From assembly GCA_029263415.1 (NCBI GenBank), contig JAJCXN010000037.1, positions 62,001-126,000 on the forward strand: a stretch of 64,000 nucleotides of DNA. Direction: 5' to 3'. The stretch is from Acidobacteriota bacterium (GTDB taxonomy: Bacteria; Acidobacteriota; Thermoanaerobaculia; Multivoradales; Multivoraceae). Shown in pieces: positions 1 to 64,000 of this stretch (positions are counted from its first letter, which is position 1; every line of letters begins with the position of its first letter). A program made the translations under genes and the position numbers. Under the pieces are notes generated by a model. It ran no database searches, was not told the origin of the DNA, and saw only the letters and a list, made by a program, of their open reading frames with translations.

Positions 1-460
1 TGATCGCGGTGGGGCCGGAGACATCGATTTCGTCGAGCGGCACGCATCCTGGTCCAATGTCAGCAGCCCAGGTGGTGAAGCCTTCGTCGCGCAGCGTCCC
101 GATGCAGGATTCAATGTCTGGGTGCCTCTGAATGTCGATCCAGCGATCGGCGCCCCTCAGAATCTGATGGTGCTTCCTGAATCGGTTCGGCTGTTCCACA
201 ACATGAACTCGATCCAGGCCCAGGCCCTCCGCTGACCGCAGGACCGCTGAACAGTTGTGCGTGTCCGCTAGATTCTCCAACACCACCGTGACCGAAGAGA
301 TCCGTCGCGCGGCGACGCCCAACATCCGCTCATAGCGGTCCTGGCGCATGTGTAAACACGCGTGGAGGGCGCAAGTTGCCAGTCGCAAACGGTGAACCAT
401 GCGATCTGGGGCCTCACCGTGGAGCACCGCCGTGGTGGCGTCGTTGAACGATCTACTCAT
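1..460 (-). CDS. TrmH/SpoU-family RNA 2'-O-methyltransferase (C-terminus cut off by the window)
   Basis: The first 153 codons of a gene reading out of the left edge. The translated stretch LENLADTHNCSAVLRSAEG matches SpoU motif 1 (N...A..R), which binds RNA and the knotted SAM fold, and the preceding RQDRYERML resembles the N-terminus of tRNA (Gm18) methyltransferase TrmH. A later WIDIQRHPDI segment also fits TrmH. An in-frame stop lies three codons before the ATG at 460, so this is the longest possible start; ATG at 349 (MRQDRYERML) would match the usual TrmH length better. No good Shine-Dalgarno is seen for either. The methyl target (tRNA G18 or rRNA) is inferred from the family. The C-terminal knot cannot be seen. 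Confidence 0.82.
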   Translation of the reverse strand, partial: MSRSFNDATTAVLHGEAPDRMVHRLRLATCALHACLHMRQDRYERMLGVAARRISSVTVVLENLADTHNCSAVLRSAEGLGLDRVHVVEQPNRFRKHHQILRGADRWIDIQRHPDIESCIGTLRDEGFTTWAADIGPGCVPLDEIDVSGPTAI

Positions 461-696
461 TTGTTTTCAGTGATTTAGCAACTTCGACGGTTGGCGCGGC
501 GTACCATGGCAGACTAGGAGTGCGTCGCGGAATCACGCACTTACTGACCCTTCCTCTACAAGGACAGCTCGGCGGTGTGGTGGGTATCCCCTTCATTGGA
601 GGCTCGAGCATTCTGCTCGTTACTCGTCCGTTCTGTTTAGCACGTCGTTAGCGTAGCCGCGATCGCCAAAACTACTCTGGGAGAGACATCCAAACC

Positions 697-1302
697 ATGG
701 CAAAGAACAGTAACTCGGTTTCCCTCGCTTCCCGTCGCTCGGCACCGTTTCTTGTGGCGAGTCTGCTTCTTTGCCTCCTTGCTGCACCGTCGTCCGCTGT
801 GTCCATTTTCGCCGCCTACTGGGACACCAACGATCTGGGCGAGGCGGGTGGTCTCGGTTTGGGATTTCAGTTTGGCGGGAAGTTTGCTCTAGACATCGCA
901 GGCACCTACTACGAGGAACTAGATGAAGACCCCCTAGCCTTGCTGGAGGACGGTGAGAGCCCTTTCATTGGCAATGGCTTGGAAGTAATCCCGATTGATG
1001 TCGGATTCCTCTATCGGTCCAACGGTGGACGAGGAGCAGGCTTCTACGTGGGTGCCGGGGCCACACTCTTTATGATCGATAGCAGTGCTCCCGGGGTGGT
1101 CACCGACGACGAGTCCGGTTGGTACCTGAAGGCAGGGTTCGATCTGGCCGGTGGCAACCGCGGCCCCACGGTGTTCATTGAAGGTCTCTTAAGACAAGTG
1201 GACGCAGAGGTGGGAACTGAGCTGGGGTTCTTGGACAACGGATCTGGCAACCTCAGCCTCGACCTCGAAGGTGTGTCCTTGCACGTGGGCGTCCGGTTCT
1301 AG
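697..1302 (+). CDS. Small secreted outer-membrane beta-barrel-like protein, unknown function
   Basis: 201 residues with a clear signal peptide: basic start, hydrophobic core FLVASLLLCLLAAP and a predicted cut after SSA near residue 34. The rest alternates short polar/aromatic strands and glycine-rich turns (GGLGLGFQFGGKFALDIAG, then GRGAGFYVGAGATLF) and ends HVGVRF. A terminal Phe and strand pattern like this are typical of 8-stranded outer-membrane barrels. A GGGAGAG ribosome site lies 10-17 bases before the ATG. It stands alone, convergent with the TPR lipoprotein gene. No specific family is recognised; it may be a porin-like or OmpA/OmpW-type barrel. Confidence 0.75.
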   Translation: MAKNSNSVSLASRRSAPFLVASLLLCLLAAPSSAVSIFAAYWDTNDLGEAGGLGLGFQFGGKFALDIAGTYYEELDEDPLALLEDGESPFIGNGLEVIPIDVGFLYRSNGGRGAGFYVGAGATLFMIDSSAPGVVTDDESGWYLKAGFDLAGGNRGPTVFIEGLLRQVDAEVGTELGFLDNGSGNLSLDLEGVSLHVGVRF

Positions 1303-1423
1303 GCCAAGGTCGCACTTAGGGTTTGCGCAAGGGAAAGACCTGCTCTACAAGAAAAGAGCCAAATGTCTACCAAGGTCGTCTTATGAAGCTCAGCAGGCGA
1401 TCTCCGCGCAACCTGCAGCTGGT

Positions 1424-3085
1424 TTAGCCGCCAGCCGCGGTGGCGATGGTTTGAATCACTTGTTCGAGGCGCTCTGCTTCCTGAGTCTTGCCGGCTCTCA
1501 TGTAGGCGCGCGCTAGGCCCTGCAACGCTTGGATCCGACGAGGCGTCCGTTCGAGTTGCTTTCGAAAGGCGTCAAGCGCGGGAACGTCGGTGGCGAGTTG
1601 CTGTTCGCCAAGCAGCTCCCACGCGGGCTTGAGAACTTCCGGTGGGCCAAACGCGTAAGGCATTGACTCTTGCAACAAGGCTGCGTCGAGCAGCGTTCTC
1701 AGGCCAGCTTCGGAGCGCCCGTTTGCAATGTCGATCAACCCCCTGATTTGAAGGGCTTGAACCTTCGGAATGTCGTCGTTGCCTCGACTCGTGGCCTTCT
1801 CTAAGGGCGTGATAGCTGCATTGGCCTTGCGCGTATCGCCCGAGAGGGCTGCTTGGTAGGCAGAAAGGAAGAGGTGATCGCTAAAACCTCCCACTTCGGA
1901 GGAGATGTCGACCAGCAATTCCGGATTCGCATTGCCCTCGGGGGCGTCGAGAACTTGGCGACCTCGCATCATCGCGTAGTGCCAAAGCTCGCCTTGGTCA
2001 GCCTCCGCCTTGATTCGTTGCTCGCAGCTCGACAACACTTGCTGCGCGTCGGCGGTGCGTCCCTGCTGCAAATAGGCGTACTGCAGCCAGTATGGGTAAT
2101 GGCCGCAGACAGTCTCAGACTCTCCGAGCTCTCGCTGGCGGGTGGTCTGCACGCGTCGGGCCGCTTCGTTGGCGGTGGCAACGTCGTCCCAGAGACCCAG
2201 GGCTACGAAGATGTGCGACGTCATGTGCTGTGCGTGACCGGCGTCGGGCGCGATCTGGGCGTAGGCGCGCGCCATCGGTAGACCCAATGGAGCGTGCACC
2301 GGGTCATCAAAGGAGTGGATGAGGTAGTGAGCAGCGCCCGGATGTTGATCGTTGGCCTCCCACACCTCACCGGCGACCGCTGCAGCTTGCATGTAGGTTC
2401 TGAAGTCACGACCCTCGTGAGCGGTACCCAAGATCGCGAGAGACGAGAAGGTCGCGGCCTCGTGATCGTCGCTATTGGCTAGTGCGAGTTCGGCCATAGC
2501 AACCCTGAACAGGTCGTCTCGAGTCTCTTTGTCGAGATCCTTGGTCTCCGAACTTAGACCGAACAGAACATGAGCGGCCTGCAGATAGCCGCGTTCGCGC
2601 TCCGTTTCGGACTTTGCAAGCTGATCCTGTGGCGTTGGCGCGAGCTGGGCCAATGCGGCGGTTGCGGCTTCGCGGTCTTGCTGCTGCCAGATCGGGTGGT
2701 TGTGGGTCATCGCTTCGCCCCAGTAGGCAAGGACGAAGTCGGCATCGATTGCGGTTGCTTCTTGAAAGGCGCTGCGCGCGTCGGCGTACTCAAAGTTGTG
2801 GAGGAACTTCACGCCTCTTAAGAATGGCTCCTGAGCCGCAGCTGAGCCCGAGTTAGGAAAGTCGATACGCCCCAGCAGGCGCCGACTGCTCGAGTCTTCC
2901 TCGGATGCAGCTGAGCTTGCCGCGATCGTGTCGGCCTGCTTGCAACCGGCGAGAGAGTGGCCAGCGATTGTTAACACGCACAAGATCAGCGCGCGAGCCA
3001 CTCGGGTGGCGCTCGTCAGCTTGGATCGACGGCTCGAGACTCTCCAGCAGGTCCTACTTAAGACTGTCTGTTCTGGCTGACGCAT
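1424..3085 (-). CDS. Tetratricopeptide-repeat lipoprotein
   Basis: 553 residues from the ATG at 3085, chosen because GAGGAGC stands just upstream; the open frame runs on to 3166 without a ribosome site. A hydrophobic segment LILCVLTIAGHSLAGC ends in a lipobox (LAGC), so the mature protein probably starts at Cys48 as a lipoprotein. The following FEYADARSAFQEATAIDADFVLAYWGEAM is a TPR unit, and helical repeats continue to the end (ALQGLARAYMRAGKTQEAERL). TPRs usually hold protein partners; the partner is unknown. The protein belongs to a widespread but uncharacterised TPR family with a conserved AYWGEAMTHNHP segment. Convergent with the barrel gene. Confidence 0.82.
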   Translation of the reverse strand: MRQPEQTVLSRTCWRVSSRRSKLTSATRVARALILCVLTIAGHSLAGCKQADTIAASSAASEEDSSSRRLLGRIDFPNSGSAAAQEPFLRGVKFLHNFEYADARSAFQEATAIDADFVLAYWGEAMTHNHPIWQQQDREAATAALAQLAPTPQDQLAKSETERERGYLQAAHVLFGLSSETKDLDKETRDDLFRVAMAELALANSDDHEAATFSSLAILGTAHEGRDFRTYMQAAAVAGEVWEANDQHPGAAHYLIHSFDDPVHAPLGLPMARAYAQIAPDAGHAQHMTSHIFVALGLWDDVATANEAARRVQTTRQRELGESETVCGHYPYWLQYAYLQQGRTADAQQVLSSCEQRIKAEADQGELWHYAMMRGRQVLDAPEGNANPELLVDISSEVGGFSDHLFLSAYQAALSGDTRKANAAITPLEKATSRGNDDIPKVQALQIRGLIDIANGRSEAGLRTLLDAALLQESMPYAFGPPEVLKPAWELLGEQQLATDVPALDAFRKQLERTPRRIQALQGLARAYMRAGKTQEAERLEQVIQTIATAAGG

Positions 3086-3187
3086 GCTCGTTGCTCCTCT
3101 ATCGGTTTTTCCGAACACAGAATATCGGATGGAACTTGGAAATAGAGGGCTGGTGGTGCCGGCCAAAGCGAAGCTTGTATGGGGTTT

Positions 3188-4075
3188 CTAGTCGTCGGGC
3201 AAAGGAAGCAGTCTCGAGGCGAGCGCTAATAGTTCGGAGTTTGAAAAGGGTTTCTGAAGGTAGCTCCATTCCCAAACACTAGGGAGGCTTTCCTCGATTG
3301 TCTGCCGAGGGTGGCCAGTGGCGATCACTACGGATGGGCCGCCTGGAGTTGTCGACATTTCTCTGACGAGTTGGTCGATCGGTAGCCCGGGCATGTTGTA
3401 GTCAAGGATTGCCAAGCCGATGGTGCCGCGGTTGGCCTCAAACAGCTCTCTGCAGTCATCGCTGTCGTTTGCGGTGAGCACCTGGTAGCCCCCCATGTTG
3501 AGGATTCGGGCCACAAGACGCTGCAACATTGGTTCGTCATCAGCGACCAGAATTGTCGTTTGGAGAGGGTTTCGTCGCACCGCAGGGACCAGAGGTATCG
3601 CAGGCACCATGGGCACTACCCCCGCGTACTCGGTTGCGCCGCCGTCGATTTGGTCTAGCTGCGTCGGACCGTTCTGCACGACAGCTGCGAAGAAGGCGAT
3701 CTCTTCGTCTTCTGAGGACGATGGGCGGATCAGCACGGCGGCTGTGCAGCGGGATTCAGGGTCCCGCATCGACAGGCGCTGAGTGGTTCTCGCGGTCGCC
3801 GGATCGAATGCGTGACGTACCCGGTCTCGGCAGGTGTCAGGGAACAGCTGCTCGAAGGAGATGCCTCGGAGTTGGTCGGCCCTGTTGTCAAAAAGCGGTG
3901 CGCTGGCCCACAGCACTTTGCCTGATCGGTCAAGACGCACGAACACCGTTGGGGGCCCAGCAGAGTCCTTGGCTGGAAATTCGGTGTAGGGGCTATGGGG
4001 GCGTGGGTTCTGAGCCATATCAAGGGGCTGCCGAGCCTGGATCGGGTTGTGGCCGGAGTTGGGCACAGTGTCCAA
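3188..4075 (-). CDS. PAS-like plus response-regulator receiver protein (orphan)
   Basis: 295 residues at most. The C-terminal 120 residues form a CheY-like receiver: TTILVADDEPM (acidic pocket), LAILDYNMPG (phospho-acceptor Asp), VVIATGH (Thr switch) and SYLQKPFS (conserved Lys). The N-terminal part, FVRLDRSGKVLWASAPLFDN...FEQLFPD, resembles a PAS sensor fold. There is no output DNA-binding domain and no adjacent kinase, so it probably acts by protein contact. The start is unsure: the longest frame begins with TTG, and an ATG at 4018 (MAQNPRPH) is an alternative. The next gene downstream on this strand is a TPR lipoprotein. Confidence 0.78.
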   Translation of the reverse strand: MDTVPNSGHNPIQARQPLDMAQNPRPHSPYTEFPAKDSAGPPTVFVRLDRSGKVLWASAPLFDNRADQLRGISFEQLFPDTCRDRVRHAFDPATARTTQRLSMRDPESRCTAAVLIRPSSSEDEEIAFFAAVVQNGPTQLDQIDGGATEYAGVVPMVPAIPLVPAVRRNPLQTTILVADDEPMLQRLVARILNMGGYQVLTANDSDDCRELFEANRGTIGLAILDYNMPGLPIDQLVREMSTTPGGPSVVIATGHPRQTIEESLPSVWEWSYLQKPFSNSELLALASRLLPLPDD

Positions 4076-4339
4076 GATCTCCCAATTAAAGAATCTTCAA
4101 TCGACGATATCTGACGTCTTCTCAAGTGAACCTGAATCTTATCGTGCGGTTGCAGCCGCCCATGGAGGTAGATGAGGCCCTGCTGTGGCGAGGAGTATCA
4201 GGCCTTTGTAGGCCTCAGTTGAAGGCCGACCCTGCGCGAATACCCAGTCCGATGAAAGCGGCATTTGTTTGGAAACGGAGAACTCCGAAGCCCCCCCTCG
4301 CAGGGATCTTGATCTACTTTGCCTTTGCCGGCGAGCAAT

Positions 4340-5620
4340 TCAGACCGGAAAAGTTGCTTGTCCTCGCATCGCCCGTCCAGGTTCAACGGTGGGCAGCTTC
4401 AAGAAGACAAGCAGCAACATCGAAAGAACGTAGCCAGCCACGAAGATCTGGAATGCCAAGAGATAACTGCCTTGCGCATCGAAGATCCAGCCAGCGAGCG
4501 GCACGCCCAGCGTCTGGAGGGGCAACATGACGGGACTCATGAGCCCCATGACGCGACCGAACAGTCGGCGTCCGAAGGATGCCCCGATCAGCGTTCCCCA
4601 GAGAGGGACTAAGCCTCCCATGCCCAGCCCGAAGATTGCCCCAGCGACGAGCAACAACGAGAACGCTGAACCGGTGGTCATGAGGATGACCGCGGCCCCC
4701 TGCAGTCCGGTTGATAACCACATGGCTGCCCGCTTATCGAGGTTGTCGCTGATCCAGCCGAACAAGACCTTGCCGAGCACACCAAACGATGCGATGAGCG
4801 ACAGAATGACTGCACCTCGGGCTGCCGAATGTCCAAGGTCAGTGACATGCGGGATGATGTGGGTGAGGATCGCACCGTTCGCACACATGCTAAGGCTGAC
4901 CGCAAGCGCAATGATCCAAAAGTTGACATTGCGCAGCGCTGAGTTCCAGGTCATTGGAGCCGTCGGTTGTTCGGGTTCGTCGGGTTCATCGTCTCCATCG
5001 GGATATTGACCGATGTCCTCCGGTTGGTCGATGACAACCAGGCGGACCGCTGGCAGTACAAGCAACAGAGTGAGCGCTGAGTAGATCTGGAAAGTCGATC
5101 GCCAGCCAAGGTTGGCGATCAGTGCGGTTGCGAGTGGGGCCATGATGACACCCGACAGTGAAATCCCCATGGTGGCGATGCCGAGCGCCATTCCACGTTG
5201 TCGCACGAACCAGTTTGCAACCAGCGTAGAGGCGACTAAGCCGCCGATGAGCGCCGAACCCACCGCCATCAACGAGCCCAGAACCAAGTAGAACTGGGGC
5301 AGGCTCCGCACAAAGGAGACAACTAAGAAGCCGCTCGCTAGCAGCACAACACCGATACTCATCAGACGCTTGATGTTGCCCTTGGTCAACGCTTTGGAAA
5401 TGCTCGGTGCCAAGAGGCCGTTGGTTAAGAAGAACAGAGATAGACCTAGGCCGACGCCCAGCCTCGAGCCGCCGAACTCATCGGCCAGTGCTTTGAAGAA
5501 CGGTCCAAAAGAGTAGAAGCCGAAGCCAACCGAGACAAATAGGGTCAAGAAAGTGACCGCGACGATTCGCCAGCCGTAGAAATGGTGTTGACCAGAGCGT
5601 TGGTCTAGGCCACCACTCAT
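4340..5620 (-). CDS. MFS transporter (monocarboxylate/oxalate-formate antiporter type)
   Basis: About 426 residues with some twelve hydrophobic segments and a central hydrophilic loop rich in acidic residues (QYPDGDDEPDEPEQPT). The opening HHFYGWRIVAVTFLTLFVS is characteristic of the MFS branch annotated as monocarboxylate or oxalate/formate transporters. An inner-membrane symporter or antiporter for a small organic acid is likely; the substrate cannot be read from sequence. I take the ATG at 5620; a GTG at 5647 with an AGGAC-like site is also possible and would add nine residues. It is co-directional with the secreted protein gene upstream, separated by about 100 bases. Confidence 0.86.
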   Translation of the reverse strand: MSGGLDQRSGQHHFYGWRIVAVTFLTLFVSVGFGFYSFGPFFKALADEFGGSRLGVGLGLSLFFLTNGLLAPSISKALTKGNIKRLMSIGVVLLASGFLVVSFVRSLPQFYLVLGSLMAVGSALIGGLVASTLVANWFVRQRGMALGIATMGISLSGVIMAPLATALIANLGWRSTFQIYSALTLLLVLPAVRLVVIDQPEDIGQYPDGDDEPDEPEQPTAPMTWNSALRNVNFWIIALAVSLSMCANGAILTHIIPHVTDLGHSAARGAVILSLIASFGVLGKVLFGWISDNLDKRAAMWLSTGLQGAAVILMTTGSAFSLLLVAGAIFGLGMGGLVPLWGTLIGASFGRRLFGRVMGLMSPVMLPLQTLGVPLAGWIFDAQGSYLLAFQIFVAGYVLSMLLLVFLKLPTVEPGRAMRGQATFPV

Positions 5621-5748
5621 TGTGCTGATCCGAGGGTATCGGTTCACTTGTCGGACGTCCTATGAGATTCAGCCTCAGCCAGGGCCCCTTGAACTGAGGG
5701 GCCAGGCGACGAGGTTGGTTGTAACCTGGGTGAGGCTGCGGTGCAGTG

Positions 5749-6690
5749 CTAGGGCTTGCCCGAGAATTCGATCGGTTTGGCAGGGCGGAGTGCATCGAGG
5801 TCCAACGCGCTGCGCCGAATCTCAGAAAGGCCCGCCTTGTTGATCGTTCGATCGACCTCGAAGCCGGTCATTTGCCAGCGATGGTAGACGACCTTGACTT
5901 TGGCATCTACCCGCTGCAGAAACTCCGTAGGCCACAGCTTGTCAGCGAGCCACTCATGACCGCCGAGAGTGATCTCAAGCAGGCGCCCCTTGAGCGGCGG
6001 GTATCCATCCAATGTTGTCTCGACGCGTTGGAGAACGTAGTTGCCCCGGTTGAACCACAGGATCAATCGATCTTCATCTGAGTGCCCGATGCCCGGGCGA
6101 ATGACTGCTTCGACTCGGGCGTGGGACTCGCCGCCCAGCTGCTTGTCTTCGAGCACGCGTGCGCTGATCTCGCGTTGCGTTAGCCACGAAGGACCAAGCA
6201 AGAGGAACTCGTAGAGATCGGCGGTCGCCGCCGAAGCTGAAATGCGGTTTGGATCTCGAGTCGGACGCCCGTTGTAGTGTACCGCCACTTCATCTTCGTC
6301 GCGGAACACGATCTTCTCGCCGTCGGGGCCGACGTGCCATTGGAACGAAGCCTGCTCGCGCAGCAAATAGCGCTCTTCGGAGGCGACGCGAAAGCCTTGG
6401 TCCGCCAGGATCGGCTGCACACGAGGACCAATTTTTCCCCAGCGCCCAGTAAACGATGCCGAGATGGTGCTCAGGTCCTCGTATACGCTGCCGCCGTGAG
6501 CGGCTAGTGAACGGCGGACGATTTGCATGCCGGTCAGGTCGTCGGCGCGCGCGAGCCCGGCGACCGCCTTCCCGTCTTGGGCACCGAGCGTTGGCGGTAC
6601 CAATGCTGCAAACCCTACGATCAGCGTCATCGCCACGTGCAGTCGACCTGCCGGCCTGCGTTTGGTCGATGGAGTAGCAGAAGTGGTCAC
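5749..6690 (-). CDS. Secreted protein of unknown function, LolA-fold-like
   Basis: 313 residues from a GTG start. A basic N-terminus is followed by MTLIVGFAALVPPTLGAQD, a signal peptide with a likely cut after LGA. The mature part has MQIVRRSLAAHGGSVYEDLSTISASFTGRWG and a beta-rich pattern with RLILWFNRGNYVLQRVETTLDGYPPL, reminiscent of periplasmic proteins that share the half-barrel LolA/LppX fold and bind lipids. The function is not known. It is followed 128 bases downstream by the MFS gene on the same strand and is divergent from pdxH. Confidence 0.7.
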   Translation of the reverse strand: MTTSATPSTKRRPAGRLHVAMTLIVGFAALVPPTLGAQDGKAVAGLARADDLTGMQIVRRSLAAHGGSVYEDLSTISASFTGRWGKIGPRVQPILADQGFRVASEERYLLREQASFQWHVGPDGEKIVFRDEDEVAVHYNGRPTRDPNRISASAATADLYEFLLLGPSWLTQREISARVLEDKQLGGESHARVEAVIRPGIGHSDEDRLILWFNRGNYVLQRVETTLDGYPPLKGRLLEITLGGHEWLADKLWPTEFLQRVDAKVKVVYHRWQMTGFEVDRTINKAGLSEIRRSALDLDALRPAKPIEFSGKP

Positions 6691-6844
6691 AATGAACCCG
6701 TACGGTCAAAGCGAGGAAATAGAATGAGTACGACGCGAAACGGAGCGCTGGCGTAGATCGTGCGAGCAGCGATTGCCGTTACTCAAGTCTATGATTCTTT
6801 TGAGAAGTTTGAGGGTCTCAGAACAACAACACGGAAACTGCCTG

Positions 6845-7525
6845 ATGACCGAAGAAGCATCGACAAGCGATAACGAGGACAGCGACGCGCGTCAGGAGGT
6901 CGCCAGCCTTCGACGCGAATACTCGGGAGATGCATTGCTCTTGGACCAGCTGCCCGAGACTCCCTTGGAGCTTTTCGAGCAGTGGTTTGCAGCGGCATGC
7001 AAAACGAATCCCGAGCCAAGTGCGATGGTCTTGTCGACTAGCGGCAATTCGGGACCCTCGTCACGGGTGGTATTGCTCAAGGGCATGAGTGCTCAAGGCT
7101 TCACGTTCTTCACTAACTATCGATCGCGCAAAGCGATGGAATTGGCGGTTGCGGACAAGGCTTGTCTGAACTTCTTTTGGCCGGAGCATCATCGACAGAT
7201 CCGGATCGAGGGTGCGGTTTCACGCATTGCTGAGGCGGAATCCGATAGCTATTTTGCTAGCCGTCCTCGTGCCAGCCAATTGGGAGCTTGGGCGTCGCCG
7301 CAGTCGCAGGAGATCGTGGGCCGAGAGGTGCTGGAGGCTGAAACCGCTCGGCTCGAGCGAGAGTTTCACGACCATGATTCAGTCCCTCGTCCTCCGCACT
7401 GGGGCGGCTTCCGGCTCCAACCGCAGTGCGTGGAGTTCTGGCAGGGGCAACCGAGCCGGCTTCACGATCGCGTGGTGTACCGCGGCAAGGGTGATGGTTG
7501 GTCAGTGGTGCGCCTGGCGCCCTAA
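6845..7525 (+). CDS. pdxH: Pyridoxamine 5'-phosphate oxidase
   Basis: 226 residues from the ATG at 6845. FMN-dependent enzyme that oxidises pyridoxamine or pyridoxine 5'-phosphate to pyridoxal phosphate, the last step of vitamin B6 synthesis and salvage, in the cytoplasm. Visible family marks are [20 protein letters not shown], the FMN phosphate site YRSRKAMEL, the second half [16 protein letters not shown], and the C-terminal dimer/active-site segment [10 protein letters not shown] with RLHDR and a terminal RLAP. The length matches the family (about 210-230). The open frame runs upstream to a TTG at 6773, but conserved sequence begins only after the ATG. Gene stands alone. Confidence 0.93.
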
Positions 7526-7749
7526 GATGCGCGTTGCCCCCTCAGAGTCGCTGATCCGACTAAGAGTCGCCTGATCGGGGTCACAGAATCGAGCCTTCTG
7601 CGGCTACAATTGGTTGGCAAGCGCTGATGCGTAAAGTCGATTCCCATGACGGCCCGGCTAGCTGGTTTCAGGTTCCATACGATGCATTGCCGCTGCAGTT
7701 CATTATTGACGGACGTCGCTAGACGCCCATGACGCGAGACTGAGAACCC

Positions 7750-8424
7750 GTGAACCCTGGAGACGATAGAAGCAGTCAAGCCTCGCCTCGAGGTGTGCAG
7801 GTCGAAGCCGTCACGCCGGTGACCGGTCATGTGGGCGCCTCCATTTCGCGCAGGCACCTCGTGGCTTGGGTCGGTGGTGTTGCGGCGGTGAGCGGTCTAG
7901 CAGTACCTTGGACTCATGCCCTCGCTAACGGAGTGATCGTGCAACAACCAGCGAGCGTTGATGCAGCTTGGAAGCCGATCCTGTTTTCGCGAGAGCAAGG
8001 CTTGATGGTAGCTCGCTTGACGGAAGCGATCATCCCTCGCACAGATACCGCGGGAGCGATCGACGCGAAGGTGCCAGAGTACATCGATCTGGCCTTGTCG
8101 CTAGAACCTGAAGCCGCCCGAACACGATTCCTCGATGGCCTTGAAGCAATGAATCAGCTCAGCCGCTCAACACAACGCAAACCCCTGCTGAAGACCTCGG
8201 ATGATGAATTGCGCGCCTTGATGGGCTCGGTGAGCGATGAACATGACGATCATCAGAACGATCTGAAGCCTGCAGCACGGCTGTTCAAGGATCTCAAGGC
8301 CCGCGCGGTCTTCGGCTACTACACCTCCTTAGAGGGGCGGACGCAAGAACTCGGCCTGCCAGCACGCACTCAACGCGTAGTGCTCCGAGGATGTGCCGAT
8401 GACAGCGCGCTCGATGCGCAATAG
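7750..8424 (+). CDS. Gluconate 2-dehydrogenase subunit 3 family protein, Tat-exported
   Basis: 224 residues from GTG. A twin-arginine signal is visible (SRRHLVAWVGGVAAVSGLA) after an unusually long n-region of about 30 residues. The mature part carries the subunit 3 pattern: LTEAIIPRTDTAGAIDAKVP, FIDLAL-like YIDLALSLEP, and VFGYYTSLEGRTQELG. In the known enzyme this small subunit helps export a GMC-type flavoprotein dehydrogenase, whose gene normally follows directly. Here the next gene is a VWA-FHA membrane protein 27 bases downstream and no GMC oxidoreductase is present in the window. It may serve a partner encoded elsewhere. Confidence 0.78.
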   Translation: MNPGDDRSSQASPRGVQVEAVTPVTGHVGASISRRHLVAWVGGVAAVSGLAVPWTHALANGVIVQQPASVDAAWKPILFSREQGLMVARLTEAIIPRTDTAGAIDAKVPEYIDLALSLEPEAARTRFLDGLEAMNQLSRSTQRKPLLKTSDDELRALMGSVSDEHDDHQNDLKPAARLFKDLKARAVFGYYTSLEGRTQELGLPARTQRVVLRGCADDSALDAQ

Positions 8425-8451
8425 TCGGGCCGTGGCGCCGCAGGATCCACG

Positions 8452-10512
8452 GTGACGCTCAGACGTCGCCTTCATGGATCCAGTGTGGTTGCGGTAAGAG
8501 CCATGCTCGCGGGCACTGTCTTGTTGTTGGCAAGCGCGGTCTCATCCGAGACTGCAGCGGCGCAGGACCCTCAACGCTTTTCGATCTCGCAGGTGCGTCA
8601 GCTCAGCTCGTCGCCCCCATCAGCGCGCGCCTACCTCGACGTGGAGGACGCGGGCGGTCAAGCCGTCAGCGAGCTGGCATCGACCCGACTATCGGCATCG
8701 ATCGGTCGGTCGGCTGCGGCCATGAGTTCGCCGCGACCGTTCCGATCCACTGAGGAAGGCGTCGCGATCCTCTTTCTGGTGGACATTTCTCGGTCGCTGA
8801 GGAGTAGTCAGTTCCAGGACATCGTTGGTGCGATTGAAGCGTGGACCGAACGACTACGAACTCGCGATCGGGCTGCGTTGCTGTCCTTCGGCACGGCCAG
8901 TCAGTTGCTTGTCGACTGGACTGACGATTTTGATGAAGTGCGCTCTGCTTTGCAGAGCTTGGGGCCTACCGACGATCTCACGCTGTTGCATCAGGCGCTG
9001 GCAGACGCTCTCGAACTCGGCGACCGTAACGACGCGGGACTACCAAACCGCCGCGCAATCATCGTCCTCAGCGATGGTCGAGACGAAGGCAGTCAGCTTG
9101 CGCTAGAAGACATTCTGGCTTCGGTTCGAGTCAGCCCGACTCCGATCTACACCATAGGTTTCGTGCCGCCGCAGAGGACCGATCGCTCCCGTGATCTTGA
9201 TGTCTTGAAGCGTCTTGCGGGCAATTCAGGAGGGTCCTTCTTCGAGGCTACTGGCACCAACTTGGCTGATGCCTACGTTCAGATCGAGCACGCCATTGGT
9301 GAAGTCTGGGTTACTGATGTGACTTGCCTAGATTGCGCGGCAGACGGAAGCGACTATCGTTTGCAGATCAATCTGGAGACTCAATCACGAGTGCTCTCGA
9401 TGGGCACCCAACTGCGGCTCCTGCCGACCGTTGGAGTACCCGCGGTTGGACCGAAAACTCCCTCTGCGTCTCTGCCGATCGAGGAAGCGACCCCGACTGG
9501 CCGCCAGCCTGATCGCCCGCCTGATCGCCCGCCTGTCGGTGTCCGTAACCAGGAACGAGCCGGTGTGAGTTCGTGGCTGTTCTCGCCCAGGACGCTCTTG
9601 TTCTTCTGGCTACCGTTGCTGTTGGGTTTGAGTTTGCTGGTCGCTGCGTTGCTGCAATCGCGCTCGGAGAAACGTCGGCGAGGGCGCGACGATGGTTCTC
9701 GTTCGTCGCTTGAGTCCTTGATGCGCTCAGAGCGCTCGTTCGGTGCCAATCAGTTGTATGCCAATAGGGAAGACGAGCCAGACGCCAGTCCGCATGCAAC
9801 TCCAGCTGCCGACTCGTCCTCGTTCTCGATGAGCCTGCCAGCTGTGGCTGGTTCGGCAGGCGCGGATGTTGCTCTGGTTGATCGACCTGCTGATCGACCT
9901 GCTGATCCGCCTGTAGATTCACCTTCGGAGCCTTCAGTCGTAGCAGACTCAGCGAATCAAGTAGTGGTTACGCCGCTCGACTTCGGATTCGATGGTGAGC
10001 CGTCTCCGGTCCCGAGCTTGCTGCAGGATGAACAGGGAGGCGATTTCTTTGGAGGCTCGCTGGGAGAGTCCGATTCATCGCTCGGGGCAACCGAACCACA
10101 ATCGACCCCTGCTCAGTTCGGATCGGGCCAACTGCGCGCTGATCGGCTTGCTGAAGAGCGCGAGCAGCAAGGTGCTGGCTCGGTCCGAAGCCACTACGCG
10201 TTGGCGCCGCGAGTGGTCCGCTTCGTGGTTCTAAGAGGGCACAACAAGGGTAAACAGTTTCGTGCCTTGTTGCGCGAGACACTGGTGGTAGGCAGCCGCT
10301 CGACTGCTGGTTTGGTCATTGCCGGAGAGGTCAATGTTTGCCCCGAACAGTTCGAATTGGCCCAGGATGGGAGCGACATCTTGATTCGCAATCTTGATGA
10401 GAGTCGACCAACCTTGGTGAACGGTCATGAACTCGAACAACGTCACGTTCTGAAGAGCGGCGACTTGGTCGGCAATGGAGACGTCATCTTGAGGACCATT
10501 GTCGGTGACTAA
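8452..10512 (+). CDS. Membrane protein with external VWA domain and cytoplasmic FHA domain
   Basis: 686 residues from GTG (ATG at 8503 possible). Order: signal peptide MLAGTVLLLASAVSSETAAAQ; von Willebrand A domain about residues 103-280 with a complete MIDAS start, Asp111-Ile-Ser-Arg-Ser115, and IIVLSDGRDEG; a Pro/Asp/Arg linker; one membrane span about 382-400 (LFFWLPLLLGLSLLVAALL); a long low-complexity linker; and a C-terminal forkhead-associated domain about 583-686 (LVVGSRSTAGLVI, LVNGHELEQRHVLKSGDLV). VWA binds protein ligands through a metal; FHA binds phosphothreonine. Together they suggest transmembrane signalling or scaffolding. Both linkers are built from related 12-base tandem repeats. 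Starts 27 bases after the Tat protein, so likely co-transcribed. Confidence 0.85.
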   Translation: MTLRRRLHGSSVVAVRAMLAGTVLLLASAVSSETAAAQDPQRFSISQVRQLSSSPPSARAYLDVEDAGGQAVSELASTRLSASIGRSAAAMSSPRPFRSTEEGVAILFLVDISRSLRSSQFQDIVGAIEAWTERLRTRDRAALLSFGTASQLLVDWTDDFDEVRSALQSLGPTDDLTLLHQALADALELGDRNDAGLPNRRAIIVLSDGRDEGSQLALEDILASVRVSPTPIYTIGFVPPQRTDRSRDLDVLKRLAGNSGGSFFEATGTNLADAYVQIEHAIGEVWVTDVTCLDCAADGSDYRLQINLETQSRVLSMGTQLRLLPTVGVPAVGPKTPSASLPIEEATPTGRQPDRPPDRPPVGVRNQERAGVSSWLFSPRTLLFFWLPLLLGLSLLVAALLQSRSEKRRRGRDDGSRSSLESLMRSERSFGANQLYANREDEPDASPHATPAADSSSFSMSLPAVAGSAGADVALVDRPADRPADPPVDSPSEPSVVADSANQVVVTPLDFGFDGEPSPVPSLLQDEQGGDFFGGSLGESDSSLGATEPQSTPAQFGSGQLRADRLAEEREQQGAGSVRSHYALAPRVVRFVVLRGHNKGKQFRALLRETLVVGSRSTAGLVIAGEVNVCPEQFELAQDGSDILIRNLDESRPTLVNGHELEQRHVLKSGDLVGNGDVILRTIVGD
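9507..9535 (+). repeat. 12-base tandem repeat in the pre-membrane linker
   Basis: Two perfect copies of GCCTGATCGCCC followed by a five-base partial copy. Encodes the PDRPPDRPP linker before the membrane span of the VWA-FHA protein. Confidence 0.9.
9879..9913 (+). repeat. 12-base tandem repeat in the post-membrane linker
   Basis: Two perfect copies of TGATCGACCTGC and a third degenerate copy, encoding DRPADRPADPP. The unit differs by only two bases from a rotation of the 9507 repeat on the other side of the membrane span. Confidence 0.9.
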
Positions 10513-10612
10513 GGCTAACCGGCGGCTGGTCGGCTGGATCGAGCCCACCCTAAGCAAGGTGCCAGCGCAGATACCCGCTTCAGTCGGTCCAACCAACGGA
10601 GCCGGCGAAGTG

Positions 10613-11998
10613 CTATTCGCCGACGGTCTTGCCGATGGCAATCAGGTGTTTGCGTGCGCGAAAGAGGATTGTGTTGCTGGCAATGGCCGGGGTCGACATG
10701 AAGGTTTCCCCGAGCTCGTTAAGTGCGACCTCTTGGAACTCGCGGGCGGCCTTGATCACATACACATCACCGTCCTCGCTGCCAAAGAAGACGTGCTGGC
10801 CGTCGGAGACAGGGGAGCCGGAGAATCCCGATTTGCCGCCGCCTAGGCGATGCTGGAACAGCCGCTCTCCGGTAGCTGCGTCGTAGGCTGAAAGCACGCC
10901 ATTGTCGTAGCAGAAGTAGGCGACACCGTTGACTACGATCGGCGTCTGCATGTAGTTGCCGGCCTTCTCGTGTTCCCAGGCGATGGCCTCGGTTCCTTGG
11001 ATGTCGCCAGTTGCGCTCAGATGAATCGCTCTGATCGGGCGGCTCGGACCGTGGGCGCTGGTGAGCAGCGCTAGATGACCAGCGATGATCGGCGTGGGCA
11101 CGGGGATGTCGCCGCCGCCCTCGATCCTCCAGAGTTCTTTGCCGGTGGTGAAGTCGTATCCCCCCGTGTGCTTCCAGCCGTTGATCAGGATCTGCTCTGT
11201 GCCCTCCTGACCCGGTTGATCGCCCGTCGGCCGAGGCGCGATCGTGGGCGTGCTCCAGGTTGGAACTTCCTCGCGGTCGGTGCGCCAAATCTCGGCGCCG
11301 GTGTCAACGTTGAGCGCGGTCAGGAACGATTGACCTTGAACGTCAGCTTGAACGATCACTCGATCGCGGTGGATCACCGGCGAGCTTGCGAACCCCCATT
11401 GGGCGGACTTAACTACGTGATATCCAGTGTCGAGGACCCCGAAGTCCTTCTTCCACTTCAAGTTGCCATCGAAGTCGTAGGCGTAGAGGCCTTCGGACGC
11501 GAACATTGCAATCACCGTGGTGCCGTCGGTGGATGGGCTCGAGTTGGCGTGTGAGGCCTTGGTGTGTCGTTTGATCTTGGGCACACCCTGGTAGGCAAGT
11601 TTGTCCCAGAGCAGCTCGCCATCGCTGAGTCGAAAGCACAGGACCCTGAATGCGATCTCCCCTTCATCATTCACCGGGGCGATGTCGCCGTAGAGGCCGA
11701 CCCTGAGTTTGGCCTCGCCCTCTATGCGCACGGCGGTGGTGACGAAGACCCGATCGCCCCACACCACCGGGCTCGAGTGTGCCAAGCCCGGGATCTCGAT
11801 CGACCAGCGGACGTTCTCTCCGGTCTCCACATTCCATGTGGTGGGCAAGTGAGCCTTTGCCACGCCGGTGGCCGACGGCCCGCGGTAAGAAGCCCACTGT
11901 GGCTGGTCCTCATTGGTTGGTGGTGCGCTGGCGGCAAACGACGGTGCGATAAGGCACAGCGCAAGAAGAGCAGCGGTGATCGAGGGTGTGGTGTGCAT
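10613..11998 (-). CDS. Secreted PQQ-like beta-propeller protein
   Basis: 461 residues with a signal peptide (ALLALCLIAPSFAASA). The start of the mature part, QWASYRGPSATGVAKAHLPTTW, is the signature of secreted eight-bladed propellers related to BamB and quinoprotein dehydrogenases; blades repeat as ALNVDTGAEIWRTD, SAYDAATGERLFQH and VYVIKAAREFQEVAL. No haem motif or clear quinone-binding active site is recognised, so a structural or scaffolding role is as likely as an enzyme. It is convergent with the VWA-FHA gene and divergent from the F420-type oxidoreductase. A second, different propeller gene lies at 20915. Confidence 0.83.
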   Translation of the reverse strand: MHTTPSITAALLALCLIAPSFAASAPPTNEDQPQWASYRGPSATGVAKAHLPTTWNVETGENVRWSIEIPGLAHSSPVVWGDRVFVTTAVRIEGEAKLRVGLYGDIAPVNDEGEIAFRVLCFRLSDGELLWDKLAYQGVPKIKRHTKASHANSSPSTDGTTVIAMFASEGLYAYDFDGNLKWKKDFGVLDTGYHVVKSAQWGFASSPVIHRDRVIVQADVQGQSFLTALNVDTGAEIWRTDREEVPTWSTPTIAPRPTGDQPGQEGTEQILINGWKHTGGYDFTTGKELWRIEGGGDIPVPTPIIAGHLALLTSAHGPSRPIRAIHLSATGDIQGTEAIAWEHEKAGNYMQTPIVVNGVAYFCYDNGVLSAYDAATGERLFQHRLGGGKSGFSGSPVSDGQHVFFGSEDGDVYVIKAAREFQEVALNELGETFMSTPAIASNTILFRARKHLIAIGKTVGE

Positions 11999-12109
11999 GT
12001 GCGGGTTCCTAAGGGAGGGATTGGCTCGAGGTTGCCGGGTCTGTCATCGACATGTGCTTGTCTTACGCAGTCTAATCCGAGCAGTTCACCTCTTGGATAC
12101 ACTGCGCTC

Positions 12110-12949
12110 ATGAAGATCGGCATATTCAACTTTCCTACGACCTACTCCATGCGCCTCGATGAGATCGCAGTGGAGGCAGAACAGCGCGGCTTCGAGTCAC
12201 TCTGGGTGCCCGAACATACGCACATTCCCGCCAGCCGGAAGACCCCATTCCCCGCAGGTGGAGATCTCCCCAAGCACTACTGGCATACCTTCGATCCTTT
12301 CGTAGGGTTGGCTTACGCTGCGGCCAAGACCGACACTATTAAGCTTGCGACCGGCATTTGCCTGGTGATCGAGCGCGACACCATCACCACTGCTAAAGCG
12401 GTTGCGACTCTCGACGAGCTGTCTCAAGGTCGTGTCCTGTTCGGCGTGGGTGGTGGCTGGAATCGCGAGGAGATGGAGCATCACGGCACCGACTACGACA
12501 CCCGGTTCCAACGTCTCGAAGAAGAGATCCAAGCCCTGCGTGCGATCTGGACCGAAGACGAGCCCGAGTTCCATGGCGAACACGTCAACTTCGACAAGAT
12601 CTGGTCGTATCCCAAGCCAATTCAGAAGCCGCATCCACCGATCATTGTCGGCGGCGGCAGTCGCCACACTCGACGTCGAGTGGTGGACCTCGCCGACGGG
12701 TGGATGCCAATCGAGGTGACCGTTGATTCGGTGCTCAAGGGGGTCGAGGACCTCTGGCGTCGCGCGGAGGAACAACTGCGGGATCGTTCGACGCTTGAGA
12801 TCTCGGTCTTCGGTGCCCGGCCCAAAGCCGAGAATCTTGCTCGCTATGAGGCAGCCGGAGTGGAGCGCGTCATTTTCGGACTTCCCAATGAGGGACGTGA
12901 TGTGTTGCTCCCAATGCTCGACAAACTGATGGGCTTCGTCGCCGAGTAG
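12110..12949 (+). CDS. LLM-class F420-dependent oxidoreductase (Rv2161c-like)
   Basis: 279 residues from the ATG at 12110. A luciferase-like TIM barrel: it begins MKIGIFNFPTTYSM, has the cofactor-side GFESLWVPEHTHIP, IKLATGICLV, GRVLFGVGGGWNREEMEHHG and PPIIVGGGS segments typical of the family of putative F420-dependent oxidoreductases. The reaction is probably hydride transfer or flavin-type monooxygenation on an unknown substrate; F420 versus FMN cannot be told from sequence. The open frame extends upstream to 11564 but overlaps the divergent propeller gene and carries no family sequence. It stands alone and is followed by a 13-base tandem repeat. Confidence 0.88.
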   Translation: MKIGIFNFPTTYSMRLDEIAVEAEQRGFESLWVPEHTHIPASRKTPFPAGGDLPKHYWHTFDPFVGLAYAAAKTDTIKLATGICLVIERDTITTAKAVATLDELSQGRVLFGVGGGWNREEMEHHGTDYDTRFQRLEEEIQALRAIWTEDEPEFHGEHVNFDKIWSYPKPIQKPHPPIIVGGGSRHTRRRVVDLADGWMPIEVTVDSVLKGVEDLWRRAEEQLRDRSTLEISVFGARPKAENLARYEAAGVERVIFGLPNEGRDVLLPMLDKLMGFVAE

Positions 12950-12964
12950 GCCGCTCCGGGCCCT

Positions 12965-13050
12965 CCCAGTCTCTCGGCCCAGTCTCTCGGCCCAGTCTCT
13001 CGGCTCAGCTTCTTTGCCCAGTCTTCTTTGCTCAGCTGTCTTGGCTCAGC
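12965..13050. repeat. 13-14 base intergenic tandem repeat
   Basis: Three perfect copies of CCCAGTCTCTCGG (12965-13003) followed by about three decaying 13-14 base copies. It fills most of the gap between two convergent genes. It has no palindromic unit and no long uninterrupted hairpin. Confidence 0.9.
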
Positions 13051-13088
13051 CTCCTGACGGCGTCAACACAGAGGATGTCTTGGTCATC

Positions 13089-14804
13089 CTAGAGGCCCAG
13101 CACCTCGGTGCCTTGTTCGAACACGATGTCGATGGGGATGCCCGCGTCGGCGACTCGGTCGAGATCGCTCTGTAGCTGTTCGCCGACCACCGCGTAGCGC
13201 TCAAAGAACGCGTTGGCGGCTTGGTAGTCGCCGTCGCCCTGAAGCTTCAGGATCGCGCCTGCAAGCTCATTTGATGCGGCGCGGGTGGCGTCAAAGTCGA
13301 CCCGGTAGGTGCCATCTTCCTCGCTCCTCGAGAAGGCGCCCGCTTCCAAGAAGTAGTTGAACCGCACAAGGTTGGCGGTGCCGTGAGCTGAGGCGCTGCC
13401 GAAGCGGATGGAACGGAAGATCGATGCGACAAAGGTGACCATGTTGTCGCGAATGTCTGCGCCGTCACCGAGTTCGCCGCGCTGCTCGAGTTGAGTTTCC
13501 ATGAACAGACCGAGCACGTCGGCCTTGCCTTCTTCGAGTGCTGAAGCCCGCTCTTGCATGGCGTGGCGCACGGTGCCGTTGCCGGTGATGGTGTTCTTGA
13601 TGCCGAGGCCGTGAGCGACCTCATGGAACATGGTGTTGGCGAAGAACGCGTCAAAGGTGATGTGGGATCGTTGGTCTTCTGAGATCAACAACCCACCCAT
13701 AGGTACCAGGATCTTGTCGAACTTGGCGCGCACGGTGTTCTTGAGCTGCAAACGACGTGTGCCGTACTCAAGCTGAACGCGCTCGTCGTTGGGCAGGTTG
13801 ATTGCGATTGTCTTCGAGCCGGAGTTGCACTCGCCGGCGTAGTAGAGGACGTCATAGGCGTTGAGCTGAGAGTCGGCGCCAGGAGTTTCTTGGCGATACT
13901 CGGCAGGCACTGGTAGGTTCTGTTGCAGTTCCGGGAGCAGAGCCGCGTAACGCTCAAGGCGCTGACTCCATTCGACGTCTTTGATCAAGACGTAGGCCTC
14001 AGCGCCTGCTTTGTAGCCGAAGAGTTTGTCTTCGTAGGTCTCAATCGGGCCGATCACAACGTCCAGCACATTGTCGCGCATGTCCATCCAGGCGAGGTCA
14101 GATGCGTAGTAGTCGTCCGAGAGGAGGGCATCGGCACGCAGCGATAGGTAATTTGCTAAGCCTTCGTCCTCAGCAAGTTCGGCCGCTTCGCGCAATTTGG
14201 CAGCGGCGAGTTGGAAGTGCTCGGCGAATGCGACACTGTACGGAATGGTAGTGAGCGAACCATCGTCAGCGCGGCGGACCAGGGTGTAGAGGCTGGTCAG
14301 TGCGGCGGCCCGCTCGGTGTCGCCAGCGGCTTCTGCTGCCGCCACGGCTGCAGTCAACTCTTCCTTGCTGATGTCCTCAGGGTAGAGATTGGCACCGGCT
14401 GGCTTGTCGCCGACGCCCGCAATGAAGGCTGCGTCGCCATCGAGACGATCCCAAGGGCCGTAGTTAATCTCAGCGAAGCCGAGCTCTGCGCCTTCGAGAC
14501 CGCCTAGCAGCGCGTCACGGTCGCCGTAGGACTGTTGCCAGAACACAGCGTCCATCTCTTTCGCAGCGTCGATCAGCAGCGGGATCATCTTGCGATGCGC
14601 GTCGCTCAGCTGGGTGTCTGTTACCAGCTGCACAGTCGTGTATTGCGCCAGTCGGTCGGCCGCCGTTGTTGGAGCGTCGTCCGTGAGTTGCTCGTCGACG
14701 CTGGCAGTACAGGCGAGCAGGGTTGCGGCGAATGGCAAAAGCAGCAGCGCGCCGCTCCGCTTCAGTGTGCCGCTCCGCTTCAGTGTGGAGGTGGTGATCT
14801 TCAT
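13089..14804 (-). CDS. Zinc peptidase-like lipoprotein of the dipeptidyl-peptidase III (M49) type
   Basis: 571 residues from the ATG at 14804, which has AGGA ten bases upstream; the open frame runs on to 14858. A signal LLLLPFAATLLAC ends in a lipobox, so it is probably a lipoprotein. About residue 393 it has HEVAHG, and thirty residues on EEGKAD, i.e. a HExxH plus EExxAD arrangement like that of bacterial DPP III-like proteins, where two His and one Glu bind zinc. Classical DPP III has HExxGH, so this belongs to the HExxH subgroup. Likely a peptidase at the periplasmic face; the substrate is unknown. The signal peptide holds an 18-base tandem duplication. Confidence 0.8.
   Translation of the reverse strand: MKITTSTLKRSGTLKRSGALLLLPFAATLLACTASVDEQLTDDAPTTAADRLAQYTTVQLVTDTQLSDAHRKMIPLLIDAAKEMDAVFWQQSYGDRDALLGGLEGAELGFAEINYGPWDRLDGDAAFIAGVGDKPAGANLYPEDISKEELTAAVAAAEAAGDTERAAALTSLYTLVRRADDGSLTTIPYSVAFAEHFQLAAAKLREAAELAEDEGLANYLSLRADALLSDDYYASDLAWMDMRDNVLDVVIGPIETYEDKLFGYKAGAEAYVLIKDVEWSQRLERYAALLPELQQNLPVPAEYRQETPGADSQLNAYDVLYYAGECNSGSKTIAINLPNDERVQLEYGTRRLQLKNTVRAKFDKILVPMGGLLISEDQRSHITFDAFFANTMFHEVAHGLGIKNTITGNGTVRHAMQERASALEEGKADVLGLFMETQLEQRGELGDGADIRDNMVTFVASIFRSIRFGSASAHGTANLVRFNYFLEAGAFSRSEEDGTYRVDFDATRAASNELAGAILKLQGDGDYQAANAFFERYAVVGEQLQSDLDRVADAGIPIDIVFEQGTEVLGL
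14751..14786 (-). repeat. 18-base tandem duplication in a signal-peptide region
   Basis: Two perfect copies of GCCGCTCCGCTTCAGTGT. They encode the repeated LKRSG(T/A) n-region of the M49-like lipoprotein signal peptide. Confidence 0.92.
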
Positions 14805-14936
14805 GAGTTGGGATCCTGCGGTTGGAAGATGATTTGTATCGGTCGGTTGATGTGGCAATCTACCAACTCTTGTCGGAAGAAATGGACCCAGCGGACCCTA
14901 GTTGAAAGGGTCGACTGGTTTGAGGGCACACTGAAG

Positions 14937-15485
14937 ATGACTGATTTGATCGAACTCAGGGACGCGGTGTCGGCGGATGTGTCTCGCATCGTGGACCTCA
15001 ACGAGGAAGCGTTGCCGACGGTCAACTCGGTACCCGCGGAATTTTTTCGTGGCTTTCTCGATGGCCGACCGAGGGAGACTGCAGGTGCGGCAATTTTTCG
15101 GGTCGCCGTTGATCAGGTCTCGGATGAGGCCGTCGGATTTCTTTTAGCGTTGAGGCCTGGCGAGGCGTATGACAGCGTCAACTATCGCTGGTTCAGTGCG
15201 CGCTATTCACACTTCCTGTATGTTGATCGCATCGTGATCGGCCCTGAAGCGCAGGGAAAGGGCTTGGGTCCTCTGATGTATCGGGATTTGGTCCAGGCCG
15301 GAGAACGACTGGAGACCCCGCCGCAGCGGATCTGCTGCGAGGTCAACCTGCGCCCTCGCAATGAACAGTCGCTGCGCTTTCACCAGCGGTTTGGTTTCAA
15401 GCCGCAAGGGTCCCACGAGACCGAAGGCGGCAAGAAATTCGTTAGCCTGCTGACGTATTCGATGCCACCAGTCCAACCGTCCTAG
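14937..15485 (+). CDS. GNAT-family acetyltransferase
   Basis: 182 residues from the ATG at 14937. The acetyl-CoA binding motif A appears as LYVDRIVIGPEAQGKGLGPLMY (V..I.V.P..QGKGLG), and the C-terminal NEQSLRFHQRFGFKPQGS is the usual motif B helix-strand. The N-terminus IELRDAVSADVSRIVDLNEEA is typical for the fold. It transfers an acetyl group from acetyl-CoA to an amine or protein; the acceptor is unknown. The open frame begins much further upstream at 14535 but that part overlaps the divergent lipoprotein gene. It lies 38 bases before the amidohydrolase gene on the same strand. Confidence 0.85.
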   Translation: MTDLIELRDAVSADVSRIVDLNEEALPTVNSVPAEFFRGFLDGRPRETAGAAIFRVAVDQVSDEAVGFLLALRPGEAYDSVNYRWFSARYSHFLYVDRIVIGPEAQGKGLGPLMYRDLVQAGERLETPPQRICCEVNLRPRNEQSLRFHQRFGFKPQGSHETEGGKKFVSLLTYSMPPVQPS

Positions 15486-15522
15486 CGTTGTCCCTTTCCT
15501 AGATTCCCCCTTTCGTCTAACT

Positions 15523-18500
15523 GTGCCAACGGCTCAGCTTCGAGCGACCGCCGTTGGTTCGAGGAGTTCCCGCTTGTACCATCAACAGCCGCCTTCGTTT
15601 CCTTCACTCCTAACACGGCTACAAGCAGGCGGGTCCGTCGTTGCCTGCCTGCTCGTGGCTGGCCTCGTCATTTCGGCTACTGATGTGGCTGAGGCTCAAG
15701 GCCGTCGCGCACGCAAGGCTCAGGCGAAGGCCGAAGCCGAAGCGGCGAAGAAGAGCGAAAGCTCAGAGTCCTGGGATGTAGCCAGTTCTCCGGGGCCGTC
15801 GAAGACGGTGACGGTGGACACAACCGAAGGCACTTGGATGAACCTCGACGTGTCGCCTGACGGCACGCAGATCGTGTTCGACCTGTTGGGAGATTTGTTT
15901 TTGCTGCCGATCGAGGGTGGGGAAGCCGAAGCGCTAACCGAGGGCTCGGTCTGGGACATGCAGCCGCGGTTTTCTCCAGATGGCACCGAAGTCGCCTTTA
16001 CCTCTGATCGCGCGGGCGGCGACAATATTTGGGTCATCAACCTGGATGATCGCAGCACTCGGCAAGTCTCCAAGGAGAGCTTCCGACTACCGAACCATCC
16101 GGCATGGAGTCCTGATGGGCGGTTCATTGCCGCCCGTAAGCACTTTAGTTCACGGCGGTCGTTGGGCTCCGGCGAGATCTGGTTGTGGCACGAGAGCGGC
16201 GAAGGCTCAGGGCTCAAACTCAACGACAAACCCAACGAACAGAAGGACTTGGGCGAACCCGCTTTCTCGCCGGATGGTCGCTATATCTACTTCAGCCAAG
16301 ACACCACTCCGGGTGGAGTATTCCAGTACAGCAAGGACTCAAACGGTCAGATCTACCAGGTCCGGCGAATCGATCGACTGACCGGCGAAATCGAAACCGT
16401 CGTCTCAGGAGCGGGCGGCGCCGTGGCGCCGACACCGTCGCCAGACGGACGGTCGCTTGCGTTCGTGCGTCGGGTGCGCGGCGCCAGCACGCTCTTAGTG
16501 CGGGATCTCGAGAGTGGCCGCACGACTCAACTGTTCGATGGCCTCGATCGGGACATGCAGGAAATCTGGGCGATCCACGGGGTCTATTCGAACTACTCGT
16601 GGACTCCAGATTCGACTGCAATCGTGTTCTGGGCAGGCGGCAAGATTCATCGACTGGAAGTCGATTCGAAGGCAGTGGCTGAAATCCCATTTCATGTCAT
16701 TCAACACCACCAGCTCAAGGATGCGCTGCGCTTTCCCGTGGACGTTGTACCCGACGGTGATGCGCCGACCTTTCACACCAAGATGTTGCGCTGGACCCAA
16801 GTCACGCCCAACGGCGACGCCGTCGTCTTTCAAACACTCGGTAAGTTGTGGGTACGCTCGATTGCCACCACGGCTGACGGTGAGCGCAGTCTTGGACAGC
16901 CGCGCAGGTTGACCAACGATGCAAGCGACCGCATCGAGTTGTTCCCGAGGGTCTCGCGCGACGGGTTGAGGGTGGTCTACGCTACTTGGGACGATGAGGA
17001 ACTGGGCTCAGTTCAAATCGTCGAACTGCGCTCCGGCACCGAAACAGGCGGTGCCCCGCCCACCACTATCGTCGATGCGCCTGGCCACTACTTCGAACCG
17101 GCAATCTCCCCAAATGGAGAAGCGGTGGTGTTCCGACGCGGCGGCGGCGGCTACCTGCGCAATGAGCTCTACTCGAATGATCAAGGCCTTTACCGAGTCT
17201 GGATCGAGCCTTCGAGCGGCAAGCCTAGAGGTGGCGCGCCGGTACGTCTGGGCGGTGGATCGCAGCCGCACTTTGGTGCTGGCTCAGATCGTTTCTATTA
17301 CCAGAGTCGGGCCGATCGGAAGCTTGTGCTCGAGAGCCGGTCGCTCTCTCAAGCTGCCTCTGCCGATCCGCGGGCGGTGGACGTGAGGCGTCATGCGACC
17401 AGCGAGAACGCCACCGAGTTTCGCGTTTCCCCAGACGGTGAGACCTTGGCCTATACCGAGCGATTCAATGCGCGCATTGTTCCGTTCGTTGATGCCGGCG
17501 AACCAGTGGCGTTGTCCGATTCCGTTGGCTCGGTGCCGTTTCGCACCGTGAGCCGTGATGCCGGGGACTACCTGCATTGGTCGGGCGATGGCACCAAGCT
17601 CTATTGGAGTACGGGGCCGGAACTGTTCGAGGCGATCGTTGCGGAAGCTTTCGAAGCCGCTTCTAAGGATTTCGAGCCCGCGACGGTCGGCATTGATGTT
17701 GGCTTCGCTCATCCTTTCGCCGTGCCCGACAGCACCATCGTGTTCCTCAACGCCACCATACTCACCATGACGCAGGGCGAGAACGCTGTGTCTGGCGCCG
17801 ACCAAAACGGGGTCATCTCGGATGGGACTGTGGTGGTGAGGAACAATCGCATTGTGGCGGTGGGACCCGCTCACACCACCGCGGTTCCTGCTGGCGCCAC
17901 CGAGATTGATGCCAAAGGCAAGGTGCTCATGCCTGGACTGATCGACGCGCATTTTCACGGGCCGCAGGGCACCTCCGAGATTCAACCGCAGACCAACTGG
18001 GAGGACTACGCGGCGCTAGCCTTCGGTGTGACCACTGTGCACGATCCGTCGAACGACACCAGCACGTTCTTTTCGGCCAGCGAGCTGCAGAAGGCGGGAC
18101 TCATCGTCGCACCGCGCTTGTTCAGCACGGGCACAATTCTTTATGGCGCCGCCGGAGCGGCGAAAGCTGTTGTGGACAGTGCCGAGGATGCTCGTTCACA
18201 CCTTCGCCGGATGAAGGCAGTCGGCGCATTTAGCGTCAAGAGTTACAACCAGCCTCGACGTAACCAGCGTCAGCAAATCGTGGCGGCGGCGCGCGAGCTC
18301 GAGATGATGGTGGTGAACGAGGGTGGCGCGTTGTTCCAACACAACATGACCATGGTCATGGACGGTCACACCGGGATTGAACACTCGCTCTCCCTCGGAG
18401 CGATCTACGATGACGTAAAGCAGTACTGGGGTCACAGCGACGTCGGGATCACGCCGACGTTGGTGGTTGCTTTTGGTGGCATCGAAGGCGAGCGCTACTG

Positions 18501-18996
18501 GTACCAGCACACGAATGTCTACGATCACCCACGGTTGACACGCTTTGTTCCACAGGCCGACCTCGATGCTCGAGCGCGTCGCCGGCCCATGGCGCCAGAT
18601 GAGGACTACAACCATTTCCGTGCAGCCCGCGTGACGTCGGATCTCCATGAGGCGGGCGTCTCCGTCCACATTGGTGCTCACGGCCAGCGAGAAGGTCTGG
18701 CTGCGCACTGGGAGATGTGGATGCTTGAGCAGGGCGGTATGAGCCCGCTTGCGGTACTGCGGGCTGCAACCATCGATGGAGCACGTCACCTTGGTCTGGA
18801 CCGAGACATTGGGTCGGTCGAGCAAGGCAAGCTCGCGGACCTGATCCTGCTCGCGGGCAATCCGCTTGAAGATCTAAGACAATCAGAGAGCGTGACTCAT
18901 GTCATGGTCAACGGTCGGCTGTTCGACGCGTGGACGATGGATGAAGTCGATGGCGAAGCACGGCCGAAGTTCTGGTGGGAGGGCGCCCAGGACTAG
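15523..18996 (+). CDS. Secreted TolB-like propeller fused to amidohydrolase
   Basis: 1157 residues from GTG. Signal/anchor: VVACLLVAGLVISATDVAEAQ. Then a Lys/Glu/Ala-rich stretch, and about 650 residues of PD40/TolB propeller repeats recognisable as FSPDG, ISPNGEAVVF, and VSPDGETLAY. The C-terminal 430 residues are an amidohydrolase TIM barrel: GKVLMPGLIDAHFHG (first metal His-x-His), later histidines in HNMTMVMDGHTG and VHIGAHGQ, and LADLILLAGNPLED at the end. This fusion family is common in environmental Gram-negatives; it probably hydrolyses a cyclic amide or peptide-like compound outside the cytoplasm. The natural substrate is unknown. Confidence 0.88.
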   Translation: MPTAQLRATAVGSRSSRLYHQQPPSFPSLLTRLQAGGSVVACLLVAGLVISATDVAEAQGRRARKAQAKAEAEAAKKSESSESWDVASSPGPSKTVTVDTTEGTWMNLDVSPDGTQIVFDLLGDLFLLPIEGGEAEALTEGSVWDMQPRFSPDGTEVAFTSDRAGGDNIWVINLDDRSTRQVSKESFRLPNHPAWSPDGRFIAARKHFSSRRSLGSGEIWLWHESGEGSGLKLNDKPNEQKDLGEPAFSPDGRYIYFSQDTTPGGVFQYSKDSNGQIYQVRRIDRLTGEIETVVSGAGGAVAPTPSPDGRSLAFVRRVRGASTLLVRDLESGRTTQLFDGLDRDMQEIWAIHGVYSNYSWTPDSTAIVFWAGGKIHRLEVDSKAVAEIPFHVIQHHQLKDALRFPVDVVPDGDAPTFHTKMLRWTQVTPNGDAVVFQTLGKLWVRSIATTADGERSLGQPRRLTNDASDRIELFPRVSRDGLRVVYATWDDEELGSVQIVELRSGTETGGAPPTTIVDAPGHYFEPAISPNGEAVVFRRGGGGYLRNELYSNDQGLYRVWIEPSSGKPRGGAPVRLGGGSQPHFGAGSDRFYYQSRADRKLVLESRSLSQAASADPRAVDVRRHATSENATEFRVSPDGETLAYTERFNARIVPFVDAGEPVALSDSVGSVPFRTVSRDAGDYLHWSGDGTKLYWSTGPELFEAIVAEAFEAASKDFEPATVGIDVGFAHPFAVPDSTIVFLNATILTMTQGENAVSGADQNGVISDGTVVVRNNRIVAVGPAHTTAVPAGATEIDAKGKVLMPGLIDAHFHGPQGTSEIQPQTNWEDYAALAFGVTTVHDPSNDTSTFFSASELQKAGLIVAPRLFSTGTILYGAAGAAKAVVDSAEDARSHLRRMKAVGAFSVKSYNQPRRNQRQQIVAAARELEMMVVNEGGALFQHNMTMVMDGHTGIEHSLSLGAIYDDVKQYWGHSDVGITPTLVVAFGGIEGERYWYQHTNVYDHPRLTRFVPQADLDARARRRPMAPDEDYNHFRAARVTSDLHEAGVSVHIGAHGQREGLAAHWEMWMLEQGGMSPLAVLRAATIDGARHLGLDRDIGSVEQGKLADLILLAGNPLEDLRQSESVTHVMVNGRLFDAWTMDEVDGEARPKFWWEGAQD

Positions 18997-19165
18997 TTCT
19001 TCCGCACTGGGCCTTCTAACGGGACCGCGCTCTCACGGGTGGCGCTTCGGTCGGGGAGTCGATCGGATCCTGTCGGATCACGATCGATACCCTCCTCGCG
19101 CGATGCCCCTTTGCCCTATCGGTCGTGTGCTGACTCAGCCACGAGTGCTCGTACCACCGACGGCC

Positions 19166-20818
19166 TTACTTGCGGCTGGTTGCTCCGCTCACTGAGTCGA
19201 GCACGTCGCACTCGCTCTTGCACAGGCCGGTGCCGAGACGGATGGTGTCGCCGAGTTCCAGGTAATTCTGACCTTCAGAGTAAGGTGGCCACTCGGGTAG
19301 GCCTGGCGCGCTCGGGCGTCCGGTTCGGGCGAACTGGAGCCACAGGTCAGACATCTCCTGCTCTAGGCGGAAGTCGGTCGACTCATGTTCGTAGGGGAGT
19401 GCCTCGAGGTTGTCGAATGCATAGGCGATTTCGGCCGCATGGTAGGCGCCGTAGTTGTCACGCTCGGGATGCATGGGGACACGGGTGAAGTAGTAGAGGT
19501 ATGCCTCAGAATCAACGGTTTCCATAGCCCGCGCCCATAGTCGCATCTGACGGGTGAAGACTTCATCGCGGAGGATGCCCAGAAAGGCGTCTTGCGCGTG
19601 ATCATCAGTACTCGCTCCATACGCCGCAAGCACCTTGTCGGTGGCGTCGCCCAGCTGTTGACTCAAGATGGTCTTGAGCATGGTCAGGTTGGTCGGCCGC
19701 AAGCGCCCGGAGAGTGAGGTCATCTCATCAGCGTTCGAGCCGATCATGACCGGCACGTCAGCTTGGTGACCGTTGGCAAAAATCTCACGAATCTCGGCGG
19801 GAAAGACCCAACCGTCGACGATCGGTGAGGTGGAGAAGGCGCCGGGCTTGGACGCGGCGTCGAGCAGGGTCTGGGCCGGGAGCGCCCGTAGGTCAGCGAG
19901 TGCGGTTGCTGAATCGGTGATGCCAAGATCGGCGGCGAGATCAGCACCAGCTTGGTGAGCGCTCTTGTCGTCGTCGTCGCTTTCGCGGAGCTTCTGCATA
20001 GCGCGGAAGACGCCGCCGCTTTGGCCGATCACCCGATGAAAGAGGCCCTTCGCGAGCGGGGTTGCCTGAAGAGCATTGACGCTCCAGGATCCGGCGGACT
20101 CTCCGAAGATGGTGACGTTGTCAGGGTCGCCGCCGAACGCCGAGATGTTTGACTTGACCCACTCAAGCGCTGCGATCTGGTCGAGGACACCGTAGTTACC
20201 CGAAGCGCCTCGGTGCCCACCTTCACCAAGCTGTTTGCTTGATTCATTGGTGAGTTCTTCGTGAGCAAAGTAGCCGAAGACGCCTAAGCGATAGTTGACC
20301 GTCACTACAACCGCCCCCTTCTTTGCCAGCGCCACGCCGTCGTAGACCGCGTTGGCTCCGGTGCCGCGAGTGAGCGCTCCACCGTGGATCCAAACCATGA
20401 CGGGACGGCGATCCCGAGGACTCGATGCCGCCGACCAGATGTTGAGGTAGAGGCAGTCTTCGTTGCGCTCGCCCTTAGTCGAAGGGTAAAAAGAGGCAGC
20501 CGGATAGTCGGGTTGCATGCAGTGAGGACCAGGTGCAACCGCCTCGTATGGAACGATGGGGAAGCGCGGCGCCGCTTGGGGTGCTCTCCAGCGGAGCTCG
20601 CCGACGGGCGGGGCAGCATAGGGCACACCGAGGAAGCCGAACACCTTCTCGGTCTTACCAGCTTCGGCCTTGCCCTCTTCGGCCTGGGCAGCAACGAAGC
20701 CGTTGATGTAGCCCTGGTCCAGTTCGAACACGGTTGGCAGCTCCCGCGCGGCGAGAGAGCCAACGATGGCTCCGATCAAGGTGATGAAGACGAGGACGAT
20801 CTTGATGCGCTGGAGCAT
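19166..20818 (-). CDS. Secreted type-B carboxylesterase
   Basis: 550 residues with an N-terminal hydrophobic signal (IVLVFITLIGAIVGSLAA). Alpha/beta-hydrolase of the cholinesterase-like family: GVPYAAPPVGELRW, EDCLYLNIW, WIHGGALTRG (oxyanion hole), the nucleophile elbow FGESAGSWSV, an acid in IGSNADEMTSLSG and the histidine segment YGAYHAAEIAYAF. It hydrolyses carboxylic esters; the substrate is not evident. An insertion of charged repeats, EEGKAEAGKTEK, follows the signal peptide. Convergent with the amidohydrolase gene and co-directional with the upstream propeller gene, 96 bases apart, so possibly in one transcript. Confidence 0.9.
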   Translation of the reverse strand: MLQRIKIVLVFITLIGAIVGSLAARELPTVFELDQGYINGFVAAQAEEGKAEAGKTEKVFGFLGVPYAAPPVGELRWRAPQAAPRFPIVPYEAVAPGPHCMQPDYPAASFYPSTKGERNEDCLYLNIWSAASSPRDRRPVMVWIHGGALTRGTGANAVYDGVALAKKGAVVVTVNYRLGVFGYFAHEELTNESSKQLGEGGHRGASGNYGVLDQIAALEWVKSNISAFGGDPDNVTIFGESAGSWSVNALQATPLAKGLFHRVIGQSGGVFRAMQKLRESDDDDKSAHQAGADLAADLGITDSATALADLRALPAQTLLDAASKPGAFSTSPIVDGWVFPAEIREIFANGHQADVPVMIGSNADEMTSLSGRLRPTNLTMLKTILSQQLGDATDKVLAAYGASTDDHAQDAFLGILRDEVFTRQMRLWARAMETVDSEAYLYYFTRVPMHPERDNYGAYHAAEIAYAFDNLEALPYEHESTDFRLEQEMSDLWLQFARTGRPSAPGLPEWPPYSEGQNYLELGDTIRLGTGLCKSECDVLDSVSGATSRK

Positions 20819-20874
20819 GGTCTTCCTTTGCGTTGTGCGGCTTTGGTATTACACGAGGTGCGTGGCACCTCAGT

Positions 20875-20906
20875 GTGCCTACTGGGTAAGGTGCCTGCTG
20901 GGTAAG
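20875..20906. repeat. 16-base tandem duplication in the esterase-propeller gap
   Basis: Two copies of GTGCCT(A/G)CTGGGTAAG, one mismatch, in the 96-base gap between two minus-strand genes. Confidence 0.9.
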
Positions 20907-20914
20907 GGCTCTAT

Positions 20915-22150
20915 CTACTTGGCTGAGACGTCGTAGGCGGTCAGAGTGTTCTGGTCACGGATGTACAAACGGCCGTCGCTGACCACTGGGTAGGCCCATG
21001 CTGGCTCTCGGATCCGCTCGAGTGCAAATGATCCGCCCTCAACATAGCCGTCTGGAGACGCTTGAGCTGTTCCAACGCGATGACGTTCACCCAGCATGAA
21101 CAGTTTCCCATCGGCCACGGTTAGTGAACCCTTGCCGACACTGCGTGCTTGCCACTTGATCTCACCGGTCTCGATGTCAGCACAGCCCAGTGCGTTGCCG
21201 AAGAAGCCATACAGATGTCCTTCGTACACCACGATGCCGCCGTGATGATTCTGCAGTTTAGCCTCGAACCACAACTCCTCGGTGCTGACCCCTTGTCCTG
21301 ACTTGGTCACGCGGATCGCGCCACTTCCCGTGCCGTAGCCAGAGGAGTAGACGACGATGTCCCCGCTCACAGCGGGCGTGGCCGCGTTGGCAGTGCGATT
21401 CGCTGCGCCCGCGTACTCCCACAGGAGCTCACCGTTGCTCATCCGGATGCCGATGCCGGCTTTCTGGGTGAACCCGAGCAAAGTGGGGATGCCCGCGATC
21501 TCAGTGGCGACGAGTGAGGAGTAACTGGCTGCGTGGCCATAGTCTTGAGCCCAGATCTCGCTGCCATCCTTAGCGTTGAGTGCGACCACCGTGGCGTTCT
21601 TGCCGCCGGGCATGGCATACACCCTGCCGTCTAAGACCAGCGGTGACTCGCTGAAACCCCAGTAGATGTTGTCCGCGCCGTAGCGGGCGAGCAGATCGAC
21701 TTGCCACTTTATGACGCCGTCAGCTCGATTGAGCTTGGCCAGAATCCCGGTGCCGCTGATCACGAATAGGTCGTCGCCGACGATGCTGGGAGTCGCCCGC
21801 GGGCCGTTACCTTTGTCTTGAATCAACCGTTCGCCGAGTGAGGTCGACCAGCGCACGCTACCGTCCTTTGCATCTAGCGCGAACACCATGCTGCGTTGGT
21901 CGGTTGTGCCCTGGGTATATATCTCGTCACCTGAGGTAGCCACCGAACTGAAACCTTCTCCCAGTCGGTCGCTTCGCCAGATCACGGCGGGCCCGTCAGC
22001 CGGCCAGGTATTAGCGAGGCCGGTCTCTTGGGAAACCCCGTCTCGCTGCGGCCCGCGCCACTGCGGCCAGTCTGATGCTGAAGCGACGGTCGAAAGAGCA
22101 GCGGTCGTGAGTAGTAGTGAAGTTGGCAGCAAATGGGCTAGGCGTGTCAT
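20915..22150 (-). CDS. Secreted PQQ-like beta-propeller protein
   Basis: 411 residues; signal peptide LLLTTAALSTVASA. The mature N-terminus DWPQWRGPQRDGVSQETGL is a hallmark of secreted propellers common in Planctomycetota, Acidobacteriota and Verrucomicrobiota. Blade repeats include VFALDAKDGSVRWSTSLG, VVALNAKDGSEIWAQDYG and GCADIETGEIKWQARSVG. No catalytic haem or quinone residues are clear. It may act as a binding scaffold or a polysaccharide-linked enzyme partner. It is followed by the carboxylesterase on the same strand. About 180 bases of mainly repeat-containing DNA separate it from the response regulator upstream. Confidence 0.84.
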   Translation of the reverse strand: MTRLAHLLPTSLLLTTAALSTVASASDWPQWRGPQRDGVSQETGLANTWPADGPAVIWRSDRLGEGFSSVATSGDEIYTQGTTDQRSMVFALDAKDGSVRWSTSLGERLIQDKGNGPRATPSIVGDDLFVISGTGILAKLNRADGVIKWQVDLLARYGADNIYWGFSESPLVLDGRVYAMPGGKNATVVALNAKDGSEIWAQDYGHAASYSSLVATEIAGIPTLLGFTQKAGIGIRMSNGELLWEYAGAANRTANAATPAVSGDIVVYSSGYGTGSGAIRVTKSGQGVSTEELWFEAKLQNHHGGIVVYEGHLYGFFGNALGCADIETGEIKWQARSVGKGSLTVADGKLFMLGERHRVGTAQASPDGYVEGGSFALERIREPAWAYPVVSDGRLYIRDQNTLTAYDVSAK

Positions 22151-22165
22151 CGGTCATGGTCTCCT

Positions 22166-22197
22166 TGCGTGCGGGGATCTGTGCGTGCGGGGACCTG
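22166..22197. repeat. 16-base tandem duplication upstream of the propeller gene
   Basis: Two copies of TGCGTGCGGGGA(T/C)CTG, one mismatch, starting 16 bases upstream of the propeller start codon, i.e. in its probable leader. Confidence 0.9.
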
Positions 22198-22333
22198 AGT
22201 GTAGCGGTAGGCACAATGGATCATTGGTTAGAAGCGCTCATGATCGGCTTGGTTCCAACAGAAACGCAACGGTCCACCTCAGTCCATGGGCAGGTTCACG
22301 GATGAAGAACTGGATGCGAGTCCTGGTCCGGCC

Positions 22334-23044
22334 TCATTCTGCGGCTTCCATTCGATAGCCCATCTTCCGCACCGTTCGAATGTACTTTGGCCGACCGGGA
22401 TCCACTTCGATCTTCCGACGTAGCTCTGCGATGTGAGTGTCAACAGTCCGGGTTTGTGTGCCATCGCGGTATCCCCAGATGCGGCGAAGAAGGTCGCCGC
22501 GGGACACAGCTGCGCCGCGTGCACTCAAGAGTGCGAACAGAAGGTCGAATTCCTTGGGCGTCAGTTCCAGCGGAACAGACCCAAGCAGAGCGATGCGTTC
22601 CGATGATCGGACTTCCAAGTCTCTGAGTCGTAGAGTTGACTGCGTCGTCTCCTGGTTCAGGCTGCATCGCCGGAGCAAGGCTTCAACCCGAGCGAGCAGC
22701 TCGAGCAAGCCGAATGGCTTGGTCAGGTAGTCGTCGGCACCGAGTCTCAGCGCTTCGACTTTGTCACTCTCCTCACCACGAGCTGTGAGGACCAGGATGG
22801 GGACAGTGACCCCACAGCCACGCCAGCGACGGAGGGTCTGAATTCCGGAAAGGCCTGGAAGCATGAGATCGAGGATCACTAGGTCGAACGAATCTTCCTT
22901 GAACTCGAGAGCAGCTTCTCCCGAGTGGGCCGTCAACACCTCGTACCCTTCGATTTCGAGATTGTTGCCGAGCCCAAGAGCAAGATCGACATTGTCCTCG
23001 ACCACGAGGATTCGAAATCCGAGTGATGGAGTGGCAGTGATCAT
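22334..23044 (-). CDS. OmpR-family response regulator
   Basis: 236 residues. Receiver domain at 10-125: RILVVEDNVD, phospho-acceptor Asp59 in VILDLMLPG, TARGEESDK and the conserved Lys in DDYLTKPFG. C-terminal winged helix: LELTPKEFDLLFALLSARGAAVSRGDLL and TVDTHIAELRRKIE...IRTVRKMGYRME. It binds DNA as a transcription regulator when phosphorylated by the kinase encoded directly upstream. Its ATG overlaps the kinase stop in an ATGA, so the two are translationally coupled. Targets are not evident; the divergent cytochrome gene is one candidate. Confidence 0.95.
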   Translation of the reverse strand: MITATPSLGFRILVVEDNVDLALGLGNNLEIEGYEVLTAHSGEAALEFKEDSFDLVILDLMLPGLSGIQTLRRWRGCGVTVPILVLTARGEESDKVEALRLGADDYLTKPFGLLELLARVEALLRRCSLNQETTQSTLRLRDLEVRSSERIALLGSVPLELTPKEFDLLFALLSARGAAVSRGDLLRRIWGYRDGTQTRTVDTHIAELRRKIEVDPGRPKYIRTVRKMGYRMEAAE

Positions 23045-24693
23045 CGCGCGCCCTTGTGAGCTCGGTCAAATTCGAGGACCACCTGCGTGCCGACCGAGCT
23101 GCATCGAGCTTCAGCGTTGATCCAGCAACGACCACCATGTTGCAGCATGAGATCTCTGACTACTGCGAGACCGATGCCGGTCCCACTCGAGCTAGAGCTG
23201 CCGCCGCGTTCGAAGTCGCGCCAGACGCGTTCTCTATCTCTCGCGGAGATCCCGGGCCCTTCGTCTTCGACCGTGATCCGAACCTTGCTTTGCAGAGTCT
23301 CTGCCTGGATCAATATGTTTTGGCTGTCGGGCCCATGCTTGAGCGCATTGTCGACGAGATTGAGAAGGATCTGGTGAGCTGCGTCTGGATCGACATTGAT
23401 CGAGACTTCCAGCTCTCCTGCGGCGAGCAAGGAACTTTCGCACGCGCTGAGGCGAGGTGCCATCTCTGTGCGAAGCCTTTCGAGGAGTTCAGCGATTGCC
23501 ACCGGTCGCGGGTTGAGCTTCTGGGCTTCACGTCCGCTTCTGGAGAAGCGAAGGATGTTCTCAACCAATCCGGTGAGCCGGCCGGCCTCTCGGTCAAGAA
23601 TCTCAAGGTAGTGCTGACGCTCGTCGTCACTGCGCACACGGCCGAGGCGTAGGGTTTCCGCGAACATGCGGATCTGCGCCAATGGTGTGCGCAGTTCGTG
23701 CGAGACCCGGGCAACGAAGTCGGTTCTGAGCTGGATTAGTGCACGCTCCCGCCGGATCATGAGGATCGCACCTGTCAGCAATCCAGTGGTGAGCAAGAAC
23801 AGTGTTAGCAAGAACGGTAGCCGCGACTTAGGGAGCCCTCCAATGACCAGACGGTGCGCGGCGTCGGGATCGATGGCGGCGCGCGCCGTCAGGCCTTTGA
23901 TCACGCCGTTGAAGTCGGAGGGCTTCCGCTCGACCAGCAGGCTGTTGCTGCTTGGCGCAGTTGAACTGAACAACTGTTGCCCGGCTCCATCGAAGAGTTC
24001 GAGACTGACGACGCTGTTGTCGATGGCTCCGTCTCCGAGTGATAGCGGGAGTAGGGGACTTCGCTCTAGGGCCGAAGAGATCATCCGGCGCATGGCAACG
24101 GGATTGACTAAGAAGCCGATGATGTCTGGACCACTGGCCTCGCCCCCGTCTTCGGCACCAGACCCAACGTTTGGCCCAAGTAGCGAGAGAACCACGGTTT
24201 GGGCGTGCTCGGGGCCGTCGATAAGGACGCTGGCGAAACCTTGCTGGTCGAACTCAACAGTGTCGATGAGGTCAAGTAGATCGATCGACAGTGGTGCTCG
24301 AAGCTCCCCAAACAAACGCTTGGTACCCCGATGAAGAGCGAAACTCTGGTGCACAAGATCGAGGGCGGCAGCGCCTCGTTCTGAAGCCCCGCTCCTCAGG
24401 TGTCTCGAACTCAAGGCAGTCGCTAGGTCTATTCCTGGGCTGAGCACGGCGCTGCGCAAGACAGCGAAGGCAGGTGTGTAGCCGTAGTAGCCGACCTCTT
24501 GGGTCGTTCGCCTCAACGCCTCATCGGCGGCGAGCGCAGCGTAGTCGCGAAGGACCTCTTCGGTGAGATCTCGGTGGTAGCGGTCGGTGGCCAGGCTCTG
24601 CACCGCCAGGACCAGAACCAACAGTATTGCGGCCATGAGCAAACTCACCAGCAACCGGGTTGGAGGCGATGCAGTCTTACTTCGGCGTTTCAT
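23041..24693 (-). CDS. Membrane sensor histidine kinase
   Basis: 550 residues from the ATG at 24693. Topology: span 1 (LLVSLLMAAILLVLVLAV), a periplasmic region of about 270 residues, span 2 (LPFLLTLFLLTTGLLTGAILMI), HisKA domain with FVARVSHELRTPLAQIRMF (His about 331), and HATPase with LLNLVDNALKHG, VEDEGPGISARDRERV and GTGIGLAVV. The periplasmic region has no recognised sensor fold. The open frame continues to 24978, but this would overlap the divergent cytochrome gene and lacks family sequence. The kinase gene comes first and the regulator second, with a four-base overlap. Confidence 0.92.
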   Translation of the reverse strand: MKRRSKTASPPTRLLVSLLMAAILLVLVLAVQSLATDRYHRDLTEEVLRDYAALAADEALRRTTQEVGYYGYTPAFAVLRSAVLSPGIDLATALSSRHLRSGASERGAAALDLVHQSFALHRGTKRLFGELRAPLSIDLLDLIDTVEFDQQGFASVLIDGPEHAQTVVLSLLGPNVGSGAEDGGEASGPDIIGFLVNPVAMRRMISSALERSPLLPLSLGDGAIDNSVVSLELFDGAGQQLFSSTAPSSNSLLVERKPSDFNGVIKGLTARAAIDPDAAHRLVIGGLPKSRLPFLLTLFLLTTGLLTGAILMIRRERALIQLRTDFVARVSHELRTPLAQIRMFAETLRLGRVRSDDERQHYLEILDREAGRLTGLVENILRFSRSGREAQKLNPRPVAIAELLERLRTEMAPRLSACESSLLAAGELEVSINVDPDAAHQILLNLVDNALKHGPDSQNILIQAETLQSKVRITVEDEGPGISARDRERVWRDFERGGSSSSSGTGIGLAVVRDLMLQHGGRCWINAEARCSSVGTQVVLEFDRAHKGAR

Positions 24694-24920
24694 TATGTTC
24701 GCAGCTTGACCCAAGGACCGCCAGGTGCATAGTAGCGCGGCATCCCCCGGCCCGAGTTCTGACCAAAGCCTGACATTCAAACGGCCCTGAACTTCGTTGC
24801 TGGTCGTACTGTTGCTAACGGTCCTTGGGGCGGCCCTTGCCCCTGGTTCGGTCTCGGTGGCTGATCGTTGAGTGAAGGATCGTACGGAAGGAACCAATCC
24901 CTTGAAGGAGGTCAGCAGCA

Positions 24921-25661
24921 ATGCGGTTGAACAGCACGATAGGACTAGTAATCGCTCTTGGATTCTCTTCGACTGCACATAGTCAGGGTTGGCCGCCCGA
25001 GATCAAGAATCTCAAGGTCTTGGCGGCTGACACCGAGTTCGCTGATCTGATGACTTTGATGAGAGGGTTCAGTTTCGCCCTCGATGCACGGTGCCAGCAT
25101 TGTCATGTTGGCGAGGAAGGGCAGCGCCTGAACACGTTTGACTTCGCGTCAGATACCAAGGAGACCAAGGGGCGCGCTCGCGCGATGCTTCAGATGACAA
25201 GAGCCATTAACCAAGAGCACATTGCGAAGATGGGAATCGAAGGACAGGCGGTCGAGGTAACGTGCGTCACTTGCCATCGGGGAGCTCAACGGCCCGAGCA
25301 GTTGGACACTGTACTCCTGAGAACCGTCGCTGTCGACGGAATCGATGCCGCGTTGAGTCGCTACAGTGAACTGCGCAAGGAGCACTATGGTTCAGCGACT
25401 TTCGATTTCGGTGAGGCGACGTTGGTAGTTGCTGCGGAGAGGCTGCTTGAGCAGGAGAACACGAATGCGGCGATTCCACTGCTAGAGCTCAATCGAAAAC
25501 ACTTTCCCGACTCCGACTGGACCGCCGGCACGCTCGCAGGTGCTTATGAGCAGGCCGGCCGGAAACGCGACGCGCTTGCGCTGTGGAAGACGTTGCTTGC
25601 AGCGTCCCCCGAGGATCGCCGTTATCAGCAGCAAGTCAGTCGCCTGGAAGATGAAGAGTGA
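24921..25661 (+). CDS. Periplasmic dihaem c-type cytochrome with TPR-like tail
   Basis: 246 residues with a signal peptide (LVIALGFSSTAHSQG). Two haem c sites are visible: Cys58-Gln-His-Cys-His and, near residue 114, CVTCHRG. The arrangement LMTLMRGFSFALDARCQHCH resembles the cytochrome subunit family of photosynthetic reaction centres (CytoC_RC), which also has many non-photosynthetic members. The C-terminal 70 residues (NTNAAIPLLELNRKHFPDSDWTAGTLAGAYEQAG) look like TPR helices. It probably shuttles electrons in the periplasm. AAGGAGG precedes the ATG by nine bases. A possible promoter, TTGACC-N16-CATAGT, lies at 24706-24733. Divergent from the two-component pair. Confidence 0.85.
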   Translation: MRLNSTIGLVIALGFSSTAHSQGWPPEIKNLKVLAADTEFADLMTLMRGFSFALDARCQHCHVGEEGQRLNTFDFASDTKETKGRARAMLQMTRAINQEHIAKMGIEGQAVEVTCVTCHRGAQRPEQLDTVLLRTVAVDGIDAALSRYSELRKEHYGSATFDFGEATLVVAAERLLEQENTNAAIPLLELNRKHFPDSDWTAGTLAGAYEQAGRKRDALALWKTLLAASPEDRRYQQQVSRLEDEE

Positions 25662-25676
25662 GCCAAGAATTCAGAG

Positions 25677-25718
25677 CGGACGACTGACTACGGACGACTG
25701 ACTACGGAGGAGTGACTA
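25677..25718. repeat. 14-base intergenic tandem repeat
   Basis: CGGACGACTGACTA twice perfectly, then a third copy with two mismatches. It fills most of the gap between two convergent genes. Confidence 0.93.
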
Positions 25719-25730
25719 CTGAGGACAGGC

Positions 25731-26402
25731 CTATCGGTTCCGTTGTGCGAGGGGACGGATCCCCTGCCAACGAGCCCGGGTTTCTTCGGTCACCAACTCG
25801 CGACCGGCCAATGCGGCTTGCAGGGCCTCGATGTTGTCGACCCCCCAGTAGAGTTCGTTCTTGAAGATCATGGTGGGCACACCAAAGACGCCACGTGTGA
25901 TCGCGATGTCAGTCTGCGTGCGCAGTGCGCTCTTGATCTCGCTTGAATGAGCCCGCCGCCATAGCGCGTCGATGTCCAGTTGGGGAATGCCGTCTTCTGG
26001 ATCTTCGAGCGCCGCACGAACCGCTACCGGGTCGGACACGTTGATGCCGTCTTCCCAGGTCGCTCGATAGAGGAGGTCAACCAAGTCGGCGCGCTCAGCG
26101 TTGGCGGCGAGGGAGAGCCTCAGTGCCAGGAGAGGGTTGAAGGGATGTCCATACGGCGGTGCGAGCGGGATGTTGAGCAAGGCGGCTTTACGCAGTGCGT
26201 CGACGAACACGAATCTACGTTTTGCTTCGACCTCGGCGGGGCCCAAGGTGCCGTGCGCGTTCAGCAGGCCGGCGAAGAGAATCGGCCTTGGGGCGATGGT
26301 GAATCCTAGAGTTCGCTCGAGCCGTCGGAGCTCGACCCAGGCGAGGTACGAATAGGGGGAAATGAAGTCGAGATAAACGCCGACCGTTTGGAGTTTGCCC
26401 AT
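25731..26402 (-). CDS. DsbA-like 2-hydroxychromene-2-carboxylate isomerase family protein
   Basis: 223 residues. The start VGVYLDFISPYSYLAWVELRRL carries the active-site serine pattern (D.ISPYSYLA) of glutathione-dependent 2-hydroxychromene-2-carboxylate isomerases, and the C-terminal RGVFGVPTMIFKNELYWGVDNIEAL is the cis-proline loop of the DsbA/kappa-GST fold. In known pathways (naphthalene breakdown) it isomerises a ring-opened intermediate using glutathione. Here the true substrate is uncertain, since no aromatic dioxygenase genes are adjacent. Stands alone between convergent and co-directional neighbours. Confidence 0.86.
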   Translation of the reverse strand: MGKLQTVGVYLDFISPYSYLAWVELRRLERTLGFTIAPRPILFAGLLNAHGTLGPAEVEAKRRFVFVDALRKAALLNIPLAPPYGHPFNPLLALRLSLAANAERADLVDLLYRATWEDGINVSDPVAVRAALEDPEDGIPQLDIDALWRRAHSSEIKSALRTQTDIAITRGVFGVPTMIFKNELYWGVDNIEALQAALAGRELVTEETRARWQGIRPLAQRNR

Positions 26403-26473
26403 TGCTCCATGCTATCGAGTCCCTGATGCGCGAGCGTTCGGAGCTACAAGGAATTCGGAGCTGACAAAAGAAA

Positions 26474-26493
26474 GGCCCGGCTTGCGCCGGGCC
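26474..26493 (-). terminator. Intrinsic terminator of the phasin gene
   Basis: Perfect stem GGCCCGGC/GCCGGGCC with a four-base loop, followed on the minus strand by TTTCTTTT. It lies 64 bases after the phasin stop codon. Confidence 0.88.
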
Positions 26494-26556
26494 TGAATCA
26501 AAACAACCGAGGAACGGAGTTCTGGAGGTTCTCCGATGAGAGAAATCTAGTTGGTC

Positions 26557-26931
26557 TTAGGCGGACTGCTTGAGGCCTTCGAACCATTTCTGACTGAGAT
26601 CGAACGAAGTGCTGACTGCATTGCGATAGCTCTTGCGCGCGGTCTGGTTGAAGCCGATCCACTCCTGGACGATGGTCTTGGCTTCCGTTGGCAGGCGCTC
26701 TGAGTTGTCGAGCCAGCTGTTCACGCGATCTTCACTGCGCTCTTGGACGGAGACGACAGCGTCGTAAGTGCGATCGAAGGCGGTCTCTTGCATCTCAAGC
26801 GAGCGCTGTTGCATTGCGATCGCGCGATCGCGGAGCTTGGCCGCAACGGTGGGCTCGGCGGCGTCGACTGTGGCGTCGGCTTTGGTGTCGACTGGGGCGG
26901 TCTTCTTAGCGGTGGTTGTCTTGGTGGCCAT
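26557..26931 (-). CDS. phaP: Phasin-like polyhydroxyalkanoate granule protein
   Basis: 124 residues from the ATG at 26931, which has AGGAG eight bases upstream. The N-terminus is Lys/Thr/Ala-rich (MATKTTTAKKTAPVDTKAD), like the histone-like tails of some phasins. The rest is one long amphipathic helix region: MQQRSLEMQETAFDRTYDAV and IVQEWIGFNQTARKSYRNAV, the last part close to the phasin pattern. Phasins coat PHA storage granules. The link is strengthened by the divergent phaR gene and its operator-like boxes. No PHA synthase is seen in the window. Gene symbol is by analogy. Confidence 0.75.
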   Translation of the reverse strand: MATKTTTAKKTAPVDTKADATVDAAEPTVAAKLRDRAIAMQQRSLEMQETAFDRTYDAVVSVQERSEDRVNSWLDNSERLPTEAKTIVQEWIGFNQTARKSYRNAVSTSFDLSQKWFEGLKQSA

Positions 26932-26964
26932 GGTTGAACTCCTGAGTGGTGCCGAAGGTTTTGC

Positions 26965-27127
26965 TGCGATGCAACGGTACTTCCGCTGCGATGCACACAT
27001 TATGCTGCATCGCAACAAATCTGTCAAGAGCGAAACCCTAGGAACTCGCCAACGACGATTCCATCCCTTTTGGATACTGGGTCGGTTTGCTACTCTAGCA
27101 AGGCTAGGAAGCGCTCGCTGCATCGCA
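26965..27127. promoter_or_regulatory. Four-copy TGC-rich operator array between phaP and phaR
   Basis: The 9-mer TGCGATGCA occurs at 26965 and 26987, and its reverse complement TGCATCGCA at 27006 and 27119. The 26987 and 27006 copies form an inverted repeat with a ten-base gap, centres 19 bases (about two turns) apart. One copy sits in the phasin promoter spacer, one at the expected start point and one in the leader; the fourth is 79 bases before the phaR start. PhaR proteins of proteobacteria are known to bind TGC-rich sequences, so repression of phaP and self-regulation are inferred. Confidence 0.7.
26999..27027 (-). promoter_or_regulatory. Sigma-70 promoter of the phasin gene
   Basis: On the minus strand TTGACA, exactly 17 bases, then CATAAT: a perfect -35 and a one-mismatch -10. 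The start point would be near 26992, about 60 bases before the phasin ATG. A TGCATCGCA box lies in the spacer. Confidence 0.75.
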
Positions 27128-27178
27128 GCAGAGATACCTTCTTTGCGCTTCGCTCAGGTTGGAAACGGAGAAGCGAAG

Positions 27179-27189
27179 CTGCACTGCAG
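27179..27189. promoter_or_regulatory. TGC-rich palindrome just before the phaR ribosome site
   Basis: CTGCACTGCAG, a perfect palindrome around one base, ends four bases before the AAGGAG of phaR. It shares the CTGC/GCAG ends of the 9-mer boxes but is not identical. Confidence 0.45.
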
Positions 27190-27205
27190 CGTAAGGAGCT
27201 TGGTG

Positions 27206-27838
27206 ATGGCAGGTCGAGATAGGCAATCCAGTGCAGCCGGCGAGGCCGGGCCAGTCGTCGTCAAGAAATACGCGAATCGACGTTTGTATGACACCAGCGA
27301 GAGTCGCTACGTCAATCTGGAGCACTTAGCAGACCTTCTGCGCTCGGGGGTCGATGTGCAAGTGATCGAAGCGAAGGGGGGCGCCGATGTAACCCGCGCT
27401 GTTCTTACTCAAATCATCGTCGAAGGTGCGCGCGATTCCGAGGGGCCCCCGACAGAGTTCCTGAAGGATCTGATTCGCGCTGGCGACAAGGCGCAGCGCG
27501 ACTTTCTACACTGGTACCTGAGCAGTGCAGCTCAGGTGTACCAGAAAGTACGCGATGGGTGGGAGAAGGCCTATCGCTTGTCGCCTGCCGGTCGGTTGAG
27601 CGAGCAGCTCAAGACCACATGGGATCCCGCCTCGGTCGTACCCGCGATGATGCGTGGCTTGGTGCCCTTTCTGGATCCCAAGGGCTTCGCCAAGCGGGCC
27701 GGGGAAGCATCGAGCCACTCGACGGATTCGTCAACCGGTGCTGACGACGGAGTGGTGGACAGAGACACCGCTTCCGAGCTGGCTCGCTTGCGCGAGCAGC
27801 TCGATGCCTTGGCCGCGAAGATCGGCGGACAAGGCTAA
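27206..27838 (+). CDS. phaR: PhaR-type polyhydroxyalkanoate synthesis repressor
   Basis: 210 residues from the ATG at 27206, with AAGGAG seven bases upstream. The N-terminal domain KKYANRRLYDTSESRYVNLEHLADLLRSG is the signature of the PHA/PHB accumulation regulator DNA-binding domain; VQVIEAKGGADVTRAVLTQIIVE completes it. The C-terminal half is helical, ends in a Ser/Asp-rich linker and a coiled coil (ELARLREQLDALAAKIGG). PhaR binds DNA and PHA granules; when granules form it releases phasin gene repression. Divergent from phaP across an operator-rich gap. The open frame runs upstream to 26768, but only downstream sequence is family-like. Confidence 0.88.
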   Translation: MAGRDRQSSAAGEAGPVVVKKYANRRLYDTSESRYVNLEHLADLLRSGVDVQVIEAKGGADVTRAVLTQIIVEGARDSEGPPTEFLKDLIRAGDKAQRDFLHWYLSSAAQVYQKVRDGWEKAYRLSPAGRLSEQLKTTWDPASVVPAMMRGLVPFLDPKGFAKRAGEASSHSTDSSTGADDGVVDRDTASELARLREQLDALAAKIGGQG

Positions 27839-27911
27839 GACGGCCCTTAGAGTCCATTGCCTCTAGAACTCCGGAGCGGGCCTTCCTGGTCACAGTGATG
27901 GTGACTAAGTG

Positions 27912-28187
27912 CTACGAGCCTTCGCCCTCGCCCTCGCCATCACCTTCAGCTTCGGCATCGCCATCAGCGTCGCCATCGCCTTCAGCTTCGGCATCGTTCT
28001 CGCCTTCCGCTTCTTCGCCCTCGCCGATCGCGGGCTCGCCGGACTCGAAGCCTTCGGCTGCAATGGGCGTCTCATCTGCGGGAGGGGCTGCGGTTGGGTC
28101 TGCTGATTCTGAGGATCCGCCACAGCCGGTGGCTAGGATGGCTGCGCAGGCTAGGGCGAGTACGTAGGTGCTGATTGCTGGGTTCAT
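27912..28187 (-). CDS. Small lipoprotein with acidic Ala/Glu/Gly/Asp repeats
   Basis: 91 residues from the ATG at 28187 (frame open to 28253). Signal YVLALACAAILATGC ends in a lipobox with Cys followed by Gly-Gly, so likely anchored in a membrane. The last forty residues are almost all Glu, Asp, Gly and Ala in a degenerate two-residue pattern (AEAEGDGDADGD). The DNA is a degenerate 6-base repeat. No family is recognised. Such tails may bind cations or be extended spacers. Close neighbours give no hint: convergent with phaR. Confidence 0.6.
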   Translation of the reverse strand: MNPAISTYVLALACAAILATGCGGSSESADPTAAPPADETPIAAEGFESGEPAIGEGEEAEGENDAEAEGDGDADGDAEAEGDGEGEGEGS

Positions 28188-28348
28188 TGCTGGCTTTCTG
28201 AGTCTGAGTGTTGAATTGGGTATTCGTGTTTGGGCGATCGACATGGAACGCATTATACGTTGGCTCCGCCGGTCGTAACGGCCAGTAGCTGAAATGAAGC
28301 GACTCGCAGGCGGATCGCTCGATCAACCTCCCGATGGGAAGCTCAGTG

Positions 28349-28381
28349 ACCGGGCCTCAATCACTCGACTAAGGGCCCGGT
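28349..28381 (-). terminator. Stem-loop downstream of the LolA-like lipoprotein gene
   Basis: ACCGGGCC and GGCCCGGT pair across a 17-base loop, 25 bases after the gene end at 28406. No U-run follows, so it may be a weak or Rho-assisted terminator. Confidence 0.4.
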
Positions 28382-28405
28382 GCTAGAACGCCAACTGGAC
28401 TGTAA

Positions 28406-29251
28406 CTACTGGGCGTCGATCAGCTTCTGGATCGAAGCAGGCGGAGTGAACGCCGAGTCGTCGATTGGGTCAAAGTTGATCTCAGAAACGGTCTGTTGGA
28501 TCTCCATGCCCATCATCTTGAGGGTGGTCATGGTTGGGACCTTGATCGGGCCGAAGGCTTTGTAGTCGCCAATCACGGTGGTGACCTCCATCTCGCCCAT
28601 CTCGCTGACCTGGGTTCCGACGGTTCCGACCATGAAGCTGGTCTCGACGTCGAAGTACTGCGTGGCCTCGTTGCCTTCTGTGTCGACCAGGCGGACCTTG
28701 TATGCCTGCATGCCTTCGAAGTCGACCTGCTCCAGCGTTTCCTGAGTGGGGTAGGTCTCGTCGTAGTTGAACACGGCGAAGAAGTCAGCTTGCTTCTTGA
28801 GCTCGGCCAGCATGGGGCCTTCGAGTAGCTGCGGACCGGCCATCGGGTTGTCGGACCAGCCGTGGGTCCCGTTGAATCCGGTGTTCATGGCTCCAAAGCC
28901 GCCGAGATCGATGTCCATCACCATCTTGTTGGGCGCTTTGGCTTTGAGCACCAGATCGCCCTCCATGCCCATTGCCGGCATCATAAACTTGCCTTTGGCG
29001 GTGCTCGATTGGCCGGCTCGAAGGGTATCTTCGCCGCCGGTTGCTTCAATGAACCGCGCCAGGAGAGCTCTCGGAGTGGGCAGGCCGTTCTCTCCCATCT
29101 CCTGGGTGAAGTCTGGCTTTGCGGCTGCAGCAGCTTTAGCGGGTGCGGCAGCATCGCCACTCCCGCCGGTGGCACAGCCTGCAGCCAACAAGGCGGCAGC
29201 AATGATGAGGAAGAGAAGATTCTTAAGGGACTTGTGCTTGAAATGAGTCAT
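28406..29251 (-). CDS. Lipoprotein, LolA-fold-like (outer-membrane lipoprotein-sorting type)
   Basis: 281 residues. Signal LLFLIIAAALLAAGC ends in a lipobox. An Ala/Lys-rich linker follows, then PRALLARFIEATGGEDTLRAGQSSTAKGKFMMP, which resembles proteins grouped with LolA-like domains (a helix plus half-barrel). Strands AFGPIKVPTMTTLKMMGMEI and a C-terminal FTPPASIQKLI fit this. Methionine content is unusually high in MMPAMGMEGD and LKMMGMEIQQ. It probably binds a lipid or acyl chain in the periplasm; function not known. A 12-base direct repeat lies in its leader. Confidence 0.72.
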   Translation of the reverse strand: MTHFKHKSLKNLLFLIIAAALLAAGCATGGSGDAAAPAKAAAAAKPDFTQEMGENGLPTPRALLARFIEATGGEDTLRAGQSSTAKGKFMMPAMGMEGDLVLKAKAPNKMVMDIDLGGFGAMNTGFNGTHGWSDNPMAGPQLLEGPMLAELKKQADFFAVFNYDETYPTQETLEQVDFEGMQAYKVRLVDTEGNEATQYFDVETSFMVGTVGTQVSEMGEMEVTTVIGDYKAFGPIKVPTMTTLKMMGMEIQQTVSEINFDPIDDSAFTPPASIQKLIDAQ

Positions 29252-29275
29252 GGTCTGAGGGATCTCCTGAGGATT

Positions 29276-29304
29276 GCCGACCGAATGGAGGGGCCGACCG
29301 AATG
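29276..29304. repeat. 12-base direct repeat in a leader region
   Basis: GCCGACCGAATG at 29276 and again at 29293, period 17, 25 bases upstream of the lipoprotein start codon. Confidence 0.85.
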
Positions 29305-29411
29305 TTCGGGGTAGAGATGCTGGACGTCAGCACAGCGGAAGTTGAGGTTACGCGCCTAGAATAGCGGGCATTCCACGCCAGAGCCAGAAACAGTGGCGAG
29401 TTCCATTGCCT

Positions 29412-29807
29412 CTATTCGTAGTCCGCGTAGGACTTTTCCTCGACGATGCGAGATCCGAGGTGTTCGTTGATCGCTCGTTTGGTCGCGGCCCGTCGATCGT
29501 TGGTCTTGTAGACCGATCGTGCGAGGTTGATGAAGGTCTCGCCGAAATCGCCATCACGCTCACAGTCGCGAATGTCGTCCTCGATAACCCACAGTTCCTC
29601 ATTGATCGACTTGAGGTCGGCCGTAAGTGCTTCGAGTTCTGCGCCCGCTTGCACGGAGCTGCTCAGCGCCTCGGTTAAGACCTCAAGCTCGATGCGCACG
29701 TTGGCGACCTTGGCGGAGTCTTCGATGCGTTCGTTCTTGATCTCGAGAATGGTGATCTTGTCGACCAGTTCTCCGGGGGCGATTTCAACGGTGATGGGGT
29801 GGCTCAT
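29412..29807 (-). CDS. DUF6165-family protein
   Basis: 131 residues. The N-terminal IEIAPGELVDKITILEIKNERI-like sequence (here VEIAPGELVDKITILEIK) and KVANVRIELEVL are the conserved core of DUF6165, a small, helical, coiled-coil-prone family of unknown function found in diverse bacteria, often close to glycosyltransferase or methyltransferase genes. C-terminal half is charged (RRAATKRAINEHLGSRI). The methyltransferase gene lies 36 bases upstream on the same strand, so the two are probably one transcript. Confidence 0.82.
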   Translation of the reverse strand: MSHPITVEIAPGELVDKITILEIKNERIEDSAKVANVRIELEVLTEALSSSVQAGAELEALTADLKSINEELWVIEDDIRDCERDGDFGETFINLARSVYKTNDRRAATKRAINEHLGSRIVEEKSYADYE

Positions 29808-29843
29808 GGGATACCAGGGTCGGTGGAGTGTCTGCCGGGACTG

Positions 29844-30587
29844 CTACTGGGGGTTGGTGGGCTTGGCGCGACCGAACAAGAAGAGGTGCTGGGTGGGCAA
29901 ACCATCGAAGCGGCGGATCAGCTCGAAGCCGGCCGGCAGCCATTCCATCTCGACCTGATCGATCGACATGCGATGGTCGATCTTGATCCAAGCTGCGGTC
30001 TCGCCTTCCAGTCGATACTCCGCTAGCGCAGCGACGCCTTCAGGGCTCAACGATTCGAGCATGGCGTCCAGCATTGGTTGGGGATCGGCGAACTCGTGGT
30101 AAACGTCGACCAGGAGGATGAGGTCGATGGAACCTGGCTGAAGCTTCGGGTCGTCCGGTGTGCTCAGTACGAACTCGATGTTTTTGAGCCCAGCATCCTT
30201 AGCCGTTTGTTTGGCCAGAGCGATCATCTCGGGTTGAATGTCGACGCACAAGACTTTGCCCGTGGGTCCAACTCTCAAAGAGAGCAGACGGGCGTAGTAG
30301 CCTGACCCGCAGCCCATGTCGACCACGGTGTCACCCTCTTTGATGGGGAGTTGATCGAGCATCAGCCTCGGATTCTCCTCGTCAGGGCGGGTCGCTCGCT
30401 CGAGCCAAGGTGCGCCACGAAAGGACATGACATCGGCCACCTTGCGTCCCTTGAAGGTGCCGTCCGAACTTAAAGTCGGTTGTTTGGCTTGAGCGCTGGC
30501 GAGGTCAGATGCGACCACGAGCAGTGCCAGCGCGCATAGCGCAGGGACTGTCATTTTTGATCGTGTTGGACTACGGTTCGTCTTCAT
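29844..30587 (-). CDS. SAM-dependent methyltransferase with a signal peptide
   Basis: 247 residues from the ATG at 30587. Class I Rossmann methyltransferase: motif I VVDMGCGSGYYARLLS, then VGPTGKVLCVDIQPEMIAL, and LILLVDVYHEFADP (post-motif). Before it stands a basic, hydrophobic segment PALCALALLVVASDLASAQA that looks like a cleavable signal peptide. Methyltransferases need cytoplasmic SAM, so export is surprising, although similar predicted secreted members exist in environmental genomes. A longer frame to 30812 overlaps the divergent enoyl-CoA hydratase gene and is unlikely. Substrate unknown. Confidence 0.82.
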   Translation of the reverse strand: MKTNRSPTRSKMTVPALCALALLVVASDLASAQAKQPTLSSDGTFKGRKVADVMSFRGAPWLERATRPDEENPRLMLDQLPIKEGDTVVDMGCGSGYYARLLSLRVGPTGKVLCVDIQPEMIALAKQTAKDAGLKNIEFVLSTPDDPKLQPGSIDLILLVDVYHEFADPQPMLDAMLESLSPEGVAALAEYRLEGETAAWIKIDHRMSIDQVEMEWLPAGFELIRRFDGLPTQHLFLFGRAKPTNPQ

Positions 30588-30615
30588 TTGGTCACTTAGT
30601 GTCAGGAGATCGATC

Positions 30616-31404
30616 GTGGCAGATCTAGAAGTCAGCATTCGTGATTCCGTTGCAACTCTGACCTTGAACCGGCCGGAGGCGCGCAACGCTCTGTCGATGG
30701 AGATGCGGGAACTGCTCAAGCAAGCCGTGCACGAAATCGAGTTCGATCCTACCGTTCGCTGCGTTTTGATCAAGGGCCAAGGCGAGCACTTTATGGCCGG
30801 TGGCGATATCAAGAACTTCGAGGAAAGCTTGGCGAGGCCGAAAGGCCGTGATTACTGGATGCTGCGAATCCACGATATTCATCCGGTGATCTTTGCCTTG
30901 AAGCGGATGGGTAAGCCTGTGGTCGCATCCGTTTCAGGCGCTGCCGCAGGTGCTGGGGTTAGCCTAGCTGCTGCTTGTGATCTGGTGATCGCATCAAAGG
31001 ACGCGTTCTTCACGCTCGCCTATTGCCACCTCGGGGTTAGTCCGGATTGGGGCTCCACCTACACTGTGCCGCGGGCGGTCGGCATCAAGCGGGCCATGCA
31101 AATGGCGTTGCTGGGTGAACGGATTAGCGCCAAGAACATGCACGACTGGGGGCTGGTCAACTACTTGGCAGAACCTGACATGTTGGAGCAGGAAACCACG
31201 AAATTGGTTGAACGTCTAGCAGCGGGTCCAACGCGGGCTTATGGAAGTACCAAGCGCCTGCTGTATCAGTCGCAGCAGAAAGAGCTCGAGAGCCAGCTCG
31301 AAGCTGAGGCGCAGGCGTTCTCTGATTGCGCCACGAGTCCCGACTTCAAGGAAGGTGTTGAAGCGTTTGTGCGCAAGCGGAGGCCGGAGTTTACGGGGAG
31401 CTAG
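30616..31404 (+). CDS. Enoyl-CoA hydratase/isomerase (crotonase family)
   Basis: 262 residues from GTG, with CAGGAG seven bases upstream. Crotonase marks: TLNRPEARNALS, FMAGGDIKNFEE (CoA-binding and first oxyanion residue) and VASVSGAAAGAGVSLAAACDLVIA (second oxyanion glycine). The hydratase Glu at the GAG-x-S position is absent, while Asp144 in VSPDWGSTY matches the acid used by PaaG-type and other delta-isomerases. An isomerase-like activity on enoyl-CoA is therefore as likely as hydration. It begins 28 bases from the divergent methyltransferase start. Confidence 0.87.
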   Translation: MADLEVSIRDSVATLTLNRPEARNALSMEMRELLKQAVHEIEFDPTVRCVLIKGQGEHFMAGGDIKNFEESLARPKGRDYWMLRIHDIHPVIFALKRMGKPVVASVSGAAAGAGVSLAAACDLVIASKDAFFTLAYCHLGVSPDWGSTYTVPRAVGIKRAMQMALLGERISAKNMHDWGLVNYLAEPDMLEQETTKLVERLAAGPTRAYGSTKRLLYQSQQKELESQLEAEAQAFSDCATSPDFKEGVEAFVRKRRPEFTGS

Positions 31405-31447
31405 AGCGATCAGCAGCTAGTCGTCGTGGTTTGGCTTCCAGGAGGGC

Positions 31448-32002
31448 CTAGCCGTCAGCCGGTTTGACCCCTGGTAGTCCGTCGAGGCTCTTAGAGTTCT
31501 TCTTCTCGCGGTAGGCTCGAATGTCGTTAGCGCTGGCCTTGTCCCAGTAGCGAAGCAGCGTGTCTCGGTCGTCGACGTATTCGAAGGTCGGTACCGAGAA
31601 CCCACACGAGTCGGAGATGCGGTGAGCGCGCAATCGGATGATTGCACGGGCGGATTTGAGGTCAGGAAAGAGGGGGCGGAGCTCCTCCCATTCGGGATCG
31701 CCCTCTTCGATGGCGTCGCCGGTGCCTTGGAGACGCACGATGTTGGGCCGGCCGTCAAAGGCACAGAACATCATGACCATCCGACCGTTCTCTTTCAGAT
31801 GCGCCATCGTCTCGACACCGCTGCCGGTGAGATCGAGATAAGCGACGGTGGTCTCATTAAGAATGCGCAGTGTGTCGTAGCCCTTGGGCGACACGTTGAC
31901 CAAGCCGTCCCCTGCAAGAGGTGCGGTGGCCACAAAGAACATTTTTTGGTGTTCGATGAACTCGCGTATGGGAGTAGTGATGGTGTCGTAGTTCTTGCCC
32001 AT
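31448..32002 (-). CDS. Pyridoxamine 5'-phosphate oxidase-like FMN-binding split-barrel protein
   Basis: 184 residues. MFFVATAPLAGDGLVNVSPKGYDTLRIL is the start of the FMN-binding split barrel shared by pyridoxamine-phosphate oxidase-like and F420-binding proteins; AYLDLTGSGVETMAHLKENGRMVMMFCAFD and RPNIVRLQGTG follow in the right order. It is not PdxH itself, which is at 6845 and has different C-terminal residues. Probably binds FMN or F420 and reduces an unknown small molecule. The last 20 residues are Lys/Ser-rich. Convergent with the enoyl-CoA hydratase gene. Confidence 0.85.
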   Translation of the reverse strand: MGKNYDTITTPIREFIEHQKMFFVATAPLAGDGLVNVSPKGYDTLRILNETTVAYLDLTGSGVETMAHLKENGRMVMMFCAFDGRPNIVRLQGTGDAIEEGDPEWEELRPLFPDLKSARAIIRLRAHRISDSCGFSVPTFEYVDDRDTLLRYWDKASANDIRAYREKKNSKSLDGLPGVKPADG

Positions 32003-32116
32003 AGTGTGTGAGTCCTTAGTCGCTCTGCTGATCGCGTTCGAGGCGCTGCTAGTCGACGGCGCTGAGTGACGCGGCGGATCGCCGGTGCGAATCTGAAGTG
32101 CGAATCGAAACGGTCG

Positions 32117-34666
32117 CTACGATCGCAGCGTTGCGCCTATCTGTTTCTCAAGGATCGAGAGGATGCGGCGCCTGAGCTTACCGACGTCTTTGTCCTTGAG
32201 CGTTTTGTTTGCGGCCCGGAAGGTCAGGTGGTAGGCGAGACTCTTCTTCCCTCCGAGTTTGTCGTCGGTGTAGACGTCGAAGAGTTCCACTTGGCTCAGC
32301 AACGGCTTACCCGCGGCCTCGAGTGCTTCTTGCACTGTTGATTCGGGGGTGCCGCTGTCCACCAGCAACGCCAGGTCTTCGCGGATTGCCGGGTACAGCG
32401 GAACTGGATCGATCTTGAAGGACGTTTGGGTGGCTGCGATCAACACCTCAAGGTCGAGGTCTGCGGCCAAGACCGGGTTTTCGGTGCGCAGTGCGAGCTG
32501 CTCGACCACTGTGGGGTGAAGCTCGCCTAGGTGCCCTAGTTCGCCGCTTTGATCGCCAATCCGTAGGCTCGCGGTTCGCCCTGGCCTGAAGCTGGGATGT
32601 TCCGCGGTCTCGAAGACAACCCCATCGACGTGCAGACTCGCCAGTAGGCGTTCGACGATGCCCTTGAGGTCGAAGAAGTCGTACGGTTCGCCTACGGGCC
32701 GGTCCCAGCCTCCCGTTCTGCTGGGACCAGAGAGGATCAACGCTAGCCTGAGTCGTTCGCTCGGCAGGTTCTCGCCGAACGCGGATCCGCCATCTTCGAT
32801 GTAGATGTGGCCAATCTCGAACAGACTGAGGTGGTCGGCGTTTTTGAGATTGGAGCGCGCTGCATCGAGCACTGACGCCAGCAGGCTCTGGCGCATGACC
32901 GCGCGGTCTAAGGTCGAGGGATTGCTCAAAGTGACGTAAGGCCCCGCGGCGCACTGTGGTCCCACTCGGGTGTTGGCCTCTGCTTCGGGGGTGGTCAACC
33001 TGTATGAGATGGTTTCTTGGAAGCCTGCTGCAGCCAGCAGATCCTGGATTCGCTCTTCTACTTCAATCGCAGGGTTGCCTCGCTGTGGAGGCAAGGAGTC
33101 GGCCAGCACAGTTTCTGGAATGTTGGCGTAGCCAACCATGCGACAGACTTCCTCGAGCAAGTCGTGGGGCCCCTCGACGTCGAGCCGATGATCGGGTGCG
33201 GTGACTTCGAGGCGATCGTCGTCTAGCACCACGACTTCGAACTCGAGACGTTGCAAACACCGAGCAATGGTACGCGCGTCGAGTTCGAGGCCTGAACGAC
33301 GATTGACGTACCCCGTTGATAGTTCGATCGACGCCAGCTCGGTCACCAATGGTTGGTAGTCCACCACGCCTTGGCTAATAGTGCCGCTTGCGTGCAGCCG
33401 CAGTAGCTCTGCGGCGCGCAAGGCTCCGAGCTTGGCTTGGCTTGGGTGTACCCCGCGACTAAAGCGGAAACTCGCTTCGGTGTTGAGTCCTAGAACTCGC
33501 GCCGACTTGCGAATATTGATGAAGTTCCAAGCGGCTGCTTCGAGGAGCACGGTGGTGGTGTTCCCTTGGATCTCGCTGTTGCGACCGCCCATGATGCCGC
33601 CCACACTGAGATTACCGGCGGGGTCGGTTACCAAGATCGTGTCTTGCGGGATCTTGTGCTCGGCGTCGTCGAGCGTGGTGAGCGACTCTTCAGACCGGCC
33701 CAAACGGGTGATCAAGTGAACTGGTTCCTCAGGTCCGGCGTAAGCGTCGGCGCGTTCGCGCAAGAAGTCCCAATCGAAGGCGTGGTTGGGCTGGCCCATC
33801 TCGAGCATGACGTAGTTCGAGACATCGACCACCGCGTTGATTGATCGTTGGCCGCACAACTGCAGTCGATGCTGCATCCACAGCGGTGACGGCCGCTGCT
33901 CGACACCCTCGACCAGTATCGCGACAAAGCGGGGATTGAGCTCAGGGTGCTCGGTGGTGATCTTAAGCGCACCTTCAAACGATGGTCCCTCGGCCTTGAC
34001 CTCGAAGGATGGCGGCGTGAGCTCCCGTTCGGTGAGCGCTGCCACTTCGCGCGCGACTCCAAGGATCGAAGCGCATCGCGCAATGTTCGGAATGATGTCG
34101 ATCTCGATCACCGAATCGCCGAGCACGTCGGCGAGAGCGGTGCCGGCTTCTGGAGCTTCGCCGGTGTGCCTCCAGTCGGCCGCGGGCGCAAGCAGAATGC
34201 CATCGTGCTCCTCACCGAGGCCGAGCTCGACCGGTGAACACAGCATGGCGTCGTTCATGATGCCGCGGAGCTTCTTTGCCTTGAGCTTGGTCGGTTTGGC
34301 ATTCTTGTAGTGATCGAGGTAGGTGCCGCCTTCTAAGACGATGGGGGAGAGAAGAGCCAAGGCCGAGATGTCGCCCTTGCCAATGAACTCGAAGAGGTTC
34401 GGTGCTCCAGTGATCACCTGCTTGGGGGCAGGGCCGCCATAGTCGACGGTGGCGATGACAAGCCGGTCCGCTTCTGGGTGCTGCTGGACCTCGAGCACGT
34501 GGGCTACCCGCACCAGTTCTCTGTCCCATTCGAACGGTGCACCAGCGACTCCTAGGTGGTCGACGGCGGTGACTTCGAGGCCAGCGTTGGTGATCAATTC
34601 GGCGAGGTCGTCGACAGCCAGTTGTGGGTCAACGAAGTCTCTAAGCCATGACAGAGGAATGCGCAT
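32117..34666 (-). CDS. pheT: Phenylalanine-tRNA ligase beta subunit
   Basis: 849 residues, slightly long for the family (about 790-850). With PheS it forms the alpha2-beta2 enzyme that charges tRNA-Phe with phenylalanine. Visible order: MRIPLSWLRDFVDPQLAVDDLA, the EMAP-like tRNA-binding fold with QQHPEADRLVIATVDYG, the B3/B4 editing domain, QRSINAVVDVSNYVMLEMGQP, the B5 helix-turn-helix, and a C-terminal ferredoxin-like anticodon-binding domain (VPLYPAIREDLALLVDSG, SLAYHLTFRAANKTLKDKDV). It lies 140 bases after pheS; the gap has a 15-base tandem repeat. Cytoplasmic, essential. Confidence 0.97.
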   Translation of the reverse strand: MRIPLSWLRDFVDPQLAVDDLAELITNAGLEVTAVDHLGVAGAPFEWDRELVRVAHVLEVQQHPEADRLVIATVDYGGPAPKQVITGAPNLFEFIGKGDISALALLSPIVLEGGTYLDHYKNAKPTKLKAKKLRGIMNDAMLCSPVELGLGEEHDGILLAPAADWRHTGEAPEAGTALADVLGDSVIEIDIIPNIARCASILGVAREVAALTERELTPPSFEVKAEGPSFEGALKITTEHPELNPRFVAILVEGVEQRPSPLWMQHRLQLCGQRSINAVVDVSNYVMLEMGQPNHAFDWDFLRERADAYAGPEEPVHLITRLGRSEESLTTLDDAEHKIPQDTILVTDPAGNLSVGGIMGGRNSEIQGNTTTVLLEAAAWNFINIRKSARVLGLNTEASFRFSRGVHPSQAKLGALRAAELLRLHASGTISQGVVDYQPLVTELASIELSTGYVNRRSGLELDARTIARCLQRLEFEVVVLDDDRLEVTAPDHRLDVEGPHDLLEEVCRMVGYANIPETVLADSLPPQRGNPAIEVEERIQDLLAAAGFQETISYRLTTPEAEANTRVGPQCAAGPYVTLSNPSTLDRAVMRQSLLASVLDAARSNLKNADHLSLFEIGHIYIEDGGSAFGENLPSERLRLALILSGPSRTGGWDRPVGEPYDFFDLKGIVERLLASLHVDGVVFETAEHPSFRPGRTASLRIGDQSGELGHLGELHPTVVEQLALRTENPVLAADLDLEVLIAATQTSFKIDPVPLYPAIREDLALLVDSGTPESTVQEALEAAGKPLLSQVELFDVYTDDKLGGKKSLAYHLTFRAANKTLKDKDVGKLRRRILSILEKQIGATLRS

Positions 34667-34744
34667 CGTTGTCTACTGAGCCTGTGGTGAGTGGTCGATG
34701 AGGGGCAATGGGCGGTCTGCGATTGGACCGACCAGCATTGGGCG

Positions 34745-34800
34745 GGAGCGCATTCGGCAGGAGCACATTGTGCAGGAGCGCATTGTGTGGGAGCAGGGAG
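34745..34800. repeat. 15-base tandem repeat between pheS and pheT
   Basis: Three copies of GGAGC(G/A)CATT(C/G)(G/T)G(C/T)(A/G) with a shorter fourth (34790-34800). It lies within the pheS-pheT transcript. Confidence 0.88.
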
Positions 34801-34806
34801 CCGGCA

Positions 34807-35835
<1,029 letters not shown>

Positions 35836-35855
35836 CGTGTTGATTCGTGTTGATT
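35836..35855. repeat. 10-base tandem duplication at the pheS start codon
   Basis: CGTGTTGATT twice on the plus strand, i.e. AATCAACACG twice directly before the pheS ATG. It occupies the position of a ribosome site. Confidence 0.9.
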
Positions 35856-35914
35856 CTTGAACGGTTCTGGTCGGGCAGTCTTGGGGCGAGGGTTGGCGAG
35901 GGCGGATGAAACAA

Positions 35915-35940
35915 CAAACGCGGCCCGTGGGCCGCGTTTG
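35915..35940 (-). terminator. Terminator-like hairpin in the pheST leader
   Basis: A perfect 12-base inverted repeat (CAAACGCGGCCC and GGGCCGCGTTTG) with a two-base centre; on the minus strand it is followed by TTGTTTC. It lies 80 bases upstream of pheS and may be an attenuator, or the terminator of the glyoxalase-fold gene upstream. Confidence 0.72.
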
Positions 35941-36154
35941 CATCGTGCGAAGTGGTGAGTCCTAGAAAAGTGTAGGCGGCTCAGCCGCTTCGCGGAAGTG
36001 CAACGCTGGAGCGAGTAAACGAACGCAAGCACACAAAACCATTCAGGGTCGCTTGCCGCACTTGAAGATCGCTGCACACGACGCGAAGCTTGCCCGCCCG
36101 GCGCCCAGCTGTCAAGTTGAGCGCCACCGTGTGAGAGCAGGATTGGACTCCGCT

Positions 36155-36529
36155 TTAGTCGCCTATACAGAAGGCCACTAGCTTGTTGCCATCAAGGTCG
36201 CGGAAGTAGCCAGCGTAGAACCCCGAGTCTCCACGCGGCCCAACTGCACCTTCGTCTTTGGCTCCCAGCTCGACGGCCTTTGCGTGGATTGCATCGACCT
36301 TGTCTTTGCTCTCAAAGGTGAGGGCGACCATGGTGCCGTTGCCGACCGTGGCCTCCTTGCCGTCGAATGGCTGGATCACGCTGATCGCAGGTGCCGTCGG
36401 CGACGGAGACCATGCGATGAAGCTGTCTGACTGCATCCCTCGTCCAACTCCGATGATTTCAAAGAGATCGTCATAGAACTTACCTGCGCGTTGGATGTCG
36501 TTGGTGCCGAGCGTGACGTAGCCGATCAT
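36155..36529 (-). CDS. VOC-superfamily glyoxalase/bleomycin-resistance-fold protein
   Basis: 124 residues. IGYVTLGTNDIQRAGKFYDDLFEIIG is the first half of the vicinal-oxygen-chelate fold and VALTFESKDKVDAIHAKAVELGAKDEG...GFYAGYFRDLDGNKLVAFC the second; metal ligand candidates lie in the second half (conserved Glu replaced by Val/Ala near the end, so metal binding is uncertain). Members isomerise, cleave C-C bonds or bind drugs. Single-gene unit; no partner suggests a pathway. Confidence 0.86.
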   Translation of the reverse strand: MIGYVTLGTNDIQRAGKFYDDLFEIIGVGRGMQSDSFIAWSPSPTAPAISVIQPFDGKEATVGNGTMVALTFESKDKVDAIHAKAVELGAKDEGAVGPRGDSGFYAGYFRDLDGNKLVAFCIGD

Positions 36530-36597
36530 GATCGAAATCTCCGTTGGGAAACTGTGTGGTCTGGTTGAGGTCTGAAAAAGAAGTCAGCTTGAGGGTC

Positions 36598-38973
36598 CTA
36601 GAGGACGAAGGCGTAGCCGACCTTGAAGAAGATCGAGCGCTCTGTTTGGGTCAAAGACAACATCTGGTTGCCGATGCGGTTGTCCGAATACCCAGCGAAA
36701 AGGACGGTTTGCGCGTTGAGCTTGTATGAGAACAGGAGCTGCGAGAACAAATCTTCCGTCTCGCGCTCAATTGGGACAATGAATTGTGAGGGGTCGTTGG
36801 TCTGGGCAGTGCGCTGCACGATGGCTCGAAGGAAGCTGCGGGTGTTGAAGTGGTAGAAGAAACGCAGTTCGGCGAGGTCGGCCTCGAGGTAGGTGCCGCT
36901 TTGGTTCGAGAAGGCTCGGCGCGTCAAAGTGAGCTTCGATTGGATGTGTTTGCCCAGCTTGAGCTGGACGCTGGAAAAACTCCGAAACGAGTCCGTTTCC
37001 CGGTTGTTGGTGAAGTCGACTTCGCCTTCCGACGCCGCGTAGAGCTCAAACACCAACTGTCCTGAAGGTTGGATCAGAAAGTAGAGCTCTGCACCGGTCA
37101 AATCTTCGAACAGCAGCAGGCCGTCGCGCTTTTCAATGACCCAGGCTTGAGTGAACAGGGTCGACTGGCGTGGTCCCGAAGCCGACGCGCTGATGCCGAT
37201 CTTGCTGTCGGTGAGCAAGCCGTTGGTGTCCTCGCCGCGCGAAGTGTTAAGGCCCACATCCCAGCGAGTAAGCAGTGCATTCTTGGGGTAGAAGTTGCGG
37301 TTGATGCGAGCACCGTAGCTCTGGACGTCGACCCGTGGGATGAAGCCGCTGTCGGCGCGGAAGTCGCGATCGAATCGGGTCACGTTGGCGCCCCAGATCC
37401 ACTCGCGATCAAAGTGTTGATAGCCGATGTTGAAGGCTTCGCCGGTGAAAGGGCCGTCACCCAGTCCGAAGCTGTCACGGAGTCCTTGGGGATAGTCGGT
37501 GTCAGAGTGAAGTGCTTGAAACGACAACGTGTGCGCTGCGGCTAGGCGCACCGAACCGTCGATTCCGATGAGGTTGTTCGAGTAGTCGCCAGCCTCGCGG
37601 CCGGCGAAGAGCAAGCCGATCGAGTTGCGTTCGCCAACATCGCGGCGATAGCGCACAACGGAACCTAAGACGTCGCCGTCGAGGAGGCCGTCGCGCGAGG
37701 ACACGAAGCGCGAACCCTGGTTTGAGGGCAGCAGAATGTTGTTGACCTTGTCCTCCGACGCAAAGACCCCGAGCGTGTTAGCGCCCTTTTTGGTGGTCAG
37801 CTTGAGTCCCCACTCAGGGTCCGCGACAGTGCGGGTGAAGACCGCTCTCAACGGCGTGTTGAAGATGTCGACACCTTCGAGGAAGAACGGGCGTTGCTCG
37901 GGAAAGAATAGAGCAAAACGCTCGTTGACGTTGAGCTGCGCCGTATCGGCTTCGACCTGTGAGAAGTCGGGATTTACGGCGAACGATAGGCGGGTACTCT
38001 GATTGACATTCCATTGTCCCGACACACCCAGGTCAGTATCCTCGTCGCCGTCGATCAGCTGGCCGTCGGGGAAGTCGTGACGTTGATCGGTTCGGCCGGC
38101 GGTCAGGGTCGGAGCGATCAAGAGCGCTCGTCCCGGCTGCAGATCCAGAAATCCGCTGAACTCGTTGAAGGAGCAGGTGCCGCAGGCGTCACCGAAGTTG
38201 ACAGGACCACTCGACCACCGATGCCGTTGATCGCGAGGCCACGATCGGCCCAGGCGGATCCTCCAGGTGCCAGGGAGCTTAGGATCCGCGCCGGGGGCCA
38301 TCTCTGCTGAGTCTTCTAGTGCAGATTTGAGGTCAGCCTCGGTCGCCGGGGGAAACGGGATCTGGTTGAACGGTAGTCGGATTTCGACCATGTAGCCGTC
38401 ACTGGTGATCTTTGCCGCGGAATCCCAAAGAACATCCCACGACCAATCTTCGAGGCCAGTGACGTAGCCGTTGAGTGCGTCGGCTTGCACGCCAAGCGGG
38501 TTCACGCGGAACTGAAATGCCCGGCGATGATCGTTGAAGCTGTCGATCATCAACAACACATAGTCGTCTTGGACGAGCGAGTCGACTGCGTCTCGATCCA
38601 TCAGGTGAGCCCGGATCTGGCTCGGCTCAGGGTCGAATGCACGCGCCGCGACATAGAGGTTCTTGTCGTCGAAGCCGAGCAGCATCTGCGTGGTGACCGG
38701 GGGCTCAACGTTCTCGTCTGGCGTGAACTCCCAGTACTGATCGATGACGGTCGCAGTCCCCCAAGCGGCTTCGTCGATAACCCCGTCGATCTTGATCGAG
38801 GCACCATCGATGCGGGCTGCTTGATAGGACGGCGTGGGCGGGAGCTCCTTTTCCTCTTGTGGGGTGGCCAGACTCGCTCCAGTTAGAAGGCCGATAGAGG
38901 CGATGGAGGAGAGGAGGGCTCGGAGCACCGATGTTCCGGAGCGGAACTCGACTAGCGAAGACGGGTTGGGCAT
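36598..38973 (-). CDS. Outer-membrane protein with CBM9-like and DUF5916 domains
   Basis: 791 residues with a signal peptide (LLSSIASIGLLTGASLA). Residues about 50-235 form a CBM9-like beta-sandwich: IDGASIKIDGVIDEAAWGTA, LLGFDDKNLYVAARAFDPEP, FQFRVNPLGVQAD and VEIRLPFNQIPFP. The remainder is the DUF5916 region, a probable outer-membrane barrel (NVNQSTRLSFAVNPDFSQVEAD, ERFALFFPEQRPFFLEGVDIF) ending in aromatic strand FFKVGYAFVL. Such proteins are widespread in environmental Gram-negatives; they may take up or bind carbohydrates or peptides, but this is unproven. Divergent from the acyl-CoA dehydrogenase block. Confidence 0.88.
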   Translation of the reverse strand: MPNPSSLVEFRSGTSVLRALLSSIASIGLLTGASLATPQEEKELPPTPSYQAARIDGASIKIDGVIDEAAWGTATVIDQYWEFTPDENVEPPVTTQMLLGFDDKNLYVAARAFDPEPSQIRAHLMDRDAVDSLVQDDYVLLMIDSFNDHRRAFQFRVNPLGVQADALNGYVTGLEDWSWDVLWDSAAKITSDGYMVEIRLPFNQIPFPPATEADLKSALEDSAEMAPGADPKLPGTWRIRLGRSWPRDQRHRWSSGPVNFGDACGTCSFNEFSGFLDLQPGRALLIAPTLTAGRTDQRHDFPDGQLIDGDEDTDLGVSGQWNVNQSTRLSFAVNPDFSQVEADTAQLNVNERFALFFPEQRPFFLEGVDIFNTPLRAVFTRTVADPEWGLKLTTKKGANTLGVFASEDKVNNILLPSNQGSRFVSSRDGLLDGDVLGSVVRYRRDVGERNSIGLLFAGREAGDYSNNLIGIDGSVRLAAAHTLSFQALHSDTDYPQGLRDSFGLGDGPFTGEAFNIGYQHFDREWIWGANVTRFDRDFRADSGFIPRVDVQSYGARINRNFYPKNALLTRWDVGLNTSRGEDTNGLLTDSKIGISASASGPRQSTLFTQAWVIEKRDGLLLFEDLTGAELYFLIQPSGQLVFELYAASEGEVDFTNNRETDSFRSFSSVQLKLGKHIQSKLTLTRRAFSNQSGTYLEADLAELRFFYHFNTRSFLRAIVQRTAQTNDPSQFIVPIERETEDLFSQLLFSYKLNAQTVLFAGYSDNRIGNQMLSLTQTERSIFFKVGYAFVL

Positions 38974-39226
38974 GAGCTGTACTGAGTGTTGTTGTTGAAG
39001 TTCTAGTCGCGAGTAGGGATCGGTAACTGTACGGCTTCATTCCCGAAGTGTTCCGAGTTCTCGTTGATGGTCGGAGCGGACAGTGTGGTTTACCGCTCGA
39101 GAGCGCCAAGGTAAGCTGCCGCCACATTCGATTGAACGATTGAGCTGGCACAGTGAGCCGACGGTGTATCTGTGCTTTTTGTTCCCTTAGTGTGGCTGTG
39201 GTCGCAGGAGAGGCGGAGAAGTACCA

Positions 39227-40417
39227 ATGGATTTGGAGCTGTCAGAACAGTATGAGAGCCTCCGAATGGAGGTCCGAGACTTCTTGCAAGTCAACCGTGC
39301 GCAAGCATTGGCCGCCCGTGATCTTTATGGTGAAGGCCGCGACCGCGCTGTGGCCTGGCAGACCATCCTGGTTGAGAAGGGCTTCGTTGCGCGCACTTTG
39401 CCGAAGCATTTCGGCGGTTTCGGTGCCGAGCCTGATTTGCTCGAAACCATGGTTATTCAGCAAGAGTTTGCTCGTGCGAAGCTGCCGTTGGGATTGAGCA
39501 ACCAAGGGATCGACATGTTCGTGCCGACCTTGCTGGTCTTTGGCACGGAGGAGCAGCAGGAGCGCTACATCGGCCCGACAATCCGCGGCGAAATGATCTG
39601 GTGCCAGGGGTATAGCGAGCCGGGATCTGGATCCGACCTCGCATCGCTACGAACCCGCGCTGTGCGCCAGGGCGATCGTTATGTGATCAACGGCCAGAAG
39701 ATCTGGACGAGTACCGCCAAGCAGGCCGACATGATGTTCGCGCTGGTGCGGACCGACACCGCCCACAAGCATGCGGGGATCAGTTACATCGTGCTCTCCA
39801 TGGACACCCCCGGGATCGATGTGCGGCCACTGATGACCATGAATGGCGAGGCCAGCTTCAACGAGGTCTTCTTCACCGACGTTGAGGTTCCCTGCGAGAA
39901 CGTGGTCGGCGAGGAAGGCCAAGGCTGGAACGTAGGCACCACCACGCTCAAGTTCGAGCGCGGGATGCTCGGTCGACCGGAACTGTCCGAGCGGCTCTAT
40001 CTAGGGTGCGTCGACATTCTGGAGCGAGTGGGGCTCAAGAACAACGGAGCCTTTCGTGATCGCTTGATGCGGTTGCAGGCACGGTTGCTCGCTCACAAGC
40101 TCCACGGCATGCGATTGGTCACCGATCGACTGGAGAACCGAGACTCCGGAGTCTCTTCGTTGATCGTCAAGTTGAACGGTTGCCAGCTGAACTACGATCT
40201 TTGTGCTTTGGCTATCGACGCTATGGGCGAACGCGGTGTTCTGCGCTTCGGCTCGAAGCATGTCGAGGATGGAGGTAGTTGGCAGACCACACACATGTAC
40301 TCGCTGGGCTTGATCATTGGCGGCGGTACCGCTCAGATCCAGAAGAACATCATCAGTGAAGCCGGTCTAGGGATGCCTCGCGAGCCCAAACCTGCGAAAG
40401 CTCCGAGGAGCGCATAA
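39227..40417 (+). CDS. Acyl-CoA dehydrogenase, large partner of a tandem pair
   Basis: 396 residues; GGAG eight bases before the ATG. FAD-dependent alpha,beta-dehydrogenation of acyl-CoA. Visible: MIWCQGYSEPGSGSDLASL (FAD/substrate loop), YVINGQKIWTSTAKQADMMF, VGEEGQGWNVGTTTLKFERGM and GGGTAQIQKNII at the C-terminus. The usual catalytic Glu of the GxG(T)xE-type C-terminal motif is not present; a Glu in FERGM is a candidate base. It is directly followed, with a one-base overlap, by a shorter homologue, an arrangement known for heteromeric acyl-CoA dehydrogenases of steroid side-chain breakdown. Substrate unknown. Confidence 0.92.
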   Translation: MDLELSEQYESLRMEVRDFLQVNRAQALAARDLYGEGRDRAVAWQTILVEKGFVARTLPKHFGGFGAEPDLLETMVIQQEFARAKLPLGLSNQGIDMFVPTLLVFGTEEQQERYIGPTIRGEMIWCQGYSEPGSGSDLASLRTRAVRQGDRYVINGQKIWTSTAKQADMMFALVRTDTAHKHAGISYIVLSMDTPGIDVRPLMTMNGEASFNEVFFTDVEVPCENVVGEEGQGWNVGTTTLKFERGMLGRPELSERLYLGCVDILERVGLKNNGAFRDRLMRLQARLLAHKLHGMRLVTDRLENRDSGVSSLIVKLNGCQLNYDLCALAIDAMGERGVLRFGSKHVEDGGSWQTTHMYSLGLIIGGGTAQIQKNIISEAGLGMPREPKPAKAPRSA

Positions 40418-41475
40418 TGGAATTTGGTCCTTCTAAGGCGCAGCGCCTCTTGCGCGACGCAACAGTCGATCTTCTTAAGCAGAGTGCGAGCGTTGAGCGT
40501 GTGCGCGAGATCATGGAGACCGAAACCGCGGTCGATGATGAACTCAAGGCGGCGCTTGCTGATCAAGGTGCACTGGGATTGCTAGTCAGCGAGCGGTACG
40601 GTGGGTCTGGCTTAGGGCTGTTCGAGACCGTGTTGGTTGCGCAGGAGCTCGGTCGCAACGCTGCACCGTTTGACTTGACCACAGCCAGCGTTATTGCGCC
40701 GCTGTTGATCGAGGCGGCGGGCGATCACGCTCAGCGCGAGCAATGGCTCAACAAGGTGGCTTCAGGCGAGGAGATCGTGGCGGTGGTGCGCGGGGTCAAG
40801 GAAGGCGGCGGTCGATTCATCGGCGTCTCGAGCTACGCTGCTGGTGTCAATCAGGCGACGTCGCTGCTGGTTGAAGTGGGCGGGCGTTGCTGGTTACTGC
40901 CGGTTGCTACACAGGGTGTGACCGTCGAACAGCTGAACACGATTGACGAGACCCGTCGTTGGTCTGAGGTCACCTTTGATGGCGTTGCTGTCTCAGACTG
41001 CGAACGTTTGACCAACCGAGTCAGTTCACAAGAGCTGTCACGGGTGGCACAGGCTGGTCAGATCGCCACCGCCGCAGACTCGCTTGGTGCTTGTTATCGA
41101 GGAATCGAGGTGGCTGTTGAGTACGCCAAGGGCCGCGAGCAGTTCGGCCGGATTATCGGTTCGTTCCAAGCAGTGAAGCATTTGTGTGCCGAGATGATCG
41201 CTGACGTCGATCCACTGCAGTCGTTGGTTTGGTACGCGGCCTACGCCTGGGACGAGCGGCAGGATGACATCCATCACGTGGCTCCCTTGTGCAAGGCACA
41301 CTCGGCTGAGATCGGCTACGACTGTGTGACCAAGGCCACCCAGGTCTTTGGCGGAGTCGGTTTCACCTGGGAGTGCGACATGCACCTCTACTTCAAGCGC
41401 GTTCAGGTGGACCGGCAACTGTTCGGCCGACCTGAGGAACTGCGCGAACAAGCCGCCATGGCTCAGTCTGCATAG
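40417..41475 (+). CDS. Acyl-CoA dehydrogenase, small partner of a tandem pair
   Basis: 352 residues; its ATG shares one base with the TAA of the previous gene (TAATG), so they are translationally coupled. Features: LRDATVDLLKQSASVERVREI, LGLLVSERYGGSGLGLFETVLVAQELGRNAAPF, GREQFGRIIGSFQAVKHLCAEM and QVFGGVGFTWECDMHLYFKR. The last matches the FadE28-type subunit of alpha2-beta2 enzymes. The middle FAD-binding loop is weaker than in full dehydrogenases, so it likely works only with its neighbour. Substrate: an acyl- or steroid-CoA, inferred only. Confidence 0.91.
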   Translation: MEFGPSKAQRLLRDATVDLLKQSASVERVREIMETETAVDDELKAALADQGALGLLVSERYGGSGLGLFETVLVAQELGRNAAPFDLTTASVIAPLLIEAAGDHAQREQWLNKVASGEEIVAVVRGVKEGGGRFIGVSSYAAGVNQATSLLVEVGGRCWLLPVATQGVTVEQLNTIDETRRWSEVTFDGVAVSDCERLTNRVSSQELSRVAQAGQIATAADSLGACYRGIEVAVEYAKGREQFGRIIGSFQAVKHLCAEMIADVDPLQSLVWYAAYAWDERQDDIHHVAPLCKAHSAEIGYDCVTKATQVFGGVGFTWECDMHLYFKRVQVDRQLFGRPEELREQAAMAQSA

Positions 41476-41656
41476 GCTTCGCGCCAAAGGCTACCCGGAC
41501 CAAGACAGAAGGGCCCGATTGAAAATGGCGTTGAGAAGAGCGCTGGGGAAGGGCCTAGGGGAAGCTTCTGACAGAAGCATTGACAGAGCGAAGTAGAACA
41601 ACAGTATGGACCTTGGTTGGGAACTGGCCTAAGCCGATCCTAGGCCGGAGACGCGA

Positions 41657-42673
41657 ATGACGATGAAACTTGGACTCTCGTTGGGCTACTGGGGCGCGAA
41701 GCCGACGCCTGGGGTGATCGAGCTCGCGCAGGAAGCGGAACGGCTTGGCTACGACTCGGTGTTCACCGCTGAGACTTGGGGCTCCGATGTGTTCACGCCG
41801 CTGGCGTTCATCGGCGCAGCCACCGAGAAGATTCGCTTGGGCACCGGTATTGCGCAGATCGCAGCCCGCACGCCGGCCTCGACCGCGATGCACGCCTTGA
41901 CGCTCGACCATCTGTCGGGCGGTCGCATGATTTTGGGCCTAGGGGTCTCCGGTCCTCAAGTGGTCGAAGGTTGGTATGGCCAACCGTTTGCGAAGCCCGT
42001 TTCTCGGACGCGCGAGTACGTGTCGATCATCAAGCAGATCTTTGCCCGCAAAGATCCAGTGACCAGTTCCGGCGAGCACTATCCGCTGCCGTATGACGGT
42101 CCGGGCTCGTGGGGCATGGGCAAACCGTTGCGGACTATCACTCATCCCTTGCGCAGCGACCTACCGATCGTGCTTGGTGCCGAAGGCCCAAAGAATGTGG
42201 CGCTTGCTGCAGAAGCCTGTGATGGCTGGATGCCCCTTTATTATTCGCCCTACCGTCCCGAGGTGTACGCGCCCTCCCTCACAGGGTGCAAGGACGGTTT
42301 CGAGGTGTTCTATCCGGGACGGTTGATTGTCACTGATGATGTCGAGGCTGGCTTGTCCGAGATCAAGCAGACGCTCGCGTTCTACGTTGGCGGTATGGGT
42401 TCGAAGAAGCGCAATTTTCATCGGGAGCTGATGGCAAGGATGGGCTGGGAGAAGGAGTCCTTCGAGGTCCAAGCGCACTTTATGGCTGGCCGTCGAGGCG
42501 AGGCATTTAGTGCGGTGCCGGATGAGTTCGCGGACGAGATTTCATTGGTGGGTTCGAAAGAGCGCATCAAGGAGCGGCTCGCGTCCTGGCAAGAGAGCGT
42601 GGTGACGACCTTCCTGGTAGCAGCCCGCACACCCGAAGAGCTGCGTCAATACGCGGAGATCGTGCTCGGCTAG
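41657..42673 (+). CDS. LLM-class F420-dependent oxidoreductase
   Basis: 338 residues; GGAG six bases before the ATG at 41657. Luciferase-like TIM barrel: MKLGLSLGYWGAKPTPG, AERLGYDSVFTAETWGSD, IRLGTGIAQIAARTPASTAM, GRMILGLGVSGPQVVEGW and PIVLGAEGPKNVALAAE. This is the subfamily predicted to use coenzyme F420. Possible roles are dehydrogenation or Baeyer-Villiger-like oxidation in catabolism of complex CoA esters, suggested by the acyl-CoA dehydrogenases on both sides. A gap of 180 bases separates it from the pair upstream; no hairpin is visible there. Confidence 0.9.
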   Translation: MTMKLGLSLGYWGAKPTPGVIELAQEAERLGYDSVFTAETWGSDVFTPLAFIGAATEKIRLGTGIAQIAARTPASTAMHALTLDHLSGGRMILGLGVSGPQVVEGWYGQPFAKPVSRTREYVSIIKQIFARKDPVTSSGEHYPLPYDGPGSWGMGKPLRTITHPLRSDLPIVLGAEGPKNVALAAEACDGWMPLYYSPYRPEVYAPSLTGCKDGFEVFYPGRLIVTDDVEAGLSEIKQTLAFYVGGMGSKKRNFHRELMARMGWEKESFEVQAHFMAGRRGEAFSAVPDEFADEISLVGSKERIKERLASWQESVVTTFLVAARTPEELRQYAEIVLG

Positions 42674-42730
42674 GCAAGGCTCTTGCCAGTTGTCTCAGCA
42701 AAAACGGAGTCTAGATAAGCTGTTCCGCAA

Positions 42731-44761
42731 ATGAGCGAACACGAGCAAGTATCCTCGTCGTCAGCAGCTACGCTCGCCGAGACCGAGTCTGCGCAGCGGC
42801 CGCTCATCTTTCAGTCGAATGGGTTAGCGAGAGGCGCCGTCCTGCTGTTGCTTGGGGCGTTGTGGTTACTTAGCCATGGCTATTCCGGCCTACGCCATGA
42901 CGCGCGCCTGTACGCCTTGCAGTCACTTGCTAACCTCGAGCCAACGGCATTCGCAGACGATCTTTTTCTCGCCTTTGGCTCGCAAGATCAGTTCACGCTG
43001 TACACCAAGCTCGTCGCGCCACTGATTCCCAACATCGGGCTCGGCGCGGTCACGTTTGGAGTGTCGACTATTGGCGCCTTGCTCTGGATTGTCGCGCTTT
43101 GTGTCCTTGTGCAACGCTTTCTTGCTGAGTCTTCTCAGCGAAGGCTGGGTATCTTCTTTGTGCTTGGATTCCCTGGCTTCTACGGCGCGATGCAGATCTT
43201 TGCGGTCGGGCGTGCCCTCGCGACCCCTCGTGTCCTCGCCGAGGCTCTGGTGCTGGTAGCCCTGACGGTCTGGGTAGGCCGCTACAGCCCCGTTGGGCGG
43301 AATCAGCCCAATCGTGTCGGGCTCTGGGCCGGCGTAGTGACGAGCTTGCTGTTGGCGGCAACACTTCATCCGCTGATGGTGATCGCAGGCGTCCTACTGA
43401 TCGCCCTTGATTGGGTGTGGGCTGACCGGCGTTTCCTCCTGGCCGGGATCGTTTGTGGCGGTGGAGTCACGATCTTGATCGGTGCAGCACTGCTCGGTGT
43501 GTCGCCATTCGGGCGCTTGCTTGAGGTGTTCGATCCGGCTTGGCTCCTAGTCATCGAGGATCGATCAGAGCAGCTCTTCCTGAGTGGCTGGGAGGCACGT
43601 GATTGGAGTCGTTTGCTGGTCCTGGCAACGCTGACCTTTGGTGCTATCCGGATCCTAGATGGTTGGCGTGCGCGCTGGCTCGGGTGCGTCCTGGTGGTTG
43701 CCTTGGGCGGTGTCATCGCCAATGGTGTCGGGGCAGATGTGTTGAACAATGTGTTGTTGACGCAACTACAGCTGTTCCGGCTTGCTTGGCCTCTGCATGT
43801 TTTCGGTCCTTTGAGCGCCGGCGTCCTACTTACATTCGCCTTACTGGATTGGAGAAAGCGCCAAGCGCCAGCGGCTCTGTTGGGGCTCGCGCTGGCGCTA
43901 GCCTGCGTCGGCCTATCGATGGGGCAAACCATTTTGGCCTTCGTATTTGCTTGCACCGGTGTTGCGGGCTTGTTGGTGCCTCGCCTGAGCGACGCGCTGC
44001 AGCGTACCTGGGTGCACCGCTTGGCTTGGACGATGGGCATCGTGATGGTCGGCATCGATGGATTTGCCCGTGTCCAAGACGCTCTTTCTGGTTCTCTGAC
44101 CGCTGAGTTCCGAGCCTCGGCTGAGCTTGTCTATGCCTTCGATACTCCGCGGGTCGTGTTCGCCGTACTCTTGCTTCCGCTGCTTTTCGCTAGGTTGCGG
44201 TGGGTTGGTCGGTGGGGCGCCGTGGTACTTGGACTAGGGTTGGTGACATTCGGGATTCTCTTCTTTGATCAGCGGACACCTGTGGCCGTAGCTGCTGAAC
44301 GGCGCACAGGGCTCGAGCAGATCGCGGACTGGATTCCGCCCGGACAGCAGGTTCTGTGGCAGCGGGAAATCCTCTATCCATGGTTCGTGGTGCGGCGCCC
44401 AAGCTACTTCGCTGACCCACAAGGTGCCGGAGTGGTGTTCAATCGAGATACTGCACTCGAGTACAAGAGACGCTTGGGTTTGATCGGACATTGGGGCGAA
44501 GACTACTCCGACCTTTTTGACGGGCCACCCAGGATCGCCGACTGGGTGACGCGGGCTCGGGCAGTCTGCCTCGATCAAGGCAATCTCTTCGGTTTGGCTC
44601 TCGAGAGCCGTCTGCAACCGAGGGAGCCCGCTGAGGTCGGAGGCGATGGGAGCATCAGCGATGATCCATCTCAAAGTGCACTGGCGTACCGTGAGTTCTC
44701 AGTTCCCGGGGGTGGCGAGTTCTATCTCTACAGTTGCTCCGATGTGCTCGCCCAACCTTAA
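42731..44761 (+). CDS. Large polytopic membrane protein with soluble C-terminal domain, not recognised
   Basis: 676 residues. After a 30-residue polar N-terminus come about twelve hydrophobic segments (e.g. GAVLLLLGALWLL, FFVLGFPGFYGAM, VVFAVLLLPLLFA), with a conserved-looking external loop HDARLYALQSLANLEPTAFADDLFL after the first span. The C-terminal 120 residues (GLEQIADWIPPGQQVLWQ) are soluble. The layout, with an acidic Asp-rich loop after span 1 and a C-terminal extracytoplasmic domain, is like GT-C fold glycosyltransferases, but I cannot name a family. It lies between an F420-type oxidoreductase and an acyl-CoA dehydrogenase, all on the plus strand. Confidence 0.72.
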   Translation: MSEHEQVSSSSAATLAETESAQRPLIFQSNGLARGAVLLLLGALWLLSHGYSGLRHDARLYALQSLANLEPTAFADDLFLAFGSQDQFTLYTKLVAPLIPNIGLGAVTFGVSTIGALLWIVALCVLVQRFLAESSQRRLGIFFVLGFPGFYGAMQIFAVGRALATPRVLAEALVLVALTVWVGRYSPVGRNQPNRVGLWAGVVTSLLLAATLHPLMVIAGVLLIALDWVWADRRFLLAGIVCGGGVTILIGAALLGVSPFGRLLEVFDPAWLLVIEDRSEQLFLSGWEARDWSRLLVLATLTFGAIRILDGWRARWLGCVLVVALGGVIANGVGADVLNNVLLTQLQLFRLAWPLHVFGPLSAGVLLTFALLDWRKRQAPAALLGLALALACVGLSMGQTILAFVFACTGVAGLLVPRLSDALQRTWVHRLAWTMGIVMVGIDGFARVQDALSGSLTAEFRASAELVYAFDTPRVVFAVLLLPLLFARLRWVGRWGAVVLGLGLVTFGILFFDQRTPVAVAAERRTGLEQIADWIPPGQQVLWQREILYPWFVVRRPSYFADPQGAGVVFNRDTALEYKRRLGLIGHWGEDYSDLFDGPPRIADWVTRARAVCLDQGNLFGLALESRLQPREPAEVGGDGSISDDPSQSALAYREFSVPGGGEFYLYSCSDVLAQP

Positions 44762-44897
44762 GGAATGTTCCGTTCTGTGGCGGATTTTCCCCTACAAGTG
44801 GTGAACCTCCAACACCCGTTCGGTAGGCTTGCGAACATGCGATCGGGGGCCCAAAAGAGTTCCCGGATCGGTACTGATTTTCCACAAGGGACAAGGA

Positions 44898-46046
44898 ATG
44901 GATAGGCAACTATACGAACCTGTACACGGTGCGTTTCGGGAGGCTGTGCGGCAGTTCTTAGGTAAGGAAGTGGTTCCACACCACGAGCAGTGGCTTGAGC
45001 GCGGCAACATCGACAAGCGGATGTTTCGCAAAGCTGGGGAGCAGGGCCTGCTGTGCGTGTCGGCTGCCGAGCAGTTTGGCGGTACAGGAGTCGCAGACTT
45101 CCGCTACAACTGCGTCTTGAATGAAGAGATTCAGGCCGCCGGGGTCACCAGCTCAGGCCTATGCATGACCCTGCACAACGACATTTGCTTTCCCTACTTT
45201 CAACGTCTCGCCAACGATGAGCAGCGCGAGCGATGGATGCCGGGCCTGGTGGACGGCTCCTTGATGTCGGCGATCGCGATGACCGAGCCCAGCATTGGCT
45301 CTGACCTCGCCAGCATGTCGAGCAGCGCCAAGGACGACGGTGACGCCTACATCGTCAATGGCTCAAAGACGTTCATTACCAACGGCATCAATGCGGATCT
45401 GGTGATCGTTGCAGTGAAGACGGACCCCACCCAGCGTCACAAGGGCATGAGTCTCTTGGTGATTGAAGAAGGTATGGAGGGGTTTGAGCGCGGCCGCAAT
45501 CTAGACAAGATCGGACTCAAGAGCCAAGACACCGCGGAACTCTTCTTCAGCAACGTGCGCGTCCCTAAGTCGAACCTTCTAGGACAAGAGGGCGAAGGCT
45601 TCTTGAACTTGGTGAAACACCTACCCCAAGAGCGACTGTCGATCGCAGTGACTGCTGTTGCGCACTGTCGATGGGCATTCGAAGAGACGCTGCGCTACGT
45701 CAAGGAGCGCGACGCTTTCGGTCAGCCGATTGGCAAGTTCCAGAATTCGCAGTTCGTGTTGGCCACGCTCAAGACCGAGATCGAGATTGGCCAGGTATTC
45801 ATCGATCGGCAGATCGAGGCGCTCAATGAAGGTTCACTGACCGCCGAGGACGCTGCGATGGGCAAGTGGTGGGTGACTGAATTGCAGCAGCGCGTCATGG
45901 ACCGATGCCTACAGCTACACGGCGGCTATGGCTATATGACTGAGTATCCGATTTCACGGGCTTGGGCCGATTCGCGAATTCAAACCATCTACGGTGGGAC
46001 CACCGAAGTCATGAAAATGATCATCGGCAAGTCGTTAGGGCTCTAG
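44898..46046 (+). CDS. Long-chain-type acyl-CoA dehydrogenase
   Basis: 382 residues from the ATG at 44898; AAGGA lies directly upstream. Full-length dehydrogenase: AIAMTEPSIGSDLASMSS (FAD loop), YIVNGSKTFITNG, LPQERLSIAVTAVAHCRWAF and LQLHGGYGYMTEYPISRAWADSRIQTIYGGTTEVMK. The QERL Glu sits where long-chain and isovaleryl-CoA dehydrogenases carry their catalytic base; the medium-chain-type YEGT is replaced by YGGT, as in that branch. It oxidises acyl-CoA and passes electrons to ETF. The open frame extends to 44829 without family sequence. Convergent with the ADOP permease gene. Confidence 0.93.
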   Translation: MDRQLYEPVHGAFREAVRQFLGKEVVPHHEQWLERGNIDKRMFRKAGEQGLLCVSAAEQFGGTGVADFRYNCVLNEEIQAAGVTSSGLCMTLHNDICFPYFQRLANDEQRERWMPGLVDGSLMSAIAMTEPSIGSDLASMSSSAKDDGDAYIVNGSKTFITNGINADLVIVAVKTDPTQRHKGMSLLVIEEGMEGFERGRNLDKIGLKSQDTAELFFSNVRVPKSNLLGQEGEGFLNLVKHLPQERLSIAVTAVAHCRWAFEETLRYVKERDAFGQPIGKFQNSQFVLATLKTEIEIGQVFIDRQIEALNEGSLTAEDAAMGKWWVTELQQRVMDRCLQLHGGYGYMTEYPISRAWADSRIQTIYGGTTEVMKMIIGKSLGL

Positions 46047-46088
46047 CGACCTGCGGCCACTCCGGCGCGAGTGCTAAAGCGGGCGCGT

Positions 46089-48779
46089 TTAAGAACGCAT
46101 GGCGATTGTCGGTTCGGTGGCGCTCGCCCTGCGAGCAGGCAGCCAGCTGGCGGCGAAGCCCGCGATCACCAGGATCAACGCTGAGACAAGGAACACGCCT
46201 GGATGACCGTCGAGTCCGTCGACCTGAGTGCGGAGAGTTCTAGTCAGCGAGATGGCGAGCGCAGAACCAACGAGCACGCCACCGATGAGTAGCTTCGCGG
46301 TGTCTTTGAAGATGAGGCCAAACACGCCTCGACGGGAGAGTCCGAGTGCGATGCGCACGCCGATCTCCCGGCGACGTTGAGTCACGCGATAGGTCACCAC
46401 GGCCCAGATCCCGGTCAGGGCGAGGCCCAAGGCAACGAGGGCCAGAGCGCTGAGGACAAAGAGAGCGAACCGCCGTTCGCTGAGTGATTCGACCCGGACG
46501 GCCTCCAAGGTCACGACCTCAGGAGGTAGTTGGGGGTGCTCGCGGACGATGAAATCCTGGATCGTGTTGAGAGCAGCGTCGAGGGCTCCCGGTTCGGCGC
46601 GTACAAGGTAACTCGAGTACCTGGTCCTCAAGGCGCGCTGGGCGGCGGGATAGTAGACCTCTCGCACCGGGTCTTCGTCGACACCGCGGTGGAGGATGTT
46701 GCCCACCACACCGACAATTCGAGTGGGCTTGGCACCATGAAGGTCCATGCCACCCGAGAGAATCTGCTGGCCGATCGCGTCTCCCTCTGGGAAGTAGCGC
46801 TCAGCGAAGGTGCGGTTGACCACGGCGACGAACTCGGCGGCTGCATGATCACTGTCGCTCAAGCCTCGACCTGCGAGAATCGGCACGTTGAGGAGGCCGA
46901 AGAAGTCGGGGCTTACCAAACGGTAACCGGCATATCCCTGCAACTCTTCGTCGCCGTCACAGTCGCGAGGAACCAAGCAAATTCTGCCGTTGGTATTGGT
47001 GCCGCGCAAAGGCAGTTCGCTGGTGACTGCTGCTGCGGCGATGCCCGGTAGCGCCGCTAGACTCTGCGAGAACTGGTCGTGGAAGGCCGCGACTCGGCTC
47101 TCGACTTGCGCGTAGAGGCCTGGATCGAAGTCGTCTGGAACGAGGATGTTGGGTACCGCGATGTCGAGCGCGATGACTTCTTCTACCTCGAATCCGGTAT
47201 TGCGCGAGAGGAGAGTCCATAACTCCGATAGGAGCATCAGCGAGCCGACCAGTAGGACGAGCGCGATCGCGACTTCGCTTGCGACCATAGTCGCCCACAA
47301 GCGTTGCCGGCCCGTATCTCCAGCTCGCGACTCGCTCATTGCGCTCCGCAGGTCGACTTTGGCTGCGCGTAGCGCAGGGATTAGCCCGAATATGAGGCCA
47401 GTGAGGGCTGAAATCCCTAGGGTCACCAAGAGCACCCCGCCATCAACGCGTACGTTGTCGAGTCGAGGAATGCGGCTGTCGATGGTCTGGAGCACTTGTA
47501 GAGCCGCGAAGGCAAAACCCGAACCAAGGATGCCGCCCAGGGTCGTCAACACCACACTCTCAGTGAGGAGTTGTCGCACCAGCCGGCCGGCTCCTGCTCC
47601 TAGGGCGCTTCTCAGCGTGATCTCCTCGCGCCGATCGATGGCACGAGCGAGGAGGCCAGTCGCCAGGTTGGTCGCTGCAAGTAGGAGCACGAGTGCGGAC
47701 GCGCCAAACAGGAAGTAGAGCGGCTTGGCGCTCTTGCCCATCAGTTGCTCCTTGATCGGCCGAATGGTCACTGCGTCGCTCGAAGCGTCATCGCCGTGAG
47801 TTGCCTTGATTCCGGCAGCGATGGTGTTCATTTCGATCCTTGCCTGGCTCAGCGAGACGCCATCTGCAAGCCGTGCGAGCACGGCCCAGTTATGGGCCGA
47901 TCGCCCTGACGGATCAGACGAGCGTTCAGCTGCGTGCCAAACAGAGGTATTGATCGGCAGCAAAGACTCTGTGGGAATCACGCCGACCACCTGAGCTTGC
48001 TCGCCTCGTACCCTGACCTCAACACCATCTAGGCTTGGGGGGGCGGCTAGGCGATCTCGCCAGAACTGTTCGCTGACCAGGACTGCAGCGGTTCCTCCTG
48101 GCTGGGTCTCTTCGGCAGTGAAGGTCCTGCCAACGAGTGGGTCGACTCCGAGCACCTGAAAGAAGTCTCTTGAGACCTCGATTGTTTCCACATTGATTGC
48201 GCCGTTCGCTGTGACTACTGGTTCTTCTCCAGACCAACCGCTGTAGAAGGCGATGCTCTGGAAGCTTCGGCTCTCCTCAGTCCAGTCGTTGATGTTCGGC
48301 TTGCTGACGCGGATGTCGTTGCCGGTCGGGCTCAACTCCCACAGGTTGACCAAGCGGGTCGACTCGCGGAACGGTAGTTCATGGAGAAGCACCCCTTGAA
48401 CCAGGGTGTACATGGTTGAAACCGCGCCGATGCCGAGTGTGAGGGTGATCAGCGATGCAATCGTGAACGCAGGGCGCTGAATGAGCTGGCGCAGGGTAAA
48501 CCTAAGATCTTGGGCGAGCACATCGAACATGTCACTTCTCCGTTGCGTATTGCGGCGTCGCCGTTCTTGTGTGCGGCAGGTTTGCTCGATCGCTTGGCGA
48601 TCGCCGAAGCGTCTCCTGGCTTCGGCCTCGGCATCAGCCTCGGACCAGCCTTGATCGATCAGTTCATCGGTCCGTTCAGCCAAGTGGAAGTCGAGTTCTC
48701 GACGTACGTCGTCATTCACGGCCGGCTGCACGAGGCGCCGTTTGCGCTGCGAGCGGTGTGGACTGGAGGGGTTGGTCAT
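46089..48779 (-). CDS. ADOP-family ABC-type permease (MacB/FtsX type)
   Basis: 896 residues. The first 95 are cytoplasmic (DVRRELDFHLAERTDELIDQGWSEADAEAEARRRFG), a segment seen only in this family, followed by two MacB/FtsX modules: FTLRQLIQRPAFTIASLITLTLGIGAVSTMY with the periplasmic MacB-PCD domain, a central group of three spans (ALVLLLAATNLATGLLARAIDRREEITLRSALGAG) and the last group (RRREIGVRIALGLSRRGVFGLIFK). No ATPase is encoded nearby. Such permeases, first described as 'acidobacterial duplicated orphan permeases', usually lie beside a PadR regulator, as here. Role: probably efflux or lipoprotein transport; unproven. Confidence 0.92.
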   Translation of the reverse strand: MTNPSSPHRSQRKRRLVQPAVNDDVRRELDFHLAERTDELIDQGWSEADAEAEARRRFGDRQAIEQTCRTQERRRRNTQRRSDMFDVLAQDLRFTLRQLIQRPAFTIASLITLTLGIGAVSTMYTLVQGVLLHELPFRESTRLVNLWELSPTGNDIRVSKPNINDWTEESRSFQSIAFYSGWSGEEPVVTANGAINVETIEVSRDFFQVLGVDPLVGRTFTAEETQPGGTAAVLVSEQFWRDRLAAPPSLDGVEVRVRGEQAQVVGVIPTESLLPINTSVWHAAERSSDPSGRSAHNWAVLARLADGVSLSQARIEMNTIAAGIKATHGDDASSDAVTIRPIKEQLMGKSAKPLYFLFGASALVLLLAATNLATGLLARAIDRREEITLRSALGAGAGRLVRQLLTESVVLTTLGGILGSGFAFAALQVLQTIDSRIPRLDNVRVDGGVLLVTLGISALTGLIFGLIPALRAAKVDLRSAMSESRAGDTGRQRLWATMVASEVAIALVLLVGSLMLLSELWTLLSRNTGFEVEEVIALDIAVPNILVPDDFDPGLYAQVESRVAAFHDQFSQSLAALPGIAAAAVTSELPLRGTNTNGRICLVPRDCDGDEELQGYAGYRLVSPDFFGLLNVPILAGRGLSDSDHAAAEFVAVVNRTFAERYFPEGDAIGQQILSGGMDLHGAKPTRIVGVVGNILHRGVDEDPVREVYYPAAQRALRTRYSSYLVRAEPGALDAALNTIQDFIVREHPQLPPEVVTLEAVRVESLSERRFALFVLSALALVALGLALTGIWAVVTYRVTQRRREIGVRIALGLSRRGVFGLIFKDTAKLLIGGVLVGSALAISLTRTLRTQVDGLDGHPGVFLVSALILVIAGFAASWLPARRASATEPTIAMRS

Positions 48780-48802
48780 GGTGGTCGGAAGAGTGGGCTC
48801 GA

Positions 48803-48826
48803 GCCCTTTAGCCCTTTAGCCCTTTA
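48803..48826. repeat. 8-base triple repeat overlapping the padR stop
   Basis: GCCCTTTA three times in a row, the last containing the stop codon of the PadR gene on the minus strand. Confidence 0.92.
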
Positions 48827-49171
48827 GCCGTTGACCGGTTGCTCGCGGTACAAGACACTGGCCATCGCGTCGACGTAGCGTTGCCAAGCGGTCACCTCTG
48901 CTTGGAGTTGCTTACGGCCGGCACTGGTCAACCGATAGAACTTTGCTTCGCGGTGGGTCTCCGTCTCCCCCCAGTAGGCCTCGAGCCAACCCCTTGCCTC
49001 TAGCCGTTTTAGCGCAGGATAGAGCGCCCCCTCTTCGACTTGCAGCAGTTCGGCTGAGGATTCGCGGATGGACTTGGAGACGCCGTAGCCGTGGAGTGGC
49101 GTCCAAGACAATGTCTTTAGGATCAAGACGTCGAGAGTGCCGCGAATCAACTTCATGGAGGGATTGGTCAC
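48824..49171 (-). CDS. PadR-family transcriptional regulator of the ADOP-linked type
   Basis: 115 residues from GTG at 49171 (AAGGA eight bases upstream); an internal ATG at 49156 is possible. N-terminal winged helix: LIRGTLDVLILKTLSWTPLHGYGVSKSIRE, LLQVEEGALYPALKRLEARGWLEAYWGETETHREAKFYRLT, then a dimer helix QLQAEVTAWQRYVDAM. PadR proteins are ligand-sensitive repressors. The gene lies 44 bases before the permease gene, so it almost certainly controls it. A TACCTA-TAGGTA inverted repeat stands over its probable -10 box. Confidence 0.93.
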   Translation of the reverse strand: MTNPSMKLIRGTLDVLILKTLSWTPLHGYGVSKSIRESSAELLQVEEGALYPALKRLEARGWLEAYWGETETHREAKFYRLTSAGRKQLQAEVTAWQRYVDAMASVLYREQPVNG

Positions 49172-49200
49172 TGGGTGGTTCCTTGCAAGTGGGTCGCGTG

Positions 49201-49225
49201 TACCTAGAAGTCTTATACATAGGTA
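49201..49225. promoter_or_regulatory. Candidate PadR operator over the padR promoter
   Basis: TACCTA (49201-49206) and TAGGTA (49220-49225) form an inverted repeat. Between them, on the minus strand, TATAAG (49212-49217) is the likely -10 box. The inner ATAC-CTAT-GTAT is also palindromic. The padR GTG lies 30 bases downstream. Function inferred. Confidence 0.5.
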
Positions 49226-49434
49226 TCTTATGGGTTGTTGCAGCTGAAGCCTAGCTTCCTTGCCGGAATTCTCAGGCTGCGCAGGCCCAGCGTCGGCGAT
49301 CTCCTGGGCTTCACCGCTTTGGGCCTCTTGGGGTGTTACGTCCAATCCGAACGCTAGAACCAAGTGGTACGGATTCCTGGGGCGACGTTGCGGGCGCTAG
49401 AGCAGTTCGCTCTGCTCGCGCTTGAAACAACCAA

Positions 49435-50628
49435 CTATTGAGGCACGGTACCTGGCAGAGCCACTGCCAGACCGGTCGACCAGTGTTCCTCTAGAACGTC
49501 ACCGATGGCAGCTTGCAGCCCCTCCATTGAGTAGTTTGAAGCCCACTGGGCGGCGTCGGGGAGAAGCGCTTGGTAGTCCGAGCGATGATCGAGCACATCT
49601 TCAAGAGCGCGGGCAATTGCCTCGGCGCTCAAGCCATCGAGCACGCATCCGCGGCCCGCGATCATCCGACCCATGATGCCAGCGTCGGGTGCGATGCATA
49701 GGCAATGGTGGATCATCGCTTCGGTGAGTACCTTGGGCCATCCCTCGTGCTGCGAGGCCAGCACCATCACATCGCCCCACGCGAACTGCTGAAGCGATTG
49801 GTGGTGGCTCATAGCTCCGAGCAATCCGATGTGTTGGGATAACTCGTGCTTCTCGATGAGGTGCAAAGCCGCCTCGCGGAGTGGGCCGTCGCCGACCAGT
49901 CGAAGCTCGACCGGGTACTTGATCTGAACCAGCGCAATGGCTTCGATCAGCTCAAGGACGCCTTTGCCGCGGTACAGTCGTCCCGAAAAGACAATGCGCA
50001 ACGGACTGTGGAACTGGTGATCCTTGGTGGCTTCAAGCGCTGAATCGATTTGGGCTTGTCCCAGCATGGAGGTGAAGAAGTCGACGACGTGTGGGGGATC
50101 GTTGTCGAGCTTGCCGTAGACCGTGACCGGACCGCGGAACCAACGCTTGAACAATCTCCGTTGCAGTGCCACGAGCTTGCGCTCGGTTGGATATGAACGC
50201 CACTGGCCAGCGTACTTGGCGCACATCGGTCGGCCGAGTAGCGGGGCGATGACTGAGGCGATCAATGACAGGTTGGCGGGGCCTCGGATGTGGACGGCGT
50301 CAGCACTGCGGATATGGAGGGCAATTTGAAGCGCGAGGACCGGAAGAACGAGGATCTGCCACAGCTTGCCGAACACTCGGTCGCTGCCGGTTTCGAGCAC
50401 CGAAGCGGGCACGACATTGGCCGCGGTGAAGGGAACCGCATCAGCCGGGGGCTGTTCTCTTCGCCAAGGTCCAGCGATGCGAACCTCTTCGAATAACCCG
50501 GCCCAAAGATCGATCTCTTTGGCATACGGCCCATAGGACCACAGCTTCGACTGCCACAAGTAGTGTCGCGGAGCCGAGATCACGACCAGAGTGCGTGGTG
50601 ACTTGCGGGCGAGCAGGGGAGTGGGCAT
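49435..50628 (-). CDS. Glycosyltransferase family 4 protein
   Basis: 397 residues. N-terminal half recognisable by TLVVISAPRHYLWQSKLWSYGPYAKEI; the C-terminal nucleotide-sugar domain by PLRIVFSGRLYRGKGVLELIEAI, ELRLVGDGPLREAALHLIE, and the GT4 donor motif ASQHEGWPKVLTEAMIHHC (E..7..E). It transfers a sugar from a nucleotide donor, probably for surface polysaccharide or glycolipid, at the cytoplasmic face of the inner membrane. Stands alone, divergent from the enoyl-CoA hydratase-like gene. Confidence 0.88.
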   Translation of the reverse strand: MPTPLLARKSPRTLVVISAPRHYLWQSKLWSYGPYAKEIDLWAGLFEEVRIAGPWRREQPPADAVPFTAANVVPASVLETGSDRVFGKLWQILVLPVLALQIALHIRSADAVHIRGPANLSLIASVIAPLLGRPMCAKYAGQWRSYPTERKLVALQRRLFKRWFRGPVTVYGKLDNDPPHVVDFFTSMLGQAQIDSALEATKDHQFHSPLRIVFSGRLYRGKGVLELIEAIALVQIKYPVELRLVGDGPLREAALHLIEKHELSQHIGLLGAMSHHQSLQQFAWGDVMVLASQHEGWPKVLTEAMIHHCLCIAPDAGIMGRMIAGRGCVLDGLSAEAIARALEDVLDHRSDYQALLPDAAQWASNYSMEGLQAAIGDVLEEHWSTGLAVALPGTVPQ

Positions 50629-50801
50629 ATGGGCTGATGAGGGTTCTACCGCGCGGGTTGGCGTCGGTCTTGCTCCTCATGCTACCTCTTTGTGAATCGC
50701 GGCGCGCCTGCCGAAGAAACGCCGTGAAGAGCTCGAGATCAACTGAAGGCCGCGTGATACCTTCGCGCATCTTCTCTTGAACCCAAAGGACCTTTGCCGC
50801 G

Positions 50802-51596
50802 ATGACCGAGACCACACACTTAAGTGAGGACGGCGACGTTCAAGTACTGGTGGAGCGCACAGATCTAGGAGATGGCACCGTGCTTGGCACGCTCCGTTTT
50901 CACCGTCCCAAGGCGCTTAACGCGATTACGCCCACCATGCTCGGCCAAGCCACAGCTGGACTCGATCAGTTGCTGGCCGACGATGCAGTCGGTGTGATCA
51001 GGCTCACTGGTTCCGGCCGGGCCTTTAGCGCGGGCGTTGATCTCAAGGCTTTAGAGTCGGTCAAGGTGCTGGATGGGGCGGTCGGTTCGGGGCTTGACGA
51101 TCTTGCTCGAGGCTTCATTCAGGACATCGAACGTTCTCCCAAGGTGGTGATCGCGCAGGTGAACGGCTTCTGTTTCACAGGCGCACTCGAGATCGCTCTA
51201 GCGTGCGACATCATCATCATCGCCCAACAAGCAAAGCTTGGCGATACCCATGCTAAGTGGGGATTGCGTCCCACCTGGGGGATGAGCCAGCGGCTACCGA
51301 GGCTGGTTGGTGTCGCCAGGGCGCGCGAGCTGTCGTTGACTGGGCGCACTTTTAGTGGAGAGCAGGCTCTAGCGTGGGGCATGGCCGCGTTCGCTCCGCC
51401 GCTTGAAGATCTCGACATGACGGTGCTCGACATCGCTCAGCAGGTTGCGCAGAACAGCCGTGGTTCACTTTCGGCCTACAAAGATCTCTATCGGGTGGGC
51501 TCTGATTGTGGGTTAACCGAAGGTCTAGACTACGAAGCTGCCGCAGAGTACTCGATTCCTGATACTCAAGAGCGGCTCCGTGGTTTTCTCGATTAG
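50802..51596 (+). CDS. Crotonase-family enoyl-CoA hydratase-like protein
   Basis: 264 residues. LRFHRPKALNAITPTML and GRAFSAGVDLKAL give the CoA-binding loop and first oxyanion position; QVNGFCFTGALEIALACDIII keeps one acidic residue (Glu130). The second catalytic Glu of true hydratases (in the G-x-E-x-x-x-G-x segment) is replaced in LGDTHAKWGLRPTWG. It may therefore be an isomerase, thioesterase or dehalogenase-like crotonase. Followed 41 bases later by an acyltransferase gene on the same strand. Confidence 0.85.
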   Translation: MTETTHLSEDGDVQVLVERTDLGDGTVLGTLRFHRPKALNAITPTMLGQATAGLDQLLADDAVGVIRLTGSGRAFSAGVDLKALESVKVLDGAVGSGLDDLARGFIQDIERSPKVVIAQVNGFCFTGALEIALACDIIIIAQQAKLGDTHAKWGLRPTWGMSQRLPRLVGVARARELSLTGRTFSGEQALAWGMAAFAPPLEDLDMTVLDIAQQVAQNSRGSLSAYKDLYRVGSDCGLTEGLDYEAAAEYSIPDTQERLRGFLD

Positions 51597-51637
51597 GTCC
51601 AGCCCGACGGCGGAGTGGTGCGATTAGCGCGGCCCGC

Positions 51638-52264
51638 ATGCGGCGACGGCGCTGGACGTTCCTTGGTAGCCGGCTGGCATGGCTGCTGCGGCCGGTGGCG
51701 ATCCTGCTGCTGCGCTGCGTCGGGTGGCGCGCTGTGGGTGGTCTTCCTGAACCGCGGAAGCTGGTAATTCCTGCAGCTCCCCACACCACGAATTGGGACG
51801 GTCTCTTGCTGATCCTGCTGGCTATGGAGCTGCGTGCCGACCTGAGATGGCTGGGCAAGAAGGAGCTGTTTCCTTGGCCCTTCGGGTGGCTGATGGAGTG
51901 GTTGGGAGGAGTACCGGTCATCCGTGACCGTGCCACCAAGCTTACTGAGCAAGCGGCGCAGGTGTTTGCCGAATCAGATGACTTGCTGTTGGTGATCACC
52001 CCCGAGGGGACTCGCAGTCGGGTCGAGTATTGGAAGACTGGCTTTTATCGAATCGCTCAACTAGCGGGGGTGCCGCTTTCACTTGGGTTCCTGGATTTCT
52101 CGACGCGCACAGGTGGCCTCGGGCCCTTGATCTACCCAGCACCGGTCTCAGCCGCGTTCGATGATCCGCGAGTGCTCGCGGATCTCGATCAGATGCGCGA
52201 GTTCTATATGACCAAGTCAGGTTGCCATCCGGAGAATTTTGGCCCAGTCCGTTTCGGACCCTGA
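51638..52264 (+). CDS. Lysophospholipid/1-acylglycerol-3-phosphate acyltransferase-like protein
   Basis: 208 residues. PlsC-family motifs: His49-Thr-Thr-Asn-Trp-Asp54 (HxxxxD catalytic), LRWLGKKELFPWPFGWLMEWLGGVPVIRD, and the substrate motif ITPEGTRSRVEYWKTGFYRIA. Two basic hydrophobic segments at the N-terminus suit membrane attachment. It transfers an acyl group to a lysophospholipid or similar acceptor. This short subfamily is found beside varied lipid genes. Overlaps no neighbour; convergent with the DUF3179 gene. Confidence 0.87.
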   Translation: MRRRRWTFLGSRLAWLLRPVAILLLRCVGWRAVGGLPEPRKLVIPAAPHTTNWDGLLLILLAMELRADLRWLGKKELFPWPFGWLMEWLGGVPVIRDRATKLTEQAAQVFAESDDLLLVITPEGTRSRVEYWKTGFYRIAQLAGVPLSLGFLDFSTRTGGLGPLIYPAPVSAAFDDPRVLADLDQMREFYMTKSGCHPENFGPVRFGP

Positions 52265-52357
52265 GCCTCGGAGGTGCCCATCCTAGGGCCAGCCAGCCGA
52301 GCAAGAGCCAACACAACGCCAGCCGCTTTTGGCCCGGACCATGCGTTAAGCAGTTGG

Positions 52358-53716
52358 TTACTTCACCAAGCGCGTGTTGGGGAAGGCTGCGTGCCAGCCA
52401 AACCAGAAGGCACGCTGCGCTGGCAGTCGCGCGAGAACCGAAGAGCCGTCTGTCGCACTTAGATTCATTTCGGTGAGCTGCCAGGTGATTCCTGCAGAAT
52501 CGGTCACCGTGTCTTTACCGTCATAGGCATCGAAGCGCTGGCCAGCAAGGCGATAGGCACGGTTGGCGCCCGAGGTGTCGGTCAGGATTACGAAGTCCAC
52601 GCCCGACAAAGAGTCGGTGTGAATCGGGTTGTTCGCCAAGAAGTCCGCCGACAGTGCGAGCGCCTCGCTTTCCTCGCCTACAGGTTTTCCCTCTGGCGGC
52701 AGGACCATGGTGAAGACCTCAGCCTTGTTTGGCAGTGCGTCGTTTGGGTCGGGCACGGTGAACATCAGGCTGTCGGTTGCGAAGTAGTCGCGATAGGCAG
52801 CACCTTCGCTGTAGTCGCGCTTTTCACCAGTGTCGATCGCGAGCACCTTGGTGTCTGGGTGGCGCCGTTTCCATTCGGTCCAAGTGGTTGTGACAACGCT
52901 GTGGCGGGGTAGTTCGACCTTGCCGGTCAGCGGGCCAATCACGGGAACACCCCAGAGTGTGTTCCACAACGACTGCGTTGCCTGGTCGAACATTAGCTTG
53001 TTTGAACGATAGAGGAAGCCGCTAGTACCGAGGTCGTACTGGGTTCCGTTGAGTTCGGTCTCGAAGACCACCATGGTGCCGCACAGCGTGCAGTAGACCG
53101 CCGCGATCGGAACGCCTCCGACAGTCTCGACCACCATCTCGTGCCATGCGGCGATCCGTTTAGGGTAGGCGCGCGCTTCACCGTTGATCTCGAGCCCAAA
53201 GACGACGTTGCGGCCGCCCAGGTACTTTGCCTTCTTTGCAGTCACGAGTTTGGGATTGCGTAGCGGCGGAATTCCGTCTTGCACAACGCCGCCCCAGCGC
53301 ACCTCGTCTAGCCGGATGTCGAGCGGGTGACTGGCATCGAAGTAGCGCGCGAACTTGGGGTCGATGTGTCGCCAGAGTTTCGACTTGAACTCGGCGAGTT
53401 CTGGGTGGTCCTTGCGATCGTCTTGGTTCCACAGCCAGTCGTACCAAAGATCGATCTCCATGCCGATATCCAGGCCGGTTGTCTTCTGCATCAACCCGAC
53501 AGCCATGGTCCGCAGCTGCTGACTTTGCGACACATGTAGCACGTCGAGCAACATTGGAATCTGGTCTGGCGCAAAGTCGGTTTGAATGCGAGCCCAAGCG
53601 GCTTGCTTCTCCTTCGCGCTTCCGGTCACCAAGCCGACGTAGTCATCCGCAGTGTTGGCTGCTAGTGGGCCGACGATGCTGAAGAAGAGTGCGAGTGATA
53701 AGGAGTAGAACTTCAT
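52358..53716 (-). CDS. DUF3179-family secreted protein
   Basis: 452 residues with a signal peptide (YSLSLALFFSIVGPLAANTA). Family marks are PRNPKLVTAKKAKYLGGRNVVFGLEINGEARAYP-like sequence (seen as GGRNVVFGLEINGEARAYPK), a conserved Cys pair in VYCTLCGTMVVFE, SGFLYRSNKLMFD and SLWNTLWGVPVIGP. The N-terminal 110 residues are an additional helical region. DUF3179 proteins are periplasmic or secreted, of unknown function; the CxxC suggests metal or redox chemistry. Stands alone on the minus strand. Confidence 0.86.
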   Translation of the reverse strand: MKFYSLSLALFFSIVGPLAANTADDYVGLVTGSAKEKQAAWARIQTDFAPDQIPMLLDVLHVSQSQQLRTMAVGLMQKTTGLDIGMEIDLWYDWLWNQDDRKDHPELAEFKSKLWRHIDPKFARYFDASHPLDIRLDEVRWGGVVQDGIPPLRNPKLVTAKKAKYLGGRNVVFGLEINGEARAYPKRIAAWHEMVVETVGGVPIAAVYCTLCGTMVVFETELNGTQYDLGTSGFLYRSNKLMFDQATQSLWNTLWGVPVIGPLTGKVELPRHSVVTTTWTEWKRRHPDTKVLAIDTGEKRDYSEGAAYRDYFATDSLMFTVPDPNDALPNKAEVFTMVLPPEGKPVGEESEALALSADFLANNPIHTDSLSGVDFVILTDTSGANRAYRLAGQRFDAYDGKDTVTDSAGITWQLTEMNLSATDGSSVLARLPAQRAFWFGWHAAFPNTRLVK

Positions 53717-53860
53717 GGCATGGCGTCCGTCAGGTCTGTGGGGCGGTGATGTGGGTGGTGAGTGGGCGATCGATGCTTGTTCGTTTGGTAGGTACGGCTG
53801 CGTCGTTCGGTTTGGTTGTATTGGGCAACGAGCACAGTGAGCTTTGCACCCTTGAACGAA

Positions 53861-53903
53861 AAAGCGGCGCCGCCCCGTTCTTACGAACAGTACGACCCCG
53901 CTT
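53861..53903 (-). terminator. Probable terminator of the dodecin gene
   Basis: On the minus strand AAAAGCGG pairs with CCGCTTTT across an inner hairpin (GTTC-GTAA-GAAC), with TTTTTCG at the 3' side; 40-80 bases after the dodecin stop. Confidence 0.5.
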
Positions 53904-53943
53904 TTCTTTCCGACGCCATTGAAGCGTCGGCATTTCTCAGGCC

Positions 53944-54150
53944 CTAGCCATCCTTGAGAACAAAGGTCACTTTGAGGGTGACGCGGTAGTCGACGACCTT
54001 ACCGTCGTTGACACCGACCTTCATCTCCTTGACCCAAGCACTGGTGATGTTGTCGAGGGTCTTGCCTGCACGAGCGACGCCTTCGTCGATCGCTTCTTCG
54101 AAGCTCTTGGGTGAGCTCGACGTGATTTCTGTAACGCGTGCTACTGACAT
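53944..54150 (-). CDS. Dodecin-family flavin-binding protein
   Basis: 68 residues from the ATG at 54150; AGGAG seven bases upstream. VARVTEITSSSPKSFEEAIDEGVARAGKTLDNITSAWVKEMKV is the dodecin signature, with the conserved flavin-stacking Trp in SAWVKE. Dodecins form dodecamers that bind FMN, riboflavin or CoA and store or detoxify flavin. First in a run of four small minus-strand genes (next DUF4332, BON-LysM, DUF937 upstream). The open frame extends to 54174 without support. Confidence 0.92.
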   Translation of the reverse strand: MSVARVTEITSSSPKSFEEAIDEGVARAGKTLDNITSAWVKEMKVGVNDGKVVDYRVTLKVTFVLKDG

Positions 54151-54281
54151 GGTGTTCTCCTGAGGTGAGTCCATTATTGCGCGGCCGATACTTTCGAGAA
54201 GTGGGCTCAGAGCGCACCCTCAAAGACTTCCTCTGCCCGTGAGTCCGACCGCGATTCTGCCTGGCGCGGGACCGGCGCCAA

Positions 54282-54689
54282 CTAGTGCGTGATGACAGGC
54301 TTCAGCGTCTTGGCGGCTGCAACCCAACGCTCGACCATCGATACCGACGGCACGCGACGGGTGAGCTTCTTCTTGTTGTTGACTTCGCCCATCTTCTTGG
54401 TGAGATTGGCTGCATTGCGAGTACGCAGAGCCTTGACGGTGTCCACGCCAGAAGCCTCAAGTAGTTCGCTGAACTCTTGGCCGATGCCCGAGACACGCAT
54501 TAGGTCAGCCATGTTGGCCCACTTGAGAAGCTGCTTCTCGGTAGCGCCACTCGCAGCGGCGGCAGCCTTCCTGCCTTTGCGATCGCAGCACAGCTTGAGC
54601 AGTGAGTTGGTGGTCTTGATGCCGGCCTTTGCGAGCTTTTTCGCGTTCGCGGGGCCGACGCCTTCGATTTCTTCGACTTTATAGCTCAT
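54282..54689 (-). CDS. DUF4332-family helix-hairpin-helix protein
   Basis: 135 residues. The start is set at the ATG at 54689, eight bases after GAGG; another ATG two codons earlier (54695) is too close to it. YKVEEIEGVGPANAKKLAKAGIKTTNSLLKLC and LMRVSGIGQEFSELLEASGVDTVKALR are two helix-hairpin-helix units characteristic of DUF4332. Such domains often bind DNA non-specifically, but no function is known here. The C-terminal LTRRVPSVSMVERWVAAA is a further helix. Confidence 0.86.
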   Translation of the reverse strand: MSYKVEEIEGVGPANAKKLAKAGIKTTNSLLKLCCDRKGRKAAAAASGATEKQLLKWANMADLMRVSGIGQEFSELLEASGVDTVKALRTRNAANLTKKMGEVNNKKKLTRRVPSVSMVERWVAAAKTLKPVITH

Positions 54690-54717
54690 CGCCATTTCCT
54701 CAATACAAGGGTTAGAT

Positions 54718-54739
54718 GAGACCGACAGTTTCCGGTCTC
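54718..54739. other. Stem-loop near the DUF4332 promoter
   Basis: GAGACCG pairs with CGGTCTC over an eight-base loop, 29 bases upstream of the DUF4332 start. No U-run on either strand, so not a usual terminator; it could be an mRNA leader hairpin. Confidence 0.35.
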
Positions 54740-54766
54740 GATTGGGTTTTTGAAAGCGGAAGAAGA

Positions 54767-54792
54767 CGCAGCGGGCTGTTCGCCGCGCTGCG
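54767..54792 (-). terminator. Probable weak terminator of the BON-LysM gene
   Basis: On the minus strand CGCAGCG pairs with CGCTGCG, with an inner GGC/GCC, followed by TCTTCTTCC. It lies 20 bases after the stop codon. Confidence 0.45.
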
Positions 54793-54812
54793 CCCCTTTA
54801 AGGGTGTGGAAG

Positions 54813-55283
54813 CTAATCTTCGAGGTTTGGAATGCGAAGCACCTGGCCCGGATAGATCTTGTCTGGATCCGAAAGCATTGGACGGTTCGCTTCGAAGATC
54901 GCTGTGTACTTGCTGCCGTCGCCATACACCTTCTTGGCTACCGCCCACAAGGTATCGCCACTCTCGACGGTGTGAAAGACCGACGGCGGCGCTTGCTGCA
55001 CTTGCAGTTGGTCATCTACTTGAGCGATGCCGCTGTGATTGCCGATGATCAACGCTGCCTTCTCTTTGTCTTCTTGAGACTGAGCTGTGCCACGCACGGT
55101 CACCTTGTCGTCGGTGGTCTCGATATCGAAATCAGCGATCTCGATGCCGAGGTTGGTTACTGCTCGCTTCAGCATTCCGGCGCGCTGCTCGTTGAAGGCA
55201 GCCGCATCGGCGGCGCTGGGTTCCGGCGTGTCTTTGCCAAAAATCTTGGAGCCAGCGCTCTTTACAAAATCAATGAGTCCCAT
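54813..55283 (-). CDS. BON-domain and LysM protein (Kbp/YgaU-like)
   Basis: 156 residues; AGGAG before the ATG. GLIDFVKSAGSKIFGKDTPE is the N-terminus of the Kbp/YgaU family; a BON domain follows (VTNLGIEIADFDIETTDDKVTVRGTAQSQEDKEKA), then a LysM domain at the C-terminus (HTVESGDTLWAVAKKVYGDGSKYTAIFEANR, YPGQVLRIPNL). The E. coli homologue binds potassium and is induced by osmotic and stationary-phase stress. A GGCTTCG-AAA-CGAAGCC hairpin (55303-55319) lies 20 bases upstream. Neighbours on both sides are small stress-type genes. Confidence 0.9.
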   Translation of the reverse strand: MGLIDFVKSAGSKIFGKDTPEPSAADAAAFNEQRAGMLKRAVTNLGIEIADFDIETTDDKVTVRGTAQSQEDKEKAALIIGNHSGIAQVDDQLQVQQAPPSVFHTVESGDTLWAVAKKVYGDGSKYTAIFEANRPMLSDPDKIYPGQVLRIPNLED

Positions 55284-55341
55284 TGTGTTCTCCTAGTTCT
55301 GAGGCTTCGAAACGAAGCCGATTATTTGTGATCTGGTTGGG

Positions 55342-55944
55342 CTAGCGGCGCTTGAGAAAACTACCGAGCATGCCTGCGCCTGCTTTGGCAATGTCGTCGA
55401 GTGCACTGCCGTCACCGTCGCGGTCGAGCATCTTGCTGAACATGCTCATCTCGGGCCGAGCCTCGATCTGCTTGCGCTCGCCGCGAAGAAGGTCAGAGAG
55501 GCCGCTGTTGTCGAGGTTGCCTTGGCGCCGCTGACGCCCTAGTTGTGCCATCACCATGGGTGCCAGAATCTTCATCAGCTGGCCAGCGGACCCGGCATTC
55601 AGCCCGCTCGATTTGGCGACCGCACCAGCAACATGACCATCCTGGCCACCGAAGACGTGCCCCAGGATCCCGCCGCCGTGCTTTTCTTGTTGGTCGCGAT
55701 TGCCCAAGAAACTGCCAAGGTCGTCGAGCAGACTGCCGTCATGATCTTTATCGAGCGCTGCGCCGAGTGCAGAAGCTCCACCACCACCTCCGCCTGAATT
55801 CTTGATCAGACCACCGAGAATCATGGGAAGGGCTGCTGCTATTGCACCGCCCGTTGCATCGTCGTCGGCTCCGATCTGTCGACTGATCTGCGACAGAGCG
55901 CTGCCACCAAGTTGGCTGGTCAAGGCATCTAGAATGGAACTCAT
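55342..55944 (-). CDS. DUF937-family protein
   Basis: 200 residues from the ATG at 55944, with GGAG seven bases upstream; the frame is open to 56052. ILDALTSQLGGSALSQISRQIGADDDATGGAIAAALPMILGGLIKN is the DUF937 core, and SGLNAGSAGQLMKILAPMVMAQLGRQ the second half. The middle is rich in Gly and Asp/His (NSGGGGGGASALG, DKDHDGSLLDD), partly like a calcium-type DxDxDG loop (DKDHDGSLLDD, DRDGDGSALDD, both noted). Function unknown. Probably heads a transcript with the next small genes. Confidence 0.88.
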   Translation of the reverse strand: MSSILDALTSQLGGSALSQISRQIGADDDATGGAIAAALPMILGGLIKNSGGGGGGASALGAALDKDHDGSLLDDLGSFLGNRDQQEKHGGGILGHVFGGQDGHVAGAVAKSSGLNAGSAGQLMKILAPMVMAQLGRQRRQGNLDNSGLSDLLRGERKQIEARPEMSMFSKMLDRDGDGSALDDIAKAGAGMLGSFLKRR

Positions 55945-56101
55945 GTTAGGTCTCCACGAAAAACGGGGGCTTCCCCCACTGAAGGAAGGCGCCGGCCGAT
56001 CAAAGCGTGGATACACGGTAGACGGGCTTTGCGCCAAATGAAAAGGGAGCACGATTCGCAGGACTGCGAAGTAGGTGTTCCCAACGAGAAGTTAGAACCG
56101 G

Positions 56102-56887
56102 CTACTCACTGTATTCGATTGTAAGGCTCTGGTCATCTTCCCCAACCTGCGCCTCGAAAGTCTTTTGCCCAAACTTCTCATGCCAGGCGACGAGCGTGTA
56201 CCGCCCGTCGGGTAGCCCGTCGATTGAGAAGTGACCGTTACGGTCGGTGGTCGCGAAAAAGGGGTGGTCGATCACAAACAGGTAAGCCGACATCCAAGAG
56301 TGCACGTCACACTTGAACTTGACCGGGAGTTCCTGCTTGGTGAAGAACTTGGTGCGCTTGCCTTGAGCAGGTTGGCTCATGTTGAACGGGCGATTGGACT
56401 TCGCCAAACTGCGTACGTTGTGCAGGGTGGGGTCCACATTCAAGACTTCAAGCGTCTGTCGAAGGCGGATGCCTTGAACGCGGGGCGTGTATTGGCAACC
56501 CTCTTGGCGCAGCTGAACAGGCTCCGTCGGCACCGCATCATCGAAGCTGCCATCGGGTGCTACTTCGACATAGACGAAGACGTTGGCCAGTCCGCCGTGC
56601 TCGGCGATGATCACGTCATCTGCGAGGACTCGGCCTTCGTGAAGTGCGGCACAAGCCGGATCGGCATCCATGCGGATTGCTCGTCGGCGCGGTGACTCGC
56701 CCGTGAAGATGACTTTTCCGGACAAAGCGCCGCCGTCGGCGAGTCCGACGGTGCTGGAGGTGCTGGAGGTGCTGGAGGTACGAGCACCGCTTGCCCGCGG
56801 ACCGATCAAAAGCAGAAGAAGGGCTGCTAGAGCAAGTAGATGGGGGACGGTCCGGTGGTCGGAGAAGGGTAGGTTTCGCACAGGCAT
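56102..56887 (-). CDS. Secreted cupredoxin-like protein with regulatory/carbohydrate-like C-terminus
   Basis: 261 residues from the ATG at 56887; signal HLLALAALLLLLIGPRASG. A Ser/Thr repeat (SSTSSTSST) follows the cut site. The domain GGALSGKVIFTGESPRRRAI...DPACAALHEG...GGLANVFVYV is common to predicted copper-binding or methylamine-utilisation-like secreted proteins; LHNVRSL, FKCDVHSWMSAYLFV resembles a blue-copper site (Cys-x-x-His, Met). The C-terminus GHFSIDGLPDGRYTLVAWHEKFG is a carboxypeptidase-regulatory-like repeat. It may carry copper or bind a cell-surface partner; unproven. Confidence 0.78.
   Translation of the reverse strand: MPVRNLPFSDHRTVPHLLALAALLLLLIGPRASGARTSSTSSTSSTVGLADGGALSGKVIFTGESPRRRAIRMDADPACAALHEGRVLADDVIIAEHGGLANVFVYVEVAPDGSFDDAVPTEPVQLRQEGCQYTPRVQGIRLRQTLEVLNVDPTLHNVRSLAKSNRPFNMSQPAQGKRTKFFTKQELPVKFKCDVHSWMSAYLFVIDHPFFATTDRNGHFSIDGLPDGRYTLVAWHEKFGQKTFEAQVGEDDQSLTIEYSE
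56751..56777 (-). repeat. 9-base triple repeat in the cupredoxin-like gene
   Basis: GTGCTGGAG three times, encoding (SST)3 just after the signal peptide cut. No mismatch. Confidence 0.92.
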
Positions 56888-56980
56888 AACGGTACTAATC
56901 GAGTGTACGCATCCTAGGTCCGTTTGCTTCCCTGGTGGGTCCAATAAGTTCCAGTGAGTTAAGGGGTGCCCAAGCAAAAA

Positions 56981-57000
56981 GGGACGCCCGAAGGCGTCCC
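56981..57000 (-). terminator. Intrinsic terminator of rpsD
   Basis: GGGACGCC and GGCGTCCC with a four-base TTCG-type loop on the minus strand, followed by TTTTTGC. It lies 53 bases after the rpsD stop codon. Confidence 0.92.
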
Positions 57001-57052
57001 TTGTGCGGCCACTGTCTCTCGTAAAGAGCAGGAGCCTCCTGGGTTTCGTTCG

Positions 57053-57652
57053 CTATCGCGAGTAGAACTCGACGATCAGCGGAACCTCGCAAATCACTGG
57101 CACTTCATCCCGGGCGGGGAGGGTGTTCAGTTCTGCTCGGTAGCCGGTCTCATCAACCGAGATGTACGACGGCACGCCGCTACCGGAGCGCGGCTCGTTG
57201 AACATCCGCAGCTTCTTGCTCTTCTCACGCACCTCAACCACGTCGCCAACACGAAGACGAAAGGACGGGATGTTGACTCGCCTGCCGTTGACCAAGATGT
57301 GGCCGTGGCCGACGAATTGGCGCGAGGCGTAGATAGTAGGGGCGAAGCCACTGCGCAAGACGAACGCGTCGAGGCGTGACTCAAGCAGGCGCAGTAAGTT
57401 CTCGCCAGCAACACCCTTAGTAGCGGTCGCCTTCTTGAAATAGTTCCGCAGCTGACGCTCGCTGATGTTGTACTGGTAGCGCAGTCGCTGCTTCTCGAGC
57501 AGTTGACGGCCATAGTTGCTCTGACGGCGACGGCGACGCAGGCCGTGCATGCCCGGTGGATAGTTGCGCTTTTCCATGTAGCGCTGGGCCTTGTCGGTCA
57601 GAGCGACCCCGAGCTTGCGTGAGGCCTTGACCTTGGGTCCGTTGAACTTCAC
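57053..57652 (-). CDS. rpsD: 30S ribosomal protein S4
   Basis: 199 residues from GTG at 57652 (AGGAG nine bases upstream), matching the usual start M-(A/K)-(R/F)-(Y/N)-x-G-P. MEKRNYPPGMHG, LRYQYNISERQLRNYFKKA and ENLLRLLESRLDAFVLRSGFAP identify the protein; the S4 RNA-binding domain follows (ASRQFVGHGHILVNGRRVNIPSF). It binds 16S rRNA early in 30S assembly and can repress its own mRNA. In many phyla rpsD sits in the alpha operon with rpsK and rpoA; here it is alone, with its own promoter and terminator. An ATG 35 codons upstream in frame has no S4-like sequence. Confidence 0.97.
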   Translation of the reverse strand: MKFNGPKVKASRKLGVALTDKAQRYMEKRNYPPGMHGLRRRRRQSNYGRQLLEKQRLRYQYNISERQLRNYFKKATATKGVAGENLLRLLESRLDAFVLRSGFAPTIYASRQFVGHGHILVNGRRVNIPSFRLRVGDVVEVREKSKKLRMFNEPRSGSGVPSYISVDETGYRAELNTLPARDEVPVICEVPLIVEFYSR

Positions 57653-57952
57653 TGTGTCTTTCTCCTGAGCTAAGCACTGGCGATCGTTGGCCGCGGTTCG
57701 CCTGCACTGCTCCGTGCTATCAATATTGTTCGTCTCCGTTCGGTTGGCAACGTGAGCCATCGAACGCGACTGTTGTGTGTCCTTGCTTGTCGAGTCGGAG
57801 GAGCGGTCCTTGCGTGGACAACTCAGTCCTGCAGACAGAGCAGAAGAGGGTAGAAGACCCACAAGCTGTGAATTCTATCTGGCCCTGCTGCGCTGCGGCA
57901 AGCGCATTACCGCTGGAATGTTTGGGCGCAGCGCCTGCGGCGCATTGGCCTC
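57653..57952. other. 300-base gap: rpsD leader and promoter
   Basis: A likely promoter on the minus strand (TTGCCG-N18-TAGAAT, 57872-57901) would give a leader of about 210 bases before rpsD. Upstream of it lies the end of the polX gene. A short in-frame peptide (MAHVANRTETNN) precedes rpsD but has no ribosome site. The long leader may host S4 autoregulation; no specific structure was proven. Confidence 0.5.
57872..57901 (-). promoter_or_regulatory. Candidate sigma-70 promoter of rpsD
   Basis: Minus strand TTGCCG, 18 bases, TAGAAT. -10 matches five of six, -35 four of six. Start point near 57865. Confidence 0.5.
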
Positions 57953-59731
57953 CTACTCCTCGCGGCGGCCGCCGCTCCGCCAAGCGGTCAGGCGTTCGCG
58001 GTCCCAGGTGTTGATGCACTGATCCTTGGTTAGCCACCCGCGACGGGCAGTGGTAATGCCGAAATGCAGGTAGTCAAAGTGCCGTGGGACGTGCGCATCG
58101 GTGTCAATCGCGATCAGGCAGCCGTGTTCGAGGGCTGAGCGTACGTGCTGGGCGCGCAGGTCGAGTCGGGTGGGGTTGGCGTTGACTTCCATGGCGACAC
58201 CATTGGCGGAGGCTCGGCTAAAGATCAGGTCGAGGTTGGGTGCGAGGCCCGCTCGACGGCCAACCTTGCGGCCGGTGGGGTGACCGAGCACATGGACATG
58301 CGGATTGTCGACCGCGCGCAACAAGCGATCGGTTGCCTCTTGCGGCTCTTGTTGCAGTGAAACGTGCGGCGAGGCAACCACCCAGTCGAGCTCCGCGAGG
58401 ATCGCATCCTCGAAGTCCAGCGAACCGTCGACCAAGATGTCGACCTCGACACCCGCCAAGAGATCGATCTGGTCGAGCTGCTCGTTGAGTCGTCGGATGG
58501 CCTTGGCATGTTTGGCCAGTCGAGCGGCGTCGAGGCCGTTGGCAAGCACCGAACTCACCGAATGATCGGTGATTGCCAGCGTGGTGAAACCGCGATCAAG
58601 CGCTTGCTCGACGATCTCTTCGAGCTCCATCTTGCCGTCGGATGCGGTGGTATGGGCGTGGAGTTCAGCTTGAATGTGGCCGATCTCAACGAGGTCGATA
58701 CTTGGACTCTGGATCTCACCTCGATCCTCGCGCAGCTCGGGCGGGATGTAAGGGAGATCGAGCTTCTGGTAGATCTGTCGCTCGGTCTTCGCCGCGAGCG
58801 GCTTCTTACCTTCGTCTTGGGGGCGCTCTTCGGTGCCCTCGAACAACCCGTATTCGTTGAGTCTCCACTTCCTTTTGACGCAGATCTCGCGCAGGCGGAC
58901 GTTGTGCTCCTTGGAGCCGGTGAAGTACATCATTGCTGCACCGAGAACTGCGGGTGGCACCATCCTGAGGTCAGCTTGGATATCGACGCCCGTCGCGCCA
59001 CCCTGCTTGAGCCTCACCGAGCATTTGGTTTCACCTGAGGCGATAATCTCTTTGACCTCCGGCATGCCCAAGAACATCTCCCGCACAGCTGCAGGTTTGC
59101 TGGTACTAGCAATGAAATCAAGGTCGCCGATGGTGTCGCGACCGCGTCTGAGGCTGCCGGCATAGTGCGCCTCTTTGACGTTGTCTGCAGCCTCGAGCCG
59201 CCCGACGATTTGAAGCGCCAGCGGCAGCGCCTTACCAATCGGGACTCGGGCGTGTTGTTTGGTGTTGAAGTCCAGGTTCTTGAGGATGTTCTCGACCGTC
59301 TTCTTACCCATACGCGGCAGGTCTTCGACCTTGCCGCTTTCGATCGCTGCGCGTAGATCGGTGGCGTTTTCCACCCCGAGGTCTTGCCACAGTGTCTTGA
59401 CCGCCTTGGGCCCTAGACCAGGGATCTGGAGCAGGTCGAACACGGTCTCTGGCACGTGCTCGAGTAGCTCCGTGTGCTCGGTGATCTCGCCGGTATCGAG
59501 ATACTCGATGATCCGTCTTGCGGCTCCTTTGCCGATTCCCGGCAGCGCCTGGAGTCGCGCTTCGGCAGTACCAGGATCATCGGCGACGATCGAACCCACG
59601 TCTTTGGTCATGTCGCGCAGCAGACGGGCGACACGCTGGTGCGATACCGCGCGGAACTGATTGCCTCCGCGCAGCGCGATGCCAGACGCAAGCCGTTCGA
59701 AAATGATCTGGAGTTCGGAGTTGGTGGTCAT
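57953..59731 (-). CDS. polX: DNA polymerase/3'-5' exonuclease PolX
   Basis: 592 residues (family about 570-580). N-terminal helix-hairpin-helix region LQALPGIGKGAARRIIEYLDTGE, IPGLGPKAVKTLWQDLGV; polymerase-beta palm with GSLRRGRDTIGDLDFIA (Gly-Ser, Asp-x-Asp catalytic metals); C-terminal PHP domain with QAELHAHTTASDGKMELEEIV, LAITDHSVSS and DTDAHVPRH (metal histidines). Functions in base-excision repair gap filling and has proofreading-type exonuclease. Divergent from nothing nearby; the upstream NUDIX gene is 51 bases away on the same strand. Confidence 0.95.
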   Translation of the reverse strand: MTTNSELQIIFERLASGIALRGGNQFRAVSHQRVARLLRDMTKDVGSIVADDPGTAEARLQALPGIGKGAARRIIEYLDTGEITEHTELLEHVPETVFDLLQIPGLGPKAVKTLWQDLGVENATDLRAAIESGKVEDLPRMGKKTVENILKNLDFNTKQHARVPIGKALPLALQIVGRLEAADNVKEAHYAGSLRRGRDTIGDLDFIASTSKPAAVREMFLGMPEVKEIIASGETKCSVRLKQGGATGVDIQADLRMVPPAVLGAAMMYFTGSKEHNVRLREICVKRKWRLNEYGLFEGTEERPQDEGKKPLAAKTERQIYQKLDLPYIPPELREDRGEIQSPSIDLVEIGHIQAELHAHTTASDGKMELEEIVEQALDRGFTTLAITDHSVSSVLANGLDAARLAKHAKAIRRLNEQLDQIDLLAGVEVDILVDGSLDFEDAILAELDWVVASPHVSLQQEPQEATDRLLRAVDNPHVHVLGHPTGRKVGRRAGLAPNLDLIFSRASANGVAMEVNANPTRLDLRAQHVRSALEHGCLIAIDTDAHVPRHFDYLHFGITTARRGWLTKDQCINTWDRERLTAWRSGGRREE

Positions 59732-59782
59732 AGGAGCGATGTGGCCAGTGCAGGCGGGACGAAGAGGAAGTGCCGAGCCACT

Positions 59783-60493
59783 CTACTCCTCGAGTTGAAG
59801 ATGGTTCTTTCTGATGGTGCGAAAGAGTTGGGTCTTTGGAGGGGTTGCGAGCGATCCCGTCTCGAGCCGCTGTTTGAGAACTCGCAAGACCGTCTGAGTG
59901 ATCAGCGGCAGAGGTAGTTGCTCGGCTTCGCTCATGGTGAACCAACGCAGGTCGTGAAGCTCGCCGCTTCCTTCCAGATTGTCGTGCACGTGATCGCCCG
60001 TTGCGATGAAGAACCGAGCATTGAATCGCTTAGGTCTGTATGGGGGAGTGACAGCCCGGCAGAGGAGATGGAGATCGGCGAGATCAGGCGCTAGGCCGCG
60101 CTCGGCAAATGCTGTCCAACTGGAGTCGGCCCCAGGAGGGAATCGCGCTTCCGTTGCGGGGCCACCGAGCAGAAGCCCGGTTTCTTCGAAGGTCTCACGA
60201 ATGGCGGCGATGGCTAGCGCACGGGCTCGGGTCGCAGAGCAGCCGAGTTGCAACCTCTCAGCAACTTCAGGGCGCAGATCGGAAGCGATGGGCACGCGAT
60301 GATCGCCTCGGTCGACGGTGCCGCCTGGAAAAACATAGAGCTTGGACCAGGCATCGCGAGTGGTGCGTTGGCCCATGAGGATCTTTGTCTTGCGCGTTTT
60401 GCTGTGATCGCGCAGCAGAATCAGGGTCGCTGCGTCGCGCGGCCGTGCAGCGGACGTTCTTGCAAGGGATGACGAGAAAGCAGGCTTGGGCAT
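59783..60493 (-). CDS. NUDIX hydrolase
   Basis: 236 residues. The Nudix box is split: VFPGGTVDRGDHR, a 30-residue insert, then AIAAIRETFEETGLLLGG with the REx2EExG core. C-terminal part, DLRWFTMSEAEQLPLPLITQTVLRVL, fits the NUDT19/CoA-diphosphatase-like group. It hydrolyses a nucleoside diphosphate linked to X; here CoA or a nucleotide sugar would be plausible but not shown. N-terminus TLILLRDHSKTRKTKILMGQR typical for this group. Co-directional with polX. Confidence 0.88.
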   Translation of the reverse strand: MPKPAFSSSLARTSAARPRDAATLILLRDHSKTRKTKILMGQRTTRDAWSKLYVFPGGTVDRGDHRVPIASDLRPEVAERLQLGCSATRARALAIAAIRETFEETGLLLGGPATEARFPPGADSSWTAFAERGLAPDLADLHLLCRAVTPPYRPKRFNARFFIATGDHVHDNLEGSGELHDLRWFTMSEAEQLPLPLITQTVLRVLKQRLETGSLATPPKTQLFRTIRKNHLQLEE

Positions 60494-60573
60494 TGGTTGG
60501 CTACCGTGAGGTGGAATAGTTCAAGGAGTGGGCATGGTACTCGGATCGCTGTATACAGACCGAGAGCCTGAAC

Positions 60574-62376
60574 TCAGGCGTGTTGGTTGAGCCATTGATC
60601 GAGCACCAGCATGCACCAGGTTTGCTCGTTGGTTGCGAGCCGAGTGGAGGGCCTTCGGAGCACCTGTCGTTCGTAGAGCCGCTGCTGAGCTTGCTTGAGC
60701 AGCTCCGGTTGCTGTTGCGACCAGCGCCGAATGGGTGCGGAGAATCCGATCTTCTTCTGGGTGAGCAGGGCAGGTGGAACACGCCTTTTGAGGGCCTCTC
60801 GTAGGACGCGTTTGCCGACACCTGGCTTGCGGTCCGATCGAGGTTGGTACAGGAGATCTGGAGCCAGCGACAAAGCGAACTCCACCACCCGATGGTCGAC
60901 CAGTGGGGGCCTTGCCTCGAGGCCTACGGCCATGGTGGCCCGGTCGAGCTTAGTCATCATGTCGTCGCGCAGGTAGCCGTGCAGGTCCATCCACTGCAAG
61001 CGTTTGGTCAAGCCGAGATCCTCGCGCCAATGCCGCTGGAAGGCCCAGAGATCGTCGTAGCCCTGGTCGATGAGCAAATCATCGCTGAGCAATGCCTGCT
61101 TTTGCGACACCGTAAAAGGACCCAAGAAGGTCGCGTAGCGCTCGACGCCTTGCAACAGGCGTCGCTCGGCGGTGCGAAAGGCTGCAGAGTTAGGTGGGGC
61201 CAGTTGATGGAGGAGACGGTGTCGGGCTTTGGCTTTGAGTCGTCCCTGCTTGTCGTGCCACTGGTAACCGGCGAATAGCTCATCTCCGCCCTCGCCGGTC
61301 AACGCGACCGTCACCGGGTGATCGTTGTGTTGGCGGGCCAGGCGTGCGATCTGGTAGACCGGGAATGCGCCGTGATCACCAAACGGTTCGTCGTAGATCC
61401 GTGCGATCAGGCGGAGGGCCTCGGATAGGTCGCCACCGGTAGCACGCAAGGTTGTGTGGTGCGCTCCTAGGTGTTCGGCAATTGTGCGAGCTTCAGCCGT
61501 CTCGTCGTGCGATTTGACGTCGAAGCCTAGGTTGAAAGTGTAGGGCTGCTGGAGGTGTGAGGTAACCGTTGAGGAGTCGACGCCGCCGCTTAAGAACACG
61601 CCGACCGGAACGTCCGAGAGCGTGTGCTCGGTGATGACTTCATGGAGTAGGTGATCAAGCTCGTGGGTCGCTTCGGCGAGATCCGTGCGTTTGGTTGAAC
61701 TCTGAGGCTGCCAGTACTCCTCCAGGACCGGCTGTTTGCCGGGTTCCAAGGTCAGGGTGTGTGCTGCCGGTAGCTTCTTGATCTCCTCGAAGATGGTCTT
61801 GGGTGTCGGGATGTACTTGTAGCTGAAGAAGTCTCGAATGGCGGTTAGGTCAAGCGTGCTCGGTGCTATCCGAGAGAGCGGGCCAAGCTGCGAGGCGAAG
61901 GCGAATCCATCTGGCTCGTTGCGATACAGCAGTGGCTTGATGCCGAGGCGGTCTCGAGCTACGAACAGCCGCTGTTTGGTTTGGTCCCAGATGGCGAACG
62001 CGAACATGCCGATGAGCCGATGAACGCACTGCGCTCCATAGCGCGCGAACAACTGCAGGACCACTTCGGTATCGGTATTGGAGGTGAGTTCAACACCGTC
62101 CGCGGCGAGTTCTGCCTTGAGCGCGCGAAAGTTGTATATCTCGCCGTTGTAGGTGATCGTTAGCGACCCGCGCTTCATCGGCTGGAGGCCAGCGTCGCTG
62201 AGATCGAGAATCGCGAGTCGACGATGCGAAAAGGCTACTCTGGGGCCATTGTCCGCATTCGGTGCGTTCTGCCAAACCCCGCAGCCGTCTGGGCCACGGT
62301 GCTCGAGATCCTGGGCCATCTGAACAGCTCGTTCGGAGGACGCCATTGAGCCCACGATGCCCGCAATTCCGCACAC
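60574..62376 (-). CDS. asnB: Asparagine synthase (glutamine-hydrolysing)
   Basis: 600 residues. The start is fixed at the GTG at 62376: residue 2 must be the catalytic Cys (M-C-G-I-A-G) exposed after removal of Met. N-terminal glutaminase: HRGPDGCGVW, SHRRLAILDLS, NGEIYN; C-terminal synthetase with the PP-loop SGGVDSS near residue 265 and GEGGDELFAGY. It makes asparagine from aspartate, ATP and glutamine; paralogues near glycosyltransferases often amidate surface polysaccharides. Divergent from the O-antigen ligase-like gene 150 bases away, which supports a surface-sugar role. Confidence 0.93.
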   Translation of the reverse strand: MCGIAGIVGSMASSERAVQMAQDLEHRGPDGCGVWQNAPNADNGPRVAFSHRRLAILDLSDAGLQPMKRGSLTITYNGEIYNFRALKAELAADGVELTSNTDTEVVLQLFARYGAQCVHRLIGMFAFAIWDQTKQRLFVARDRLGIKPLLYRNEPDGFAFASQLGPLSRIAPSTLDLTAIRDFFSYKYIPTPKTIFEEIKKLPAAHTLTLEPGKQPVLEEYWQPQSSTKRTDLAEATHELDHLLHEVITEHTLSDVPVGVFLSGGVDSSTVTSHLQQPYTFNLGFDVKSHDETAEARTIAEHLGAHHTTLRATGGDLSEALRLIARIYDEPFGDHGAFPVYQIARLARQHNDHPVTVALTGEGGDELFAGYQWHDKQGRLKAKARHRLLHQLAPPNSAAFRTAERRLLQGVERYATFLGPFTVSQKQALLSDDLLIDQGYDDLWAFQRHWREDLGLTKRLQWMDLHGYLRDDMMTKLDRATMAVGLEARPPLVDHRVVEFALSLAPDLLYQPRSDRKPGVGKRVLREALKRRVPPALLTQKKIGFSAPIRRWSQQQPELLKQAQQRLYERQVLRRPSTRLATNEQTWCMLVLDQWLNQHA

Positions 62377-62526
62377 GAACTAGCCAACTCCCGCGGTCAG
62401 GGTGCAACGATGGTTGGTGGTTGACAATAGATCGAGTTTGAGCATTTCTACTTGGCGGCTTGGCACAGAGTCGCTAACCTCGGGTGGCGACGGCCGCAGT
62501 CCTTACCCTTGCAGCAAACGTATCGC

Positions 62527-63780
62527 GTGAATCCGAATTTGTCCGCACCCCAATCCAACCCAGAATCCACCCGCTTGCCTGTCCTATCGTGGCTGACAGC
62601 AGCTCACGTCTGGTCCATCTTTGGCCTGGCGCTCTCCAGCGGCTTGCTCGGTTTCGCTTGGCTCGGTAGCGTTGCCGCGATCGGCCGACAAGGCGGTCTC
62701 GCTCGTCTTCAAGAGGTCTGGCGCTCGTCAAAAGCTCTATTGATTCCAGTCGCGGTCTACCTGACGGCCTACGGTGTTTCGGTGGCGACCTCGGTGCATC
62801 CAAGAGACAGTCTTCGAGAGTTCGCCTCTACAGTCTTTACGATGTCTGCGCTGATCCTGCTGCTGCTGTGGGTGAGGGGCGAGCGTCGAACACGGTGGAT
62901 GCTGCAGGGCGTCTTGATGACCATCGGGCTGTTCAGCATTTGGGGCATTGTTCAGTACGTGTTTACAGATCAGGGCCCGGTGTCCAATCGGATTCCCGGG
63001 CCGTTCTCGCACTACATGACGTTCTCTGGAGTTCTGCTGGTCGGAGTGGTGATCTTGCTGGCTCGCTTAGGGGTTGAGTCGCGTCTGAGGACTCTGCCCA
63101 ACTGGCTGTTGCTCGGCCTGATCACGCTAGCCATGGTGTTGACATTGACGCGGCACGTTTGGGTGGCCACGGTAGCCGCGGTGACCCTGGTTGTGTGGAT
63201 GATGGCGAGGCGCTGGACGCCCGTCTATCTCGCCGCGCTGTTGGTTTCGTGTCTAGCTCTTGCAGCGTGCGCACCCGAACAATGGGATCGTGCCCGCTCG
63301 ATCGTCGACCTAGATAATGCTTCGAACTACGATCGCTTGTGCATGACCTGGTCCGGAGCTCAGATGATCAAGGATCGTCCGTTCTTTGGCATGGGCCCGG
63401 GTAGTGTCACCACGATGTATCCCTTGTACCGCCACCCGACGGCGCCGCGAGTCGAGATTCGCCACCTCCACAACACGTTCGTGAATATGGCGGCTGAGCG
63501 TGGCCTGATCGAACTCGGTGCCTTCATTTGGTTGTTGTTTGTGGTCGGCAGAGAAGGTTTGCGGGGCTATCACGCGCAACGTGAGCGAAGTTCGGGCACC
63601 GCTGACCTCTACTTCACGGCGTTTCTGTTGGTCGTTGTCTTTAGCTTTGCCGGCATGTTCGAGGCGAACTGGCGCGACACCGAGGTCAACCGCCTAATGT
63701 TGTTTGTGATGGTGATCCCGTGGCTACTGAAGCCGTCGACTATGCAGGCCCAAGAGACGGGTCAGGCCCGGACAGGTTAG
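62527..63780 (+). CDS. O-antigen ligase/Wzy-like membrane protein
   Basis: 417 residues from a GTG at 62527; the frame is open to a TTG at 62452. About ten hydrophobic segments, e.g. LIPVAVYLTAYGVSVATS and ILLLLWVRGE, a long loop carrying HLHNTFVNMAAERGLIELGAFIWLL, the hallmark of Wzy_C/RfaL-type enzymes, and SHYMTFSGVLLVGVVILLARLG. It joins O-antigen or another surface glycan to lipid A core or polymerises repeats in the periplasm. No ribosome site is clear, so the start is uncertain. Likely part of a polysaccharide locus that continues past the window edge. Confidence 0.85.
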   Translation: MNPNLSAPQSNPESTRLPVLSWLTAAHVWSIFGLALSSGLLGFAWLGSVAAIGRQGGLARLQEVWRSSKALLIPVAVYLTAYGVSVATSVHPRDSLREFASTVFTMSALILLLLWVRGERRTRWMLQGVLMTIGLFSIWGIVQYVFTDQGPVSNRIPGPFSHYMTFSGVLLVGVVILLARLGVESRLRTLPNWLLLGLITLAMVLTLTRHVWVATVAAVTLVVWMMARRWTPVYLAALLVSCLALAACAPEQWDRARSIVDLDNASNYDRLCMTWSGAQMIKDRPFFGMGPGSVTTMYPLYRHPTAPRVEIRHLHNTFVNMAAERGLIELGAFIWLLFVVGREGLRGYHAQRERSSGTADLYFTAFLLVVVFSFAGMFEANWRDTEVNRLMLFVMVIPWLLKPSTMQAQETGQARTG

Positions 63781-63875
63781 TCCAGTCCAGCCCAGTTGAG
63801 CCCGGTCGATCCCAGTTCAGGCCAGCGCAGTTCGGACCAGCATAAGATCTGGCCAGCGCAGATCAGGCCCACCCT
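63781..63875. repeat. Degenerate CCAG-type repeat region
   Basis: Many degenerate copies of a short (C)CCAG(T/C)(C/T) motif, such as CCAGTCCAGCCCAG and two copies of GCCAGCGCAG. Follows the O-antigen ligase-like gene directly. Confidence 0.6.
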
Positions 63876-63908
63876 TTGAGTACCCAGATCTGCCAAGGTC
63901 TACGTAGC

Positions 63909-63998
63909 TCATAGGAGGCGTGCTGTCTTTCCCAGAATCCTGATCAGCAGTGGTTGGTAGAGGGTCGGGCAGAGGCGCTGGATCAGATCTAGGATGCG
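63909..63998 (-). CDS. Possible C-terminal fragment of a minus-strand gene cut by the window edge
   Basis: An open frame entering from the right edge and ending in TGA at 63909. It encodes about 29 residues including RILDLIQRLCPTLYQPLL, which reads like a natural C-terminus with basic and hydrophobic spacing, but no family can be seen. It may be noise. Confidence 0.3.
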   Translation of the reverse strand, partial: RILDLIQRLCPTLYQPLLIRILGKTARLL

Positions 63999-64000
63999 CG

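Follow-up and report, generated by a model that had tools for sequence, protein, structure and literature searches.

The question raised by this locus is what a short sequence is doing when it occurs four times, as the exact 9-mer TGCGATGCA, in the 274-bp divergent gap (26932-27205) between a minus-strand gene for a small, phasin-like protein of 124 residues and a plus-strand phaR gene. The gap lies in a 64,000-nucleotide stretch of an Acidobacteriota genome (the window), and the initial annotation took the repeats to be operators through which PhaR directly represses the phasin gene, and perhaps its own. From the comparisons set out below, it is very probable that the gap is indeed a PhaR operator array, from which a standard PhaR circuit would repress the phasin-like gene until polyester granules titrate PhaR away.

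Table 1. Features of the phasin-like gene/phaR locus; positions are those of the window, and the boxes are putative PhaR operators.
Feature	Position	Strand	Remarks
Phasin-like gene, 124 aa	26557..26931	-	ORF with AGGAG site
PhaR box 1, TGCGATGCA	26965..26973	+	Leader, ~20-28 nt past predicted start; 1 mismatch to Ralstonia consensus YTKNTGCRNYGCANMAR
PhaR box 2, TGCGATGCA	26987..26995	+	Over predicted transcription start; 2 mismatches to YTKNTGCRNYGCANMAR
Predicted sigma-70-type promoter of phasin-like gene, TTGACA-17-CATAAT	26999..27027	-	11/12 matches; TTGACA 27027-27022, 17-bp spacer, CATAAT 27004-26999; predicted start ~26992
PhaR box 3, TGCGATGCA	27006..27014	-	-35/-10 spacer; 1 mismatch to YTKNTGCRNYGCANMAR; position same in relative G002
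PhaR box 4, TGCGATGCA	27119..27127	-	Perfect palindrome GCTGC-GAT-GCAGC; 83 bp before phaR; 1 mismatch to YTKNTGCRNYGCANMAR
Box 5, TGCACTGCA	27180..27188	+	Related box in GCTGC-ACT-GCAGC, directly ahead of phaR ribosome site
phaR, 210 aa	27206..27838	+	PHB/PHA accumulation regulator DNA-binding domain

All four copies are found where they had been reported, and a scan of the window gives one further TGCGATGCA, at 49690 within coding sequence, and no others outside the gap. To these is added a related fifth box, overlooked earlier, whose context GCTGCACTGCAGC has perfect palindrome arms of 5 bp. Dinucleotide shuffling of the gap (n=20,000) never yields more than two copies of the 9-mer, as against the four real ones, nor more than three of the degenerate form TGCRNYGCA, of which the real gap has five together with none of the control pattern TGCYNRGCA. 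A distance of 19 bp separates the centre of box 2 from that of box 3, as first described (22 bp for boxes 1 and 2), but the reading of two copies as an inverted repeat is misleading; every box is itself a near-palindrome (TGC-GAT-GCA in the four exact copies), which leaves little meaning in a division into direct and inverted copies.

This near-palindrome fits TGC-RNY-GCA, the recognition palindrome published for PhaR in Ralstonia, Sinorhizobium, Herbaspirillum and Rhodobacter. The Ralstonia consensus is YTKNTGCRNYGCANMAR (PMC12849132), from which boxes 1-4 depart by one or two mismatches, and box 5, whose core fits, by four, all of them in its weaker flanks; that of Sinorhizobium is YGCRNYGCR (PMC12542648), and TGC-N3-GCA sites take the form CTGC-N3-GCAG in Rhodobacter sphaeroides and TG-N-TGC-N3-GCAA in Herbaspirillum (PMC3206438). 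The suggestion that the 9-mer consensus is specific to this lineage has thus to be given up, since the published sites elsewhere share what is a general PhaR box (PMC12849132, PMC12542648), and the local trait is the preference for GAT at its centre, relatives having mostly ANY. Across 78 named PhaR loci, mostly alphaproteobacterial, TGCRNYGCA occurs 21 times in the 23.4 kb before phaR and 17 times in 145 kb downstream, with a count of 2 for the control pattern; in other words, the box is enriched ahead of phaR.

The protein encoded beside the array has the appropriate DNA-binding domain, matching PF07879 (PHB_acc_N) at E=3.6e-25 with 88.3 bits against a cut-off of 25. Its match to TIGR01848 (E=9.3e-26 over 98 residues) scores 90.3 bits, below the equivalog cut-off of 109.45, such that the protein is to be read as a PhaR homologue and not as a certified equivalog. 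The C-terminal domain PHB_acc (PF05233), the part through which PhaR proteins bind PHA polymer, gives no match at E up to 10, and the structure model is poor (pLDDT 65). This is the one PhaR homologue of the genome, and it is ~46% identical to the best named PhaR found. Beyond phaR, on the minus strand at 27912-28187, lies a small lipoprotein-like ORF, the C-terminal half of which is a low-complexity acidic run of Glu, Gly, Ala and Asp.

PhaR is present in 59 of 60 genomes, and in each of the 22 family relatives that have it a homologue of the small gene is divergent from phaR, across a gap with one or more boxes (the divergent pair is found in 23 genomes altogether). Outside the family, the small gene is absent from 36 order relatives, and no box lies in the 600 bp before PhaR in all but two of the 36. 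Each of the 21 species of the sister genus has a single genomic copy of the 15-mer TTGTGCANYGCAGCA, always in the gap between phaR and the small gene, where the order of TTGTGCANYGCAGCA, two copies of TGCTGCAC and then TGTCAA is kept amid divergent sequence. The AGT form of this 15-mer is identical to the site TTGTGCAGTGCAGCA before SMa1961 in Sinorhizobium meliloti, to which purified PhaR binds efficiently. A leader sequence near the ribosome site of the phasin-like gene (26938-26950; CTCCTGAGTGGT on the plus strand) is also common to the window and the sister genus, beyond what a ribosome site needs.

These distributions bear on whether the boxes could be the operators of some other regulator, with phaR merely a neighbour. 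Such a reading draws on the order relatives, almost all of which have PhaR with no boxes before its gene. It is nevertheless unlikely, given that the box sequence equals the published PhaR consensus and that box, phaR and small gene travel together in every one of the family relatives with PhaR. As a separate observation, the same arrangement is found with another protein on a Terriglobia-labelled contig (L068:1932-2990), where a PhaR 46% identical is divergent from an unrelated 307-aa protein that has a sub-threshold PhaE match (E=4e-4), and the gap contains a perfect GCTGC-AGT-GCAGC box and a TTGACA.

The promoter of the phasin-like gene, described at the outset as near-ideal, can be seen as such on the minus strand, being the only sigma-70-like match in the region against 0.1 expected per shuffled region. 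The placement of copies in its spacer, at its start point and in its leader is likewise borne out by boxes 3, 2 and 1, respectively, where the start is a predicted rather than a mapped one. A related genome of a third genus (G002, genus g3) has the promoter TTGACA-GGATTGC-TGCAGTGCG-G-CATACT-TTC-CGCGTTGCA, with box offsets equal to those of the window and the same 19-bp centre spacing. Since there are boxes across both the spacer of the promoter and its start, as at Ralstonia phaP1, a block to the polymerase would be expected.

It could be held that PhaR binds the array chiefly to activate, or as a divergent switch between two promoters, in the manner of its activation of Ralstonia phaP3 (PMC12849132) and of some Bradyrhizobium genes, and boxes 4 and 5 do lie upstream of the phasin -35 element. 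This too is improbable, because boxes 2 and 3, over the start and within the -35/-10 spacer, are in the position to block the polymerase, the -35 and -10 elements are already so near to consensus that an activator is not needed, and Ralstonia phaP1, with sites around its promoter, is repressed. Much less probable still is an action of the boxes in RNA, as small hairpins in both leaders (GCTGC-GAT-GCAGC); transcripts could include boxes 1, 4 and 5, which can form short stems, but box 3 is located ahead of the predicted start, in a position kept in G002, a 5-bp stem closing a loop of three bases is weak, and no terminator-like site was found in the region. The reading of the boxes as PhaR-type operators, set to block the phasin-like promoter, is the one on which the published consensus, the family-wide conservation with phaR and the common promoter layout agree.

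The array also stands apart within its own genome. The 9-mer occurs 77 times in 6.89 Mb, ~64 of these in genes and 13 intergenic (calls made with a simple home-made ORF caller), and since four of the 13 are the array itself, there is no intergenic excess outside it. Equal density across the genome, which would have counted against the operators, is thus not what is seen, a second intergenic cluster being absent. Pairs of TGCRNYGCA within 32 bp of each other occur in three places, two of which are intragenic, leaving the gap as the only intergenic place in the genome where such boxes cluster; the eight perfect YTKNTGCRNYGCANMAR sites are all intragenic. That the cluster arose by chance or from a repeat element and has no function, as the many mostly genic 9-mers might suggest, has a negligible probability, the Poisson chance of four 9-mers in the gap being ~3e-12 at the genome rate and ~1e-7 when corrected for the whole genome, and the conservation of the boxes across three genera already contradicting it. 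Upstream of other pha genes the 9-mer is wanting: phaE and phaC, which encode a PHA synthase of class III on another contig, have no box in front, and the other intergenic 9-mers occur singly, away from recognised pha genes. A wider regulon is accordingly rejected.

Whether PhaR limits its own synthesis is a more evenly balanced matter. Autoregulation of phaR through boxes 4 and 5 is plausible, with about an even chance of being correct; the argument for it is one of position, because no candidate phaR promoter beat shuffled sequence. In G002, ~350 bp separate the start of phaR from the closest box and no box belongs to phaR itself, an arrangement that makes autoregulation weaker as a general feature.

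The nature of the presumed target deserves separate consideration. AlphaFold2 predicts two long antiparallel helices (residues 29-76 and 82-123, with pLDDT mostly >90) after a disordered N-terminus rich in Lys, Ala and Thr. Searches of Pfam, NCBIfam and the PDB with the 124-aa protein, alone or as a 16-member family, gave chance matches only and no convincing relative, and nothing significant came from either of the two fold searches made against the PDB. In other words, this is a small helical protein encoded with pha genes that matches no phasin model, and it is its position, size, fold and control that point to a phasin. In sister-genus genomes, phaE and phaC come next after the small gene. 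On balance, the proteins probably constitute a phasin family not yet described, whose small helical-hairpin members would serve as a granule coat controlled by PhaR beside a class III PHA synthase; among the genomes searched they occur in a single bacterial family, and they have no sequence match to phasin models. A search of 44 order relatives from beyond the bacterial family found no member of the phasin-like family (26557-26931, L273-L286). A second, unboxed phasin-like paralogue is found elsewhere in the genome in all 14 sister-genus genomes checked. Elsewhere in the window, at 24921-25661, is a protein in which a TPR segment is joined to a cytochrome c domain of the photosynthetic reaction-centre type (PF02276, E=2.4e-13).

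A close likeness is that to PhaR and phaP1 of Ralstonia eutropha (Cupriavidus necator) H16, where a PhaR-family protein meets TGC-RNY-GCA sites at a sigma-70 promoter, one of them at the start, and the target is a phasin. There, one site lies just upstream of the -35 element and one around the start, whereas here boxes 1-3 are all downstream of -35, with box 3 in the spacer; moreover, phaR is here divergent from its target, and the target protein has no recognisable sequence kinship to known phasins. PhaR (AniA) of S. meliloti is similar in its consensus and in the paired boxes at phasin promoters, which in that organism flank the -35 element, unlike those of the window. Its regulon is broad, with dozens of sites, whereas the only intergenic cluster found here is the phaR/phasin-like gap. 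PhaR of R. sphaeroides and Paracoccus denitrificans and PhbF of Herbaspirillum seropedicae use the TGC-N3-GCA boxes given above, and for these proteins phasin repression and autoregulation have been reported. The number and position of the boxes differ from those of the window, where the target matches no phasin model and the synthase is of class III (PhaE-PhaC).

The repeats are almost certainly the landing sites of a repressor of a known kind, forming part of a classic switch. Known PhaR proteins keep the phasin gene repressed until they are drawn onto nascent granules (PMC9049629). By analogy, PhaR from the adjoining gene would bind the TGC-RNY-GCA palindromes, and when on boxes 1-3, about two helical turns apart, would block RNA polymerase at the phasin-like gene. 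As polyester granules form, PhaR would shift to their surface, leaving the promoter free for the putative coat protein to be made, and once that surface was covered PhaR would return to the DNA, where boxes 4 and 5 may let it limit its own gene.

The site is a solid, ordinary regulatory one of a known kind. What it would add is a further lineage with the PhaR titration switch, one in which the DNA code is unchanged and PhaR is only ~46% identical to the best named one. The mechanism is unsurprising, and of greatest use among what the site yields is a candidate for a new phasin family, for the PhaR box code points to phasin-like proteins that sequence models miss and may in this way serve as a useful lead in annotation.
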